In this document: positions 1 through 64,000 of the stretch, piece after piece | Layout: every line of letters starts with the position of its first letter | How positions within the stretch are numbered: the stretch's first letter is position 1 | Origin: Limnothrix sp. CACIAM 69d | Lineage (GTDB): Bacteria > Cyanobacteriota > Cyanobacteriia > CACIAM-69d | DNA length: 64,000 nt | Direction of reading: 5' to 3' | Assembly (NCBI GenBank): GCA_001913845.2 | Contig: MKGP02000003.1 | Location: forward strand, 124,001 to 188,000 | Made by a program: the position numbers and the translations under genes | Notes under the pieces: model-generated | Databases searched by the model: none | The model's input: only the letters and a program-made list of their open reading frames with translations | What the model was told of the DNA's origin: nothing

Positions 1-527
1 ATTGGCTTGAAGAACGAGGTCATCAGGGTTGCAGGCCATTTGACGACAAGCCCTCAATCAAACCAACCAAGACCAACAACCTAAAACAAATGGGCAACCT
101 AAAACAAACTCCTGCCATAAACCAACCTCTGAAATTTGTCAGCCCCTGAAAATCAGCAAGCGAAGACCGACAAGCCACCCCGAACCCACCCAAAACTGCC
201 GCATGGGCCAGGGTCAATGTTCACGCTTCACTCACAGTCGATCGAATATTTTCAGAGCATCGTATTAATTGCTACTTAGTTGATTTCGGGGTCTGAAGAT
301 GCGATTGATATGCTCTTTGCGTTGCAACTTGGTCATATTAGACCTGAAAATATCCATTTTTCGCAAAAATAACGACGATGGGCAGAGATCATCAGCCAGG
401 ACATAACCGTGATTATGCGGAAAATGATCCAAGAATGCTTCCTCGCCAGAAGCTGAGTCAGCGATAAGATATTGGTAGTTTGCCGTGATGCGGCTTCATT
501 TGCGCCTCAGCTTTTGAGGAGAGCCTT
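1..527. other. Intergenic region upstream of the REC-PAS-cyclase gene
   Basis: No convincing gene is visible. The stretch from about 240 to 380 is clearly more AT-rich than its surroundings and probably carries the promoter of the downstream cyclase gene, but I cannot assign -35/-10 boxes with confidence. A short direct repeat (CAACCTAAAACAAA, twice, 20 bp apart) lies near 90-115. Confidence 0.4.
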
Positions 528-2552
528 GTGACTTTCTCGATCGACCCGTCTGCCGAGAGTTTGCCCGACGGTGCAGAGAGACCCGTTCTGCGTCCTGATT
601 GGTCGGTGGCCCGCTCCAGTCTGTTGATCGTGGACGATCGAACGGACGATCGAACTCTTTTGCATCAACTTCTAGCGCGTGAGGGCTATCACATCCTGCT
701 TGCGGATAGTGCCCATCAGGCTTGGCAGCAACTGAAGCACCATACCTTTGACCTCATCCTATTGGATGTGTATCTGCCCGATCGCAGTGGCTTTGCCCTT
801 TGCGAGGAGCTGAAAACCAACCCAGAAACTGCGGATATTCCGATTATTTTCACCGGTAGCTCCGATGGCAGCTTAGATAAAATTCAAGCCTTCAAAGTGG
901 GTGGCGTTGACTATTTAATTAAACCCTTTGCCCTCGAAGAAGTGTTGGTTCGGGTTAACACGCACCTGAAAATTCAGCGTGCCGCCAAGCTGGTCGCCGA
1001 ACAGAATCAACGCCTGCTGGCGGAAATTGCAGAACATGAGAAAACCGCCGCTGTTTTGCGCGAACAAAAGCAATATTTGCGCATCATTTTAGACAATATT
1101 CCTCAGCAAATTTTTTGGAAAAACGCTGATTTGGTTTTTTTGGGCTGTAACCAAAGTTGGGCAAAAGCATCCGGCTTAGGGGATCCCGAAAGTGTGATTG
1201 GCAAAACCGATCAGGACTTAATTGAAGATCCAGCCATTGCGGAACAATTTCGGGCCCAAGATCGCCGGGTGATTGAAACTAATCAACCCATTTCTCACCA
1301 ACTATTACGCAAATATCGTCACTCTGAAGGGGGCCAGCCCATCTGGCTAGATTGCTACCGCGTACCGATTCGCGACGAAGCGGGGCAAGTGATTGGGGTC
1401 TTAGGGGTTTTGGACGACATCACCGATCGCAAGTTGGCGGCCGATGCCCTGCAAAAGGCGGAAGAAAACTATCGCAGTATTTTTGAAAATGCCCTAGAAG
1501 GGATCTTTCAAGCCACTTGGGAAGGGCGATTTATGAGTGTGAATCCGACCTTAGCCCGAATTTGTGGCTATGGATCTCCTCAGGAGATGATGGCATTAAT
1601 TACCAATGTGGGCCATCAACTTTATGTGCGATCGCACCGTCGCGAGGAATTTTTGGCTTACATGGCTCAATACGGAGAAGTATCCAATTTTGAGTCGGAA
1701 GTTTACCGGAAGGATGGCCGGCGAATTTGGATTTCTGAAACCGTTCGCAGTGTTTATGACGCTGGGGGCAAGTTTCTTTACTTTGAAGGCATGGTGCAAG
1801 AGATTACCGAACGCCGCAAAACGGAGCTGGAACTGCGGCAACAACGGCAACAGTCGGAGCAATTATTGCTGAATATTTTGCCCCAAAAAATTGCCCAGCG
1901 CCTGAAAATGCAACAGACGGCTATGGCCGATCGCTTCGAGTCGGCAACGGTGCTGTTTGCGGACATCGTGGGGTTTACGGAATGGGCTTCCCAAATTCAA
2001 GCGGCGGAGTTGGTGTCCTGTTTGAATGATATTTTTTCGGAGTTCGATCGCATTGCTGAACGCTATGGCGTTGAAAAAATCAAGACGATCGGGGATGCCT
2101 ACATGGCCGTGGGGGGCGTGCCTTCGGCGCATCCTAACCATGCCATCAACACGGCGCGTATGGCGTTGGAAATGCAGCAGGCGATCGGGCAGTTCCAACG
2201 CAAAAATGGGCAAACCTTTCAGTTGCGCATTGGGTTGAATACTGGCCCCTTGGTAGCAGGGGTCATTGGTATTCGCAAGTTTATCTACGATCTCTGGGGC
2301 GACACGGTGAATATTGCCAGTCGGATGGAGTCCCAAGGGGAAGCGGGCAAAATTCAGGTGACGGCTTCCACGGCGGCCCTGTTGGGCAATCAATTTGTTT
2401 TGGAGCCGCGTGGGCCCTGGCAAGTGCGAGGACGCGGGGAAATGCTCACCTACTGGCTGGTGGGCGAGCGACCGCCAGTGCCGGATCCCGATCTTGCTGA
2501 AAGAGCTGGTGAAATAGCTGGTGACCCCAGGATGAATCATCTGAATAAATGA
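528..2552 (+). CDS. Response regulator - PAS - PAS - class III adenylate cyclase
   Basis: Predicted soluble signalling enzyme making cAMP, with its own receiver domain (674 aa). In order: REC (about 31-147, phospho-acceptor Asp80 in ILLD, conserved Lys132), a short coiled coil (150-185), PAS (190-305), PAS (312-432) and a cyclase homology domain (470-645). The cyclase domain has both metal Asp residues (479 in FADIVGF, 523 in GDAY). Lys519 and Asp588 occupy the two base-selecting positions expected for ATP, and Asn595 and Arg599 occupy the transition-state positions, so adenylate rather than guanylate cyclase is favoured. The start is GTG, chosen because GAGGAGAG lies 5-6 bases upstream. There are no membrane segments. 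No cognate kinase is adjacent. Family assignment is firm; the input signal is unknown. Confidence 0.95.
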   Translation: MTFSIDPSAESLPDGAERPVLRPDWSVARSSLLIVDDRTDDRTLLHQLLAREGYHILLADSAHQAWQQLKHHTFDLILLDVYLPDRSGFALCEELKTNPETADIPIIFTGSSDGSLDKIQAFKVGGVDYLIKPFALEEVLVRVNTHLKIQRAAKLVAEQNQRLLAEIAEHEKTAAVLREQKQYLRIILDNIPQQIFWKNADLVFLGCNQSWAKASGLGDPESVIGKTDQDLIEDPAIAEQFRAQDRRVIETNQPISHQLLRKYRHSEGGQPIWLDCYRVPIRDEAGQVIGVLGVLDDITDRKLAADALQKAEENYRSIFENALEGIFQATWEGRFMSVNPTLARICGYGSPQEMMALITNVGHQLYVRSHRREEFLAYMAQYGEVSNFESEVYRKDGRRIWISETVRSVYDAGGKFLYFEGMVQEITERRKTELELRQQRQQSEQLLLNILPQKIAQRLKMQQTAMADRFESATVLFADIVGFTEWASQIQAAELVSCLNDIFSEFDRIAERYGVEKIKTIGDAYMAVGGVPSAHPNHAINTARMALEMQQAIGQFQRKNGQTFQLRIGLNTGPLVAGVIGIRKFIYDLWGDTVNIASRMESQGEAGKIQVTASTAALLGNQFVLEPRGPWQVRGRGEMLTYWLVGERPPVPDPDLAERAGEIAGDPRMNHLNK

Positions 2553-2783
2553 ATCCAATGAATCATCTGAATAATTTTAGTAATTCCAATCCGGGTGACT
2601 TTGACCCCGATCGTGCGGCGGGGAGTGATCGTCCAGCCGATGATCGGCAAGCGGCGGACAGTCAGCGCGGGGATTTTGATCCGGTGGATGATCCCAAGGA
2701 TTTGAATTCGATCGATCATAATGGGCAGACCCCTACCCATTCGGCCCGCTCTGGGGCTGGCCATGCTGTCGATCGCGCCACCG

Positions 2784-4028
2784 ATGCCCATTCCTAAGAC
2801 CGCCCTCAGACCTTCCTCAACCGAGTCTCCCTACGACTGGATGGCCAAGGCCCTCCAGACGATTCACCGGGCCCATTGGCATCGATCGCCCCAGAGCCTG
2901 AGCGGCCGGCCGGGGGCCGTGGTGGAGCGCGACGGCCGCACCCTGATTAATTTCGCCAGCAATGACTATTTGGGACTGGCGGGCGATGACCGGTTAATGG
3001 CCGCCGCGATCGAGGCGATTCAAACCAACGGAACCGGCAGCACCGGCTCACGGCTGATTACCGGCCAGCGAGCGTTGCACCGAGAACTGGAACAGGCGAT
3101 CGCCCAACTGAAGCAGACCGAAGACGCGATCGTCTTCAGTTCCGGGTATTTGGCGAACCTGGGCACGATCGCCGCCTTGGTGGGCCCGCGAGATTTGATT
3201 TTGAACGATGCCTATAACCATTCCAGCCTGATCGCCGGAGCCAAACTCAGTGGAGCCACGGTGGTGGACTATCGGCATGGCGACTTGCAGGAATTGGGCG
3301 ATCGGCTCCAAAGCCACCGTTCCCAATACCGCCGCTGCCTGATCCTCACGGACACGGTGTTCAGTATGGATGGGGACTTGGCTCCCCTGCCGGAAATTCT
3401 GGACTTGGCGGAGGCCTTTTCCGCCATGGTGTTGGTGGATGAGGCCCACGGGACGGGGGTTTTTGGGGCCACGGGGGCCGGCTGCGTGGAGGCCCTGGGG
3501 TGTAGCGGGCGATCGCTGATCCAAATGGGAACCCTCAGCAAGGCCCTGGGCAGCTTGGGGGGCTATGTGGCCGGTTCAGCAACCCTGGTGGATTTTTTGC
3601 GCAACCGCGCCGCCAGTTGGATTTACACCACAGGCCTTTCGCCCGCCGACACGGCCGCCGCCCTGGCTGCCATTCGGATTGTGAACCAAGAACCCGATCG
3701 ACGGGCCGCCCTTTGGCAAAACACCCGATCGCTCCGGCAAGCCCTTCAGGATTGGTTAGCCACCCAGCCCGCCGAACTCACCCAGGGCGATCGCGCCTAC
3801 CGCCTGCTGCCCAGCGAATCTCCGATTCTGTGTTTGCAAGTGCCCAACCCGGCCACCGCCAGCCAATTGGGGCGATCGCTCACGGAAGCCGGCCTGTGGA
3901 TCGGAGCCATTCGACCGCCCACCGTGCCCACCAGCCGCCTGCGCCTGACCCTGATGGCCACCCACCAGCCCGAACATCTGGCCCAACTCATGGCCGCCCT
4001 GCGATCGGCCATTCCCCTAGGAGCCTAA
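2784..4028 (+). CDS. bioF: 8-amino-7-oxononanoate synthase
   Basis: PLP-dependent condensation of pimeloyl thioester with L-alanine to give 8-amino-7-oxononanoate, the first committed ring-building step of biotin synthesis. The class II alpha-oxoamine synthase signature is clear: [13 protein letters not shown] near the N-terminus, [24 protein letters not shown], and the PLP-lysine motif [13 protein letters not shown]. The frame stays open upstream (alternative ATGs at 2721 and 2763), but homology to the family begins around [10 protein letters not shown]. The ATG at 2784 gives 414 aa, closest to the usual 385-410; none of the starts has a strong ribosome-binding site. The TAA stop (4026-4028) coincides with the terminus of a decayed repeat element. 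No other bio gene is nearby. Confidence 0.93.
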
Positions 4029-4250
4029 GGGGATGTTTGAAAAGTCTCTGGAAGCTCTGGTTAAGCCGCTTGTCTGCATTGATCGTTAGCCGCTTGTCTG
4101 CATTGATCGTTAGTCGCTTGTCTGCATTGATCGTTAGTCGCTTGTCTGCATTGATCGTTAGCCCCTTGTTTGCATTGATTGTTAGCTCCTCGCCTGCATT
4201 GATCGCTGGGGTAAGCGGTGCATCAATTTTGGCTGCTCAGACCGCCTCAT
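4028..4250. repeat. Decayed copy of the AGAGGATGTC palindromic element, internally expanded
   Basis: The left terminus (AGGGGATGTTTGAAAAG, 4028-4044) and right terminus (CATCAATTTTGGC then CTCAGACCGCCTCA, ending near 4250) match the ends of the 133-bp element seen intact at 32234, 38631 and 41801. The palindromic core is lost. In its place the part that normally follows the core is repeated six times (4064-4207). The element begins on the last base of the bioF stop codon. The remaining 4251-4481 is the gyrB upstream region, in which I see no further feature. Confidence 0.8.
4064..4207. repeat. Six tandem copies of a 24-bp unit
   Basis: The unit AGCCGCTTGTCTGCATTGAT plus CGTT is repeated at 4064, 4088, 4112, 4136, 4160 and 4184 with exact 24-bp spacing. 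Units 1 to 4 are almost identical; units 5 and 6 are diverged towards the sequence of the parent element (AGCCCCTTG...). This points to amplification of an internal piece of the repeat element rather than an independent origin. Confidence 0.95.
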
Positions 4251-4481
4251 CAGGGGGGGAAATGGCTCCCCGCTGCAACCTTAGGAAGGCAAATTTCTAG
4301 GGCTGTTAGTGACCTTTCCAGACGTTTTTCAAGGTCAATCAATCCCAAGCCCAAATTTATGACAAGCGTACCCTGGCAACTCCTAGAACCCGTTTGTGCT
4401 AAAATCTTGGAATGTTTTGAAGTTATAGGGCTTTAGGCAAATTTAACCTGCCTAAGATGTTCAATCTGGAGTGGAGCGAGC

Positions 4482-6419
4482 ATGACCAGCAACTATGGGG
4501 CAGATCAAATTCAGGTTCTTGAAGGGCTTGAACCTGTCCGCAAGCGACCGGGAATGTACATCGGCTCCACTGGGCCGCGCGGTCTCCATCATCTAGTTTA
4601 CGAGGTGGTGGACAACTCGATCGATGAAGCCCTCGCTGGTTATTGCACCCACATTGAAGTGGATCTGAATACCAACGGCTCCGTTACCGTCACCGACGAC
4701 GGCCGCGGCATCCCCGTTGACATTCACCCCCAAACCGGCAAATCCGCCCTCGAAACCGTGATGACCGTGCTGCACGCGGGCGGCAAATTCGGCGGCGGTG
4801 GCTACAAAGTATCCGGCGGTCTGCACGGCGTGGGCGTGTCCGTGGTGAATGCCCTCTCGGAAGAAGTGATTGTTGAAGTCAAGCGCCTGAGCCAACGGCA
4901 CGTTCAACGCTACAGCCGAGGGATTCCCCAAGGCCCCTTGACCAGCGAACCCAGCGACGATTCCCAAACGGGCACGCGGGTCACCTTCTTGCCCGATCGC
5001 GAAATTTTCATCACCGGCACGGAATTTGACTACGCCACCCTCGCCAGTCGGCTGCGGGAGTTGGCCTATCTGAATGCGGGCGTGAAAATCACCTTCAGCG
5101 ATCACCGGCTGGAGCTGTTGCGCACCGAGCAGCCCAAGGTTGAAACCTACTGCTACGAAGGCGGCATTCGGGAATATGTGGCCTACATCAACCGCGATCG
5201 GCTCCCCCTCCATGAGGAAATTCTCTACGTGCAAGGGGAGCGCGACGGGGTGCATGTGGAAGTGGCCATGCAATGGTCGATCGATGCCTACACGGACAAC
5301 CTATTCGGGTTTGCCAACAACATTCGCACCGTAGATGGCGGAACCCACCTGGAAGGGTTGAAGGCTGTTTTGACCCGCACCATGAACGCGATCGCCCGCA
5401 AGCGCAACAAACTGAAAGATGGCGATGCCAACCTGGGCGGCGAACATATTCGTGAAGGGCTAACGGCGATTATTTCCGTCAAAGTGCCCGATCCAGAATT
5501 TGAAGGACAAACCAAAACCAAACTCGGCAACCCCGAGGTACGCGGCATTGTCGATTCCCTGGTGGGGGAAGTCTTCACGGAATATTTGGAGTTCCGGCCC
5601 GGCGTGGCTGACTCGATTTTAGAAAAGGCGATCCAGGCCTTTAATGCGGCCGAAGCGGCTCGCCGGGCCCGGGAATTGGTGCGCCGCAAGTCGGTGTTGG
5701 AATCGTCGCCCTTGCCGGGTAAGTTAGCCGATTGCAGCTCGAAGGATCCGTCCGAATCAGAAATTTTTATTGTGGAAGGCGACTCGGCAGGCGGTTCCGC
5801 CAAGCAAGGGCGAAACCGCCGATTCCAAGCCATTTTGCCCCTGCGCGGGAAGATTCTCAACATCGAAAAAACCGACGATGCCAAGATCTATAAAAACACC
5901 GAAATTCAGTCACTAATTTCCGCCCTGGGATTAGGCATCAAAGGCGAAGAATTTGATGTTTCTCAACTGCGTTATCACCGGGTGGTCTTGATGACCGATG
6001 CGGACGTGGACGGGGCCCACATTCGCACCCTGCTGCTCACCTTTTTCTATCGCTATCAACGGGAACTGGTGGAGCAAGGTCACATTTATATTGCCTGCCC
6101 GCCCCTATACAAAGTGGAGCGCGGCCGGAATCATCAATATTGCTACAGCGATCGGGAATTGCAGCAGATTTTGGCGGGCTTCCCGGCCAATGCCAACTAC
6201 AACATTCAGCGGTTCAAAGGTTTGGGTGAAATGATGCCCGATCAACTTTGGGACACCACCATGAACCCGGAAACCCGCACCATGAAACGGGTGGAAATCG
6301 ATGACGCGGCCGAAGCCGATCGAATCTTCACAATCTTGATGGGCGATCGGGTGGCTCCCCGCCGGGAATTTATCGAAACCTACGGGGCAAAACTCAACCT
6401 CACCGACCTGGATATTTAG
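4482..6419 (+). CDS. gyrB: DNA gyrase subunit B
   Basis: ATPase subunit of the type II topoisomerase that introduces negative supercoils. Length 645 aa is normal for a cyanobacterial GyrB without the proteobacterial insert. GHKL ATPase domain (about 1-215) has [10 protein letters not shown] (catalytic Glu41, Mg-binding Asn45), TDDGRGIP and [15 protein letters not shown]. The transducer domain follows (220-395). The TOPRIM domain (about 425-540) has EGDSAGGSA (Glu432) and DADVDGAH (Asp506, Asp508, Asp510). The C-terminal GyrB tail ends around [11 protein letters not shown]. The start is supported by GGAG at 4473, five bases from the ATG. It is a single gene converging on the histidine kinase at 6463. 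Confidence 0.98.
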
Positions 6420-6462
6420 CCTGGATCTTCAGAACCCGTTGAGGGGCTGGCAAGCATTGGCG

Positions 6463-8715
6463 TTAAATTAGCGGAATGCCCACCGTCGCCGCCGGACTGG
6501 TAGTGATTGCATTGCTATTGCCATTGACCCGATTCGCAGAAGCTTGGGCAATTCCTTCCCTGGGATCAATGGTCAGATCATGATCAGCATCTGCGTCATG
6601 GGGAGTGGTGCGCCGGGCCAACTGTGTCAGCCGATCGAGCGGTAACGTAATAGTAAATTCCGCTCCCCCTTGGTGATGGTTCTTGGCTTCCAGGGAACCG
6701 CCATGGGTTTCCACAACAATTTGGTAGCTAATTGATAGGCCCAATCCTGTGCCTTGACCCACGGGCTTGGTGGTGAAAAAGGGATCAAAAATTTTGTTGG
6801 CGGCGGATTCATCCAAACCAGGGCCATTGTCTCGAATCGAAATCACAATTGCTTCCTCTAGACAACCGGTTGTGATCCACAATTGCGGCTGTTCGTCATT
6901 GGGTAACAAATCCATCGCGTCGATCGCATTGCTCAAAATTTGCAAAAACACCTGATTGAGCTGGCCCGCGTAGCAAGTGACGGTGGGCAATTTTCCCAGC
7001 GATCGATGCAAGGTAATGCAAGAACGAGTTGGCATGGGCCCCAGTCGATTTTGCAAAATCGTTAGGGTACTTTCAAGACTGGCATTGAGGTCAACAATTT
7101 TGACTTCTGCTTCATCCAGGCGCGCAAATTCTCGCAAGTTGCGAATCAGATCCCGAATGCGAACTGCTCCATATTCCATGGATTGCAGCAACTTTGGATA
7201 GTCTTGGAGAATAAAATCATATTCAATTTCTTCCCATTTCTCGCGCACTCGCTCCGGCAGTTTAGCCAGGGCTTGTTCTATGGGTTCATCGGGTTGATAG
7301 CCCAGTTCTTGAATACAGATTTGATGTAGTTCAACAATATCTTCAAAATAGGAACGAGCATGGGCCAGGTTGCCAAAAATAAAGCTAACGGGATTATTAA
7401 TTTCGTGGGCTAATCCGGCCACCAATTGACCCACACTGGACATTTTTTCGGTTTTGATCAGTTGTAATTGGGTATGGCGCAGATCATCCAGGGCCCGTTG
7501 TAGTTCGATCGTCCGTTCCAAAACCCGCTGTTCCAATTCTTCATTGGCCTTGCCCAAGGCCACAAAGGACTCCCCTAGCCGGTGGGCCATGTCCTTGAAA
7601 GCCCGCGCCAAAATACCCAGCTCATGGCGATCGTGGGTGGCCGCGAGCTGGTCAATGTGGCTGTGTTGCTGGAGTTGCAGAAAGGAGGCTCGATCGAGCT
7701 TAATCACCTCATGGGTCAGCAATTGCAAGGGATAGATCGCCCGGTGGGCCAAGCGCCAACTGAGCCAACCGGCCGCCGCTCCCGCCGCGATCGATCCAAG
7801 GGTCATCTGTAAAATCAGGTCACGCAGCGGCGCATAGGCATCAGCCAAGGGCAACTCCGTCACCACCCGCCAGCCGCTGGAGTTGCTGGAGGGGATGGGC
7901 GCAACGGTTCCAATCACCTGCGCCTGTTTTAAGCCTTGATATTGGGTCACTTCCCCCGCGATCGCCTGATCCAAATGTTCAGCCAGGTGTTGCCCCTCCA
8001 AATTAATGGGGGCGAAGGTGGTGGGGTCGGCATCGCTCACCGTTAGCACCACATTGCGCCGATCGAGCAGATAGGTATAGCCCGCCTCTTCGCTCCAGGC
8101 CTCACTGAGCACAGAATCCAGGAAATCTAAATTCACCCGGGCCAACAACACCCCCGCAATCTGCTCCGAACGATTGCGAATGGGCACGCTCATCATGATC
8201 CAGCGCACCCGCCGATCGTGGAGCTGCTCTGATTCCACCCAGCCCACATAGTCTTCGGCCCAGCGGTAGGCCCGCGAGAAGGCCACAGTGTGGTTTTGGT
8301 TTTGGGGACGAAAGAGGGGATCTGTGGCCACAAAGGTGACGGGTTGTCCCGATCGATCCAAAATCGCCACCATCTCATAGGCCGAATCGTGGCGAATCAG
8401 GGCCTCCAGGAGCGATTGCTGCACCGGCACCGGCAACTCTGACAATCCCGTCACCCGCGACAAATAGCCCAATTTGCGCTGGAAATCTTCCAGATAGGTA
8501 CTCATCCGCTCCGCCACCGCCCGCGACTGGGCCGCTTGCAATTGGTGCAGCGTTTTCAGTTGTACCTGAGTGCTGTTGTAGGCCAACAGGGCCCCAGTGG
8601 CCAGCGTTCCTAGGGAGACCATCAGCGTCAGCCCCAAACGGATTTGCAGCGCCAGGGACATGGGCCACCAGCGGCGATAGTTCACCAATTGCTGAAACCG
8701 TTGTTTGAGCCTCAT
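6463..8715 (-). CDS. Membrane sensor histidine kinase (dCache-HAMP-HisKA-HATPase)
   Basis: Two-component sensor of 750 aa. TM1 about 24-46; an extracytoplasmic dCache-like sensor 50-298; TM2 about 303-322; HAMP 322-380; a coiled coil of the form ELEQRVLERTIELQ; then a HisKA box with GLAHEINNPVSF (phospho-His437) and a HATPase domain with N box (SNAIDAMD), DNGPGLD, FDPFFTTKP and GTGLGLS. The AHEINNPVSFI type of H-box is typical of cyanobacterial and delta-proteobacterial kinases. The C-terminus after about 690 is low-complexity and likely disordered. No response regulator gene is adjacent, so this is an orphan kinase. Ligand unknown. Confidence 0.93.
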   Translation of the reverse strand: MRLKQRFQQLVNYRRWWPMSLALQIRLGLTLMVSLGTLATGALLAYNSTQVQLKTLHQLQAAQSRAVAERMSTYLEDFQRKLGYLSRVTGLSELPVPVQQSLLEALIRHDSAYEMVAILDRSGQPVTFVATDPLFRPQNQNHTVAFSRAYRWAEDYVGWVESEQLHDRRVRWIMMSVPIRNRSEQIAGVLLARVNLDFLDSVLSEAWSEEAGYTYLLDRRNVVLTVSDADPTTFAPINLEGQHLAEHLDQAIAGEVTQYQGLKQAQVIGTVAPIPSSNSSGWRVVTELPLADAYAPLRDLILQMTLGSIAAGAAAGWLSWRLAHRAIYPLQLLTHEVIKLDRASFLQLQQHSHIDQLAATHDRHELGILARAFKDMAHRLGESFVALGKANEELEQRVLERTIELQRALDDLRHTQLQLIKTEKMSSVGQLVAGLAHEINNPVSFIFGNLAHARSYFEDIVELHQICIQELGYQPDEPIEQALAKLPERVREKWEEIEYDFILQDYPKLLQSMEYGAVRIRDLIRNLREFARLDEAEVKIVDLNASLESTLTILQNRLGPMPTRSCITLHRSLGKLPTVTCYAGQLNQVFLQILSNAIDAMDLLPNDEQPQLWITTGCLEEAIVISIRDNGPGLDESAANKIFDPFFTTKPVGQGTGLGLSISYQIVVETHGGSLEAKNHHQGGAEFTITLPLDRLTQLARRTTPHDADADHDLTIDPREGIAQASANRVNGNSNAITTSPAATVGIPLI

Positions 8716-8845
8716 TCGTGGCTAATCCATAGCGCCTCGCTGGCAGCAGAGGGTTGGCGATTGTTCAGCACTTTCCCCTGCACCTTAACCGTCGGCATCA
8801 CTTGGCGAGCAACTGTTGCTGTTAAACCCATAGCCCAACCATACA

Positions 8846-9037
8846 TCAGCCAGCACATCAGCCGGCACATGGATTAATTGGCCAACCGACCCATCAATCA
8901 ACCGGCCAATTGACCCATAGACCGATCGATCAATTCACCCATTCATCAGCCGACTCATCAGCTTGTCCCTTGGCTGATCACTTTGCACTTCAATCAAGGG
9001 ATCAACCAAGGGATCAATAAGTCGATCGATCAACCCG
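8846..9037. repeat. Degenerate array of sixteen phased 12-bp units
   Basis: The intergenic stretch between the start of the histidine kinase (8715, leftward) and the end of the BMP protein gene (9315) can be cut into consecutive 12-mers that stay in register from 8846 to 9037. Examples: TCAGCCAGCACA (8846), TCAGCCGGCACA (8858), TCAATCAACCGG (8894), TCAATTCACCCA (8930), TTCATCAGCCGA (8942), TCAATCAAGGGA (8990), TCAACCAAGGGA (9002), TCAATAAGTCGA (9014). Rough consensus TCAAYCARSSGA. The rest of 8716-9314 holds no visible gene; 9038-9061 may be two further, weaker units. Confidence 0.8.
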
Positions 9038-9314
9038 TCCATTGGGCGGTTGATTGGGTCTACCAAGCTGTACATCTATTTTCTTGCTGTTCCGCTTGTT
9101 TCTTGCGATACCTCAACTCCCTAGCTGTTTAGCTTGCAGTCTAGGAGAAATTTGCCGAGCGAATTGATCCCCACTGAACTAAATTCAACCGAAGCCCTCA
9201 ATTCAACCACGGCCAATACCAAAGCTAATCCCTAAATCAATACCTGTTTTAAGTGCGCTGGTAATTGTCACAAGAGATTGAGAGGACTTCATCCAATCCC
9301 AAAACCCTAATGGT

Positions 9315-10319
9315 TTAACGCTCCTCTAAAACCTCCAAGCGGCCGCTACGAATTTGGTCATGGAGATCCACAATTTCCTTTTGACTCTCAGGGTTCAGGT
9401 TACCAATGGTGGGAATAAATTCCAGCACCCGTTCTGATAGGCCAAAGAGGTATTGGCGACCTTCCCAACGTCCCCGTTGGGCCAGTCGGGCCCCATGCAA
9501 AATTAGCTCTGGCACATGGATAAGACCACTGGCCAAAATTAAGTTGGGGGCCAATTTGCGAGAATCGGGGCCCAACACCACCATGGGCAATTGGCGATCG
9601 ACCGCTACGTTAACAATGGCAGGATTATTCGTCCAACAGTTCATGGCCAACCCATCAATTCCCGCGCCGATCAGCTTTTGGGTGAGGGCGATCGCCTTGG
9701 GTTCGTCATCAAAGCTCCCCACCCATTCGATCGAAAGCTTGCGATCGGGTGCAAAGCGGCGCAGGGCATTTTGGAAGGCTAAGTTGAATTGCTTAATGGG
9801 CGGTGTGGGCAGGCTGGTGATCAGGCCAATATGTTGCAGTTTGGGCTGCAAGGCCAGGGTTGCCCCCAGCAGGTAGCCTAACTCGGAGTTGCGATAGCCC
9901 AAGGCTCCGAAATTCCGGTTGTTGCCACTGTCGCTAGCCACTATGGCAAAACGGGTGCGAGGATAACGAACTGCCGCCTTGATCATATCGTCGCGGAAGG
10001 TTCCGCTGTGGCCAATGATGAAGCCGAAACCTTCTTTGGCGTAGCGATCGAGCGCTTGCGGCAGGCTGGCGGGTAACCCCTTGTTGATGTCATCGGTGTA
10101 GGCAATTTCTGCGTTTAATTCCCGCTCAATGCGCCCGAGGCCGGTCATGCCTTCTCGGCACCAATCGTCACTGTCTGCGCCCCGAGGCAACAGCATAGCC
10201 ACCTTGAACAGGGCAGCTCGGCGGCTGCGCTGGGGTGTGCTGGGCGCGAGAGCGCAATTGTTGAGGACGATCGCGCTACCGGCAGCGCCTAGGCCATACA
10301 GCAAATCCCGTCGTTTCAT
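9315..10319 (-). CDS. BMP-family (PnrA-like) substrate-binding protein
   Basis: Periplasmic binding protein of the basic-membrane-protein family (334 aa), whose known members bind nucleosides for ABC transporters. The N-terminus has a twin-arginine-like start (KRRDLLYGLG), a hydrophobic stretch and a Cys at residue 22 in LNNC, so export and possibly lipidation are likely, although Asn before Cys is atypical for a lipobox. Matching segments include KVAMLLPRGADSDDWCREG, GFGFIIGHSGTFRDDM and GLITSLPTPPIKQFN. No permease or ATPase genes are adjacent, so the transporter partner, if any, lies elsewhere; a regulatory role is equally possible. Confidence 0.8.
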   Translation of the reverse strand: MKRRDLLYGLGAAGSAIVLNNCALAPSTPQRSRRAALFKVAMLLPRGADSDDWCREGMTGLGRIERELNAEIAYTDDINKGLPASLPQALDRYAKEGFGFIIGHSGTFRDDMIKAAVRYPRTRFAIVASDSGNNRNFGALGYRNSELGYLLGATLALQPKLQHIGLITSLPTPPIKQFNLAFQNALRRFAPDRKLSIEWVGSFDDEPKAIALTQKLIGAGIDGLAMNCWTNNPAIVNVAVDRQLPMVVLGPDSRKLAPNLILASGLIHVPELILHGARLAQRGRWEGRQYLFGLSERVLEFIPTIGNLNPESQKEIVDLHDQIRSGRLEVLEER

Positions 10320-10435
10320 AGCAGTCGTTCAGTGGAGAGGGAAGGGTCAGAAGCGGTGTCTGGGGTGGGCAGGTGGCTGGGCCAACCAAACCAGGCGGCT
10401 TGCTTGGGGCCCGCCGTCTGCGATCGAGAGGGGGC

Positions 10436-11929
10436 CTAGCTCCAGCGATGCAACCAGGCCAGTAACTGGCGGGTGCGATCGGAGAGTTGGGTTTTGCGAT
10501 AGGCATCCGCCGCCTTTTTGATGCATTCAGCCTGGGTGGGATAGGGATGCACCACTTTGGCGAGCCGGCCCAGCCCCCAACCGGCGGCCATGGCTAGGGC
10601 AATTTCGCCAATGGTTTCGCCCGCGTGGGGGGCAATGAGCGTGGCCCCCAAAATTTGGTCTCGATCGGGTGCTAGCCACACTTGCAAGCACCCTTCGGCA
10701 ACCTGGTCAGTTTGGGCCCGATCGACTTGGCTTAAGGGTACTTCAATCAACCGAGGGGCCGGCCCCGGGATAATTGAGCTAATTCCCTCTCCGGGATCAA
10801 TCCAGCCCACGCTGGCCACTTCCGGATCGGTGTAGGTGACCCGGGGCATGGTGACCTTGCTCCAACGGCCCTTGCCCAGGCCAAAGGGCGTAAACAGGGC
10901 ATTTTGCAAAACAAGACGGGCCGCCGCATCGGCCGCATGGGTGAATCGATCGCCCTGGCACACGTCACCCGCCGCAAAGATACGAGGATTGCTGGTTTGC
11001 AGAAAATCATTGACGGCGATCCCTTGGGGGCCAAGGGCCACTTGGGCCGCTTCCAAGTTCAGGGTTTCAACATTGGGCGATCGACCAGTGGCCACCAGAA
11101 TTTCATCCACAGCAATCGCAGGATGTTGGGCCATCTGAATTTCACAACCCAAGGGCGATCGATCCACTTGGGTCACCGTTTGCCCCGTCAACACCGTGAT
11201 TCCCTCTCGCTCCAAGGCCCGTTGCACAATGGCAGCCGCGGCCGCACTTTCGCGCGGCAACAGTCGCGATCGCCGTTGAATAAGGATCACTTGGGTTCCC
11301 AGTCGGGCAAAAGCCTGGGCCAGTTCACAGCCGATCGGGCCGCCACCCAAAATGGCCAGGCGATCGGGCCGCTGCACCCAATTAAAAAGGGTCTCGTTGG
11401 TGACAGAGCCTGCTGCGGCCAAGCCCGGAATCGGCGGCACATGTGGGCGGGTTCCGGTGGCAATCACGGCTTTTTTGAACCGCAGCGTTTGGGAACCCAC
11501 CGCGATCGATCGAGGATCTTGAAAGCGCCCTTCGCCCAAAAACACATCGACCCCCAGCCCCTGAAACCGCTGGGCTGAGTCATGCACCGCCAAGCGCGAT
11601 CGCACGGCCCGCAGTTGGGCCATGGCCGCCGCAAAGGTTGCCGGTTCCACGGGCGATCGGGCCGCTTTGGCCGCCGCAATCAAGCTCTTGGAAGGAACAC
11701 AGCCCACATTCAAGCAGTCCCCACCCAACCAGCGGCGCTCAATGAGGGCCACCTTTAGCCCCAAGCCCAAGCCCGCCGCGCCGGCCGCCGCCACCAAACC
11801 TGCCGGCCCACCGCCCACCACCACCAGGTCATAGCAATCCGCCGGTTGCGGATTCACCCAATCTTCCGGGGCGATCGCCGCTAGCCACTGTTGATTGGAC
11901 GAATCTTGAGGAAGGGCGATCGATTGCAT
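10436..11929 (-). CDS. FAD-dependent pyridine nucleotide-disulphide oxidoreductase (dihydrolipoamide dehydrogenase / mercuric reductase family)
   Basis: 497-aa class I flavoprotein disulphide reductase. FAD-binding GGGPAGLVAAAGAAGLG (39-55), redox-active disulphide GGDCLNVGCVPSK (Cys72, Cys77), NAD(P)-binding GGGPIGCELAQAFARLG in the middle, the FAD second motif (FAAGDVCQG), and the C-terminal dimer-interface motif HPYPTQAE providing the catalytic His and Glu. An N-terminal lead of about 30 residues precedes the FAD domain. It lacks an N-terminal heavy-metal-associated domain and the C-terminal Cys pair of true MerA, so a mercuric reductase label would be unsafe. It is not next to any 2-oxoacid dehydrogenase gene. 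Electron acceptor unknown. Confidence 0.88.
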   Translation of the reverse strand: MQSIALPQDSSNQQWLAAIAPEDWVNPQPADCYDLVVVGGGPAGLVAAAGAAGLGLGLKVALIERRWLGGDCLNVGCVPSKSLIAAAKAARSPVEPATFAAAMAQLRAVRSRLAVHDSAQRFQGLGVDVFLGEGRFQDPRSIAVGSQTLRFKKAVIATGTRPHVPPIPGLAAAGSVTNETLFNWVQRPDRLAILGGGPIGCELAQAFARLGTQVILIQRRSRLLPRESAAAAAIVQRALEREGITVLTGQTVTQVDRSPLGCEIQMAQHPAIAVDEILVATGRSPNVETLNLEAAQVALGPQGIAVNDFLQTSNPRIFAAGDVCQGDRFTHAADAAARLVLQNALFTPFGLGKGRWSKVTMPRVTYTDPEVASVGWIDPGEGISSIIPGPAPRLIEVPLSQVDRAQTDQVAEGCLQVWLAPDRDQILGATLIAPHAGETIGEIALAMAAGWGLGRLAKVVHPYPTQAECIKKAADAYRKTQLSDRTRQLLAWLHRWS

Positions 11930-12080
11930 AGGTCAGAAGTGGTGAAATGGGGGTGTGAAATGGGTCGAGATGGAAATCTTGGGCAGAAAAAAGCACCGGC
12001 TGTTGTTGGGACAAGTCGCTCAGGGTCTGTCGGCAAATCACCCGAAACCCTAGTGGTCTCGGTCTCCCAACCGATCAATC

Positions 12081-12187
12081 GTAGGGGCGGGGTCTCCCCG
12101 CCCAGTTCCCGCGATCCTTGGGTGTTCCCAGGGGTAGACAGGGTTGTAGCGATCGCCCGGGTTAGGGTTGGGAGACCCAACCCCTAC
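12081..12187. repeat. GTAGGGG inverted-repeat element (MITE-like)
   Basis: The 107-bp segment starts GTAGGGGCGGGGTCTCCCC and ends GGGAGACCCAACCCCTAC, giving imperfect terminal inverted repeats of about 18 bp; each end is itself nearly palindromic. It holds no open frame. The rest of the 484-bp gap 11930-12413 shows no gene and presumably carries the two divergent promoters of the flanking oxidoreductase and methyltransferase genes. Confidence 0.65.
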
Positions 12188-12413
12188 GGTGATGGATAAG
12201 GACGACAGGCCCCCAGTCCCTTGTTACGACGATTGGGGCATCGCCAATCAATCATTTCCGCAGGATTCCAACCAATAACGACAGGCCCTAGCCCCGGATT
12301 GCTTCAGTCCATCGCCAATTCAGGCCATGTTTAGCCCATGCCCATCAGCCCATACTCAATAATGACCAAAGAATTGATTAACCCATTCATCAACTAACGG
12401 CAAACACCTCAAC

Positions 12414-13070
12414 ATGGTTCTGAGCGAGGAACAACCAACGATGGATTTTTGGGAAACGGCCTACCAAACGGGCAAAACTGGCTGGGACTTGGGGCAACCA
12501 TCACCCGTTTTAGCAGCCTGGGCCGATCGCCCCGACGTGACATCGGGGGGACGCATGGCCGTGGTGGGCTGCGGCCGGGGCCACGACGCGGTGTTTTTGG
12601 CCGATCGGGGCTTTCAGGTCGTGGGGTTTGATTTGGCCCCTTCTGCCATTGCTGAAGCTGACCGGGCTGCCCGCGATCGGGGTGTGGCGGCGGAATTTGT
12701 GCAGGCAGATATTCTCAATTTGGCGGCCAATTGGGTTGGGCAATTCGACTGGGTGATTGAGCACACCTGCTTTTGTGCGATCGATCCCAGTCTGCGGCCG
12801 GCCTATGTGCGGGCCGTGCGATCGCTCCTGAAGGATCAAGGCTCTTTAGTGGCGGTGTTTTTCGCCCACGATCGCCCCGGTGGCCCACCCTTTGGCACCA
12901 GCGTTGCCGAAATTCAGCAACTTTTTGAGCCACAGTTCGTGATCCAAGAACTTCAACGATCGGCTCACTCCATCGATCGACGACGCGATGAGGAATATTT
13001 GGGTTGGTTGCGGCCGCGGTTAGCCTCGCGATCCCCGGTCATGTCTGGGGAGAGTGGGCCCTTGGTATGA
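12414..13070 (+). CDS. SAM-dependent class I methyltransferase, TPMT-like
   Basis: 218-aa (or 209-aa if translation begins at the second ATG, 12441, which is where homology to the family starts: MDFWETAYQTGKTGWDLGQ). The WDLGQPSP segment and motif I VVGCGRGHDAVFLADRG (50-66), with motif II around VVGFDLAPSAI, are typical of the thiopurine methyltransferase-like branch, whose bacterial members methylate thiols, selenols, tellurite or halides. The substrate cannot be read from the sequence. Its stop is 50 bp before the HEAT-repeat gene on the same strand, so co-transcription is possible. Confidence 0.85.
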   Translation: MVLSEEQPTMDFWETAYQTGKTGWDLGQPSPVLAAWADRPDVTSGGRMAVVGCGRGHDAVFLADRGFQVVGFDLAPSAIAEADRAARDRGVAAEFVQADILNLAANWVGQFDWVIEHTCFCAIDPSLRPAYVRAVRSLLKDQGSLVAVFFAHDRPGGPPFGTSVAEIQQLFEPQFVIQELQRSAHSIDRRRDEEYLGWLRPRLASRSPVMSGESGPLV

Positions 13071-13119
13071 TGGTGAAATGCTCGGCCAATTCGTCGATCC
13101 GTTTTGGTAGCCTCACCCC

Positions 13120-13827
13120 ATGTCCGACCCCAATCTTGATCGCATTGCCGACCAACTCGAAAGCCCCAATTCGCGCGATCGGCTCCTGGGCCTCACGGCT
13201 CTGCGGGATGTGTCGCCGGTTGATGCCGTACCGCTGATTAAAAAAGTTCTCAACGACGACCATTTGCAAGTGCGCACCATGGCCGTTTTTGCCCTAGGAC
13301 TGAAGCCCACAGAGGAATGTTTTGATCTGCTGATGGGCCTTTTGGCGGACAAAGACTACAGCATCCGCGCCAATGCAGCCGGAGCGTTGGGCTATTTGCA
13401 CGATACCCGCGCCGTTGAACCCCTGATCCGCCTGTTCTATGAGGATACGGATTGGTTGGTGCGCTTCAGTGCGGCCGTTTCGTTAGGGAACTTGGGCGAT
13501 CCACGCGCCCGCAAAACCCTGATCGATGCGCTGGACAGTCCGGAGGTGATTGTGCAGCAGGCGGCGATCGCGGCGCTGGGGGAGGTGGGAGCCGTGGAAG
13601 CCGTTGAGCGGATGTTGACCTTTGTGCAGTCGGATGATTGGCTGGTGCGGCAACGCTTGGCGGAATCGCTGGGTAAGTTGCCCAGTGAGAAGAGCCGATC
13701 GGCCCTGAAATATCTTGCCAAAGATAGCCATCCCCAGGTGGCCGAAGCGGCGCACTATGGATTGCAACAGCTTGATCAACTCGATCAACCGTCGAATCCC
13801 ACGGCCGATCAACCCCTGGATTCATAA
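13120..13827 (+). CDS. HEAT-repeat protein of the phycobilin-lyase/NblB-like type
   Basis: 235 aa made of about six tandem 31-residue HEAT (PBS-lyase-like) helical repeats between residues 5 and 220. Recurring elements include RLLGLTALRDV, VRTMAVFALG, IRANAAGALGYL, VRFSAAVSLGNLGDP and VQQAAIAALGEVG. Proteins of this size and repeat pattern in cyanobacteria include CpcE/CpcF-type lyase subunits and NblB, which acts in phycobilisome turnover. The neighbouring gene (14002) is a bilin lyase, which favours a phycobiliprotein role, but this is inference from context. The Gln/Asp/Pro-rich tail is probably disordered. Confidence 0.8.
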   Translation: MSDPNLDRIADQLESPNSRDRLLGLTALRDVSPVDAVPLIKKVLNDDHLQVRTMAVFALGLKPTEECFDLLMGLLADKDYSIRANAAGALGYLHDTRAVEPLIRLFYEDTDWLVRFSAAVSLGNLGDPRARKTLIDALDSPEVIVQQAAIAALGEVGAVEAVERMLTFVQSDDWLVRQRLAESLGKLPSEKSRSALKYLAKDSHPQVAEAAHYGLQQLDQLDQPSNPTADQPLDS

Positions 13828-14001
13828 TCTGGATTCATGGGGCTTTGAGTTGCTTGGCCTGGCTCAGATCCAAACAGTGACTTGGCCAGGCGATCAAAAC
13901 GCATTTTCAGCTTCCCAGGGCCCAACCCATTTCAGCCTTAGCCTTTTTTGAGTATTTTTTTACGGCAAAACCCTAATCAACCATCAATTCTCTGTTTCAT
14001 C

Positions 14002-14529
14002 ATGAGCACGATCGCTGAATTTTTAGAAAAATGTGTGGGTAAGTGGTTTTCCCAACGAACGGGCCACAATTTGACCGATCGCAAATCCGTTTTGGGTAAA
14101 GGGGATCTTTGGATGGAGACCCTAGCGGCCGACGCACCGGAGGCGATCGCCCTTTGTCAGAAATATGGGGCCGATCCGCAGGCGATCGCGGCGGGTCTGA
14201 AAATGCGCTGGGAAGCGATTACGGCTTCTCCGAATAAAGAATTGGGATCCTCGGTGCTGTTGGCCTTGGCTCCGGATCCGTCGGGCGCAGGGCCGCTGTT
14301 GGCCACGCCGGGCAGCAACGGCCAGCCCCAACCGGGTCGCTACAGTTTCGGCAGCGATGGGGCCCTGTGGATTACCTTGCCGGTGGAGGGTGGCTGGATT
14401 GAGGAGCGAATTTGGTTTGCTAGCGATAATCTCCGGTTTCGATCGAGCACCACAACCCGATCGGGCGGCCCCACCTTTGCCTCCTTCTGCTCCGAAATTC
14501 GGATGGGCTTAACGCCCCCCAAGGCCTAG
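14002..14529 (+). CDS. Phycobiliprotein lyase, CpcS/CpeS family
   Basis: 175-aa lipocalin-fold chromophore lyase that attaches bilins to Cys residues of phycobiliproteins (CpcS-type to the conserved Cys84-like site). Family features: the N-terminal helix MSTIAEFLEKCVGKWFSQR, a central beta-rich part, and the C-terminal EERIWFASDNLRFRSS followed by ASFCSEIRM. The ATG at 14002 is preferred over an in-frame ATG at 13948 because family homology starts there. Whether this is CpcS, CpcU or a CpeS-like paralogue cannot be decided from one sequence. Its stop overlaps that of the convergent cyclase gene at the tetranucleotide CTAG. Confidence 0.88.
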   Translation: MSTIAEFLEKCVGKWFSQRTGHNLTDRKSVLGKGDLWMETLAADAPEAIALCQKYGADPQAIAAGLKMRWEAITASPNKELGSSVLLALAPDPSGAGPLLATPGSNGQPQPGRYSFGSDGALWITLPVEGGWIEERIWFASDNLRFRSSTTTRSGGPTFASFCSEIRMGLTPPKA

Positions 14530-16007
14530 GAGGGCTGGCGATTTCCCGACAATCCTGAGGCGATCGGGGGGTGGGCCGCCGGGTTCGTGGCTGCGCCATT
14601 CATGGGGCCGTTGGTTGCCAATCGATCGAGCAACCAATAGGTGGTCATTGTGCCCTTGCCCTTGATGGCAATTTCGCCCCGCCGCTCAAATTGGAAGCGA
14701 TCGTTCAGGGTTTGGTAAACCGCTTCGGTCACCTGGATTTGGCCCGGCATTCCATGGGACTCCATTCGGCTGGCCGTGTTCACCGTGTCGCCCCACAGGT
14801 CGTAAATAAACTTGCGGATGCCAATCACGCCGCCCACCACGGGCCCTGTATGGATCCCGATCCGGATCGAAAAGGGGTGCTGGGTGGAGTCGGCGGCGGG
14901 CTGGTAGGCCACGATCGCCCGTTGCATGGCCAGCGCCATTTCCGCCACCGCCGTCACACAGTCCGGGTGCGGATCCGGAACGCCCCCCACCACCATGTAG
15001 GCATCCCCGATCGTCTTGATTTTTTCGAGGCCATAGGTATCGGCCAGCGCGTCAAAGGTGGAAAAAATGTGATTGAGCTGTTGCACCAACTCGCCTGGGG
15101 TGATGTGGGCTGCTAGTCCGGTGAAGTCCACCAAATCCGCAAACAGCACCGTTGCCTGTTCAAACCGTTCCGCGATCGGGTGTTCGCCCCGTTTCAAGCG
15201 TTCCGCGATCGCGGGGGGCAAAATATTCAGCAGCAGGCTTTCCGATTCCCGCTCTGCCCGTCGCCGCTCCAAAATTTCCTGGTGAATCCGGTTATACATC
15301 TGCCGGAAGGCCGTAATCACCTCCCCCAACTCGTCGGGGCGATCGACCTGACAGGCATATAACATCTCCCCAGAGGTATCCTCACGACTGATTAAGTCCG
15401 CCGCTCGCCGCAGGTCGTCGCGCATTTGTAAAATCGGCACGATCGCCACCCGCGACAACACCACCATCGTCACCCCCGTTGCAAACACCGAAATCAGCAC
15501 CACCAATCCCAGAATGCGGAGAATAAAAGCCTGCAATTCCGCATAAACCGGGCGCATATCGTGGCGAACCACCAGGGTGTAGTTGCGTCTGGCATCGGGC
15601 GGCCAAGCCAAATCGAGCCGTTGTTGATCGCGGCTCAGTTGTTCACGGCGACCCGCAGCCACCGCCGTGATGGCCAATTCGGGCGTTTCTCCCACCGTGG
15701 CCACCAAACGCCCCGATCGGTCATAGAACGCCAGTCCCTTCCAAAGGGAAATCGGGTCATCCGTCTGATTGGCCAACCGCTGGGCCAACCGCACGGGATC
15801 CTGAAACTCCGGTGCAGCCTGCGACCAACGCGCCAGGGTCACCACCTTGGCAGTGGAAATCCGTTGCATGTAGTCAATTAGCTCACGTTCCCTTCGCCAA
15901 TAGGAGGGAATGAGAATCACCGCCTCAATGGTCACAATACTCAACAACACCCCCAAGGCCACCGTTCGCGACAAACGAGCCTGAAAAGGTTGCAGCAAAC
16001 GTTTCAT
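14526..16007 (-). CDS. Membrane-bound class III adenylate cyclase (HAMP-type)
   Basis: 493 aa. TM1 about 16-35, an extracytoplasmic sensor of about 125 residues (36-160), TM2 about 161-186, HAMP-like linker (187-245), coiled coil, then the cyclase domain (about 280-460). Metal-binding Asp291 (FADLVDF) and Asp335 (GDAY), base-selecting Lys331 and Asp403, and catalytic Asn410 and Arg414 are all present, so an active adenylate cyclase is predicted. The domain closely resembles that of the soluble cyclase at 528-2552 (shared EKIKTIGDAYM and VIGIRKFIYDLWGDTVN), so the two are paralogues with different sensory inputs. The C-terminal 35 residues are Pro/Asn/Ala-rich. It converges on the lyase gene with a 3-bp overlap of stop codons. 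Confidence 0.94.
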   Translation of the reverse strand: MKRLLQPFQARLSRTVALGVLLSIVTIEAVILIPSYWRRERELIDYMQRISTAKVVTLARWSQAAPEFQDPVRLAQRLANQTDDPISLWKGLAFYDRSGRLVATVGETPELAITAVAAGRREQLSRDQQRLDLAWPPDARRNYTLVVRHDMRPVYAELQAFILRILGLVVLISVFATGVTMVVLSRVAIVPILQMRDDLRRAADLISREDTSGEMLYACQVDRPDELGEVITAFRQMYNRIHQEILERRRAERESESLLLNILPPAIAERLKRGEHPIAERFEQATVLFADLVDFTGLAAHITPGELVQQLNHIFSTFDALADTYGLEKIKTIGDAYMVVGGVPDPHPDCVTAVAEMALAMQRAIVAYQPAADSTQHPFSIRIGIHTGPVVGGVIGIRKFIYDLWGDTVNTASRMESHGMPGQIQVTEAVYQTLNDRFQFERRGEIAIKGKGTMTTYWLLDRLATNGPMNGAATNPAAHPPIASGLSGNRQPS

Positions 16008-16691
16008 GGGGATGAGCGGGGCGAAATTAGAATGGCAGTCCCATAGCTTGCTGGGGTGGGGCTGTCCTCAGTGTAGTCGGCGGAACCAGCACAGTGCATG
16101 GGGGAATCGGGGCAGACCATCGATCGCCCTTAGTCACCACCGGATCGCCCCCAAGGGCAGGGCAACCCTGACAGCCCTTACGGCTCGATCGCGCCCAAAA
16201 CCGGACAAGCAACCCGATCGGGGTTTGAGCGGCGTTGACCTTCAGACCGCTACCAATCATCCGGTTTAAGGGTAATCAACCCCGCAAAGATGAACGATGT
16301 CGGCCCAAACTCGATCGCCCTCGCAGAAAATGTTTAAACAGTCAAAATTGATACTCTGTTTACTCCATTGATCAACGAAGACAAGGGGCTTCAGCCCCTT
16401 GCCCCATGACCACTAGCACTCTGTCAAAACCCCAAGTTACTTCTCAGACATCCTCTCAGTTCTGAATTCCCAAAGCTTCATTCCCAAGCTTTAATCTCCA
16501 AGGCTTAATCTTTAAAATTTGATCTCCAGCGCTTTATCTTTAAAACTTGTTTTGAGCGTCATTTGAGCAGAATCTGAGCAAAATTTAAGCATAACAGGAT
16601 TGATTTTCTATCACCGATCGGTCACCCTTTCCCAAGTTCATGACCCCATCAACATCGTCAACTGCGGTCAATCATAAAGATAAATAAGGAG
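16008..16691. other. Intergenic region between divergent cyclase and PAS-GGDEF genes
   Basis: No gene is visible. It contains one repeat element (16325-16456). A degenerate AT-rich stretch (16460-16600) follows in which variants of CCCAAGCTTTAATCT recur about every 14-15 bp. Confidence 0.4.
16325..16456. repeat. Diverged copy of the AGAGGATGTC palindromic element
   Basis: Left end AGAAAATGTTTAAACAG, then CAAAATTGATACTCTG as in the copies at 38631 and 41801, palindromic core CAAGGGGCTTCAGCCCCTTG at 16382-16401 (one mismatch from perfect), right end CTTCTCAGACATCCTCT. Length 132 bp, matching the 133-bp intact copies. Confidence 0.85.
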
Positions 16692-16766
16692 ATGGATTCA
16701 GAAAATTGGCCCCGATCGCAAGGTATAACCATGATTCACCACTTGTTTCTGCGTCTGCCCCGCTAG
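16692..16766 (+). CDS. Possible 24-codon leader peptide before the PAS-GGDEF gene
   Basis: An ATG at 16692 directly follows an AAGGAG-type ribosome-binding sequence (16686-16691, spacing very short) and opens a 24-codon frame that closes with TAG at 16764-16766, two bases before the ATG (16769) of the PAS-GGDEF protein, which has no ribosome-binding site of its own. This layout would allow translational coupling. The alternative is that the large gene starts at an in-frame TTG at 16706, 14 bases after the same AGGAG. No homology recognised. Confidence 0.3.
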   Translation: MDSENWPRSQGITMIHHLFLRLPR

Positions 16767-16768
16767 CT

Positions 16769-19700
16769 ATGACTGACTTCCTCCAGCCTGATCTTGAAGT
16801 TCAGCATCTACAACAACAGCTTGCACAATCCCAAACTGCCTTGGCCGAAGCCCAAGCGCAGCTAAAAGCCCTGCAAGCCAAACTGGAGGAGTCCAAGCCG
16901 CATCAGCCCAGCCCAGTCCCAAAATCCCCATCAATATTTTTGAATAATCCCTTGAAGTGGCAGCAGATTATGGATCTCCTGCCCGTTTGTATTGCCTATT
17001 GCGATCGGGATTTATATTATCGCTACGTTAACCAAAGTTATGAGGATTGGTTTGGTCTTTGTCCTCAAGAGATTTGCGGAAAGCGAGTAGCCGACGTAAT
17101 TGGTCAACAGGCTTATCAATTAGTTAAACCCCACATTGATCGGGTCTTAAAAGGGGAAATTGTGACCTATGAAAGCGTTGTTCCCTATGCCCAAGGGGGA
17201 CAGCGCTACATTCGAGCTACCCTGATTCCCGACCAAGCGATCGATCAAAGCGTTCATGGTTATTACGCCATGGTTGTTGACTTCACAGAGCACTTCCAAC
17301 TAGAACATGCCCTCCAGGAAAGTCAGCAAAAATATCGAACCCTCTTTGAAATTTTGCCCGTTGGGGTTTCCATCGCCAACGCCAGCGGTCAGATTCTGGA
17401 AGCCAATCCAGAATCCAAACGAATTTTAGGTATTTCTAAAGAAGAACATACTCAGCGCACCTGCGATTCCCCGGTGTGGGAAATTTTGCGATCGGACGGC
17501 AGCCCCATGCCCACCGAAGAATATCCCTCAATTCGGGCCTTACGTGAAGGTTGTTCGATTCAAAATATCGAGCAAGGTATTGTGCGGCCCGATGGCACTT
17601 TGCGTTGGATTATGACCAGTGCAGCTCCCATTCCATTAGACCCCTATGGGGTCGCTATTGCTTACATTGACATCACCGATCGCAAAGCCACAGAAGAAGC
17701 CCTGCGCCGCAGCCACGCCCACTATCAATCCTTAGCCAATGTATTACCGCAATCCCTTTTTCGTGAAGACTGTCAGGGGCGTTGTACCTTTGCCAATCAG
17801 GCATTTTTAGACTTGCTGAATTTGTCAGATTCAGAAATTTTTGGCAAAACTGTTTATGACCTCTATCCCAACGATTTAGCAACTCGCTACAACCAAGAAA
17901 CGCGCTGGGTTTTAGAAACCGGTCATATTTTAGATGTCATTGAACCCCATCCAGCCATGAGCAACTCTCAAGAGGGTTCTGAATTGAGTCTTGTGCAGGT
18001 GGTGAAGACTCCTGTTCGTGATAGCGACGGCCAGATTATTGGCATCCAAGGCATCTTTTGGGACGTGACAGAACGAGTCCACTTAGAACGAGCACTGCGT
18101 GAATCGGAAATTAAACTCAACGCCGTTTTAAGTAACACGGCTGCGGCCATTATGAGCGCCTATGTTTTTTCCGATGACAGCCATCGCTATGATTACTGCT
18201 CGGCTGGATGTGAAGATTTATTCGGCTATCATCCTGCTGAATTTTTAGCCAATCATCAATTGTGGTTATCGATTGTCCATCCCGAAGATCTTCAGAGAAT
18301 TGTTCTGCCTCATTTCGATAGTATTTTGGCAGAAGAAACTTTTCAATTTAGCTACCGATTTCGTCACCGGAATGGAGAATGGCGGTGGGCAATGCTAACT
18401 GGCACATCCCAATGGGAGTCTGAAATTAATGGTTGGCGCGTCACCAAGTTTCACATCAATATCACCAATCAACAACGCTTGGCCAGTGATTTAAAGATCA
18501 TTAATGATCTGTATAATCTCGCCATTCAAAGCATTGGCGAAGGTGTTTGGGATTGGAATATTCTAGATGATTCAATTCTAGTATCGGAGCGTTATTTAGA
18601 GTTGTTGGGTGAAGAACACCGAGGGATTCAGTCGCCACAACTCTTTTCTGAGGCTGCTTTTTCCCAAAAAATTCATCCCGAAGATCAAGAACATTGGGAA
18701 AAAGCGTTAACAGCCCATCTCCAAAGCTATGAACGTTATGACATTGAAGTGCGATTTCAACATGCCCAGGGTCATTACATTTGGGTGCGAATTCGTGGGC
18801 AGGCGGTTTGGAATGGACAAGGGGAACCAGTCCGGATGGTAGGAACGATCGAGGATATCAGCGATCGCAAATTTGCAGAGGCGGCCCTCAATCAACGGGA
18901 GCAGGAGTTTCGCAACTTGGCAGAAAATTCACCGGATTGCATTATGCGGTGCGATCGAGAGGGACGCTTTCTCTATGTCAACCGCACGGTTTTGCAACTT
19001 TGCAGAATTGCTGAACAGGATTTTATTGGTAAGACCAGCAGAGAATTAGGCTTTTCAGAAGACCTAGTTCAAATGTGGCATGAGGGAATGGCAACGGTTT
19101 TGGTAACCGGTCAGAAGGCTTTTTTAGAATATGAAATGCTGTTGCCGGACGGTAGCCATATTTTTCAGTCTTGGGTGGTTCCGGAGGTGATGCAAGCGCC
19201 TATTTTTGATCAAAAGTACCCCGGCACATTGATGACCACGCCCCGTTGGACGAGCCTGGAATATCTTCAGAACTTCATGGCTAGTTCGGCGCTGAACACA
19301 GCCCAATTAGGCGATTCTGCAACAGCGGAATCTCGGTCATCCAATGTGATGGCTAGTTCGACGGTCATCGAATCGTTGCTGGTTGTGGCGCGGGATATTA
19401 CCCATCTCAAGCGAGCACAAATTGCCCTTCGCCAACAGGCCGATCGGGAACGAACCCTGCGTTCTATTACCCAACATATTCAAAGCAGTCTTAATCTGAG
19501 CGAAATTTTGGATATTGCGGTTACGGAAGTGCATCGAACCCTGCAAGCCGATCGCACCTTTATCCTGCGTTTCCACGAAGATTATTCAGGATCAATTATT
19601 CAAGAGGTAGTGAAAACAGACTATCCCTCCATGCGCGATCGACAGTGGCCCAAAACCAATTCCCTTTGGTCACGGTCTAGTACAGAATTTGCGCCTCGGA

Positions 19701-20578
19701 CACAAATTATTCAAGAAATTCCAATCGATCGCCCTCAAATACACTTGGCACGGTTGATGGAAGCCACGGGAGCACAATCTCAAGTGATGGCTGCCATTGT
19801 GGGCAACTTGCCCCATGGTGAATCGCATGTTTGGGGACTTTTGATTGTGCAAGCCTGTGGTAATTCCCGCTCCTGGCAAGGAGATGAAGCCGAATTGTTG
19901 CAACAGGTGGCGGATCAATTGGCGATCGCCATTCAACATTCTGAACTGTTGGAACAGTTTCGATCGCAAGCGGAACAGCTCCAGCAAGCTAACCATTTTT
20001 TGGAAGAAATTAACAGTAAGCTCAATGATTTGAGTAATCGCGATGGACTCACGCAGATTGCCAATCGCCGCTGTTTTGATGTGGTTTTACAACAGGAATG
20101 GCAACGGTGTCAGCGAATTCAAGAACCGCTCTCGCTGATTTTATTTGATGTGGATTTCTTCAAAAAATATAACGATTTACATGGCCATCCAGCCGGTGAT
20201 CAGTGCCTAATTAGCATTGCGCGATCGATTGATGGACTACTTCAGCGCAACACAGACTTGGTGGCGCGGTATGGCGGCGAGGAGTTTGTAGTGGTGTTGC
20301 CCCACACCGATTCTGGTGGTGCAACCCAAATTGCAGAATTGATTCGCAAAACCGTTTTGAATCTACAAATTTTCCACTCAGAGCACCAAGGAATTACCCA
20401 TTATGTAACTGTGAGTTTGGGAATTGCCAGCCAAGTACCTCAGCTCGATCGCCCCTGCCAAGATTTAGTGCAAGCGGCCGATCGGGCCCTTTACCAAGCC
20501 AAGTCCCTTGGTCGTAATACTTGGGTGTTGGCTAGCGATGACTTACCCAATCCATATCCCAGCTCCGATCAGGATTGA
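16769..20578 (+). CDS. Multi-PAS, GAF, GGDEF diguanylate cyclase
   Basis: Cytoplasmic sensor of 1269 aa making c-di-GMP. Order: Gln-rich coiled coil (8-45), six PAS domains (about 64-180, 181-305, 310-442, 443-573, 574-709, 710-880), GAF (897-1069) and GGDEF (1088-1255). The active-site loop is intact (GGEEF, 1169-1173), and an RNTD product-inhibition site (RxxD) lies exactly five residues before it, so the enzyme should be active and feedback-inhibited. No membrane segment is seen. The sixth PAS contains a Ser/Thr/Ala-rich insertion (about 820-870). In-frame extension to a TTG at 16706 would add 21 residues. The gene stands alone, followed by two palindromic repeat cores. Confidence 0.94.
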   Translation: MTDFLQPDLEVQHLQQQLAQSQTALAEAQAQLKALQAKLEESKPHQPSPVPKSPSIFLNNPLKWQQIMDLLPVCIAYCDRDLYYRYVNQSYEDWFGLCPQEICGKRVADVIGQQAYQLVKPHIDRVLKGEIVTYESVVPYAQGGQRYIRATLIPDQAIDQSVHGYYAMVVDFTEHFQLEHALQESQQKYRTLFEILPVGVSIANASGQILEANPESKRILGISKEEHTQRTCDSPVWEILRSDGSPMPTEEYPSIRALREGCSIQNIEQGIVRPDGTLRWIMTSAAPIPLDPYGVAIAYIDITDRKATEEALRRSHAHYQSLANVLPQSLFREDCQGRCTFANQAFLDLLNLSDSEIFGKTVYDLYPNDLATRYNQETRWVLETGHILDVIEPHPAMSNSQEGSELSLVQVVKTPVRDSDGQIIGIQGIFWDVTERVHLERALRESEIKLNAVLSNTAAAIMSAYVFSDDSHRYDYCSAGCEDLFGYHPAEFLANHQLWLSIVHPEDLQRIVLPHFDSILAEETFQFSYRFRHRNGEWRWAMLTGTSQWESEINGWRVTKFHINITNQQRLASDLKIINDLYNLAIQSIGEGVWDWNILDDSILVSERYLELLGEEHRGIQSPQLFSEAAFSQKIHPEDQEHWEKALTAHLQSYERYDIEVRFQHAQGHYIWVRIRGQAVWNGQGEPVRMVGTIEDISDRKFAEAALNQREQEFRNLAENSPDCIMRCDREGRFLYVNRTVLQLCRIAEQDFIGKTSRELGFSEDLVQMWHEGMATVLVTGQKAFLEYEMLLPDGSHIFQSWVVPEVMQAPIFDQKYPGTLMTTPRWTSLEYLQNFMASSALNTAQLGDSATAESRSSNVMASSTVIESLLVVARDITHLKRAQIALRQQADRERTLRSITQHIQSSLNLSEILDIAVTEVHRTLQADRTFILRFHEDYSGSIIQEVVKTDYPSMRDRQWPKTNSLWSRSSTEFAPRTQIIQEIPIDRPQIHLARLMEATGAQSQVMAAIVGNLPHGESHVWGLLIVQACGNSRSWQGDEAELLQQVADQLAIAIQHSELLEQFRSQAEQLQQANHFLEEINSKLNDLSNRDGLTQIANRRCFDVVLQQEWQRCQRIQEPLSLILFDVDFFKKYNDLHGHPAGDQCLISIARSIDGLLQRNTDLVARYGGEEFVVVLPHTDSGGATQIAELIRKTVLNLQIFHSEHQGITHYVTVSLGIASQVPQLDRPCQDLVQAADRALYQAKSLGRNTWVLASDDLPNPYPSSDQD

Positions 20579-20610
20579 AACGAAAAATTTAACAGCAGAA
20601 AGCTAGCACA

Positions 20611-20705
20611 GACAAGGGGCTTAAGCCCCTTGTCTCGTCGGCTGGAGTTTGGGGGCGGTCAGTTCGATCGGCCAGCCAGCACAAACCAGGGGCTTAAGCT
20701 CCTTG
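20611..20705. repeat. Two palindromic cores of the repeat element
   Basis: GACAAGGGGC plus its exact complement forms a perfect 24-bp palindrome at 20611-20634. A second, imperfect core (CCAGGGGCTTAAGCTCCTTG) lies at 20686-20705. Both are flanked by AGCACA-like sequence, suggesting duplication. They follow the PAS-GGDEF stop and could act as an RNA hairpin; no U-tract follows either. Confidence 0.75.
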
Positions 20706-20786
20706 TCCCCCATGGCTTTGCAGCAAAAGAATCAGAGCTTTGGAAACTGGGTAATCACTTCTAATTTCCTGACAATTCTAGCGGCA

Positions 20787-21152
20787 CTATTGGTTGAGAA
20801 CGGGCAGGAAATTTCCCAGAACCCCCAGCACCAAAGATTGGAAGATGCTAATAAAAACTGCCCCCAGCAAGGCGCTCCAAATACCATTTTTGAGGCGGAA
20901 ACCTTCCACCAACCAAGCAGCTAAACCAAACAGCAAGGTGCTAACAACTAAAGAAAACAAGCCCAGCGTGAGCAACTTGGGTAAGAAGGTGAGCCAGCCA
21001 GGAACGGCCCGCGCCAGCCCCTGTAAAACGCCCAAAACAATACCAGCGATCAAGGCCTTCCAAGGGCTATCGACTTCTACGCCAAACGGCAAATAGGTTA
21101 GCAGAATCAGGCCGACGGCAATTACGACGGCCACGATCAGAAAAGAAACCAC
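20787..21152 (-). CDS. Phage holin family 4 (superfamily IV) membrane protein
   Basis: 121-aa protein with four predicted membrane helices (about 2-22, 30-50, 57-80, 88-112) and almost no soluble part. The spacing and the GIWSALLGAVFISIFQSL segment fit the four-helix holin-like family (Phage_holin_4_2) widespread in bacterial chromosomes, where a lysis role is not established. There are no phage genes nearby. It lies 205 bp downstream of rimO on the same strand. Confidence 0.75.
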   Translation of the reverse strand: MVSFLIVAVVIAVGLILLTYLPFGVEVDSPWKALIAGIVLGVLQGLARAVPGWLTFLPKLLTLGLFSLVVSTLLFGLAAWLVEGFRLKNGIWSALLGAVFISIFQSLVLGVLGNFLPVLNQ

Positions 21153-21357
21153 AATTCCTCATCCTTGGGGACACACCCCGATTGATCCACCCACGATTCG
21201 ATCGGGCAGTCGCGGCGGGAGTCCGATCGGCGGTGGATGGGCTGAAGCGGCGAGGGCTGACTCCTTCGGAAATGGCTCCTTTGGAAAGCCAGCCCACGCG
21301 CTTTTCAATTCTGAGCGATCGCCCTTGGATTTGAGTAGAGCTGGTGGGACAAATTCT

Positions 21358-22680
21358 TTAGGCGGAGACGGCAACCTCGCCAAATAGGTCGTAGGGTTCG
21401 GCGGCGGTGATCGTGACCGGGACGATCGCCCCCAGGCGAGCCGGCCCGGTGACATAGACCAAACCATCCACATCGGGAGAATACCGAGCCGATCGACCCA
21501 AGAATTGTCCCGTTTTCGGGTTCACCTGCTCAATCAGCACATCCACTGTTTGGCCCACGTAGGCCTGATTTCGCTTCAGGGAAATGGGCTGTTGCAGGGC
21601 CATCAGTCGATCGCGCCGACCATCCATCACTTCCTGCGGGAGTTGGTTAGGCAAATCAAACGCGGCGGTTCCCTCCTCGGGCGAGAAGGTGAACACCCCC
21701 ACATGGTCAAATTCGTGGCGCTGCACAAAGTCGCACAAATGCTCGAAGTGCTCCTCTGTTTCGCCGGGGAAGCCCACGATGAACGTGGTGCGCATGACGG
21801 CATTGGGCAATTGCTCGCGAATTTGAGCCAAGAGCCGATCGTTCACATTGGCCTGCCAGGGGCGATTCATCGATCGGAGCACTTCCGGGTGGGAATGCTG
21901 AAGCGGCAAATCAATATAGGGCAAGATATTCGGCGTTTCCCGAATCGCTGCAATCACCGATTCCGTTAGCCCCGTGGGATAGGCATAGTGGATTCGCACC
22001 CAAGGAATGTCCACCTCGCCGAGGGCCCGCAACAGCTCCGCCAGCTTGGGCTTGCCATAGCGATCTAGGCCGTAGTTGGTGGTGATTTGGGAAATCAAGA
22101 TCAGCTCTTGTACCCCTTCATCGGCCAGCTTGTGGGCTTCGGCCACGATCGACTCGATCGAGCGCGATCGCTGATCGCCCCGCAAGTGGGGAATGATGCA
22201 GAACGCACAGCGGTAGTCACACCCCTCCGCCACCCGCAGGTAGGCCGTGCCTTCGGCCGTGGTGCGATAGCGAGGGACGGTCTCATCGGCAATGTAGGTT
22301 GGTTCTTCCGAAATTTCCTGAACGCGCTCGCCCGCTTCCGTTCGCTGCACCACATCCACAATCTTGTGATAGTCGCCCGTGCCCACCACGGCCACGGCTT
22401 CCGGAATTTCATCCAAAAGGGTGTCCCGAAAGTGTTGAGCCATGCAGCCCGTGATCACAATTCGTTTGCCCGCTTCAGCCAGGGAAACCAAGGTGCGCAC
22501 CGACTCTTCCCGCGCCTCTTGAATGAAGCTACAGGTGTTGACGATCGCGTAGTCTGCCGCATCGTCGTTGGCACTCACGTCATAGCCTGCCTGGGCCAGT
22601 AGGCCCATCATGTGCTCGGTGTCAATGCGATTTTTTTCGCAACCGAGGTGAGTAACGGCGATTGTGGGTTTTCCAGCCAT
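21358..22680 (-). CDS. rimO: Ribosomal protein S12 methylthiotransferase
   Basis: Radical-SAM enzyme of 440 aa that adds a methylthio group to the conserved Asp of ribosomal protein S12. The N-terminal MTTase domain carries the auxiliary cluster cysteines Cys14, Cys50 and Cys79. The radical-SAM triad is Cys154, Cys158 and Cys161 (CDYRCAFC) followed by [17 protein letters not shown] domain closes the protein (about 375-440). The motif [14 protein letters not shown] and the IIPHLRG segment distinguish RimO from MiaB. Confidence 0.95.
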
Positions 22681-23429
22681 AGCTTGCAGTTGCAGTGCCG
22701 TTGAAGCGAGGGGTTAAGGGGTTCAACAGAACGGTCAGACAACAACCGTTCGATAAAAAACAGAGGACGTTCAGGCTTGAAGAACGAGCAGACCACAGCG
22801 GTCTGTGCTAAAGCCTGTCGAACCCACAATTATTCACCATATCAGCCCCAATTGCTTGCCCAATTGATCTCAAGGATTTTGATCAGATTTCTGGCAAGTA
22901 GGGAATGGTATGACTGGGGCGATGCATAGGGCTTTGGAGGACAAAATTGAGACCAGACGACGGGGGCCGATCGCCCAAAGTCACCGATCATCCATAGTCC
23001 CTTGGGTGCGATTCTCTGTCGATGAGTCTTCTGGCTGATTTGCACGGAATTTTCCCGATCGGCACTGTACCTTAGAGGAAGAGATAGCCAATCTCGGTAT
23101 CGACGATCGCCCAAATTTGTCCCAACTATACGGACAGGACTGATGCAACCCCCAGTAACCCACCATCGCCAGCTCAAGGCTGCGTTGCGCGGGATCACCA
23201 ACCCACTGCCCCAGTCCTGGCAGCATACGGGGCAACCGTAAGGATGAAGTAGCCGATCGTGGCGTTGATCGCTAATGGGTCTCTAACCGATCGCTTACCG
23301 ATCGTTCCCGATCGTGCTCGATCGCCCGTGATCGGTTTTGAGCGCAAACGCAAGGTGGCGTTAACCGCGTTTCGAGGGTGCATCAGCCGGCGATTCATGA
23401 GGAATTTTTGAAAATCACATGAAAATCGC
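22681..23429. other. Gene-free interval of about 750 bp
   Basis: Divergent promoters of rimO and the small gene at 23430 must lie here. Open frames on the minus strand in 22842-23235 lack ribosome-binding sites and any recognisable domain, so I do not call them. Clusters of CGATCG occur around 23260-23330. No repeat or RNA gene is recognised. Confidence 0.4.
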
Positions 23430-23882
23430 ATGAAACTTGACAGCTCCGCTATTGCCCACAAAGCTATGCAACATTTACCCGAAAGCATTAGCGACGCAAT
23501 TAACACCAGCGAACTCGGCGCGTTGATTGCTGAACACCGCAACACCCTGTTGTGCGAATTGTTACGCCCCATGCTGGATACCCTCGATCGCGAAGGCATC
23601 CAATTTTCTGCCGTGTTGCGTGCCCTGGCCACCGTAGCCAACGAACGCAGCAGCCAGCTTGAGGCCCTGAATGGATCAAACCCTTGGGAGCGCTGCAATA
23701 AGCTCTTGCACCAAGCCCGTGCCAGTGCGGAAGAGGCCGAACGCGCACTGCGCCCCAAAAACCGCACTAGCCCCCGATCGATCGCAACTCCCGCCGCGAT
23801 CAAACTGCGGGAAACCCGGCCCTCCTCGGACGAACTGCCCGAAGAAGAAGCCTGGGCCCGAGAGCTACTGAGCGAATCCTGA
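23430..23882 (+). CDS. Hypothetical protein
   Basis: 150 aa, not recognised. The first 105 residues look alpha-helical and amphipathic (for example SELGALIAEHRNTLLCELL and ANERSSQLEAL). The last 45 are charged and Pro/Ser/Glu-rich and probably disordered. There is no signal peptide or membrane segment. An opposite-strand frame covers part of it, but this strand has the more protein-like composition. Its TGA stop is followed within three bases by a palindromic repeat core. Confidence 0.6.
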   Translation: MKLDSSAIAHKAMQHLPESISDAINTSELGALIAEHRNTLLCELLRPMLDTLDREGIQFSAVLRALATVANERSSQLEALNGSNPWERCNKLLHQARASAEEAERALRPKNRTSPRSIATPAAIKLRETRPSSDELPEEEAWARELLSES

Positions 23883-23885
23883 AGA

Positions 23886-23905
23886 CAAGGGGCTGAAGCC
23901 CCTTG
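23886..23905. repeat. Palindromic core of the repeat element
   Basis: CAAGGGGCTGAAGCCCCTTG, one mismatch from the consensus core, starts three bases after the stop codon of the hypothetical gene. The terminal repeats are not recognisable here. Confidence 0.75.
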
Positions 23906-23953
23906 CCCGCAATTTGCCCTTTACCCGCCATTGGCCACTGATGTCACCGGTTT

Positions 23954-24033
23954 GGTGTTGATCCCATTAGGTGTTAGTGCCATCAGGTATTGATCCCATT
24001 GGGTGTTAACTCCCTCAAGTGTTAATCCCATCA
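23954..24033. repeat. Five tandem 16-bp units
   Basis: GGTGTTGATCCCATTA (23954), GGTGTTAGTGCCATCA (23970), GGTATTGATCCCATTG (23986), GGTGTTAACTCCCTCA (24002) and AGTGTTAATCCCATCA (24018) follow each other without gaps. The register is exact and the identity about 65-80%. It lies in the gap between the hypothetical gene and the convergent RTX gene. Confidence 0.85.
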
Positions 24034-24104
24034 GCGGAACCCTTAGCCTAAAAACCGGTTGAAAGGTTGGTTAGACAGTCGGCCACAAGGTCGGCTTGGT
24101 CGGC

Positions 24105-24830
24105 TTAAAAGTCCGTATTCACGAACTTACCGGCCAGCTCCGTGGGCGTTTTGCCCAACACCAGACCCAAGGTTTTGAAAACCCCATTGTCGTTGAACGT
24201 AATCGCCGTACTGGGCGTGGAGCCGCCGCCGGAATCGTTCAAAGTGATCGCCAGCAGTTGCAATTGACTTTCCTGCAAGCCACCGGTTAGGCCGATGCGA
24301 TCGTTTCCGGTGCCAAAATCCACGATGAAATCCGCAGCGATCGCCCCGCTGGCATCGGCCACCGCCGCCGCGTCCCGTCGCAACACCAATAGGTCATCGC
24401 CAGCCCCACCCACCAGGGTATCTTGGCCCAAGTCGCCCACCAGGGTATCGTTGCCCTCTTCGCCATTCAGGAAATCGTTATCCTGCCCCCCCCGCAGGAT
24501 GTCGTTACCCACGCCACCCAAAATCAGGTCATTGCCCTTGTTGCCACTGAGTACGTCATCCCCAGTGGAGTTGAGGCCATCGCCCACCAATAGATCATCG
24601 CCTTGACCACCATAGAAGGTGTCATTGCCCCCCAAACCATAGAGGCTGTCGTTGCCCAGGTTGCCGTAGATGATGTCCGCTTGGGCACTGCCGGTGATTT
24701 GGTCATCGCCCCCCAAACCTCGCACGCCCGCCGGGGTGGTGCGGAGCACGTCCGCCGACAGCGAACTAGTGGAGAAAAAGTTATTGGTATCGTCGAGATC
24801 GTAAAACGGGGGGTTAGGGCCAATAGCCAT
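24105..24830 (-). CDS. RTX (hemolysin-type calcium-binding) repeat protein
   Basis: 241 aa. After a short N-terminal lead, residues about 38-150 are built of roughly eleven GGxGxDxxx nonapeptides (for example GGNDTFYGG, GGVGNDILR, GGAGDDLLV) that fold into a calcium-binding beta-roll. Residues 165-241 form the C-terminal module often found after RTX repeats in cyanobacteria (DFIVDFGTGNDRIGL). RTX proteins are normally exported by type I secretion through a C-terminal signal; no such transporter is in this window. No catalytic domain is attached, so the function may be structural or surface-related. A second RTX gene lies at 52294. Confidence 0.88.
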   Translation of the reverse strand: MAIGPNPPFYDLDDTNNFFSTSSLSADVLRTTPAGVRGLGGDDQITGSAQADIIYGNLGNDSLYGLGGNDTFYGGQGDDLLVGDGLNSTGDDVLSGNKGNDLILGGVGNDILRGGQDNDFLNGEEGNDTLVGDLGQDTLVGGAGDDLLVLRRDAAAVADASGAIAADFIVDFGTGNDRIGLTGGLQESQLQLLAITLNDSGGGSTPSTAITFNDNGVFKTLGLVLGKTPTELAGKFVNTDF

Positions 24831-24991
24831 GATTACAAACTCCTAATCGATGAATAGTTCCGGAACTGGTTAGCCTAGGGACTGTTTAGCCTTTGAGCCT
24901 TGAGTTAGACCGCCGTGGGGGCTAGTTCGTTCATGGTGTGCAACCAGTTCCTCCAGAAACTTGAGCACGATTTGTGCTCCCGCTGAACTCA

Positions 24992-25046
24992 GCCTGGAAT
25001 TCTAGGCTTTAGATTTCAGCCTGTAGATTCCAGCCTGTAAATTCCA
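24992..25046. repeat. About four 14-bp tandem units
   Basis: GCCTGGAATTCTA (13 bp, 24992), GGCTTTAGATTTCA (25005), GCCTGTAGATTCCA (25019) and GCCTGTAAATTCCA (25033) are consecutive. They lie upstream of the RTX gene start, in the gap 24831-25254 whose remainder shows no gene. Confidence 0.75.
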
Positions 25047-25254
25047 GTCTTGAATAATGACTGGCATTGGCGGGCAAATCAGCACGATCGCCCTGAGAAG
25101 TTTCCCCCCAGAGATCGTGCCATTGGTGGCGGTCTTTGCGGATCTGGGTTAGGGCTGGGGACGCTGACGGTGGTGTTGTCGTTCCCGATCGCGCGATCGC
25201 TCTGGTTTAAGATTCGGTTTTGGTTGGATTCTGGCTGGGGTGCAATGGAGCGGC

Positions 25255-28200
25255 TTACGGATTGGTCACCCCCTCCAAGGCCGCGTCGGTTTCGTCGTAG
25301 AGGGCTTGCAGTTGGCCAACCACAGACTCATCGGCGGCCCAAAACCCACGGCCATTAGCTTCCAACAGGCGACCAACAATGTTGCGGAACGCTTCCGGAT
25401 TGGCGCGGCGCAGGCGATCGGCCATGGCTCGATCGAGGGCGTAGGTTTCGGCGGCTCCGTCATAGACCCAGCGATCGGCAAAATCCGTGGTGCCGCTCCA
25501 ACCCAACAGGGCCGTCATCCGTTGGGAAATTTCAAAGGCCCCGCCGGAGCCCTGGGCGGCCATGGCTTCGGCCCACTTGGGATTCAGCAATTTAGTGCGA
25601 TATTCCAACCGCAAGAGGCTGTTTAAATCGCGGGGTTGGGTGTTTTTGCCGAAACTTTCCACAAAACTCGCGGTGACGGGGCGCTGTTGCTGTTGTTCAG
25701 CGGCACGCTTCAAGGCTCCGGTGTTGGCGTAGTATTCCTGGATATCCGTTAGGCCATATTCCACGGAATCGATTTCTTGGACAATGCGCCCGGTGGTGGC
25801 CAAGAGCCGATCGAGCACTTCTGGGCGGGCTTGCCCCCGATCGTGCCGACCGTAGCTAAAGGCATTGCGCGATCGCCAGGTTTGGGCCAGCTCATCACCA
25901 GACTCCCAATTCCCATCATTGACGCGATCGTTCACCAAGGAGCCAAAATCCCCCGCCGGGTTCGAGAAAAGCCGAGCGCTGGGATTTTCCACCCCTTGGG
26001 CCTGAAGTTCCAGGGCATGTTTACGAATGAAGTTTTGTTCGATCGGTTCGTCGGCCGCCGCCGCCCGCGCAAACAGATCATCCAAAAGTTCCAAAATATT
26101 GGCGAAACTGTCTCGAAAAATGCCTGATAAATTGGCTAACACATCAATGCGAGGACGACCCAACTGAGCCAGGGGAATTAATTCATAGCGCACAATCCGG
26201 CCCGTGCCTTCCTTAATTGGCTCTGCGCCCACCAATTCCAACAAAATGCCCAAGGATTCACCCTTGGTTTTAATGGCATCCAGACCCCAAAGCATCACGG
26301 CAATGGTTTCGGGATAGCTGTCCGGTTTCTGACCATGTTCCTGTTGGTGTTGGGCAATCAGTTGCCGGGCGATCGCTCGGCCCCGTTCATAGGCTCCTGG
26401 GGAGGGCATTCGGTAAGGATCAAGGGCGTGAATATTGCGGCCCGTGGGCAATGCGCCGGGCCCGTCCCGCAACAGATCTCCCCCCGGTGCAGGCGGAATA
26501 TATTCCCCATTTAAGCCCCGCAATAGATTAGTCAGTTCATCGGTATTTTGGTTCAGCAAATCCCGCAAACGAATTGCTTCTTGAATCTGTTCTGAGACCT
26601 TGGGATCCAACTCAAACGATCGATTGGGATATTCCTGCTGGAACCAATATCGATAGGCATTCAGGGGGCGATCGAGGTCGGATCCTTGGGCGATCGCTTC
26701 CAAGACCGATCGGGGCAAATCCACCTCAAAATAGGCTTCTAAATAGGACAACAGTTGCTCAGAATTAGGTGCAGTTCCCAACACATGCAACCCACTGGAA
26801 AAGAGATGCTGTTCTAGTTCCTGAAGGTATTGATAGACCCTTGCAAAGTAGCGATCGAGCAAATCGGGGCCAAACAACTTCAGGGTTTCCGCACTCAGTT
26901 CCACCCCCAATTGTTGTGCTTCCGGCAGCGGACAATCCCGATCGAGTCCCGTATCCATTAACCGTTGGGCGATCGCATCCCGCAGGGCCGTATTCGCCTG
27001 CGAATCCTCGCGATATTCCGCAATTAAATCACGCAAATTCACCAGTTCCTTATATAAACCGGCTCGCCCATAGGGAGGCACATTGTGGGAAATCAACACC
27101 CCATAGCCCCGGCGTTTTGCCAAGATAGACTCCGAAGGATTATTCGCCGCATAGATATACAAATGGGGCAGATTTCCTAACAAAATATCTGACCAAGAAT
27201 AGCCCGTGTTGCCCAAGGGAGATCCCGGCAACCATTCCACCGTTCCATGCATTCCAAAATGGACGATCGCGTGGGGTTGCCAAACCCGCTGCAACCATTG
27301 ATAGAACGCCGCATATTGGGGATGGGGAGTCAAGTCTCGCTCAAACATCAAGCGCATGGGATCGCCTTGCAAACCCAAAGGCGGCTGCACCCCAATCCAA
27401 ACATTTCCAAAGTAAACACCCCCGATATGCAACTCATCCCCAAAGGTTTTAATACCCGATTCCGTGAGACCACCCCATTGTTTTTGAATCCGAGAACTGC
27501 CGAGGTATCCTAACCATTGATCAAGGATTTGAGCCGGAACCCAGCCATCATTCAAGGGAGCCTGGTGTGGGTGCGATCGGGAAGGATGGCCCAAAGACCA
27601 ACGATCATCGGCAGCTTTCACCTGTTGAATAATCGTTTCACCGTCGGTGGGCAATTCACCCACGTTATAGCCCTGAGCTTGCAATGATTCAAGCAGCTTC
27701 AGGAGCGATCGGGGAACATTCAACAGGGCCGCTGTTCCCGTTGCACCATACCCCGGCGGAAAGCCATACAAAATAATCGCCAGCTTGCGATCGCGCGGTG
27801 GTGTTTTTCGCAGTTGAATCCAATTCTTGACACGACTGGTTAACCGTTGAACACGCTCCGGAATCAGGTAAATGTCATCTCCAACTAAGCCACCCAAGGG
27901 CACGGTGTCGATCGCCCCGTCCAGCTCCGGCAGGGCATACAGCACCACACTTTGGAGACCACCAATTCCCTGTCTTGTCCAGGATTTTAGGTCTTGAATG
28001 AGCAAAGGTGCGGCAACTAAATAGGGCACATTTTTAGCTGCCAAAATTCGCTGGGCCACTGCCACCTGTCGCCCAGCTTCCATGGAACCAGCGGGGCCGC
28101 CCACCAGCGGAAACCCGATCGTGGAAATAATTGCATCCACCAACACCGCATCCGCCGCCAGGGACTTTAATTCCCGATCGCCCTGGGCCCGTTGTTGCTG

Positions 28201-29124
28201 TTCATGGGTGGTGGTTAGCCAATCTCGAACAATCACATGGGCTTCCACACCATTAATAAAAATGGGCAGAGGCAGCAAGCCCGCCGCTTCAAAATAGCGA
28301 ATCAGTTGAGGAATATAAGCCTGTTGCGTCACCACATGTTTTCGGTAGAGCAAAATGGCTACTACCGGACGATCGGAATCAATCTTTGAGGCTTGGGTTG
28401 TTGATTGTTCTGGATCGTTAATCAAAGGATCCAGTAACTGCGGTAAACGCTGTTGACGATACCAGTTCAAATAATCTTGGGGATTTAAAAAATAGCCCGC
28501 ATATTCGGGATGCAATAACCCCATATTGGGCGTTTCAATGGGTGGGGCAATGTCCCCGATCGAGAGACCTAAATATTTTTCAGCCAAAATCCAGAGCATG
28601 GCGGCCACATTTTCCAAGCCACCGGCATTCCAATAGCCATAGATAATGAGCCAATTGCGCAAATCTTGTACCTTTTGAATGGGCACAAATTTCAGCAGCT
28701 TGGGCCCAGTTTTTAAAAAGCTGAGATAACCAGCTAATCGATCTTCTTCGCGGCCGCTGGAGAATTTACTGAGAATGAACTTCACGGGTTTTGGCATTCC
28801 CGAGGGCTTGTCACCAATTTTGAACGCCCCAATTTGAGTGAGGGAAATTAATTCCAAAGCCGACTCAAAAACCAAACGAATGGGAATATGTTGCACCCGA
28901 TCGCGCAACCAAAGCACCTGCTCATAGTCAAAAATTAGGCTGGCAAAAAACACATCGGCTTCTGCTAAAGCTGCGGCCACCCGATCGGGTTGTTCCGTAA
29001 TATCACGATCGGTAAAGGTGGTCACTTGCAATTGTGGACAACGCTCGATCGCCCGGTGGGCAGCTTTTCGGTACAAATCGGCGTTAAAAGTCTCGAACCC
29101 AGCAATGAGAACAATGCGCTTCAT
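25255..29124 (-). CDS. Magnesium chelatase subunit H / CobN family large chelatase subunit
   Basis: 1289-aa porphyrin-binding subunit of an ATP-dependent metal chelatase (ChlH/BchH-CobN superfamily). The DUF3479-type N-terminal region starts directly with KRIVLIAGFETFNADLYRKA. The core has the invariant segments HFGMHGTVEWLPG and NPSESILAKRRGYGVLISH. The C-terminus includes the ARPEVLDRLLATTGRIVQ segment and the GWSGTTDFADRW motif. Cyanobacteria usually encode two such proteins: true ChlH (about 1330 aa, a different N-terminus) and this shorter type, annotated variously as BchH-like or CobN. The N-terminus here fits the second type, so insertion of Co or Mg cannot be decided. No chlI/chlD or cob gene is adjacent. 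There is no clear ribosome-binding site. Confidence 0.9.
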   Translation of the reverse strand: MKRIVLIAGFETFNADLYRKAAHRAIERCPQLQVTTFTDRDITEQPDRVAAALAEADVFFASLIFDYEQVLWLRDRVQHIPIRLVFESALELISLTQIGAFKIGDKPSGMPKPVKFILSKFSSGREEDRLAGYLSFLKTGPKLLKFVPIQKVQDLRNWLIIYGYWNAGGLENVAAMLWILAEKYLGLSIGDIAPPIETPNMGLLHPEYAGYFLNPQDYLNWYRQQRLPQLLDPLINDPEQSTTQASKIDSDRPVVAILLYRKHVVTQQAYIPQLIRYFEAAGLLPLPIFINGVEAHVIVRDWLTTTHEQQQRAQGDRELKSLAADAVLVDAIISTIGFPLVGGPAGSMEAGRQVAVAQRILAAKNVPYLVAAPLLIQDLKSWTRQGIGGLQSVVLYALPELDGAIDTVPLGGLVGDDIYLIPERVQRLTSRVKNWIQLRKTPPRDRKLAIILYGFPPGYGATGTAALLNVPRSLLKLLESLQAQGYNVGELPTDGETIIQQVKAADDRWSLGHPSRSHPHQAPLNDGWVPAQILDQWLGYLGSSRIQKQWGGLTESGIKTFGDELHIGGVYFGNVWIGVQPPLGLQGDPMRLMFERDLTPHPQYAAFYQWLQRVWQPHAIVHFGMHGTVEWLPGSPLGNTGYSWSDILLGNLPHLYIYAANNPSESILAKRRGYGVLISHNVPPYGRAGLYKELVNLRDLIAEYREDSQANTALRDAIAQRLMDTGLDRDCPLPEAQQLGVELSAETLKLFGPDLLDRYFARVYQYLQELEQHLFSSGLHVLGTAPNSEQLLSYLEAYFEVDLPRSVLEAIAQGSDLDRPLNAYRYWFQQEYPNRSFELDPKVSEQIQEAIRLRDLLNQNTDELTNLLRGLNGEYIPPAPGGDLLRDGPGALPTGRNIHALDPYRMPSPGAYERGRAIARQLIAQHQQEHGQKPDSYPETIAVMLWGLDAIKTKGESLGILLELVGAEPIKEGTGRIVRYELIPLAQLGRPRIDVLANLSGIFRDSFANILELLDDLFARAAAADEPIEQNFIRKHALELQAQGVENPSARLFSNPAGDFGSLVNDRVNDGNWESGDELAQTWRSRNAFSYGRHDRGQARPEVLDRLLATTGRIVQEIDSVEYGLTDIQEYYANTGALKRAAEQQQQRPVTASFVESFGKNTQPRDLNSLLRLEYRTKLLNPKWAEAMAAQGSGGAFEISQRMTALLGWSGTTDFADRWVYDGAAETYALDRAMADRLRRANPEAFRNIVGRLLEANGRGFWAADESVVGQLQALYDETDAALEGVTNP

Positions 29125-29176
29125 GGTGATGGAGGGTAGTGCGAGCGGAATTTAACGCAGGAGATTAGCAATCGAT

Positions 29177-29352
29177 AGTCGGTCGGCAATCGATTAGTAA
29201 TCGATTAGTAATCGATCGGCAATCGATCGAAAACTAACCAAAAGTTCATCGAAAACCAACCAGACATTGATCGGAACCTGATCGAAGCTTGATCGAAATT
29301 GAACCGGCCCTTGACCAGAATTTGACCAGAATTTGACCAAAATTTGACCAGA
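29177..29352. repeat. Array of sixteen phased 11-bp units
   Basis: From 29177 to 29352 the sequence divides without gaps into sixteen 11-mers. Examples: AATCGATTAGT (29188 and 29199), AATCGATCGAA (29221), CATTGATCGGA (29265), ACCTGATCGAA (29276), GCTTGATCGAA (29287), CCTTGACCAGA (29309), ATTTGACCAGA (29320 and 29342). Consensus NNNTGAYCGAA. The array starts 52 bp before the start codon of the chelatase gene, within the divergent promoter region 29125-29570; no gene is seen in that gap. Confidence 0.9.
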
Positions 29353-29570
29353 ACTGAGGTCGATCGCCCCTTGGGAGCCAGGCGGAGCCACTTGTTAAGC
29401 TAGCATTACCTGACTTTTCGCCGGGCTGTTTCCCTGGGGCCCTGTCGTTCGAGCAAAACGCAATTGCCATCGTCCAAAGACTCCGGATCCTGGCCGGGCA
29501 GCGGTGACCAATTACGCCCCAGCCTATCTATTTTGACGAAATTTTTACGAAACCTGGACTGGAGAAACCC

Positions 29571-30545
29571 ATGATCCCCAACTTTTTTCCCACATTCCAA
29601 AGCCCTGAGAGTGATGCCGCCGGGACAACTTGGCAAAAGGTGGCGATCGCTGTGGTTCATGGCATCGGAGCCGGTGATCCTGACTATAACAGCGGCAAAG
29701 CTGACCAACCGGAATTTATTCGTAGCCTGCAAGCTAATTTGATCGATCGCTTCAGTAAGCTAGGCATTTCTGCCAAGGAATATCATCAGCGGTTCGTGAT
29801 GGCTCCCGTGTATTGGGCAACGGTTTTGGAAGGAAACCAACAGGATTTGTGGGCCCGATTCCAGCGTCAAAGTGCCATGAACTGGGATCGAATTCGAGAA
29901 TTTATGGTGTCCTTTGTTTCCGATGCCATTGCCTATCAGGTTAGTCCGCGCGGCCGCCATTCCTATCACGCCATTCACCGCTTTTGTGCCCAGACCCTCC
30001 ATGAACTTGCTCAAAAAGCCGGGCCCAAAGCGCCCCTTTGCGTGATTGGCCACAGCCTTGGTTCGATCGTTTCCTATAACTATCTTCTGGATTTGCAAGC
30101 GGAATTTGGGAACAACACCGAAGCAGAATCGCTCTTTCGAGAATCGGTATTGCGTCAAGTGGGAAATAGTCCCTTGGAGCGGGGCGAAACCCTCAGTTTG
30201 TATTATACCTTGGGCAGTCCCCTGGCCCTTTGGACACTGCGCGATCGCGATGGGGGCTTGCCGATTCAGTTTCCGGCCCCTCGTCTAACAGAACATTATC
30301 CTCAACTGAACTCAGCCACCGAATGGGTGAATGTTTACGATTCTGATGATGTGATTGCCTATCCATTACGACCCATTAATTCAGCTTTTCAACGGGCAGT
30401 GAAGGAAGATTTGAACGTGAATGCGGGAGAAGTTTGGGAAAGTTGGAATCCGCTTTCCCACAATGGCTACTGGCAAAATCCGGCAACGGGCGATCGCATC
30501 GCCCGATCGCTCCTGAACCTCTCTCGAAGGATCAATGGCCGCTGA
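29571..30545 (+). CDS. Alpha/beta hydrolase-fold protein (lipase-like)
   Basis: 324 aa. The first strand VAIAVVHGIGAGD provides the oxyanion-hole region typical of lipase-like hydrolases, and VIGHSLGSIVSYNYLLDL carries the nucleophile elbow G-H-S162-L-G. A candidate acid and His lie downstream (YDSDDVIAY and SHNGYW). There is no signal peptide, so it is probably cytoplasmic. Substrate unknown. The start ATG is the first in frame after a stop, with a GGAG (29559-29562) about eight bases upstream. It is divergent from the chelatase gene and separated from it by the 11-bp array. Confidence 0.78.
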   Translation: MIPNFFPTFQSPESDAAGTTWQKVAIAVVHGIGAGDPDYNSGKADQPEFIRSLQANLIDRFSKLGISAKEYHQRFVMAPVYWATVLEGNQQDLWARFQRQSAMNWDRIREFMVSFVSDAIAYQVSPRGRHSYHAIHRFCAQTLHELAQKAGPKAPLCVIGHSLGSIVSYNYLLDLQAEFGNNTEAESLFRESVLRQVGNSPLERGETLSLYYTLGSPLALWTLRDRDGGLPIQFPAPRLTEHYPQLNSATEWVNVYDSDDVIAYPLRPINSAFQRAVKEDLNVNAGEVWESWNPLSHNGYWQNPATGDRIARSLLNLSRRINGR

Positions 30546-30571
30546 TTAGGTTTCTGATGAGTTTTCTGGTT

Positions 30572-30700
30572 AGAGGATGTCTGAGAAGTATCTTTCAATA
30601 TGGGCTGAAGATCAATTGTCGTAGAAGGGGCTTAAGCCCCTTGTCTACATCGATCTCAGGGGCGTACAGAGTAGCAATTTTGGCTTTTCAAACATCCTCT
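30572..30700. repeat. Full-length copy of the AGAGGATGTC palindromic element
   Basis: Starts AGAGGATGTCTGAGAAG, ends CTTTTCAAACATCCTCT, core GAAGGGGCTTAAGCCCCTTG at 30624-30643, length 129 bp. Its right end touches the stop codon (TAA, minus strand, 30700-30702) of the response regulator-kinase gene. Same orientation as the copy at 32234. Confidence 0.92.
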
Positions 30701-32016
30701 TAGGTTTGAGTAACGGGAATTTCGAGAATAAACGTTGCGCCATGGCCGATTTGAGACTGACAATCCAGCCGACCGCCATGGCGATCGACCACAATTGAAC
30801 GGGCGATCGCTAGCCCTAGTCCTGTGCCAATACCTGTGGGTTTCGTCGTAAAAAACGCTTCAAACAGCTTCTGTTGCACCTCCGATTCAATCCCCGGCCC
30901 ATTATCAGAAACGATAATTTGCACCCATTTTTGATTCAGGGATCGGGTTTGAATTTTAATTTCCGGCTCCAAACCGCTCATGTGCTCCCAGTCCAAGCTA
31001 TCCAAGGCATCGATCGCGTTAGCAATCAAGTTCATGAAGACCTGGCTCATTTCCCCGATCGAGCATTCAACAGGGGGCAACTCCCCATAATCTCGAATGA
31101 TTTTAAATTCCGATCGGCTGCCCTTGGACTTCAATCGATGACGCAAAATGATGAGGGTATTTTCCAACCCTTCATGTAAGTCTGCTGGGGCGAGCTGTTG
31201 ATTGCCCATTCGCGAAAAATTGCGCAAACTTGCTACCAAATCGCGGATTCGATCGGTTCCCAAACGCATGGATTCCAAAATCTTTGGAAAATCCTCCATC
31301 ATAAAAGGCAAGTCCAAATCCTGGGTTTGGGTTGCCAAATCCGCTGGCGGCTCTGGATAAAACATTTGATAGAGCTGCAAAACATTCATCAAGTCTTCTG
31401 CATAGTTACAAGCATGAACCAGGTTGCCATGAATAAAATTCACAGGATTGTTAATTTCATGGGCAACTCCTGATAGCAACTGTCCCAGGCTAGATAGTTT
31501 TTCTGCCCGTACCAAACTGAGGTGGGTGTCTTGCAAATCCGCCAAGGCCTTTTCCAGGGCCGCTGTGCGCTCAGCCACCCGAACTTCCAATTCTTGATTG
31601 CGATCGGCTAAGGCTTTGGTAAGGGATTGCAAACGCAAATGTAAGCGCACCCGCGCAAGGACTTCATCTTGCTGAAAGGGCTTGGTGATATAGTCCACAG
31701 CCCCTAAGTTGAGACCACGCACCTTATCATCCACCTCCGATAGGGCGGTCATGAAAATAATGGGAATGGTGGAGGTTTGACTATTAGCCTTCAAGCGGCG
31801 ACAGGTTTCAAACCCGTCAATTCCTGGCATCATCACATCCAGCAAAATTAAATCTGGGGTCGCAAAATTGACCCGATCGAGCGCCACTTCGCCAGATTGG
31901 GCGATCCAAACTTCAAACCCCGCATCATCTAATAAATCAGACAGCAAACTAAGGTTAGCTGGCATATCGTCCACAATCAGAATCGTGGGACGACTTTCAG
32001 CGGCATCGAGGGACAT
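30700..32016 (-). CDS. Response regulator-histidine kinase fusion (REC-HisKA-HATPase)
   Basis: 438-aa soluble protein. REC (10-128) has phospho-acceptor Asp60 (LILLD) and the conserved Lys112 (TKPF). A coiled coil (ELEVRVAERTAALEKALADL) leads to the HisKA box SSLGQLLSGVAHEINNPVNF (phospho-His186) and a HATPase domain with NAIDALD, DNGPGIE, FEAFFTTKP and GTGLGLAI. The kinase part resembles that of the membrane kinase at 6463-8715. Such REC-first kinases typically relay from another sensor; the large hybrid kinase encoded 590 bp upstream on the same strand is a candidate, by position only. Its stop codon coincides with the terminus of a repeat element. Confidence 0.93.
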   Translation of the reverse strand: MSLDAAESRPTILIVDDMPANLSLLSDLLDDAGFEVWIAQSGEVALDRVNFATPDLILLDVMMPGIDGFETCRRLKANSQTSTIPIIFMTALSEVDDKVRGLNLGAVDYITKPFQQDEVLARVRLHLRLQSLTKALADRNQELEVRVAERTAALEKALADLQDTHLSLVRAEKLSSLGQLLSGVAHEINNPVNFIHGNLVHACNYAEDLMNVLQLYQMFYPEPPADLATQTQDLDLPFMMEDFPKILESMRLGTDRIRDLVASLRNFSRMGNQQLAPADLHEGLENTLIILRHRLKSKGSRSEFKIIRDYGELPPVECSIGEMSQVFMNLIANAIDALDSLDWEHMSGLEPEIKIQTRSLNQKWVQIIVSDNGPGIESEVQQKLFEAFFTTKPTGIGTGLGLAIARSIVVDRHGGRLDCQSQIGHGATFILEIPVTQT

Positions 32017-32233
32017 GGCTCAAGGATGGAAGGTTTTGCAGTAAAAAGGGTGCTGGGAGAATTGAAGGATCGCCATTTAAAAATCGCTATTTAAGGATCA
32101 TCAATCACTTGGCCGATTGCTTGACCAATGAAATGACTGGGCCCATGAAGCGCTGGATCGAAAGTGCTGAAAATCAGGTTAAGGCATCAACAATCATGAA
32201 CTAATGATTAAGAACAAGCAAGACTTTTTCCTG

Positions 32234-32366
32234 AGAAGATGTCTGAAAAGTATCTTTCGGCCCGAACTAAGCACCAATAGTCGTGGCAGCAAGGGGCTTA
32301 AGCCCCTTGTTTCCGTCGATCGCTGGAGTAAGCATTGTATTAATTTTGGCTTTTCAGACATCCTCT
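32234..32366. repeat. Full-length copy of the AGAGGATGTC palindromic element
   Basis: 133 bp: AGAAGATGTCTGAAAAG, perfect core CAAGGGGCTTAAGCCCCTTG at 32290-32309, end CTTTTCAGACATCCTCT. Its reverse complement matches the copy at 38631-38763 at 131 of 133 positions. It sits in the 590-bp gap 32017-32606, which otherwise holds only the inverted repeat at 32411. Confidence 0.95.
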
Positions 32367-32410
32367 GAGAAGATTCTGAATGGCTAGTCTTGCCGGTTTT
32401 TGTGATGAAT

Positions 32411-32429
32411 TATGATCCCGGGGATCATA
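32411..32429. promoter_or_regulatory. Perfect 9-1-9 inverted repeat (operator-like)
   Basis: TATGATCCC-G-GGGATCATA, followed at about 32447-32463 by a second small hairpin (GAGCG...CGCTC). It lies 180 bp beyond the stop of the hybrid kinase and 395 bp upstream of the REC-kinase start, so it could be a binding site or part of a terminator. The protein that would bind is not known. Confidence 0.4.
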
Positions 32430-32606
32430 AATGATTAATGATTTGAGCGATGATTGCGCTCAATTTCATGATCCTCAGACAATTATTGAAAACCTTTTAT
32501 GGTCTCTATTCTCTCGAAAAAAGCTATTTTCAGCAATTTCTCAGCCAATTGATTGAGCTGGGATCCTGATCGCCCATTGCTGTTTGGGCTAACGCTTCCT
32601 TACCCG

Positions 32607-35600
32607 TTAATTTGCGTTCGATCGCCCGGGCGCTTGATTTAAAAGTTCCAAAATTCCCTGATCGTTAAACGCTTGGGCCAGGCTCTTGAGCTGTTGGGCA
32701 AAGGGAGCAAGGGTTGGATCCTGCTCTGCCAGGGCCTTGGCTTGGCGCTTCAGGGCGTTGAAGTTGCCTTTGCGGGCTAGGGTTTCGAGCTGCTCCAACA
32801 ACTCGGGGTCGATCGGGTAAATGAGTGTATCCGGGGGCAGGTCGGGTTCCGCCGCCGACTGCGCCAAGGGTGACGGGGCGATCGAACTGGCTTCATAAAT
32901 CCAAACCAGTTGCAAGTGTTTTTGCAGCAGGTGCAATAGCTCGTGGGTTTGCACCGGTTTGGGCAAAAAGTCGCTGCCACCCGCGTCCAAGCTTTGTTGT
33001 CGATCGCTCTCAAAAACGCTGGCAGAGGACACAATAATCGGCAATTGCTGCAACTCAGGATGGCGGCGAATCAGATCAATCAGGGTATAGCCATCCAAGT
33101 TGGGCATTAACAAATCCGTAATCACCACCTGCGGGCGATGGTGCTCCAAAAACTGCCAAGCCACGGCCCCATCTTCCGCTTCCTGAATTACAAACCCGAT
33201 CGGCTCCAGCATTTCCCGCAGCACAGCCCGGTTTTCCCACTTGTCATCCACCACCAATACTTGGGGTGCGTCCCCTTGAACACCCACAATTTGTCCCTGT
33301 TGCGTCATGCGGGAATGGCGGCTCCACTCGGCCGCCACCGGCAAAGACACTTCAAACCGAAAGCTGCTGCCGACTTGGGGTTGGCTCTCGACGGTAATTT
33401 GGCCGCCCATCAGCTCCACAATTTGTTGGGAGATCGCCAGCCCCAGCCCAGTGCCCTCCGTTTGGCGCTTGGTCTCGCCCACCTGCTCAAAGGGCAGAAA
33501 AATGCTGCTGAGTTGATCCGCCTCTAGGCCAACGCCCGTGTCTTGCACTTCAAATTGCACCCGATCGCCCCCCATGGCCAACACACGCAGGGTGACCGTG
33601 CCGCTGTCCGTGAACTTGATCGCATTGCCCAACAAGTTGAGCAACACTTGGCGGAGGCGCTTTTCGTCGGTGCGGATGCCTTCGGGTAAGTCATCGGCAA
33701 TTTCTTCCGCGAATTGCAACCCCTTCAGTTCCGCGCGCAGACGGCACATTTCCGTGACCCCGCGCAGAAAGGCCCGAAAGTGAAACTCCGTGGGGTGCAG
33801 TTCCATTTTGCGGGCTTCGATTTTGGCCAAATCCAGCACATCGTTGATCAAGGTCAGCAGATGAGTGCCGCATTGGTGAATCACGCCAATTTTGGCCAGT
33901 TGCTCTTCGTGCAAATTGCTCGATCGCTGTAACACCTGGGCATAACCCAAAATGCCGTTCAAGGGGGTGCGCAACTCGTGGCTCATGTTGGCCAAAAATT
34001 CACTCTTGGCCAAATTGGCCACTTCCGCCACTTCCTTGGCTTCCGCCAGGGCTAGTTCCGCCTGTTTGCGGGCGGTGATATCAAACAACACACCGCTAAA
34101 CACGACCGTGCCGTCATCGGCGCGCCTGGGGGTGGAAGCGCCTTGCCACCAACGGAGGGAACCATCGGGACGAATCAACCGAGCCTCATAGACCCATTCC
34201 GTGGGATTGTCCACCACGCGGCTGACGGATTCGATGTAGCCATCCCGATCGTCCGGGTGGATAGCACTAATAAACCGGCCCAGATCGGCCATGAATTCTT
34301 CGGCGCTGAATCCCGTTAGTTCGCTGACGCGATCGCTGATGTAGTCGATCGTCCATTGGCCATCGTGATTGCTGAACTGAAAAATAGCTCCCGGAATATT
34401 TTGAGCAATGCTGCGCAGACGGGCTTCGCTGGTTTGCAGGGAGGCTGTGCGCTCGGCCACCCGTTCTTCCAAGGCTTGGTTACTGGCGGCCAACTCCTGA
34501 AAGGACTGTCGTAATTGCTGGGTCATGGTGTTGAAGGCCCGGGCCAGTTGATCCGTTTCGGCGGTTCCTTCCGTCATCACCACCTGATCCAGTTGATTGG
34601 CGGCCACGGCATCGGTGGCCGCACAGAGTTTCACCAAGGGCCGCGATACCTGCCGCCCAATCCACCAACCCAGCCCGATCGCCACCGCCAAGGCCAGCAA
34701 CATGATGGTGAGGATGTCTCGACGCGCGGCCATCACCGGTTCCGCAAAGTCGGCTTCCGGAATCGCCGTCACCAACAACCAGTCCAAACCGTTGCGATCG
34801 CGCAGGGGCGACACTTGCACCAGCAACCGGGTTTGTTGGGTGGGGCCAATGAATTTGGTCGTGAGTTGGGTGGTTGGGGTGTTGGGCGGAATGGCGGCCC
34901 AAGTGCCAAAGCGCTGTTCAACGGTGGCAACGGCCGCTTGCAGAATTGAATTTTTGAGGTCTTTAGCCCGAATCCGTTTTCCTTCCGGGGAGATTGGGTC
35001 GTTGGTGGAGGTGGCAATCACCTGGCCCGATCGCTCCACAATGGCCGCCACGCCGCTGTGGCCAATATTTTGGGCCCGCAAAAAGGTGCTGATTCCTTCC
35101 AAGGCCAGGTCAGAGGCAAACACCCCCACCAGTTTTCCGGTGCGATCGTACAGAGGTTGCACCGCCGAAATGCCCAGTTCCCCCGTTCCCGAAAAGGCAA
35201 ACACCGAAGTCCAGTGGGGTCTGCGGGCGGCAAGGGCAGTTTTGAACCAGGGGCGGTTACGCACATCGTATAACTGGCTGGCCTTGAGGACGCGCCGCCC
35301 TTGGCGATCGACCTCAATCGTTCGCCGTAAGCCCGATCCCAATCGATCGCTCCGTTTAATTAGGGTGCTACTGGGCAATTCCCGAACTTCCAAGGAGCCG
35401 CCGGCCGCGGTTCCAAACTCCGTGGTGGTGACCAGGGGAAACAGTTGCAACTTTTCGTGGAAATAGGTTTCCAGCGCCGAAAAATCCGCCAACTTCACCT
35501 GATCAGCCGCAAAAGCCTGCACATGGAGCTGATTGAGGCGCAACGGCTCACTCAGATATTGATGCACGTAGGTTTGAATTTGTCGATCGACCTCGGAGCC

Positions 35601-35768
35601 AAGGCGATTCATCAGCGCATCCACGGCCCGTTGTCCTTGAACGAGCACCACTTGCCCCGTTAGCCCCACGGCCACCAGCGCTTGCAAGATCGTGACCAGG
35701 ACGATCAATTTGCTCAGGGGCCAACGGGGCGATCGGGCAAATTCAGGTGCAGAACCAGATTCAGTCAC
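32607..35768 (-). CDS. Hybrid sensor histidine kinase (dCache-HAMP-PAS-HisKA-HATPase-REC)
   Basis: 1053-aa membrane kinase. TM1 about 20-44; dCache sensor 45-345 (including the YDVRNRPWFKTA segment of Cache_1); TM2 350-370; HAMP 371-425; PAS 450-570; HisKA FLANMSHELRTPLNGILGYA (His597); HATPase 695-812 (DTGVGLE, GTGLGLAIS); REC 836-955 (Asp885 in VVITDLLMP); then a helical tail of about 60 residues of the kind seen after cyanobacterial hybrid kinases. The start is GTG at 35768. The architecture is complete, with no missing catalytic residue seen. It lies upstream of the REC-kinase on the same strand; a phosphorelay between them is possible. Confidence 0.94.
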   Translation of the reverse strand: MTESGSAPEFARSPRWPLSKLIVLVTILQALVAVGLTGQVVLVQGQRAVDALMNRLGSEVDRQIQTYVHQYLSEPLRLNQLHVQAFAADQVKLADFSALETYFHEKLQLFPLVTTTEFGTAAGGSLEVRELPSSTLIKRSDRLGSGLRRTIEVDRQGRRVLKASQLYDVRNRPWFKTALAARRPHWTSVFAFSGTGELGISAVQPLYDRTGKLVGVFASDLALEGISTFLRAQNIGHSGVAAIVERSGQVIATSTNDPISPEGKRIRAKDLKNSILQAAVATVEQRFGTWAAIPPNTPTTQLTTKFIGPTQQTRLLVQVSPLRDRNGLDWLLVTAIPEADFAEPVMAARRDILTIMLLALAVAIGLGWWIGRQVSRPLVKLCAATDAVAANQLDQVVMTEGTAETDQLARAFNTMTQQLRQSFQELAASNQALEERVAERTASLQTSEARLRSIAQNIPGAIFQFSNHDGQWTIDYISDRVSELTGFSAEEFMADLGRFISAIHPDDRDGYIESVSRVVDNPTEWVYEARLIRPDGSLRWWQGASTPRRADDGTVVFSGVLFDITARKQAELALAEAKEVAEVANLAKSEFLANMSHELRTPLNGILGYAQVLQRSSNLHEEQLAKIGVIHQCGTHLLTLINDVLDLAKIEARKMELHPTEFHFRAFLRGVTEMCRLRAELKGLQFAEEIADDLPEGIRTDEKRLRQVLLNLLGNAIKFTDSGTVTLRVLAMGGDRVQFEVQDTGVGLEADQLSSIFLPFEQVGETKRQTEGTGLGLAISQQIVELMGGQITVESQPQVGSSFRFEVSLPVAAEWSRHSRMTQQGQIVGVQGDAPQVLVVDDKWENRAVLREMLEPIGFVIQEAEDGAVAWQFLEHHRPQVVITDLLMPNLDGYTLIDLIRRHPELQQLPIIVSSASVFESDRQQSLDAGGSDFLPKPVQTHELLHLLQKHLQLVWIYEASSIAPSPLAQSAAEPDLPPDTLIYPIDPELLEQLETLARKGNFNALKRQAKALAEQDPTLAPFAQQLKSLAQAFNDQGILELLNQAPGRSNAN

Positions 35769-35884
35769 AGTGAAGATACCGAGTCAGGGGGCAGCGGGCC
35801 AGCGGCGGGCCCATTCCCATCATCGCCGTCCCATGGGTTCAACTGCCACCAACTGGCCCGATCGCCAAGCCCCTCCTCAGGGCC

Positions 35885-36748
35885 CTACAGCGGAATCGTG
35901 GCCGATCGAAACTGGTAACCCGCTGTTTTGAGTTTTTGATTGGAAACCCGCGCATTGTAAGGACGTTGGGCCGATTCCGCCGGATTCCAAGTCACCCCCG
36001 GCCACCCCCGACGGCGAAAGGCCCGATCGAGCAATTCCGCCTGGGTTAAGGGTTCGTCATGCACCAGGTTATATAGCCCCGACAACCGTGCTGCTTGGGC
36101 AAAGGCGATCGCCCCCACAATGTCATCCAAATGGATCCAATTACTCCAGTCTTGGCCACTGCCAGGCCGCACTTGACCACTGGCCGATCGAAAAATATCC
36201 GCCACCTCGCGACCGGGCCCGCAAATGCCCCCCAACCGAAACACACAAACGGCCAAACCGTCCCGCGCCGCCCCCAACAACACCTGCTCGGTTTCCAGCA
36301 AGATTTGGCCATTGTCCGTGGTGGGCTGGGGCGGCGTGGTTTCATCCACCCAAGCCCCACCCCGATCGCCATAAACCCCATAGCTGCTGGTGTAGATTAC
36401 CTGACGCAGTTGGGGCAATTCGGGCAACAGTTGCGCCAGGGTTTGGGCGCTGTGCAAATAGGTTTCCCGATAGATGCCCGATCGCCGGGGCCCCAAGCAA
36501 ACCAACAGCGTGGTTTGCCCAGCCAGGGCCGACCGCAACCCCGCTTCATCATCCCCCCGCAAGCAAAGGGCCCGATCGCAACAATCCGCCAGCTCCGCCA
36601 AGCGATCGGGTGTGGTGGTTGTGCCGGTGACGGTCAATCCCTGCGATCGCCAATATTGCGCCATCGGCCGGCCCACATAGCCACAGCCCAAGATCATCAC
36701 CGATTCTGACCCTGAGCGATTGATTGCAGCGTCCATCATGGAAAACAC
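35885..36748 (-). CDS. NAD(P)-dependent epimerase/dehydratase-like SDR protein
   Basis: 287-aa extended short-chain dehydrogenase-like protein. Rossmann motif MILGCGYVGRPMAQYW (GxGxxG), TSSYGVYGDRGG with the catalytic Tyr region, and FRLGGICGPGR. Similar to the YeeZ-like SDR family of unknown substrate. An N-terminal lead of about 15 residues (with further ATGs) precedes the Rossmann fold, so the true start may be slightly downstream. It is separated from hisIE by a 15-bp tandem array. Confidence 0.82.
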   Translation of the reverse strand: MFSMMDAAINRSGSESVMILGCGYVGRPMAQYWRSQGLTVTGTTTTPDRLAELADCCDRALCLRGDDEAGLRSALAGQTTLLVCLGPRRSGIYRETYLHSAQTLAQLLPELPQLRQVIYTSSYGVYGDRGGAWVDETTPPQPTTDNGQILLETEQVLLGAARDGLAVCVFRLGGICGPGREVADIFRSASGQVRPGSGQDWSNWIHLDDIVGAIAFAQAARLSGLYNLVHDEPLTQAELLDRAFRRRGWPGVTWNPAESAQRPYNARVSNQKLKTAGYQFRSATIPL

Positions 36749-36815
36749 GGGAGGTCAACAAAAAAATCCACAACAGAAAATCCACAATGGGAAATGAATC
36801 CCAAGCTCGAAACGG

Positions 36816-36890
36816 CAATTACCTAAAAAGTAATCACCCAAAAAGCAATTACCCAAAAAGCAATTACCCAAAAAGCAATTACCCAAAAAG
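36816..36890. repeat. Five tandem 15-bp units
   Basis: CAATTACCTAAAAAG, TAATCACCCAAAAAG, then CAATTACCCAAAAAG three times, without gaps. The last three are identical, pointing to recent expansion. Located just downstream of the hisIE stop and upstream of the epimerase-like gene. Confidence 0.95.
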
Positions 36891-36900
36891 CGGTAAGCCT

Positions 36901-37548
36901 TTAACCGCGTCGTTCCTGAAGCTTGCGATAAACCGCTTTTAAATCCACCTGATGATGGGCGATCGCCACGAGGGTGTGATAAAACAAATCCGCTACTTCC
37001 GAGGCGATCGACTCCGGATCATCATCCTTACAAGCCATCACCACTTCGGCCGCTTCCTCGCCAATTTTTTTGAGGATTTTGTTATCCCCACCGGCCAACA
37101 ATTTGCAGGTATAGGACTCAAGATTTGGGTTAGCCTTGCGCGATTCAATCACCTGAAAAACCTGCGACAACGTATCAGCAGGTGGCGGAACCACTTGACC
37201 ATCCACTTGGTGGAAACAACTGCGGGCCCCCGTGTGGCAAGCCACATCCCCAATCTGTTCAATGGTCATTAACAGGGCATCGCTATCGCAGTCATAGCGA
37301 ATACTTTTAAGCTTTTGAATATGGCCGGAAGTTGCGCCCTTGTGCCACAATTCTTGGCGCGATCGGCTCCAGTACCAAGCCTCGCCAGTTTCCAGGGTTT
37401 TTTGCAAGGATTCCGCATTCATCCAAGCCATCATCAACACTGTGCCATCCAGATAGTCTTGGGCGATCGCCGCGACTAATCCTTGTTCGTTGTAGGCAAT
37501 GCGATCGACTGGAACGGCACGGCGCAAAGCTTCAAGATCGGTGGCCAT
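36901..37548 (-). CDS. hisIE: Bifunctional phosphoribosyl-AMP cyclohydrolase / phosphoribosyl-ATP pyrophosphohydrolase
   Basis: 215-aa fusion catalysing steps 2 and 3 of histidine synthesis. The HisI part (about 15-120) has the metal-binding RYDCDSDAL (Asp86, Asp88, Asp90; Cys87) and CHTGARSCF (Cys104, Cys111). The HisE part (125-215) has the MazG-like [16 protein letters not shown] and [11 protein letters not shown] acidic helices. The ATG at 37548 is chosen over an in-frame ATG at 37617 because the extra 23 residues resemble nothing in the family and 215 aa is normal. Not clustered with other his genes, as is usual in cyanobacteria. Confidence 0.95.
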
Positions 37549-37716
37549 AGAATCGCTGCTGCGGGGGGTGAGGATTGGGCAAACCATTGGCCCAGAGGCG
37601 CAATGTTGCAGCGCCAACCGGCCGCCAAATGGCAGGACAAATCATAGCAACTTTCCATTGCTTCCCCGCCTCGGAGCCGATCGAGTTCTGCCCGATCACC
37701 CAACCACTTGTTATGG

Positions 37717-37871
37717 GGGCAAGGGGCTTAAGCCCCTTGTCTGGGTCGATTCAAGCATCCTGTTAGGACTGAATCGGCTGCCGATTGTTAATTGTTGTAG
37801 GGGCAAGGGGCTTAAGCCCCTTGTCTGGGTCGATTCAAGCATCCTGTTAGGGCTGAATCGGCAGCCGATCG
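37717..37871. repeat. 84-bp tandem duplication covering the end of exbD and a palindromic core
   Basis: The block from the core CAAGGGGCTTAAGCCCCTTG (37720-37739) through TCAAGCATCCTGTTAGG to CTGAATCGGCTGCCGAT is repeated 84 bp later (core 37804-37823). About 71 bp match with three or four mismatches. The second copy contains the stop and the last seven or so codons of exbD; the first is a non-coding duplicate of that end. Confidence 0.88.
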
Positions 37872-38515
37872 CCCGGTTGCGCCGGAGCCGGTGACTGGTT
37901 GGGTAACAGATACGGCTGATTCAAGCCATTGCCGCCCAAGCCGGGGTTATTCGGGCTGCTGGGATTGGCGTTACTGGGATTGGAATTATTGAAGCCAGGA
38001 CTGTTGAAACCCGGATTCCCAAAATCACCGCCCTGACTCGGATCATTGGGCACGAGGGGCTGATTGCCGAATGGGTCGAAGTTGTCGGCCGGTCGCTGGG
38101 CTGGGTTTTGGCCGCTGGGCAAGGTGGCCAGAGCCACCCGATCGCCCCCAACCGATCGCAGCAAGTCCAACACCGCCACCACGTCGCTATAGAAAGCCGA
38201 CTGGGAGGCATAGAGGACGATCGTCCCGTCCGGTTGGGTTTGCTTAAAGGCTTGCAGTTGGGTCAGCAGCGCTTCTTTGGTCACCGGGGCTTGCTGAAAA
38301 TACAACTGACCGGCGGGGCTGAGGGCTACCATCGCCAACTTGCGCATCTGGGGCTGGCCCGTGCTGGCTTGGGGCAGGTCTACCCCAATGCCCTGTTGGC
38401 GCGTCAGCCCGATCGCCGCCAGGATAAAAAAGGTCAGAATGCAGAAAATCACATCGATCAGCGGCACGATCTCAATGCGAATTTCTTGATCGGACGAGTC
38501 GAGGTTGATCTTCAT
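37847..38515 (-). CDS. exbD: Biopolymer transport protein ExbD/TolR family
   Basis: 222 aa. Short cytoplasmic start MKINLDSSDQEIRIEIVPL, one TM helix (about 17-40) with the conserved Asp of LIDVIFCILTFF that carries protons in ExbB-ExbD motors, then a periplasmic domain to about residue 140. The last 75 residues are an unusual Asn/Pro/Gly-rich, probably disordered tail (repeated FNSPGFNNSNPSNANPSSP-like sequence). No exbB or tonB gene is adjacent. An ATG at 38563 would add 16 residues encoded by 12-bp repeats; 38515 fits family length better. The stop codon lies in a repeat terminus (TAACAGGATGC). Confidence 0.85.
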   Translation of the reverse strand: MKINLDSSDQEIRIEIVPLIDVIFCILTFFILAAIGLTRQQGIGVDLPQASTGQPQMRKLAMVALSPAGQLYFQQAPVTKEALLTQLQAFKQTQPDGTIVLYASQSAFYSDVVAVLDLLRSVGGDRVALATLPSGQNPAQRPADNFDPFGNQPLVPNDPSQGGDFGNPGFNSPGFNNSNPSNANPSSPNNPGLGGNGLNQPYLLPNQSPAPAQPGDRLPIQP

Positions 38516-38516
38516 A

Positions 38517-38564
38517 AATTCATTCAGAAATTGATTCAGAAATTGATCCAGAAATTCATTCAAT
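38517..38564. repeat. Four 12-bp tandem units at the 5' end of exbD
   Basis: AATTCATTCAGA, AATTGATTCAGA, AATTGATCCAGA and AATTCATTCAAT (38517, 38529, 38541, 38553). Because 12 is a multiple of three, the frame stays open and offers an upstream ATG, making the exbD start ambiguous. Confidence 0.85.
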
Positions 38565-38630
38565 TATGCGAATTAATGGCACGATCGGCGCTGCGACTCT
38601 GGGCATCGAAATTGATACGGCCTTGACCTA

Positions 38631-38763
38631 AGAGGATGTCTGAAAAGCCAAAATTAATACAATGCTTACTCCGGCGATCGACGGAAACAAGGGGCTTAAG
38701 CCCCTTGCTGCCACGACTATTGGTGCTTAGTTCGGGCCGAAAGATACTTTTCAGACATCCTCT
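38631..38763. repeat. Full-length copy of the AGAGGATGTC palindromic element
   Basis: 133 bp, core CAAGGGGCTTAAGCCCCTTG at 38688-38707, perfect 17-bp terminal repeats, flanked on both sides by TA. Inverted relative to 32234 and nearly identical to it (131/133). A further terminus-like sequence (AGAGGATGCC on the minus strand) immediately follows and supplies the stop of the next gene (38800). Confidence 0.95.
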
Positions 38764-38799
38764 TACAGGCTACACCGCAAATGACTGCTCAGGCATCCT

Positions 38800-39489
38800 C
38801 TAAAACTGATAGCGATCCTGCTCAATCCAAAGGCTGTGGGCCACGGCCTGCCCATCAGCACCCACGCGAATTTCCACCACAAACGGTAAGGGGCGATTGG
38901 TGCGGGGCCGTGCTCCATTGATGCGGTTCACGCCATTGATCTGGTCATTGATTTGATCCCGCTTGGATTCGTCCATGTAATAGGTTTCCAGGTTGTAGCG
39001 GGGCATGGCGGCCATGATTTCACCCCGTAGGGCCACTTGGTTGACGGGCAATTGGGCCGGGCGATCGGGACGAATGGCCACCGGTTGCCAGGGTTTGGGC
39101 CGATCGAGCGGTTGATTGGGGTCTTCGGTGGCGCTGTTGGTCGGCTGTTGCAGGATCAGGTAAAACTCCCGCCGTTCATAGGGCAATTGCGGTTTTTGTT
39201 TTTGATCCCGATCGGTGGCAATGGTTTCCCAGCCGGGCAGCTTTTCCAAAACGCTCACCTGGCTAATGTCGTAGCTGAGGGTTTGGGAATAGCCCCGCAT
39301 CCAGTCGTAGGGATCCACCGGGCGGGTTTGCAACACCACAGCCCGCCCCCAGTAGTAGGTCATGGCTGCTTGGGCCGGAATTCCGATCGCCAGGCCCAAC
39401 TGCAACAACATCGGAATCCAAAATCGCCAGCCGGCCGCCTTCGGAGGGGAACTGTCTGGGGCGATCGGGGAAATCAGGTCTTGGGTCAT
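38800..39489 (-). CDS. GDYXXLXY-domain membrane-anchored protein
   Basis: 229 aa with one N-terminal TM helix (about 25-45) and an extracytoplasmic domain beginning with the diagnostic segment DPYDWMRGYSQTLSYDI, a variant of the GDYXXLXY motif. This family is typically encoded next to DUF2157 membrane proteins, as here (next gene upstream, 123 bp away, same strand), so the two probably work together; the function is unknown. A basic Asn/Arg-rich linker (about 178-200) looks species-specific. The stop TAG is part of a repeat terminus (TAGAGGATGCC). Confidence 0.82.
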   Translation of the reverse strand: MTQDLISPIAPDSSPPKAAGWRFWIPMLLQLGLAIGIPAQAAMTYYWGRAVVLQTRPVDPYDWMRGYSQTLSYDISQVSVLEKLPGWETIATDRDQKQKPQLPYERREFYLILQQPTNSATEDPNQPLDRPKPWQPVAIRPDRPAQLPVNQVALRGEIMAAMPRYNLETYYMDESKRDQINDQINGVNRINGARPRTNRPLPFVVEIRVGADGQAVAHSLWIEQDRYQF

Positions 39490-39611
39490 GGTTCAGGCTT
39501 CCAAAATAAATGACAGGGAATTGCAGGGAATTCACGGGAACGGGGTTGTGATGAGCGCTGATCCGGCAGGTCGATCGGGATGAATCACCGGCGATCGCGC
39601 GTCCCGATCGC

Positions 39612-41099
39612 TCATGATCGCGCCGTGGGGGAAGAATTCGACCCATTCAGCGTTTGCACCGATCGCTCAAACCACAAACCCGCCGCAATTACCCCAACAC
39701 CACACAGCACAAACACCAGCGCCTTCAGCAGCAAATCTGTGTTGTACTCCAGCATCCGCGTCCAAATATCCAGCACCAACAGCAACAGACCGCTCCAAAA
39801 GGCCAAACGCCGCCCGTCCGATAGCCCCTCGCGCACCAACCCCACCCCTAACAGGAACAGGCACACATTAGCCAGCAAGGTTCCCCAACTGGGCAGAGCC
39901 GCCACGTTGTAATGCCAACCCAAGGTCAACCCCAGCGACAGCACCAGGGCCCAAAGCACCGCGTCAGTGAGCCATTGATCGGCCCCCATGGCCCCACCGC
40001 GACCCCGCCGCGCCCACATCAGCACGGCCGCCACCGCCGCTACGGCCACATCCACCGCCAGCCAAGGAACAAATTGCGCTGGATCATAGAGATTGCCATC
40101 GGTGCTGGAACCGCTTTGGCGACCGGAACCGTCCCAGAAAAACCAGAAGCTGGTGAAGTAAAACGTGCCCATCAGCCACAGGATGGTCAAATTTTGGGTG
40201 ATGTTTTGAAAGTTCAGTGGCCTGGAGTCGATCGCCCCGCCGGGCACCAGCCAATGGCGCAAAGCTCGAGGCAGCGGCAACCGCAGCCACCAACGTTGCA
40301 CAGCCGGCCAAAGTCGATCGCGATATCCCCAACCCAGGGCAAAGGGCAGCGCCAAAGACAACACACTGGCAACCCAAGGGTGCATCAAGCTCCACCAAAA
40401 GTTGGTTTGCAAGGTTCCCAGCGTGAACAACCAAGCCAAGCCAAACAAAAAGCGCGATCGCGTCACATGGGCCAGGGGCAAAAAAGCCAGGGCACTCACC
40501 AAGGGCATATGCTCCGCCAACGCTCGCTGCCAACTGGGTTCCGGCTCCCACCAGTCATAGAGACCCGACCAGTAGCCCACGATCGTCAAAATCAACGCCA
40601 ACAACCCCAAAGGCATCAACCGCAGCCCGATCGCCATGGTCAACACACCGCCGCCCCAAATGAAGTAGAGGCTCGATAAGGGGCCGCCTTGGTGAAACAT
40701 CTGAGCCGTCAAGGCCAAATTCGCCCCCAACAGCAGCCCACCCAACAACAACAGGGCCTGGCCCAAGCGGCGTTGCCCAGCCAAACGAGGAGCGGGCGAT
40801 CGCCACAAGTAAAAGCCCAAAGCTTGAACGCCCAACAGGGCACTCAACAACACCCCCACCCGAAACGCCCGGGGCCATTGCTGCCAGTTGGCGGCCACGA
40901 AGGTGATCACCCCCAACCCCAACAGCACTCCTCCCAAGCACAGCAGGATGGTCACGAAGCGGTTGCGGGCCCCCTGATCGAGGGTTCGGAACTGATAGCG
41001 ATCGGCTAGGCGATCGAACTGTTCCGGTTGCAGCAGGCCATCGGTCACCCACTGGCGAGCCTCCTGGCGCAACTGATAACGAAAGCGCTCGGTAATCAC
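39612..41099 (-). CDS. DUF2157 multi-spanning membrane protein
   Basis: 495 aa. A soluble helical head of about 45 residues (QARQWVTDGLL-like DUF2157 start, LADRYQF) is followed by about 12 hydrophobic helices, including LGGVLLGLGVITFVAANW. It ends with a region resembling DUF4401. Pairs with the GDYXXLXY gene directly downstream. Function not known; membrane sensor or transporter roles are speculative. Confidence 0.82.
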   Translation of the reverse strand: MITERFRYQLRQEARQWVTDGLLQPEQFDRLADRYQFRTLDQGARNRFVTILLCLGGVLLGLGVITFVAANWQQWPRAFRVGVLLSALLGVQALGFYLWRSPAPRLAGQRRLGQALLLLGGLLLGANLALTAQMFHQGGPLSSLYFIWGGGVLTMAIGLRLMPLGLLALILTIVGYWSGLYDWWEPEPSWQRALAEHMPLVSALAFLPLAHVTRSRFLFGLAWLFTLGTLQTNFWWSLMHPWVASVLSLALPFALGWGYRDRLWPAVQRWWLRLPLPRALRHWLVPGGAIDSRPLNFQNITQNLTILWLMGTFYFTSFWFFWDGSGRQSGSSTDGNLYDPAQFVPWLAVDVAVAAVAAVLMWARRGRGGAMGADQWLTDAVLWALVLSLGLTLGWHYNVAALPSWGTLLANVCLFLLGVGLVREGLSDGRRLAFWSGLLLLVLDIWTRMLEYNTDLLLKALVFVLCGVGVIAAGLWFERSVQTLNGSNSSPTARS

Positions 41100-41558
41100 G
41101 CGGTCAATCCTCCCCTAATTGCGGGCCAACGCGATCGACAGTCTCCCGACCTGTCCGAAGGGCATGATTCAACAACCATAACCGGGGACAGTGGGACAAT
41201 TCTTAGCAACAAACGGTTCAGGAAACTTAGGGTTTAAGGGCTGGCAATCCCCGATGGGTCAATGTTCCCAGCCCGATCGCCCCGATGGCATCCAATCTGG
41301 CATTTCTCGGGTCGATCGATCCACCCCCTGTGCCACCTGCCCTACGGGCCGACTTCAGTTCCTGGGCCAAATCCGTTGAAGGGCGATCGGGAAGCTACAC
41401 CGACCAGATTCGGTATACACGAAATATTTTCAAAGTCAACTGATTGTAAATAATTTTTACAAAATGTTATGGTTATTAACAACAACACAGCACCTAACCG
41501 GCTCCCCCACCGCGCTGTTCTGGGTCTCCCCCATCTCTACCCCCCCTCAAGGACTGTT
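41100..41558. other. Divergent promoter region
   Basis: 459 bp without a gene. It includes an AT-rich block (41400-41480) with the inverted repeat TTGTAAA-N5-TTTACAA at 41444-41462, which could be an operator for the small gene at 41559. The spacing does not match the NtcA pattern (GTA-N8-TAC). Confidence 0.4.
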
Positions 41559-41801
41559 ATGAAGACCGATCTAGACTTCTCCAATCCTTACCTGCTTGAC
41601 TCCGTAGTCTTCCGCCCCGACTTCAACTCAACGGGCGAAGCCATCAACCTCAATCAAGCCTGGTCTCTGTTTTTTACAGCGGGGCGCGAAGATAAGGCCC
41701 TGGGTTTCAATGCCGAAACCGGACGCTTTTTCACCAACATTCTCTTCGCCCTGGCGGCCGCAGGGGCCCTGTGGGGTCTACTCTTTAGCAGCACCCTCTA
41801 A
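41559..41801 (+). CDS. Small single-span membrane protein, unrecognised
   Basis: 80 aa with a hydrophilic N-terminal half (SNPYLLDSVVFRPDFNSTGE) and one TM helix near the C-terminus (about 55-77, TNILFALAAAGALWGLLFSS). AAGGA at 41549-41553 lies five bases before the ATG, supporting a real start. Size and shape recall small thylakoid proteins, and the nearby AT-rich dyad suggests regulation, but it lacks the ExxNGR motif of high-light-inducible proteins; only a loose AETGR sequence precedes the helix. The TAA stop is shared with the left terminus of a full-length repeat element. Confidence 0.7.
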   Translation: MKTDLDFSNPYLLDSVVFRPDFNSTGEAINLNQAWSLFFTAGREDKALGFNAETGRFFTNILFALAAAGALWGLLFSSTL

Positions 41802-41933
41802 GAGGATGTCTGAAAAGCCAAAATCGATACTCTGCACGCCTCATCGATCGACGAAGACAAGGGGCTTAAGCCCCTTGCCCCCGCGACTATTGGTGCTCTT
41901 CAAGTGCCTCAAGATACTTTTCAGACAGCCTCT
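41801..41933. repeat. Full-length copy of the AGAGGATGTC palindromic element
   Basis: 133 bp, left end AGAGGATGTCTGAAAAG, core at 41858-41877, right end CTTTTCAGACAGCCTCT (one mismatch). Same orientation as 38631. It begins on the last base of the preceding gene's stop codon. Confidence 0.95.
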
Positions 41934-42008
41934 AAGTGATGGCTGCTGAGCTTTTCCCGCCTCGAATCCCCAGCAGCTAACCTGCAATGAGAATCGTTAA
42001 AACCGACA

Positions 42009-42037
42009 AGAGCCGGGTCACACTGTGGCCCGGCTCT
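42009..42037 (-). terminator. Strong hairpin downstream of ndhD
   Basis: AGAGCCGGG and CCCGGCTCT form a perfect 9-bp stem around an 11-base loop, 39 bp beyond the ndhD stop. On the minus strand it is followed by TGTCGGTTTT, a partly T-rich tail, consistent with an intrinsic terminator. Confidence 0.7.
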
Positions 42038-42076
42038 AAATCTATTGAGAGCGTTCTGCGTCTCAGGAGTTGCCCC

Positions 42077-43666
42077 CTAGGGTTCCAGGGCGATCGCCGG
42101 AGCCACCAACGGTTTTGCGCCCGGCATCAGCCCGATCGGCCGTGACTCCCGACTCACCAAGGTTGGCACCGCATCCCGCAGCCGTGCCGTTAGTTGCACC
42201 ATCGTTGAGTCATAGATCTGGGTCAGCAGCTTGGGATAGAAGCCAATGCCAATGATCGGAATCAGCAGACAAGCGATGATGAACACCTCACGCGGTTCCG
42301 CATCGATCAGCACCTCGTGAGACACCAATTCCTGGTTTTCCGGGCCGTAGAAGATTTCCCGCAGCATCGACAGCAGATAAACCGGCGTGAGAATCACCCC
42401 CACCGCTGCCAGGAAGACCACAATCACCTTAAAGGGCAGCGAATAGGCATCACTGTTGGCAAAACCCAGGAACACCGTTAGTTCTGCCACAAAGCCGCTC
42501 ATCCCCGGCAAGGCCAGCGAGGCCAACGAGCAAGCCGTGAACATTGAGAAGATCTTGGGCATCTTTTGGCCCACGCCGCCCATTTCGTCCAGCATCAGGG
42601 TGTGGGTGCGATCGTACGTGGCCCCCACCAGGAAAAACAGGCTCGCCCCAATCAACCCATGGGACACCATTTGCATCATCGCGCCGCTGATGCCCAAGTC
42701 CGTGAAGGAACCCAGCCCAATCAGCACAAAGCCCATGTGGGAAATCGAGGAATAGGCAATTTTGCGCTTCAGGTTCCGCTGGGCAAAGGAGGTGAGCGCC
42801 GCATAAACAATGTTCACCACCCCCAAAATCACCAACACGGGCGCAAAGGTGGCATGGGCTTCCGGCAACATTCCGGCATTCATCCGCACCAGGGCATAGC
42901 CACCCATTTTCAGCAGGATGCCCGCCAGCAGCATGTGAACCGGTGCGGTGGCTTCCCCGTGGGCATCGGGCAACCAAGTATGCAGTGGGAAAATCGGCAG
43001 TTTGACGGCGTAGGCAATCAAAAATCCGCCGTAGAGCAATAATTGCAGCGTGTGGCCGTAGGGTTTGAGGGCCAACTCGCGCATATCAAAGGTGACCGTA
43101 TCGCCGTAGAAGGCCATGGCCAGGGCGGCAACCAAGATAAACAGCGAGCCACCGGCGGTGTAAAGGATGAATTTGGTGGCGGCGTAGAGGCGTTTTTTGC
43201 CACCCCAAATCGACAGCAGCAGGTACACCGGAATCAGTTCCAGTTCCCACACCAGGAAGAACAGGAGCAAGTCCTGAACGGCAAAGACGGCGATTTGACC
43301 GCCATACATGGCCAGCAGCAGGAAGTAGAACAGTTTGGGCTTGAGGGTGACCGGCCAGGAGGCCAAGACGGCCAAGGTGGTGATGAAGCCCGTCAACAGG
43401 ATCAGGGGCATGGAAAGGCCGTCTGCGCCCACTGACCATTTCAGGCCGAGTTCGGGAACCCAGGTGTAGCTTTCCACCAGTTGCAGTTCGGGGTTGCCGA
43501 AGTCGTACTGGGTACAAAAGGCATACACCAACAGGATGAAGTCAATGAGTCCTACTCCCAACGAAAACCAGCGTACGGTTTTGCCGTCTTTGTCGGGCAA
43601 CAGGGGCACGATCAGGGCGGCGACGATGGGGAGGAGAATGGAGGTCGTCAGCCAGGGAAAGTTCAT
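42077..43666 (-). CDS. ndhD: NAD(P)H-quinone oxidoreductase chain 4 (NDH-1 subunit NdhD)
   Basis: 529-aa antiporter-like proton-pumping subunit of the thylakoid NDH-1 complex, with about 14 TM helices. Conserved features: [19 protein letters not shown] with the key Glu, [47 protein letters not shown] and [16 protein letters not shown]. Similarity is to the NdhD1/NdhD2 type of respiratory and cyclic electron flow complexes rather than the CO2-uptake forms NdhD3/D4, which would be clustered with ndhF3 or cupA genes. No other ndh gene is adjacent. Confidence 0.95.
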
Positions 43667-44280
43667 AGGAAGTCTTGCGTCGCTAGGTGCGATCGCGACT
43701 TAGCAAAGCGTTAGTGGGTGCGTTACTCAAAGCGTTGAGTGGCGATGGTTTTAGCCATCTCTGCTGACAGTGTAAGCAATGGGATCGATCCCGTGGCGAT
43801 CGCTTAATACTTTGGTTACAAAGCACTTTGAACTCTTTAAAGTTCCGTTGCAGTTTGTGGCTATTTCCTAATTTTTTGCTATGCAGCTTTTGGCAGGAAT
43901 TCCCCTTGCGGGCGCGATCGCCTTTGGAATTTATTAATTCTTAAGAATTGATCAAGATTAACGTTTGTTGATTAACGCCTGTTGTCATTTCCTGGGATCC
44001 CGTGAAAACGGTTGATCTTCCATGCCCTAACCACTCTAGACAAGGGGCTTAAGCCCCTTGCCCCCCACGATCCGCTAACGGCAGATCTGGGGTTTCGGGC
44101 TAAATGACGACACCCCCTAACCCCTGTCACTTAACCCTTGGGTGCTTCCTTCCCCTAAGCATTGTCGTAATCTGGAATTCTTGATCTTTAGATTGTTGAG
44201 ATTTGGAGAATCGTGGGAATTGATGGGGATCCCGAAAAACGCCGAACTGGCGAGCCGCTGTGACCGATCGCCCCAAGGCC
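43667..44280. other. Promoter region of ndhD with palindromes
   Basis: 614 bp without a gene. Contains a hairpin GATGG-TTTTAG-CCATC near 43745, a perfect 14-bp palindrome AATTCTTAAGAATT (43936-43949), and one core of the repeat element (44041-44060). Promoter boxes could not be assigned. Confidence 0.45.
44041..44060. repeat. Palindromic core of the repeat element
   Basis: Perfect CAAGGGGCTTAAGCCCCTTG without recognisable terminal repeats, 221 bp beyond the stop of the peptidoglycan-binding protein gene. Confidence 0.8.
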
Positions 44281-44730
44281 CTAGCGATCGGGGCGGGTGG
44301 GGGGCCGACAGTTGGGATTGGGCAACAGAGCATCCCAGGTTTCGGCGGTCACTTCGCCGCTGGGATCCAGTTTTTGGGTTTCCTGAAAAAGACGAACGGC
44401 GTTGGCCAAGGCGGTGTCGTAGGTTCCGTCCGTGGGGCCTTGATAAAACCCCAGGAGCGCCAAAATGCCCTGAAGTCGGCGCACATCGCTGCCACTGTCG
44501 CCGGGGCCCAAGTTGGGCAGGGGTTCCCGACGCGGCGGGCAGTTGGCCCAAGCGGGCCCCATATCCAGGCTGAGGCCTAGGCCGATCGCCCCAAGGCCCA
44601 GGAGCATTCCCAGCCGGGTTAAGGCGATTGCTTTCCAGTCCAATGCAGGACTTGGAGCGATGGCCAGCCTAGGGCCATTGAAATGTTTGAGAATGGGGAA
44701 AGGAAAAGTCCAAGCCATAGGGCTAATCAA
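44281..44730 (-). CDS. Secreted peptidoglycan-binding domain protein
   Basis: 149 aa. A hydrophobic segment (about 38-60, LTRLGMLLGLGAIGLGLSL) followed by PAWA looks like a signal peptide with an unusually long n-region, so the start may lie downstream of 44730. Residues about 72-138 form a PG_binding_1 repeat (GDSGSDVRRLQGILALLGFY, TYDTALANAVRLFQ). No catalytic domain is present. Probably a periplasmic wall-binding protein. Confidence 0.78.
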   Translation of the reverse strand: MISPMAWTFPFPILKHFNGPRLAIAPSPALDWKAIALTRLGMLLGLGAIGLGLSLDMGPAWANCPPRREPLPNLGPGDSGSDVRRLQGILALLGFYQGPTDGTYDTALANAVRLFQETQKLDPSGEVTAETWDALLPNPNCRPPTRPDR

Positions 44731-44887
44731 CAGTTAGGCAATGGTTCAAGAACGAATTCTCAGCCGCACAACGGAGAGTCGGAAATCAAGGGTCAAGGTT
44801 GGACGGTTTTTTGCCATCCATCTTGAATTAGAGATCCCTTAGATTAGAGATTCGCTTGTCGCGCGATCACGCTGGATTTGGCAAATC

Positions 44888-45778
44888 ATGAGTTTTGGCG
44901 ATTGGCCCGTCAGTTTACACGGTCGATTTGAAGGGGCCCTTGTGGGAGGTTTGGTGGCACTTCACCAGCTCGATCGAACCTGGGAGCGCGATCGACGCAA
45001 TTTGGACGCGGCTTTGCAAGGGGCCCTCCAATTGTCAGAGATCGTTGGCGCACAGGCGGGCCCGGATCCGGGGCTGTTGGCCTTGGCTTCACTAGAGCCG
45101 CTGATGGCAGGGCCGGGCGATCAGTTGGGCTTGGCCCTGTTACCTTTGCTGTTGCGCTGGTTCGATCGCCCGTTGGTGTTGCGCCAACTGTGGACTCAGG
45201 CGATGGATCAGCCTTTGCCCGAAGCGGTAATTTTGGGGGCGGAGGTGTTGGCTTGGGTGTTGGTGCATCCCAATGCTGCCACGCTGGAATTCTCCCAGGG
45301 CGATCGGGAGGAAACCGAGTTCGATCCTGCGGCGACCCATGCGACCCATTCCGCTGCTCTCTCCAATGCCCTGTGGCCGTCGGTGGTCAACATTCTCAGC
45401 GATTGGCAAACGTTGGATCGATTGGCCCTGGATTGGCCCCAGCGGTTGCGGGCGGCCACGCCGGAAACCTTGCCTATTTTGGTGGCACTCCATAGCCTGC
45501 GATCGAGCGGTGGGCGCTGGGCCAGCAGCTTGGCCCGCTGCCAACAGCAGTCGGCCAGTGCGGTTTTATGGTCGGGGGTGTTGGTGGGTGCGGTGGGAGG
45601 CTGCGCTGCCATTCCGGCCGATGTGGGGGCAATTGTGCCCGATCGGCTGCTGACCCGGACCATCCAGGGATCGCAGATGTTGATCGATCGCTGGTCGGGT
45701 CGCTTGCCCCAATATCCCCTAGCCGATTCGATCGCAGAGGGCGATCGCCTGATTACCCATTTCAGGGTGGGACGCTGA
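44888..45778 (+). CDS. ADP-ribosylglycohydrolase-like protein, degenerate
   Basis: 296 aa, rich in Leu and Ala helices. The N-terminal GRFEGALVGGLVALHQL and the C-terminal SASAVLWSGVLVGAVGGCAAIPADV resemble the start and the late helix of ADP-ribosylglycohydrolase (DraG-like) folds. The Asp-rich metal-binding motifs expected after those helices are not visible, so it may be a non-catalytic relative. No partner gene such as a DraT-like transferase is nearby. Assignment is tentative. Confidence 0.5.
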   Translation: MSFGDWPVSLHGRFEGALVGGLVALHQLDRTWERDRRNLDAALQGALQLSEIVGAQAGPDPGLLALASLEPLMAGPGDQLGLALLPLLLRWFDRPLVLRQLWTQAMDQPLPEAVILGAEVLAWVLVHPNAATLEFSQGDREETEFDPAATHATHSAALSNALWPSVVNILSDWQTLDRLALDWPQRLRAATPETLPILVALHSLRSSGGRWASSLARCQQQSASAVLWSGVLVGAVGGCAAIPADVGAIVPDRLLTRTIQGSQMLIDRWSGRLPQYPLADSIAEGDRLITHFRVGR

Positions 45779-46241
45779 GCAATTGCACCCCGCAAAATCC
45801 GCGAGTGGGGACGATTCAGCCAAAATTATCGATAAAATGCCCTACGCTTCAATCAACTGAGATACTGCCAAGATGCTACCCAGATCCAGCCATGGGGCGA
45901 TCGGGTGGTGGCTGGCCCCATTCTGCAATGGGGCCGGTGTTAACCCATTGCGCAATCTTTGCGAGAGCGCTACGACTGTTGAAATTGTCCAGCAACCGGT
46001 TGGCCAGAGTGATGAATGAATCCCATGGGATCATGGCCAATTCAGCCAACCGGTTGAAGTACCGACAGAGTCCCTGCAAGATGAACATGGAGACGAGACC
46101 CGTTTGGGCTGACCTCCGATGGTTCTTCAGAATGGCATTTTTCAGCCCATTCTTTGGGTCAAATCAATTGGGTGGAACTGATTATGGTGACTTGGATTGC
46201 AATGGCTACTGGCGCAATCGGCGCAGGGTGTTAGGGGCAAA
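45779..46241. other. Intergenic region before the HD phosphohydrolase
   Basis: Holds a hairpin GGCCCCATT-CTGC-AATGGGGCC (45914-45935, 9-bp stem), perhaps a terminator for the preceding gene although no T-tract follows. Open frames here overlap on several phases without domain support and are not called. Confidence 0.4.
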
Positions 46242-49200
46242 ATGAGAGCCTCCCAGATGTTGACCCCCGCCAATCCGATGGGGCGTGATGGGCAACAGCC
46301 TGCCCCATCCCACACCGATTCCGAAGCCAGTGCGCAGGAACCGCCACCTCGCCAGGGTTCCCTAGAAAATGCGGAGGATACGGTGGAGCCAGTGGGCGGC
46401 CGATCGCCCGAGCCATTTTGCGACCCATCCTTCGGCCGATCGCCCTTGGGGCCCAATTCTCGCAGCGTTTCCCCGTCTGGTTCAGCACCACCATTGCCGC
46501 CATTACCCCCCAGCCCATCGGCCCGACGCGGATTTGGGCAGCTTTGGCCCGAGCGACTTTGCTGGCTGAACCGTTGGCTGAGTTCGCTGGTTCAACGAGT
46601 GACGATCAACGGAGGAGTTGGGGTGATTCGCGGCGCTTGTCATAGTCTCTGTTGCCAAACCATGGGCCAACCCTATGTGCGGCGGGCCCGATCGATCCGT
46701 CAGCGGGTGCAGACCATCCTGCTAGGGATTTTGGGGGCGGTTATTCTGACGGCCACCATGAGCCAGCCTTGGTTAAATCAACCGCGCTACGGCATTGGTT
46801 CGATCGCCCCGCAAGATATCGTTGCGCCCTACGATGCCCAAGTGGTGGATCAAGTCACCACGCGCAGCCGTCGAGAGGCAGCCCGCAACGGCATTGTGCC
46901 TGCCTTGAAAATGGACTCCGATGCCACCCAACAGTTGGCGGCCGAGTTGCAACGTCGGCTGGAACGGAGTGATGAACTGCGTCAGGTGGCTGGCCAGTTT
47001 CCCTATTGGCCGTCGGCAGACCTGTCCACTGACTTGCAACAAATTGCGCGATCGCTCAATGAAGCGGACTGGCAACAGGTGCTCCAGGCCCTGGGGCAAA
47101 CGTCACCCCACCCCACTCCCCGGCCCACGGGGCGATCGGATGGGTTTGACCCCCTCAAGCCCTCCCTGGCCTCCAGCAAAGTCCTGCCCATTTCAGCAGA
47201 ACACCCCCTGGTGGTTGCCCTCAAAACCTACCGAATTCAGACCGGTGAAACGGCACTGAGGCAAGTGATCAGCGCCCTTGAAAAGGCCCGCGAACGCTAC
47301 GCCATGGCCCAAACCGTGATGCAAGACTTTGGGCAACAGGACTATACGGTGGATCTGTTCACCCTGACCGATACCCAATGGCAGACCACCCGTGCCAAAA
47401 CCTTGGTGGCCCTCGAAAACCTGTTGGTGCAGGGCCTCGCGCCCGGTCTACCGCCGGAACTCGTTGAACGGGCGGTGCAACTCCATGTGGCGCTGGTGGT
47501 TCCCCTGGAAGGCCGGGCCCTGGCTCAGCAGCTTTTGCTGGGCACGATCGATCGCCCCACCCTCGCAGAAGATCCAGACCGCACCCGCCGCTTGGCTGAA
47601 CAGGCGGCGGAAGATGTGCCCCTTTCGATCGTGTCGCGGCGTATGGGCGAAACCATTGTTCGTCAGGGTGAACGCATTGATGCGGGCCAATTTGCCCTGC
47701 TCGATCGCTATGGACTCAGCTCTCGGAACGTGAACTGGGGGGCAATTCTGCGGCTGTTCCTGTTGGTCTCGGGGGCGATCGTCGCCTTTTGGCAAATTGA
47801 GCGCCGAGTTTATCACCGACTGCGCCAGCGAGACTGCTTCCTGTTGCTGCTGCTGGCCACCAGCACCCCCCTGTTGATCAGCATGGGAGCCACCTGGCCT
47901 TGGGCCAGCCCCACCATGCTGGCCAATCTGTCTGCCATTGGCCTGCTCAGTGGCAGTTTTTACGGCTCCTTGGTAGGCATGTCTTTAGTGGGGCTGTTGG
48001 CGCTGCTGTTGCCTCCCGGTTTGGAGGTGAGTTGGGTTGATGCCTTGATCGTGGCGGCGGGAGGCTTGGTGGCTGCGGCCTGGGCCGGACGGGCCCGATC
48101 GCGCGAAGACCTGGCCCTGTTGGGTGGTGGCGTGGCGATCGCCCAAGGGGGGCTATACCTGGTCATGAACCTGATCAACAGCGCCGCTGCCGAATTTGTT
48201 TGGTTGACGGTGCTTGGTTCAGCGGCCCTATGTGGGTTTGCGGGGCTGATTTGGGTGATCATTGCCATTGGCCTCAGTCCCTACCTGGAACACCTGTTTG
48301 ATTTGGTCACCCCGATTCGCCTGGCGGAGTTGGCGAATCCCAATCGCCCCTTGCTGAAGCAACTGGCGGCGGAAGCCCCGGGCACGTTTCAGCACACCCT
48401 GTTTGTGGCAAGTTTGGCGGAGGCGGCGGCTCGATCGCTCGGCTGCAATGTGGAACTGGTGCGGGCCGGCACGCTCTATCACGACATCGGCAAGCTCCAT
48501 AACCCCCGCGCCTTCATCGAAAACCAAATGGGCGGCCCCAATCTGCATGATGAACTGGCGGATCCTTGGCTGAGTACGGAAATTGTCCGCAAGCATGTGA
48601 GCGAAGGCTTGGTGATGGCGCGGCGGGCCCGGTTGCCCAAGGCCATCCAAGCTTTCATTCCGGAACACCAAGGCACGATGCTGATTGCCTATTTCTATTA
48701 CCAAGCTAAGCAGCAACAGGAACAGCGCGAGCAGCGGGCCAAGGTGGCCAATTTCGGATTAGAGCAAACTCCTGTGGAGCGATCGAGTCGATTCGATCGT
48801 CTAGATCAAGCAGGTCGAGCAGGTCAAGTCAATCCAGCCCATCAACCCGATCGCGCCACAACCACCCTCGAAACAACCCAACAGGACAAGGCCTCCCCAG
48901 GGCGATCGCCCTACCAAGCTTGCAACTTAGATCAGCGTCCGGTGCTGGAAAGTCATTTTCGATATCCGGGCCCCATTCCCCAATCGCGGGAAACAGGAAT
49001 TGTCATGCTGGCGGACTCCTGCGAAGCGGCCCTGCGATCGCTGGAAAATGCCACCTATGAAGAAGCCTTGGCACTGGTGAATCGGATGTTGCGGGCCCGC
49101 TGGCAAGACAATCAGCTCGTTTGCTCGGGTCTGAGTCGGGAAGACCTGCGGGTGATTGCGGAAGTGTTCGTTACGGTTTGGCAGCAGTTTAACCACAAAC

Positions 49201-49280
49201 GAATTGCCTATCCCAAGGCCGCTTTAAACGTGCCCGATCGCCCAGCGGCAGAACCGGCGGCCAACTCCTGTGCCAAATAA
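46242..49280 (+). CDS. 7TM-HD (PgpH-like) phosphohydrolase, probable c-di-AMP phosphodiesterase
   Basis: 1012 aa. The ATG at 46242 follows AGGGG with a four-base gap. In order: a Pro/Ser-rich cytoplasmic N-terminal extension of about 140 residues absent from typical PgpH; TM1 (about 150-172, VQTILLGILGAVILTAT); the extracytoplasmic 7TMR-HDED region to about 495; a block of about six TM helices (500-695); and a cytoplasmic HD domain. The HD domain has FQHTLFVASL, GTLYHDIGKLHNP (His747-Asp748), RKHVSEG and PEHQGT, then FRYPGPIPQSRETGIVMLADS. About 75 residues of low-complexity sequence separate the EHQG helix from the FRYPGP segment, longer than usual. The family hydrolyses c-di-AMP. A GGDEF-EAL gene follows 98 bp downstream. 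Confidence 0.92.
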   Translation: MRASQMLTPANPMGRDGQQPAPSHTDSEASAQEPPPRQGSLENAEDTVEPVGGRSPEPFCDPSFGRSPLGPNSRSVSPSGSAPPLPPLPPSPSARRGFGQLWPERLCWLNRWLSSLVQRVTINGGVGVIRGACHSLCCQTMGQPYVRRARSIRQRVQTILLGILGAVILTATMSQPWLNQPRYGIGSIAPQDIVAPYDAQVVDQVTTRSRREAARNGIVPALKMDSDATQQLAAELQRRLERSDELRQVAGQFPYWPSADLSTDLQQIARSLNEADWQQVLQALGQTSPHPTPRPTGRSDGFDPLKPSLASSKVLPISAEHPLVVALKTYRIQTGETALRQVISALEKARERYAMAQTVMQDFGQQDYTVDLFTLTDTQWQTTRAKTLVALENLLVQGLAPGLPPELVERAVQLHVALVVPLEGRALAQQLLLGTIDRPTLAEDPDRTRRLAEQAAEDVPLSIVSRRMGETIVRQGERIDAGQFALLDRYGLSSRNVNWGAILRLFLLVSGAIVAFWQIERRVYHRLRQRDCFLLLLLATSTPLLISMGATWPWASPTMLANLSAIGLLSGSFYGSLVGMSLVGLLALLLPPGLEVSWVDALIVAAGGLVAAAWAGRARSREDLALLGGGVAIAQGGLYLVMNLINSAAAEFVWLTVLGSAALCGFAGLIWVIIAIGLSPYLEHLFDLVTPIRLAELANPNRPLLKQLAAEAPGTFQHTLFVASLAEAAARSLGCNVELVRAGTLYHDIGKLHNPRAFIENQMGGPNLHDELADPWLSTEIVRKHVSEGLVMARRARLPKAIQAFIPEHQGTMLIAYFYYQAKQQQEQREQRAKVANFGLEQTPVERSSRFDRLDQAGRAGQVNPAHQPDRATTTLETTQQDKASPGRSPYQACNLDQRPVLESHFRYPGPIPQSRETGIVMLADSCEAALRSLENATYEEALALVNRMLRARWQDNQLVCSGLSREDLRVIAEVFVTVWQQFNHKRIAYPKAALNVPDRPAAEPAANSCAK

Positions 49281-49378
49281 TGCAACTCCAAAATGCAGAA
49301 TTGATTCAACCACCGAACTATCGGGATTGGCTCGCCTGTTTGCAAGAATGTCAGTAAACCACAGCAAATTAATCACTG

Positions 49379-52270
49379 TTGATTAACCCCAAGGCGATCT
49401 CAACATTCGGACTTCGCGCGCGATCGGTTCCCCTACGGTGGCTGCTGGTGATGCCGGTGGCGATCCAGTTGGTGGGGGCGATTGGGCTAACCAGTTGGCT
49501 CGCCTGGCGACATGCCAACCACCTGCTAACCGCCAACAGCACCCGCCTGCGCCAGGAAACCAGCCTGCGAATTGGGCAATTTTTGCAGGGCAGTTTGCAA
49601 GCACCGGTTCAGGTGGTGCAACTGATGGCCCAGGATTCGGAAACGGGGCGGGTGAATTTTTTGGATCCGAGCGATCGGGAACAGCGCCTGATTGAATATT
49701 TCCAAATCTTCAAGGGCACGGTGGACAACGTGGCCTATGGCGGCCAGGATGGGGAATTTGCCGCCGTGCAGTTCACCGACGATCGCAGCGCTCGCCAATT
49801 GCAGGTGGCCGGGCAAGCCACGGACGGCAAAATGCTGGGGTTTGATTTAGACCAGAACCGCAAGCTGACCTCCGTGGCCGAAGTTTTTGATCCACGTCGT
49901 CGAAGTTGGTACAGCAACACCTTCAAGGCCGAGCATTTGGTTTGGAATTCGGTTTTTCAGCTCCACAGCAACCCGCAAATTTTGGCGCTGCCGGTGAGCC
50001 AGCCCGTGCGCGATCGCAATGGGCGAGTGATTGGGGTGGTCACGTCGCGGCTGTATCTATCGGCGGTGAGCCGGTTTCTGAAAACCCTGCCGATCGGGCG
50101 ATCGGGCTTGGCCTTCGTGATGGAAACCGATGGGCAGCTAATCGCCACCTCCACCGACACGCCGTTGGTTTGGCCCAACCAACCCCAACCCAGCCGCATC
50201 AAGGCCGATCAATCCCTGCATCCGGTGATTCGAGCCACGGCCCAACATCTAGCGGCCGATCGCATCATCACCACCCCAACGAATCCCACAGCCCCGCCAG
50301 CCGGAGTTCAACCCCCCGCCGCTGCCAATCCCCAGTCCTTTACCCTGACCGTGAACCATCGCGCCTATTTGGGCCAGGCCACTCGGTTCCAAAACGCGAT
50401 CGGTCTGCAATGGTGGGTGGTGATTGTGGTGCCGGAAAGTGATTTTTACGCCCCGATCGCCGCTCAGTTGCAAACAACCGTGGTGGCTTGTTTGGTGATG
50501 TTGCTGGTGGTGGCGGCGGTGGGGGGATGGCTGACCCAATGGCTGACTCGGCCGCTTCAGCACCTGGTTTTGGCGGCGGAGAGTTTGGCCAAGGGTAACT
50601 GGCTCGATCGCACACCTCGATCGCCCATTGTTGAGATCGATCGCCTGGCCAGCACCTTCAACGCCATGACGGAGCAGCTCGCCCAATCTTTTCAAACCCT
50701 GGCCCACCAAGCCGCCCACGATCCGCTCACGGATTTGCCCAATCGCCACACCCTGCTGCAATCCATTGACCATCGCCTAGAGCAAATGGAGCAGCAAATA
50801 GAACAGCAAATGGCGCAAAACATGACCCACCCCATGGGCCCACCGGGGGAACCGCCACTGGCAACCAGCCTTAACCATCAGCCCTGGCCAGGGTTAATTG
50901 ATGCCGGGCCCGGTCACTATAGCGCCATCCTGCATTTGGACTTGGATGATTTCAAGCTGGTGAACGATTCCTTGGGCCATTGGGTGGGCGATCAGTTGCT
51001 GACCCTACTGGCCCAGCGGCTGCAAGCCCACTTACAACCCAATGAGGTGCTGGCTCGGTTTGGGGGCGATGAATTTACGCTGTTTCTGGAAGGATTGGCC
51101 AGCTATGACCAAGGGGTCGATCGCGCCATTCAACTGCAAACCCTGATTGCCCAACCCTTTGACCTGGGGAGTTTGGAAATTTTTGCGCGTGTCAGCATCG
51201 GCATCACCTGGGTGAATCCTCAGTTGGATGCGGAAACCCTGCTGCGTCAGGCAGAAATTGCCCTTTATGCGGCTAAACAGCGGGGCAAAGGCACTTGCGT
51301 AGTCTTCCGGCGGGAAATGCATTCCCAGGTGCTCAGTCGGTTCCAGATGGCTTCGGATTTGCAGTGGGCACTGTCTCGGCGGGAACTGGTGCTGCACTAT
51401 CAACCGGTGGTGGCGTTGGAGACCCAAGCAATCCAGGGATTTGAGGCCCTGATGCGCTGGCACCATCCCCAACGTGGATCGATCGCTCCCACGGAGTTCA
51501 TCCCGATCGCGGAAGAAACCGGCATCATTGTGGAGTTGGGGCTGTGGGCCCTGCGGGAAGCCTGCCAGCAACTACAGCATTGGCGATCGGCCTATCCCTG
51601 GTGTCAAGAGTTGCCCATTTCCGTCAACTGCTCCATTCGTCAACTGACGGGGGCGGACTTTGTGGGGCAAGTGGAGGCGATTTTGCAAGAAACGGGGCTG
51701 CCGCCACATCTCCTGGCCTTGGAAATTACGGAAAGCCTGTTGATGCACCTGTCGCCGGAGTTGCGGGCCACGCTCGATCGCCTGGCGATCCTGGGGGTGC
51801 GCTGGGTGATTGATGACTTTGGCACGGGTTACTCTTCCCTTAGCTATTTGCACCAATTGCCGCTGTCGGGGCTGAAGATTGATCAGTCATTTATCCATAA
51901 CCTCGATCGCCAAGAACGACCTCGGGCGATCGTGGCCGCCATTTTGAACCTGGCCGAGCAGTTAGAGTTAACCGTCACCGCCGAAGGAGCCGAAACCATC
52001 TCCAGCATCAGCACCTTGCAAGGGTTGGGCTGTCGGCAAGTGCAAGGGTTCTTTTTCTGTCCCGCCAGCACTCCCCGCACCTTGGAAGCTTGGATGACGA
52101 ATTGGCAAAGGCGAGTGCGACCGCCCCGGCCGCGATTGACCATTGTTCGATCGCCCCAGGAGCGATCGGCTCCGGCCACCAACCGCGCCCTGATTGACAC
52201 CATCGATCGCACCCTAAACTACGCCGCCGAACGCCTTGATCCCCAGGAATTGGATCCCCAAAACCCCTGA
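49379..52270 (+). CDS. Membrane dCache-HAMP-GGDEF-EAL bifunctional c-di-GMP enzyme
   Basis: 963 aa from a TTG start; the first ATG in frame is inside TM1, so a non-ATG start is needed. TM1 about 21-44; dCache sensor 50-360 (FDPRRRSWYSNTF); TM2 365-388; HAMP 390-445; GGDEF (450-610) with intact GGDEF at 562-566 but no RxxD inhibitory site; EAL (640-885) with EALMRW (689), SVNCS, EITES, DDFGTGYSSL, KIDQSF and AEGAET, all the expected catalytic residues. Both activities look possible. An insertion of about 45 Gln/Met/Pro-rich residues splits the GGDEF domain between its first helix and the LHLDLDDFK strand. Confidence 0.93.
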   Translation: MINPKAISTFGLRARSVPLRWLLVMPVAIQLVGAIGLTSWLAWRHANHLLTANSTRLRQETSLRIGQFLQGSLQAPVQVVQLMAQDSETGRVNFLDPSDREQRLIEYFQIFKGTVDNVAYGGQDGEFAAVQFTDDRSARQLQVAGQATDGKMLGFDLDQNRKLTSVAEVFDPRRRSWYSNTFKAEHLVWNSVFQLHSNPQILALPVSQPVRDRNGRVIGVVTSRLYLSAVSRFLKTLPIGRSGLAFVMETDGQLIATSTDTPLVWPNQPQPSRIKADQSLHPVIRATAQHLAADRIITTPTNPTAPPAGVQPPAAANPQSFTLTVNHRAYLGQATRFQNAIGLQWWVVIVVPESDFYAPIAAQLQTTVVACLVMLLVVAAVGGWLTQWLTRPLQHLVLAAESLAKGNWLDRTPRSPIVEIDRLASTFNAMTEQLAQSFQTLAHQAAHDPLTDLPNRHTLLQSIDHRLEQMEQQIEQQMAQNMTHPMGPPGEPPLATSLNHQPWPGLIDAGPGHYSAILHLDLDDFKLVNDSLGHWVGDQLLTLLAQRLQAHLQPNEVLARFGGDEFTLFLEGLASYDQGVDRAIQLQTLIAQPFDLGSLEIFARVSIGITWVNPQLDAETLLRQAEIALYAAKQRGKGTCVVFRREMHSQVLSRFQMASDLQWALSRRELVLHYQPVVALETQAIQGFEALMRWHHPQRGSIAPTEFIPIAEETGIIVELGLWALREACQQLQHWRSAYPWCQELPISVNCSIRQLTGADFVGQVEAILQETGLPPHLLALEITESLLMHLSPELRATLDRLAILGVRWVIDDFGTGYSSLSYLHQLPLSGLKIDQSFIHNLDRQERPRAIVAAILNLAEQLELTVTAEGAETISSISTLQGLGCRQVQGFFFCPASTPRTLEAWMTNWQRRVRPPRPRLTIVRSPQERSAPATNRALIDTIDRTLNYAAERLDPQELDPQNP

Positions 52271-52293
52271 GCAGGGGCCGGAGCGATTCATGC

Positions 52294-53211
52294 CTAGGCG
52301 ACCACCCCCCCAGTATTCAGACCCACAATTCTGATCTGATCCGGACTGACACCGCGCACTAGCCCCAGAGCCTGGCCCGTGCTGCTATCCGTAATCAGCG
52401 TGGCCGCGATCGCCTCCACCCGAAAATCCGCCGTCCGAATCATCGATCCCGGCGGAAACGGCCCCTCCGGCGCATAGTCGCGCGCATCGCCAATCACCAA
52501 GTAGCGCTGGCTGAGGCGCACATTGGCCGGCAACACGCCATCCGCCAACTGGATTCGATCGCCCTCGGCCGCGTTGTAATCCAGGATGATATCCACCACC
52601 AGCTCATCCACATTGAAAATTGGGTCGGTGGTACGAGGTTGATCACTCCCGATCGTGCTGTTGGCCGGGGCATCGCCCGGCCGCAGGATGAAGGTATCCG
52701 CGCCGCGACCTCCCCAGAGCCGATCGCGCCCCAAGTCTCCCGCGAGGGTATCGTTGCCGGCCTCACCGGTCAGGATATCGGCCCCCTGACCACCCAGCAG
52801 CAGATCATCCCCTTCACCGCCATAGAGATAGTCGGCTTGTAAATTGCCAAATAGGGTATCGTTGCCGGCCCCGCCGCTGAGGTAATCCATCCCTCGTCCA
52901 CCAATCAGGCGATCGGCCCCGCCGTTCCCTTCCAGGTAGTCGCCGCCCCCGTTGCCATAGATGATGTCTGCGGCCTCGCTGCCCTGCACCAAATCATCAC
53001 CATTCAGGGCCCGCACGCCCCCTGGATAGGCCGTCAGCAGGGACGGAATCCGCACCCGATCGCCCTGTTGCCCATGGGCACTCAGATCAAAAAAACGCGG
53101 CCGGGTTCCATCGTCGGGCGACAGCGGATCGCGAATCAGGCGAGTATCCGGTAATCCATCGGCAGCAAACAGACTAAAGAAACTGCCGAATTCGTAATCA
53201 TTGTCGGCCAT
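52294..53211 (-). CDS. RTX (hemolysin-type calcium-binding) repeat protein
   Basis: 305 aa from the ATG at 53211; an upstream ATG (53361) would add 50 Pro/Leu-rich residues that look non-native. Residues about 62-190 contain roughly nine GGxGxDxxx nonapeptides (GGGDYLEGN, GGAGNDTLF, GGEGDDLLL, GGRGADTFIL). The C-terminal part (VDIILDYNAAEGDRIQLAD) is the module often following RTX repeats. It resembles the RTX protein at 24105-24830 in layout, including a TAYPGGVRALNGDD segment comparable to TTPAGVRGLGGDD there. No type I secretion gene is nearby. Confidence 0.87.
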   Translation of the reverse strand: MADNDYEFGSFFSLFAADGLPDTRLIRDPLSPDDGTRPRFFDLSAHGQQGDRVRIPSLLTAYPGGVRALNGDDLVQGSEAADIIYGNGGGDYLEGNGGADRLIGGRGMDYLSGGAGNDTLFGNLQADYLYGGEGDDLLLGGQGADILTGEAGNDTLAGDLGRDRLWGGRGADTFILRPGDAPANSTIGSDQPRTTDPIFNVDELVVDIILDYNAAEGDRIQLADGVLPANVRLSQRYLVIGDARDYAPEGPFPPGSMIRTADFRVEAIAATLITDSSTGQALGLVRGVSPDQIRIVGLNTGGVVA

Positions 53212-53242
53212 GGTCAATGGGGACAAATTCAATGGGGACAAA

Positions 53243-53827
53243 TTAAAGGCGCAACAAATCCGCACCGCTGCCGGGTCGAGGCTGCACCGGAGTGGGACGC
53301 GGGGTATTGGTGGGGCCGGGGGTAGCGGTGGGTAGCTCACCCCGATTGCCGTTGGGGTCAAACAAAATCACCAGGGTGTTCACCAACCGATCGCGCTGGG
53401 CCCGGTTCAAGCGTCGAACGGCCGCCTGGTCTCCATCTAAGGGATTTTCCGTGAGGCGTTCATTGCCGGGATAGCTGGTTTCGGGAATGTATTGATGCAG
53501 ACCCAAATAGTCCGCGAGGGTCAGTTTCCAATCCAATCGCGAAAAGGGCGATCGCCCCACTTGATAAACGTGGTAGCGAATCATGCGGGCTAATAAGCTA
53601 CTGCCACGATCGACCTCTCGGGACTCGCGGTTGATGTAGTGATCTTCCCGGGGAATATCCGGCAGCACCTGATAAACCTGCCGCCAAACATCATTGGTGG
53701 AAGGAGGCAGTTGGGCGATCGCGGGGCCTCGAAGCATCAGGGCGATCGCCAAACCCAGGGCCACCCAAACGGCCCACCAGCCGGGCCAACGCCCCGATCG
53801 CCGCCCATTTCTGCTCAACAGATTCAT
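53243..53827 (-). CDS. Secreted protein of unknown function
   Basis: 194 aa from the ATG at 53827 (an upstream ATG at 53881 precedes the signal peptide by 18 residues). Basic n-region, hydrophobic core WWAVWVALGLAIALML and a likely cleavage after AIA make a signal peptide. The mature part has a conserved-looking helical core (DVWRQVYQVLPDIPREDHY, LARMIRYHVYQVGRSPFSRLDWKLTLADYL split by loops) and a Thr/Pro-rich tail (PTNTPRPTPVQPRPG). No catalytic motif recognised. It ends 31 bp before the RTX start, on the same strand. Confidence 0.7.
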   Translation of the reverse strand: MNLLSRNGRRSGRWPGWWAVWVALGLAIALMLRGPAIAQLPPSTNDVWRQVYQVLPDIPREDHYINRESREVDRGSSLLARMIRYHVYQVGRSPFSRLDWKLTLADYLGLHQYIPETSYPGNERLTENPLDGDQAAVRRLNRAQRDRLVNTLVILFDPNGNRGELPTATPGPTNTPRPTPVQPRPGSGADLLRL

Positions 53828-53995
53828 ACACTGCCGTGCTCGCTCTATGATTCCGATCCTGGTCGATCCGGGCGGTCGCAATGACCGCGCTCCGGACGGG
53901 CGGGCTGAACCCTAAATTAACGCTCACAAATAACGTTCAGAACGGAACCAACGTTCAGAAGCGCCATGAGGAGACTGACGAAACTGAGAAACAAA

Positions 53996-54226
53996 CTAAG
54001 AAACAATGATGTCCGGCTGGGTCAGCTCATCGGACATTTCAATGATGGCGCGAATGACCGGCTTCATGGCAGATTCTTCGCCCGTGTCAAATTCTTCGTA
54101 GCGGCGACGCTTCGCCCGGTTGGCCACCTGCACCGTGATTTTGTAGCGATTGGACGATTCGGAAATCAGCGAGGCAGCACGATACATCAAATCCGACGTG
54201 TCAAAGGGCTTGTCGAGTTTAGACAT
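53996..54226 (-). CDS. rpoZ: DNA-directed RNA polymerase subunit omega
   Basis: 76 aa, the short cyanobacterial form. Helix 1 [20 protein letters not shown] followed by [16 protein letters not shown] is the conserved RpoZ segment that chaperones the beta-prime subunit. The acidic GEES loop and [15 protein letters not shown] helix complete the fold. Single gene. Confidence 0.92.
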
Positions 54227-54470
54227 GGTTGGCTAGTGAATGGGGCAAATTCAACGAGACGAGGTGGCTGTGGGCTGCGGAAGGAGCAGGGCCGTTGGCA
54301 ACGGGCCCAACAGGAGCCGCTCAACCGTGGTTGCAGGCAATCGCTACAAAATCACGGAGCGGCCGATCGCCTGTACCCAGCCTGTTTAGATTACCAGTTC
54401 CCGGGAGGGCGATCGGGGATGGGGCCAGGTGGGCCAGTGAGCCGGCCCAACTCCGGCTCCATCCATGGCC

Positions 54471-55127
54471 CTATGGCTCCACCCGCACGGGCATCCCCTC
54501 CGTGACCCGATCGAATAAATCCACAATGTCTTCGTTGCGCATCCGCACACAACCGTGGGAAACCGCTTGACCAATTAGCTCGGGGTTAGGTGTGCCATGG
54601 AAGCCGATCGAATTGTCACCATTGGTCCAAAACCCAATCCAACGAACTCCCAAAGGATTATCTCTTCCCGCCGGGACGATCGTGCCATTGAAGGGATGCT
54701 GCCAAACGGGATCCACTGTTTTTTGGATGACCTGAAAATGGCCCGTGGGCGTTTCCCAACCATCCCGCCCGATCGCCACGGGATAGCTACGCACCATCAC
54801 CGTGCCGCGATAGAGATAAACTCGCCGCTCCCCCAGCCGTAACACCAGGGCACTGGAAACGACTGGGACATGGGCTTGGTATTGGCCCAAGCCGGGCAAC
54901 GGCGGTTGGGCCGTTTGCACGATCGGGGGCCACAGGCCTGGCTGCTTCAAGGGCGACTCATGGGCGGCTGGGTTAACGGCCTGGACGGGGCGGGGTTGCG
55001 GATTGGGGGATGGTTGGGGCCCCTCTGCCCAGGCCGGGCCCCCGGACAGTAAGCCCAGACCCAGGATCGCCAGAAGGGGCAAGGGGCGAGAGGAGTCCCC
55101 AAAATGCGGCGGTTGCTGGAACTGCAT
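54471..55127 (-). CDS. L,D-transpeptidase (YkuD/ErfK type)
   Basis: 218-aa periplasmic enzyme making 3-3 cross-links in peptidoglycan or attaching proteins to it. Signal peptide in the first 35 residues; a Pro/Gln-rich linker; then the YkuD domain (about 90-218) starting at LVLRLGERRVYLYRG. Catalytic motif IGFHGTPNPELIG then SHGCVRMRN, with nucleophile Cys193 and His191. The paralogous gene follows 30 bp upstream, so the two likely form one transcript. Confidence 0.92.
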   Translation of the reverse strand: MQFQQPPHFGDSSRPLPLLAILGLGLLSGGPAWAEGPQPSPNPQPRPVQAVNPAAHESPLKQPGLWPPIVQTAQPPLPGLGQYQAHVPVVSSALVLRLGERRVYLYRGTVMVRSYPVAIGRDGWETPTGHFQVIQKTVDPVWQHPFNGTIVPAGRDNPLGVRWIGFWTNGDNSIGFHGTPNPELIGQAVSHGCVRMRNEDIVDLFDRVTEGMPVRVEP

Positions 55128-55157
55128 AGGTTGGGTGTAGATTCAAGGCAGACGATC

Positions 55158-55889
55158 CTAGGGTTCAACCACAACGGTGGTTCCCATTTGCACTTTTTCA
55201 AATAGTTCTACAACATGCTCATTGCGCATCCGCACACAGCCATTGGAGGCGGCCCGCCCGATCGAGTTAACCGTGGGCGTGCCATGAAACCCAATGATGC
55301 CGTTGGATCGCTCCATGAACCCAATCCAGCGTAACCCCAGGGCGCTGTTAGGGCCGGGGTTAGTGACCTGGCCTGTCCAGGGATTGCGCCAGATGGGATT
55401 TTTCACCATTTGGAACACGCGATAGGTGCCGGTGGGGGTGGGGGTGGAAGGTTTCCCGATCGCCACTGGATAGCTGATCTCTACCCGATCGCCCCGATAG
55501 ACATAAACCCGCCGTTCCCGCAGTCGCAGCACCAGTTTCACGGGCAGTTCCGCTGGCGCTGCTGTGGGGGTAGGGGATGGATTGGGGGTTTGGGCTGGGG
55601 GTTGAGCCGGAGTTGAGCCGGGAGCTGTGTTCGGGTTGGCCGAGTCGGTGGGGATGTTGGCGGGAACCACCGTTGGAGCGGGTGAGGCGGCTTCCGGGGC
55701 CCGCCCGATCGAGCCATTTAGCTCATTGCCCTCGATGGCGATGGTTGGCGGAACGGGATTGGCCAAAGCCGGCAGCGGCCCAGCGCTTACCCAGGAGGCG
55801 GCCATCACCAGGCCCAAGGCCAATCCTCGATGGGTGTGCCGTTGCACCAATTGCCAAGCCCAAGGCAGAGTAGATCGAGTGTGCATCAT
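55158..55889 (-). CDS. L,D-transpeptidase (YkuD/ErfK type), second copy
   Basis: 243 aa. Signal peptide (about 1-43, ending PALA), a Pro/Ala/Thr-rich linker of about 70 residues, YkuD domain from VLRLRERRVYVYRGD to the end. Catalytic motif IGFHGTPTVNSIG then SNGCVRMRN with Cys218; here Asn replaces the His before Gly-Cys, a known variant of the motif. High similarity to the downstream copy indicates tandem duplication. Confidence 0.92.
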   Translation of the reverse strand: MMHTRSTLPWAWQLVQRHTHRGLALGLVMAASWVSAGPLPALANPVPPTIAIEGNELNGSIGRAPEAASPAPTVVPANIPTDSANPNTAPGSTPAQPPAQTPNPSPTPTAAPAELPVKLVLRLRERRVYVYRGDRVEISYPVAIGKPSTPTPTGTYRVFQMVKNPIWRNPWTGQVTNPGPNSALGLRWIGFMERSNGIIGFHGTPTVNSIGRAASNGCVRMRNEHVVELFEKVQMGTTVVVEP

Positions 55890-56052
55890 GAATTCCTAAC
55901 ACCAAATTTGACCCAATCCGGAAGGGGGTAGGCAGGCTTGCGGTGGATGAACCGAGGCTTGCAAAATCGCTCGCCATTTTAGCGCGGCCTCGGGAGCGGC
56001 CTGATCCCGATCGAATCTTGTTGTTCCTGCGTCCGCGAATTCCGAGGCGATC

Positions 56053-56214
56053 TGAGGGCATGTCTCAAAACTCAAAACTGCTACCTTGCAGATCTCATCA
56101 GCCGACGCAGACAAGGGGCTTCAGCCCCTTGCCCCCGCGATAACTAGGGCTTTGCCTTACCCCCGCGATGACTAGGGCTTTGTCAGTTCCCCAGGTTACT
56201 GCTCAAACATCCTC
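56053..56214. repeat. Diverged copy of the AGAGGATGTC palindromic element with a 28-bp internal duplication
   Basis: Left end near GAGGGCATGTCTCAAAAC, core CAAGGGGCTTCAGCCCCTTG at 56112-56131, right end CTCAAACATCCTCA. CCCCCGCGATAACTAGGGCT recurs 28 bp later with one mismatch (56132 and 56160); removing it restores 134 bp. It lies in the 368-bp gap 55890-56257, which holds no gene. Confidence 0.85.
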
Positions 56215-56257
56215 AGCAGGCAATTGGGGGCGATCGGTGAATTCTCCCCTATGGTCA

Positions 56258-57382
56258 TTAACCAAACAACTTGAGCCACATCGGGATGGCCAGCAAAACC
56301 AGCACGGTGGTGAGGGCGATGCTGGTGGCAATCATGGAGCGATCGAGGTCGTATTCTTCCGCCAAAATCAGGCAAGCAAAGGCTGTGGGCATTCCAGACA
56401 TCAACACCAGTCCCAGGCGTAATTGCGGATCAATTCCAATCATGATTGCCCCCAATCCCAACAGGGCCGGCACGGCGATGGTTTTGAGCAAGGCCGGCAC
56501 GGCCGCCACCCGCAAACAGTCCCACCCTTTCAGTTGACTGAGCCGAATGCCCATCAACACAAACGCCGTGGGAATCACCAGCCCCACGGAGCCATGGGAC
56601 AGGGTTTCGATCCAGGGGGGCAGGGCGATCGGTTGGCTGGCCACCCCGAACCCAAATCCCCAAAGAGAGGGCACGGCGGCCATGGTTTTGACTTGGCCCC
56701 AAAGGCTGCGATCGCCCCCGGTGGTGCCAAAGGTGCTGGCCACCCACACCCCGAGGCCATAGGTTCCCATCACGTTTTGGGACACCGCGTAAAACGCCGG
56801 AAATCCCGCTGAGCTAGCATCCAAAAACAAGGGGGCGATCGCCAAACCCACAAACCCCGCGTTCCCCAGCATGGCGGAGAGAATATAGCTCCCTCGGGCG
56901 GCGGGTTCTGTCCACCAAGGAGCTGTTTCCGGGGCCTGGGCCGGATCGATCGCGAGATTTGCCCCGCAATCTGCCCCGAGATTTGCCTCCAGATTCGTCA
57001 CCATCGGGGCCAGGACGGGCGAGGTACTGAAGGCGATCGCCGTTGCGAATTTTCCGAAGCCATACCGCCCCCAAAGGCCCCCCGCCGGGCGATCGGGCGA
57101 CATGTCAACGCGCAGACCGCTCCTCATTAGGTAATGCAACGAAGCCAAGCTCAGTAAGGCTCCCAATACCACCGCGAGAGCCGCACCGGCCGGAGCCAGG
57201 CCCATTTGGCCTGAAAAGTTGGTATGGCGAGCGAGGGAAAAGACTTCGAGGGGCACACCGACCCAATAGAGCGATCGCCCGACCAGTCGCGGCCAAGAAT
57301 GGGGTAACCAGGGCCCCAACAAAAGTCCCAACCCTGTCCAAATCAACAGTGGTGTGTAGGCATGTAGAAGTACTTCGGCCAT
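56258..57382 (-). CDS. AEC (auxin efflux carrier) family transporter
   Basis: 374-aa inner-membrane protein with about ten TM helices in two blocks: 5-55 and 70-125, then 165-374 (for example ILSAMLGNAGFVGLAIAPLF and SVGLVIPTAFVLMGIRLSQL). The second half contains the gate-like FYAVSQNVMGTYGLGVW segment of AEC carriers. Substrates in bacteria are organic acids or amino acids; none can be inferred here. The central loop (about 125-160) is hydrophilic and variable. Confidence 0.85.
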   Translation of the reverse strand: MAEVLLHAYTPLLIWTGLGLLLGPWLPHSWPRLVGRSLYWVGVPLEVFSLARHTNFSGQMGLAPAGAALAVVLGALLSLASLHYLMRSGLRVDMSPDRPAGGLWGRYGFGKFATAIAFSTSPVLAPMVTNLEANLGADCGANLAIDPAQAPETAPWWTEPAARGSYILSAMLGNAGFVGLAIAPLFLDASSAGFPAFYAVSQNVMGTYGLGVWVASTFGTTGGDRSLWGQVKTMAAVPSLWGFGFGVASQPIALPPWIETLSHGSVGLVIPTAFVLMGIRLSQLKGWDCLRVAAVPALLKTIAVPALLGLGAIMIGIDPQLRLGLVLMSGMPTAFACLILAEEYDLDRSMIATSIALTTVLVLLAIPMWLKLFG

Positions 57383-57497
57383 ACGGGACTGCGCGATCGC
57401 CGTAGGCCAGCCCGGTGCAGGGACGGTGATTTGGGTTTAGGGCCCAAGGCCGATCGACCCGCTCAGCAAGCTGGCGTTTAACCATGGGTTAACCCAA

Positions 57498-59879
57498 TTA
57501 TCGAAGCACTTTAACATCACGTAGATACCAGCGACCGTCCTTGCGCTGGGCCTCGTAGCGCACTCGCAGCACTTCATTGTAGGAACCGGCCCGATCGGGC
57601 TTGCCATTTTTGAACAGTTTGGCCACTTCCCGCACCTCAGCGGTAATCTGCCCGCGATCGGGCTGGTCTGGCGTGGCTTTCACATCCTCCAGCTTCACCT
57701 GATGTTCGTATTCCCAGTGCAGTTTCTGGTTGAGGGCATCGCGCGATCGGGCCCGCCAAGTGCGCAACATCGGATCTGCCAAAATTTCCGTGAGGCGTTC
57801 TCCCTGGTGCTCGCGGCCCATGGCGGCGGCCTTGGCACTCAGCCAGGTTTGCACCAGTTGCTGGGCGGTTTCTGGGTTGAGGCCAGGGGCCGTGAGGGCG
57901 GTTTCCGGGTTGGGAACTGCGGGCGGCGGCGGAATTTCAATCACGGGCCGATCGAGCTGGACGATCGGTTGTTCGCCCTCCAGGTTGGGCCCCCCTTGGA
58001 AGGTTTCGCCCAGAGCTTGGAACACGCGCCAAATGAGGAACGAACCAAGGCCAATCACCATAATCCCGACCCCGATCGCGATCGGGAGTCGATCACCACT
58101 GCCACCCCGAGTCCGGGCGGGGCGATCGGAGCGCTGACGGCTGCGACCGGGGCGATCGGCCCCACCAGGGGGGAGCGGCGGCGCGGCTCCCCCGCTTGAT
58201 CGCCCGCTGCTGCCCATGTTGCTGGTTCCAGTGCTGGCTCCCGTGGCCCGGCTGAGGGGAATCACGTTATTGGGCGGCGGCGCGGAACCCGGAGCCACAA
58301 AATCCGAAAAGGCCCGGGCAACCGTGCCGGATTCCTGGGCCGTTGGATCATGTTGGGTCGCTTGGGTTCCCAACTGTTCCGGCAAGGGCAGGGGGCGAAT
58401 GGTGCTGGCAGTGGGTTCGATCGGGTTGGCAGCCGAGGGTACGGGGGTGGGCCGTTGCCAGGGAAACTGGGGCATGTCGATCGACCGGCGATCGCCCAAT
58501 TCGGCCAGGGCCGCCAAGGTGCGGTTTGATCCCCGGTTCGCTGTCATCGGGGTGGCGGCTTTCACGGAAGCGCGATCGGGCACCACCGTCCATTCATTCT
58601 CCGGTGGCTCCCCTTCCGGCAAGGCTTCCAGATAGCTTTGCACCGAAGCATCTGCGAAATATTCCTTGAGGGAAACACCCCCTTGCACCAAATCCCGAAA
58701 ATGGGGAAACACCTCATGGCGTAACCAATGTTCCGTGTAGGCACAGAGGCCCGGCAACAAATCCGGCGCACCGGCCGACTGCTGACGAATCAGGGCGATC
58801 GCTTCCTGTTCTTGGCTTTGGCTCAGGTGGCGCGTGGCTTCCTCGGGCCGTCCCAGCAGCAAGGCACAAACCGCCTGCTCCAAGAACACATCCTGACGAT
58901 TGCCCAACCGACGCAACAGCACGCTCGCTTGCCGCACAAAGGCCGGCTGCCGTTGCCCAAATCCCCGGGCGATCGCCGCATAGGCCGTCAGGAAGGTGGC
59001 CACCGCTGAGGGGCGCTTGGCCTCCGCCTCAAACAGGGCGAGCTGCTCTTCCGTGGTCAAATACACCCGCAGTTGTTGCACAAAACGCAGAAAGTCCTCA
59101 ACGCCCAAGCCCGATCGATCATCTCCTTGACCATCAATGCCTTCGCGTTCTTTCAACATGCTGCGCAACAACTGCAAGCCCTGGCGATGTTGCACGCTGT
59201 TTTCGTCCGGATGGGCCAACAGCTCCAAAATGCGATAGGGCCGCAGTTTGTACAAATCCGCCTGAATTTCGCCCCGCAAACTGGCAAACAACCCATGGTG
59301 CAACAGCAATTCCTGGGCAATCTTGAGGGAGGTGGCGGCCGGTTCTGCCTGCCCTTGGTGCCACTGTTCACGGCCCAACTCTAGGTAGGCCAACACCACG
59401 GTCAGCAGAATATCTGCCAAGGCCAATTGCGGTTCACCAAAGCGGCCCGCCTCGATCGTGCCTGGATTGCTCAGGTGTGGATAGCCCAGCTCCAGCACCA
59501 GTTCATATTCCCCCAGTTCCTGGAGCAGCAGCAGCGCCCCCACAAACTGGCGCTCATCGAGATCCAGCATGGGGGTTTCGGCGCGATCGGCCGGCGGCTT
59601 CGCCCGGCGACGGCCTTGAGCATCCAGCAACGGCGGAGCCGAACCACCCCCACCGGCCAAAAAGGTTTCATCATAGGCCTGCCGGCTGGCGGCCTGACTC
59701 AGTTGGCGATAGGCCTCATCGATTAACTGCTGCCGCAGGGTAATGGCGGCCTGGGAATATTCCGGGCGCGGCAGTTGGTCACTCCGCTGGCGATAGGCCT
59801 GTTGCAGTTGCGGGGTGGTGGCCTGGATCGGCAAGCCCAAGATTCGGTAATAGTCTAGGGGGATCAGCACAACTGCCAC
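57498..59879 (-). CDS. ftn2: Cell division protein Ftn2/ZipN (ARC6 homologue)
   Basis: 793-aa membrane protein that tethers and organises FtsZ at the division site in cyanobacteria. N-terminal J-like domain (about 5-72: PLDYYRILGLPIQATTPQLQ, QLIDEAYRQLSQAASRQAYDE), a long helical region (105-430), a Pro/Ser-rich linker (450-590), one TM helix (about 597-619, AIGVGIMVIGLGSFLIW) and a C-terminal IMS domain (656-793) beginning PETAQQLVQTWLSAKAAAMG. The order matches Ftn2/ZipN/ARC6. The J-like domain lacks the HPD triad, as in this family. Confidence 0.93.
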   Translation of the reverse strand: MAVVLIPLDYYRILGLPIQATTPQLQQAYRQRSDQLPRPEYSQAAITLRQQLIDEAYRQLSQAASRQAYDETFLAGGGGSAPPLLDAQGRRRAKPPADRAETPMLDLDERQFVGALLLLQELGEYELVLELGYPHLSNPGTIEAGRFGEPQLALADILLTVVLAYLELGREQWHQGQAEPAATSLKIAQELLLHHGLFASLRGEIQADLYKLRPYRILELLAHPDENSVQHRQGLQLLRSMLKEREGIDGQGDDRSGLGVEDFLRFVQQLRVYLTTEEQLALFEAEAKRPSAVATFLTAYAAIARGFGQRQPAFVRQASVLLRRLGNRQDVFLEQAVCALLLGRPEEATRHLSQSQEQEAIALIRQQSAGAPDLLPGLCAYTEHWLRHEVFPHFRDLVQGGVSLKEYFADASVQSYLEALPEGEPPENEWTVVPDRASVKAATPMTANRGSNRTLAALAELGDRRSIDMPQFPWQRPTPVPSAANPIEPTASTIRPLPLPEQLGTQATQHDPTAQESGTVARAFSDFVAPGSAPPPNNVIPLSRATGASTGTSNMGSSGRSSGGAAPPLPPGGADRPGRSRQRSDRPARTRGGSGDRLPIAIGVGIMVIGLGSFLIWRVFQALGETFQGGPNLEGEQPIVQLDRPVIEIPPPPAVPNPETALTAPGLNPETAQQLVQTWLSAKAAAMGREHQGERLTEILADPMLRTWRARSRDALNQKLHWEYEHQVKLEDVKATPDQPDRGQITAEVREVAKLFKNGKPDRAGSYNEVLRVRYEAQRKDGRWYLRDVKVLR

Positions 59880-60294
59880 CCTCGCGGTCTAACAACAACA
59901 ATCAATCGATACCACATTATTTTGCGAACTGACGGCCTTTTGGGGTCTGGATGGAACGGACAAGGGGGGGTTGAACGGTTCTGGTTTGACGATTTCAGCG
60001 CAGTTGCCTGCAATGTCGGCCCAATCTCGAGCGGGCCTCGCAAGATCATCCCGATCGTTCCATAAGGATTCAGAACAACTAGGCGTTATTGGGGCCACTC
60101 AATTGGCCGGTCAATCGGCGATCGATCAGACGATTCAGGCGAGCCATCGGTCATCAATTAGGCGATCGACCTTGGACAACAAAACCCTGCATTTCGCTTT
60201 TCAATAGTCTAGACAGCGTAGCCGTTGATGCCCGTTTCGGGGATATTCTGTTCATTCAAGGCTTCCGGATTCGCTATGGGCAAACGGCACTCGT
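59880..60294. other. Divergent promoter region
   Basis: 415 bp between ftn2 and the DUF1574 gene. No domain-bearing frame, repeat or RNA is recognised. CGATCG sites cluster around 60050-60170. Confidence 0.4.
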
Positions 60295-63200
60295 ATGCTA
60301 GCCTTTGCGACAAGTATGGGAGATGTAATGGGACCCGTGGACTCGCCACCGTTAAATCTTGCACCGGAGGCCCTCGATAACTGGGTGATGCGGGTTTTGA
60401 ACTGGCCAGGCCTGCAAGTGCAAGTGCGCCTAGCGGGAACCCATTTGCACGTGCTTTGCGAAGGGTTGACCTGTCCCGATGCGGCGGTTTTGGAAGCCCG
60501 GTTTCGCCAAGGCCTGACCCGATCGCCCCTGCATCAGTTGCCCTGGGAAACCTTGCCCCGGCTGGTGTTGCTCTATGGTCGGCAACTGGGCCAAACCAAG
60601 CCGGCCTGGACACGCTACGTGGTGCTGGAGCCTTCCATGATGGCCACCGCTCCCACCGCAGCCCCAATGCCGACTGTTGCCGATGTGATGCAGGCTGCGG
60701 ATGCTTCGGAGGAATTTGCGGCCCTGCCGTTGCCAGCGACCTCAACACCCGGTGCGCCGCCCATCCAAGCCGCTTGGGCCGGTTTGGCCCAGCGGGCCGC
60801 CCAGCAGGTGGGTGAAACCCTGAAGCGATCGGGCATTCAAGCCAAGGTGACGGTCAAAATCACCCCCAGCCCCCGGGTGATTCAGGGAGAGCCGAACGGG
60901 GCTACGGGCCATCGCCTTTGGGCCATTTGCCAGGTGACGGAACCGGTGGATTGGGTTCCCCAGGGGCCGGCCATGGCCCTGGCCTTGCGGGAACTGAACC
61001 TAGATGGCTTCCGGGATGGCTATGTGTTGGGGCAAGCGGTTGCGGAACCGGAACCCAATTGGATTTTGCGGGTGAACCTGACGGCTCCTCGCCAAATGTT
61101 GTTTGATTGGGCCCGTTGGGGGGATGTGCAGGCCCTCTCGCACTTGCTCGATCGCACCTTGGGCAGTCGTTTGGCCCAATCCGTGTCGGCGGTATTGGAA
61201 GAATCCACGCTGCATGTGTTTGCGAAGCTTCAAGAATCGGCTCTGGCCACGCCCCTGGAGGTGATTAACACCGTTTCCACCCTGGTACGGGCGATCGCCC
61301 CGCAGGGCATCCATTCCTTGGTGCTCTATGGCTGTCCCGATCGCCCGGAAGCCACACCCCAGTGGGTGGAATGGATGGATTTGCCAGCGGCCAGCCGATC
61401 GGACTTGGCCGAGTCCACCCTCACCCTGGCCCAAAGCGATGATCACGCGGCCCAGGTGTTCTTGCTAGAGCGGCTGATTAATCCGCATTTGGATCAATGG
61501 ATGGCTTCCGGAGGGCTGCGGGTGCAGCTCTGTCGGCGGGGCGACTTGCTACATGTGATGTTGGATGGGCCCCGTTGCCCCGAGCAGACCACCGTAACGA
61601 CCGCCGTGGCTAAGCTGATCCATGATCTGCAAGTGCCGGGTCTGTCCGGGGTGCGGATTTATGGCCGGGCAGCCGGTAGCAAACAGCCCCAATGGCAATT
61701 TGCCGAAGATTTCACCGCCCGCTCCGGTCGCCTCAGTTCCCATGATGCGGTGCCGGATTTTGTGGGTGCGGAAGCGGCCGCGGCCCGGGCGGCCGAAGCC
61801 ACGGCCACTGACTCCAATTCGCGCCATGACCCCGATGGGGCCCAATCCCCAGCCTTTGATCCAGAGCTGGATCAGCCCATTGAGCAGGAATCGTTGCCGC
61901 CCCTGTCGTTGCCCAGTGCGGGGCGATCGGGCTGGTCTTGGTCTCAGTTCCGGGAACGGGCTTGGTTGGAAGCGCGATCGACTCTCACGGCCACGGGCAT
62001 TTGGACCACGGACGCGGAACCACCCGAGTCAGCCACCGCCCATCCCAACACCCGCACTCGGGTTTGGTATTCTGATCGCCCGGAACCGGCCCCATGGCTC
62101 CCTCTCCTCAGCGCCGGGGCGATCGGGTGCAGCCTCGTTGTGGGATTGGATTGGATCGCTGCCCGGCCCGAGTGGGCCCTGTCTTCGGCCGCCCAAGCCC
62201 GTCGTTCCGCCTCGGCCCTGCTGAACCTCTCCAGCGGCCCGGCCGAGGCGGCGGAGGTGCTCCCGGAACCACCCCAGTTTCCTAGTTTCAATAGCCCCCA
62301 GTTCGATCGGCAGCTTCTGCTCTATCAGCAGTTTGTGCTGCGGGAAGGTGTGCCCGATGTCTTGGTGGTGGGCAGTTCCCGGGCCCTGCGCGGCATCGAC
62401 CCCGCCCGCCTGCGCGATCAGTTGGCTCGCCATGGCCATCCCAAGCTCAAAATCTTTAACTTTGGGATCAATGGGGCCACCGCTAAGGTGGTACAGGCGA
62501 TCGTGCAGGGGATTTTGCCGCCGGAGCAATTGCCCAAGCTCATTCTCTGGGCCGATGGTACTCGCGCCTTTAACAGCGGGCGGGCCGATGCCACCTACCA
62601 AGCCATGGCCGCCTCGCCCGCTTACCGGGCCCTACAGCAGGGGAAATTTCCGCGCCCTGTCAGCCCGCTGGTCAGTGCCCCGAGCGGGGCCACACCCCCG
62701 CCACCGGAGCTGCCCGATCGCCCCAGTAGCCTCACCAGCACCCGCGAAGCTCCGGCCCTGCTGCGTCAATCTTGGCTAGGTTCCACCGTCGAAACCATTC
62801 CCACCCCCGAAGATGTGGAAGCCTGGTTGCAGGAGCGCACCACGGGACTATCCCAGGTACATAGCCGCCGTGATAGTCTCAAGGCCACCCTGCGCGATCG
62901 GTGGCAAGGGTGGGATCTATTTGCGTTATTGGGTGCTCGCGAGACCCTCCGTCGGGGTCTCAGCCCTGCCCTGCCCGATTTGGTGCAGGGGGCCCGGGCC
63001 CACTTGGGGAAAGTGGCAGCCACGGCCGGTGCAGGGCGTGATGGGGTAGTGGATTTACACGGCTTCTTACCCCTGTCTGTCAAGTTTGATCCGGCTACGT
63101 ACTATCAAACCTACCCACGGGTTCCGGGGGATTTTGATAGCGATTACCGTAGTTTTTCCTTGGGGGGCGAGCAGTTTGATGCGCTGGCGGGAATTCTGCA

Positions 63201-63462
63201 ATATGCCCAACAGCAAGGAGTAAAGGTGGCTTTTGTGAATGTGCCCTTGACGGATGATTATTTAGATCGACCCCGATCGGCCTATGAGCAAAAGTTTCAC
63301 CAATTCATGAACTCACAGCCGTTGTTGTACCTCAATCTTTCGCGGCTTTGGGTGAATAAGTATGATCGATTTTCGGATCCAAGCCACCTCAATCGCTACG
63401 GTGCCCAGGCCCTAACAGATGCGATCGCCCAGCAGAAAACCATTCCTTGGCCAAGCCCCTAG
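60295..63462 (+). CDS. DUF1574 protein with N-terminal repeats and SGNH-like C-terminus
   Basis: 1055 aa. The first 470 residues contain at least three copies of a module of about 100 residues of the form LHV-x-P-(helix)-LYGR-x-P-W (around 55-105, 290-360 and 400-470). A Pro/Asp-rich linker follows, then one hydrophobic segment (about 600-622). The C-terminal domain (660-1055) has VLVVGSSRALRGIDP with Ser694, FNFGINGATAKV, and DPSHLNRYG (Asp1028, His1031), the Ser-Gly-Asn-His arrangement of AlgX/DltD-like acyltransferases and DUF1574. A role in modifying a surface polymer is plausible but unproven. Three ATGs at 60295, 60316 and 60328 compete; the first is used here. Confidence 0.82.
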   Translation: MLAFATSMGDVMGPVDSPPLNLAPEALDNWVMRVLNWPGLQVQVRLAGTHLHVLCEGLTCPDAAVLEARFRQGLTRSPLHQLPWETLPRLVLLYGRQLGQTKPAWTRYVVLEPSMMATAPTAAPMPTVADVMQAADASEEFAALPLPATSTPGAPPIQAAWAGLAQRAAQQVGETLKRSGIQAKVTVKITPSPRVIQGEPNGATGHRLWAICQVTEPVDWVPQGPAMALALRELNLDGFRDGYVLGQAVAEPEPNWILRVNLTAPRQMLFDWARWGDVQALSHLLDRTLGSRLAQSVSAVLEESTLHVFAKLQESALATPLEVINTVSTLVRAIAPQGIHSLVLYGCPDRPEATPQWVEWMDLPAASRSDLAESTLTLAQSDDHAAQVFLLERLINPHLDQWMASGGLRVQLCRRGDLLHVMLDGPRCPEQTTVTTAVAKLIHDLQVPGLSGVRIYGRAAGSKQPQWQFAEDFTARSGRLSSHDAVPDFVGAEAAAARAAEATATDSNSRHDPDGAQSPAFDPELDQPIEQESLPPLSLPSAGRSGWSWSQFRERAWLEARSTLTATGIWTTDAEPPESATAHPNTRTRVWYSDRPEPAPWLPLLSAGAIGCSLVVGLDWIAARPEWALSSAAQARRSASALLNLSSGPAEAAEVLPEPPQFPSFNSPQFDRQLLLYQQFVLREGVPDVLVVGSSRALRGIDPARLRDQLARHGHPKLKIFNFGINGATAKVVQAIVQGILPPEQLPKLILWADGTRAFNSGRADATYQAMAASPAYRALQQGKFPRPVSPLVSAPSGATPPPPELPDRPSSLTSTREAPALLRQSWLGSTVETIPTPEDVEAWLQERTTGLSQVHSRRDSLKATLRDRWQGWDLFALLGARETLRRGLSPALPDLVQGARAHLGKVAATAGAGRDGVVDLHGFLPLSVKFDPATYYQTYPRVPGDFDSDYRSFSLGGEQFDALAGILQYAQQQGVKVAFVNVPLTDDYLDRPRSAYEQKFHQFMNSQPLLYLNLSRLWVNKYDRFSDPSHLNRYGAQALTDAIAQQKTIPWPSP

Positions 63463-63860
63463 AGGGTGAAACCTCAGGGACTCAGAATAACTCTCCGGGG
63501 TACGATCGCAAATGTTTGTATAACCAATCAATCTCTCCCATGGGAAAAGACCGGTTGGATGGATGCCTCCCAGCATGATCAAAGCTCCGTTACGGTTGCG
63601 CTAGGGCTGGATCCCTTGCGCTTGATTGGCTGAATTCACCAAATTAGCTAAATTAACTGAATTGCTTTGACTGGCGGAAAACCGGCGGTGGGGCAATTTC
63701 AACCCATCGGTGGCGAATTATTCCTCCTCGGTCTAACAATAAAGGGGGTTGCAAAGGGATGTTGGGTGGGGAGCTGGCCCTTTGCGGTTAGGCTGAATTC
63801 TTGATTTGATTGGTTCCGTTTTGTGTTTGCGCCTCTGCTCCTTTGGGTTGCGCCATCGTC
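63463..63860. other. Intergenic region near the window end
   Basis: No gene is visible. Around 63630-63670 short repeats of the form AATTNACYRAATT occur about every 12-13 bp, reminiscent of the other degenerate arrays but too few to define. Confidence 0.35.
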
Positions 63861-64000
63861 ATGACTTTTGCTGGCACTGGCAGTTTTTTGGCATCGTTAA
63901 CGCGACCCGATCGGGTGGGCTTGCTCACCCAACGGGTTCAGGATCTTCCGGTTGCGGAATTTGTTTGCCTCCTGGACTTCATCACAGCGGAGTTTCAGCA
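63861..64000 (+). CDS. Partial gene cut by the window end
   Basis: Open frame from ATG 63861 (or an upstream in-frame TTG at 63810) to the last base, 46 codons. It encodes a hydrophilic-to-mixed sequence (TRPDRVGLLTQRVQDL, then PVAEFVCLLDFITAEFQ) that looks protein-like but is too short to assign. Confidence 0.5.
   Translation, partial: MTFAGTGSFLASLTRPDRVGLLTQRVQDLPVAEFVCLLDFITAEFQ

Follow-up and report, generated by a model that had tools for sequence, protein, structure and literature searches.

The Chelatase Locus and the Array

The window analyzed here is a stretch of 64 kb from Limnothrix sp. CACIAM 69d. It includes a minus-strand gene (25255-29124) for a CobN/Mg-chelatase H-type protein of 1289 aa and, in divergent orientation, a plus-strand ORF of 324 aa (29571-30545), which matches the Thioesterase alpha/beta-hydrolase family weakly and below threshold. 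Between them lies an array of degenerate 11-bp units, the core of which lies at 29177-29352. The array is separated by 52 bp from the chelatase start and by 218 bp from the divergent ORF, in agreement with the gene context given in a preliminary description of this DNA. Clear ChlH and CobN genes are found elsewhere in the genome (G000:C1 and G000:C27, respectively), and the copy at 25255-29124 is a third large-subunit paralogue. It passes the BchH model and falls below the cutoff of the ChlH model PRK12493.

In the core array, sequence identity is 0.661 at lag 11, 0.643 at lag 22, and 0.559 at lag 33, and 0.591 and 0.529 at the next two multiples of 11. The best identity over lags 3-39 did not exceed 0.468 in 2000 dinucleotide shuffles, and the autocorrelation proposed earlier as a check thus revealed a peak above the shuffled controls. 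This interval is the top lag-11 window within the whole 64 kb. TRF reports the array as five separate rows because the units are so divergent. In a segment scan the periodic signal extended from 29157 to 29355 (about 18 copies) and took in a phase break of 4 bp near 29171-29177 relative to the sister species. The preliminary description of sixteen consecutive 11-mers without an indel is exact for 29177-29352, but the absence of indels depends in part on the choice of interval, the left border of which, 29177, coincides with this phase break. The consensus NNNTGAYCGAA proposed there fits part of the array, while the column-majority consensus over the array is AATTGATCRGA. Variation in most columns consists of transitions.

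No second copy of the array was found elsewhere in the genome. A sigma-70 promoter scan found no promoter, and an Rfam search gave only a sub-threshold miRNA match, which was taken as chance. Minus-strand ORFs run across the array, but they would be frameshifted between the sister species by indels of 11, 3, and 4 bp, and the array was therefore rejected as coding DNA.

Comparison with Congeners

The genus is represented by three genomes, one per species: this genome (G000), that of a sister species (G001), and that of a more distant species (G002). The chelatase is 97% identical to its counterpart in G001 and 86% identical to that in G002. In G001 the array is present at the same place. Exactly one complete 11-mer is absent from its part corresponding to the homogeneous TTGACCAGAAT units (29298-29352), one unit near the chelatase end is shorter by 3 bp, and the array end is longer by 4 bp. 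Upstream of the orthologous chelatase gene of G002 there are about six units of period 13 and no lag-11 signal; since the far-side neighbor differs there, this is a comparison of the upstream region of the gene and not of a strictly orthologous interval. The preliminary description had proposed comparing length and period between strains; among the congeners, the length differs in G001 and the period in G002. It had also named unrelated sequence in relatives, combined with normal promoter activity, as evidence against its reading, and the first of these was observed for the upstream region of G002.

The array differs from that of G001 at 18 of 162 sites (11%). This is above the outer flank (29353-29570; 9/217, 4%) and the short segment 29125-29160 (0/36), and nearer to the fourfold sites of the chelatase gene (89/608, 15%). 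The changes are concentrated at the chelatase-proximal end (29161-29231; 13/68), which also carries the 3-bp and 4-bp indels, while the most degenerate central units (29232-29297), in which a 22-bp dimer structure is visible, are almost unchanged (3/66). All 19 differences in the array are transitions. A special mutator was considered for this and rejected, as the proportion of transitions in pooled arrays (71/92) matches that in their flanks (52/67), about 0.77 in both. The 19 of 19 are probably the result of mutational bias plus chance.

Over 29060-29160, which takes in the opening 65 bp of the chelatase gene together with the 36 bp preceding it, the sister species are identical, although 19% of sites differ in the adjoining end of the array. 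The identical stretch is perhaps a constrained leader or promoter.

Unit-to-unit identity depends on distance along the array (Mantel r -0.36, p 0.0012), dropping from 0.66 to 0.45. Neighboring units are more alike than distant ones, which is the pattern predicted by local duplication and decay and not by selection for one site.

Intergenic Arrays in the Genus

Intergenic imperfect tandem arrays were screened in 580, 283, and 117 kb from the three congeners, about 979 kb (about 1 Mb) in total. The screening revealed 38, 24, and 19 arrays, respectively (81 in total), and the same scan of shuffled sequence revealed none. Their periods are mostly 10-16, with a mode of 14, and their unit sequences are unrelated. 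Periods 12-15 are commoner than 11, which is not favored in these genomes. Scaling of the sampled figure to 4.57 Mb suggests about 300 such arrays in the genome of Limnothrix sp. CACIAM 69d. The array upstream of the chelatase gene has the highest copy number in the sample (18), and its counterpart in the sister species is next. They are followed by arrays of periods 13, 12, and 14, which are in register over roughly 175-210 bp at lower identity.

Other cyanobacteria show a different distribution. Under one common mask, 43 of 53 arrays from the genus have periods of 10-16, versus 3 of 49 intergenic arrays from the outgroup (79 loci), 32 of which have period 7. Upstream of the chelatase gene, arrays were found at 8 of the 79 loci of other cyanobacteria, mostly of period 7, and a period-11 array at none of them. 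A small sample from two other genera of the family contained three arrays in one genus (periods 14, 15, and 21) and none in the other.

Three further repeats were recognized in the window. The 24-bp intergenic array at 4062-4209 (about 6 copies, 90% lag identity) is the top-scoring intergenic array sampled. As judged only by eye, a 27-bp periodicity at 24364-24563 apparently corresponds to minus-strand sequence coding for nonapeptide repeats of the calcium-binding (RTX-like) type. At 37708-37869 an 84-bp unit is tandemly duplicated with 94% match.

Length Change and Retention of Register

Syntenic arrays of the two sister species differ in length by exactly 14, 14, 15, 14, 16, 11+11, and 11 bp; two others show no length change and one shows a change of 8 bp. 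Differences of one or two whole units are thus seen in the chelatase array and six others. When ten arrays were pooled, sister divergence was 10.5% inside and 3.4% in the 100-bp flanks.

The size distribution of intergenic indels between the sister species (syntenic contigs C35/C23, C27/C20, and C1/C1) peaks a second time at 10-16 bp (44/164), and 22 of the 38 indels of 11-16 bp are tandem copies. With a strict ORF mask, indels of 10-16 bp account for 16 of 79, versus 9 of 68 in control pairs, and the tandem ones number 9 versus 2; the peak is weaker under this mask, and the excess over control pairs is suggestive only.

For DNA outside arrays, a ratio of about 0.05 indels of less than 10 bp per substitution was derived. 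As short indels are so few, many substitutions accrue before register is lost. A crude neutral simulation was run at a ratio of 0.05 phase-breaking indels to one substitution, and perfect register was retained in 3-7% of its 16-unit arrays, and in fewer at higher ratios. The proportion would be higher with block duplication, of which the 22-bp dimer is a visible case, or with preferential copying of intact units, neither of which the simulation includes. Such retention is mildly unusual for a single array, but for the longest of 81, with breaks at its end, it does not call for selection.

Origin of the Array

The array is very likely a degenerate minisatellite generated by slippage or tandem duplication, and not a helix-phased platform kept by selection. 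Among the three options raised in the preliminary description, this corresponds to the drifting satellite. An 11-bp intergenic stretch would have been multiplied in tandem by replication slippage (or unequal exchange), and transition-biased point changes would then have built up in the units. The homogeneous parts would still gain and lose whole units, while the most degenerate units would be effectively frozen. The register can survive this process because point substitutions far outnumber odd-sized indels in this DNA, because slippage itself shifts whole units, and because blocks of several units, such as the 22-bp dimers, can be copied jointly. Slippage is the presumed molecular agent, and the array probably has no function; none is indicated. 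Several observations count against the minisatellite reading. The array is an outlier in its class, with the most copies of all sampled, and the low rate of simulated register retention is softened but not removed by the choice of the longest of 81. The exclusively transitional differences and the lack of strict orthology of the G002 interval also count against it.

The preliminary description had favored selection on a spacing close to one helical turn, for instance in an array of protein-binding half-sites on one face of the helix or in a bent or nucleoid-protein platform. A platform of curved DNA or for a nucleoid protein would be consistent with the period of 11, the 16 units in intact register, and the seven A-tracts in the array. 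At 10.5 bp per turn, however, sixteen 11-bp steps drift by 8 bp, about 270 degrees or three quarters of a turn, and the units are therefore spread around the helix instead of sharing one face. The A-tracts likewise lack net phasing at 10.5 bp, and helically phased curved DNA was rejected on this ground; their phasing vector is 0.72, a score equaled or exceeded in 88% of intergenic windows, and they align only if the turn is set to 11.0 bp. The register is broken between the sister species by the 3-bp and 4-bp indels, and further points against selection on helical spacing are the period of 13 in G002 and the genus arrays of other periods, which outnumber those of 11 and some of which, with periods of 12, 13, and 14 bp, also keep their register over a long stretch. 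A selected platform is accordingly very improbable.

Half-sites for a DNA-binding protein that regulates the divergent pair, such as a response regulator of the OmpR/PhoB type, have a slightly better but still very small probability. The sites of PhoB and of cyanobacterial SphR are 8-bp direct repeats with a 3-bp linker, which gives an 11-bp step (PMC1906773). Upstream of the chelatase gene, TGGTCAA-like units follow one another head to tail, and a three-unit match to the generic pattern TGRYCRA-N4 occurs at two places in the genome outside the array. On the other hand, the unit does not resemble the Pho boxes published for E. coli (CTGTACTA as printed in that paper) and for SphR (CTTAACCT), and it is conserved neither along the array nor across species. 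Similarity that decays with distance is not expected from selection for one site, and arrays of unrelated units and other periods are common in the genus. Lowest in probability is a contingency locus, in which copy number would tune or switch the expression of the divergent genes and the repeat would be kept for its mutability. The sister species do differ in copy number, and the start codon is only 52 bp away, but arrays at many other intergenic places are just as variable, and the short homogeneous stretches and degenerate units would lower mutability.

On its most likely reading, the array alone is ordinary repeat biology. It is a warning against inferring selection from a kept period, because point substitution leaves the register intact. 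The larger interest is the preference of the genus for units of 10-16 bp, while other cyanobacteria have mainly heptamers. Tentatively, the genus may have a lineage-specific process of slippage or tandem duplication with a step of about 11-16 bp, which continually seeds unrelated intergenic arrays, whereas other cyanobacteria commonly show a step of 7 bp; the array upstream of the chelatase gene would be its longest sampled product. According to work cited in PMC4679880, the heptamer preference is ascribed to the stretch of DNA that interacts with the polymerase, and this idea could therefore become testable in a lineage whose step size differs.

Comparison with Known Repeat Systems

Cyanobacterial short tandemly repeated repetitive (STRR) heptamers and other heptanucleotide repeats, for which slippage was proposed as the source (PMC4679880 and references there), resemble the present arrays in being intergenic, tandem, and abundant in cyanobacterial genomes. 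They have a period of 7 and recurrent sequences, however, whereas the array here has period 11 and the genus arrays have unrelated units of 10-16 bp. Lag-7 identity of the array is 0.243 versus 0.661 at lag 11, and it was not classified as an STRR heptamer. The Pho boxes of PhoB and SphR (PMC1906773) are likewise direct repeats upstream of a gene with an 11-bp step. They comprise two or three copies, unlike the 16-18 copies here, which have another sequence and whose unit and register are not conserved between relatives. Assignment to the Pho box was rejected, as AATTGATCRGA does not match the cyanobacterial CTTAACCT when compared by eye.

Bacterial satellites with units of 10-260 nt, including minisatellite/VNTR loci, have been surveyed (PMC6749651). 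The array is similar to these in its head-to-tail units, at least four copies, and whole-unit change between relatives, and in the mostly intergenic location of such loci where the period is not divisible by three. It is far more degenerate than the regular satellites that the survey counted, and it belongs to a genus-wide set that has no common unit sequence. Its tandem units are in register beyond chance within the range of about 10-60 bp, its copy number differs by one whole 11-mer between related genomes, and its adjacent units are more similar than distant ones. With one genome per species compared, the array works like a minisatellite/VNTR locus.
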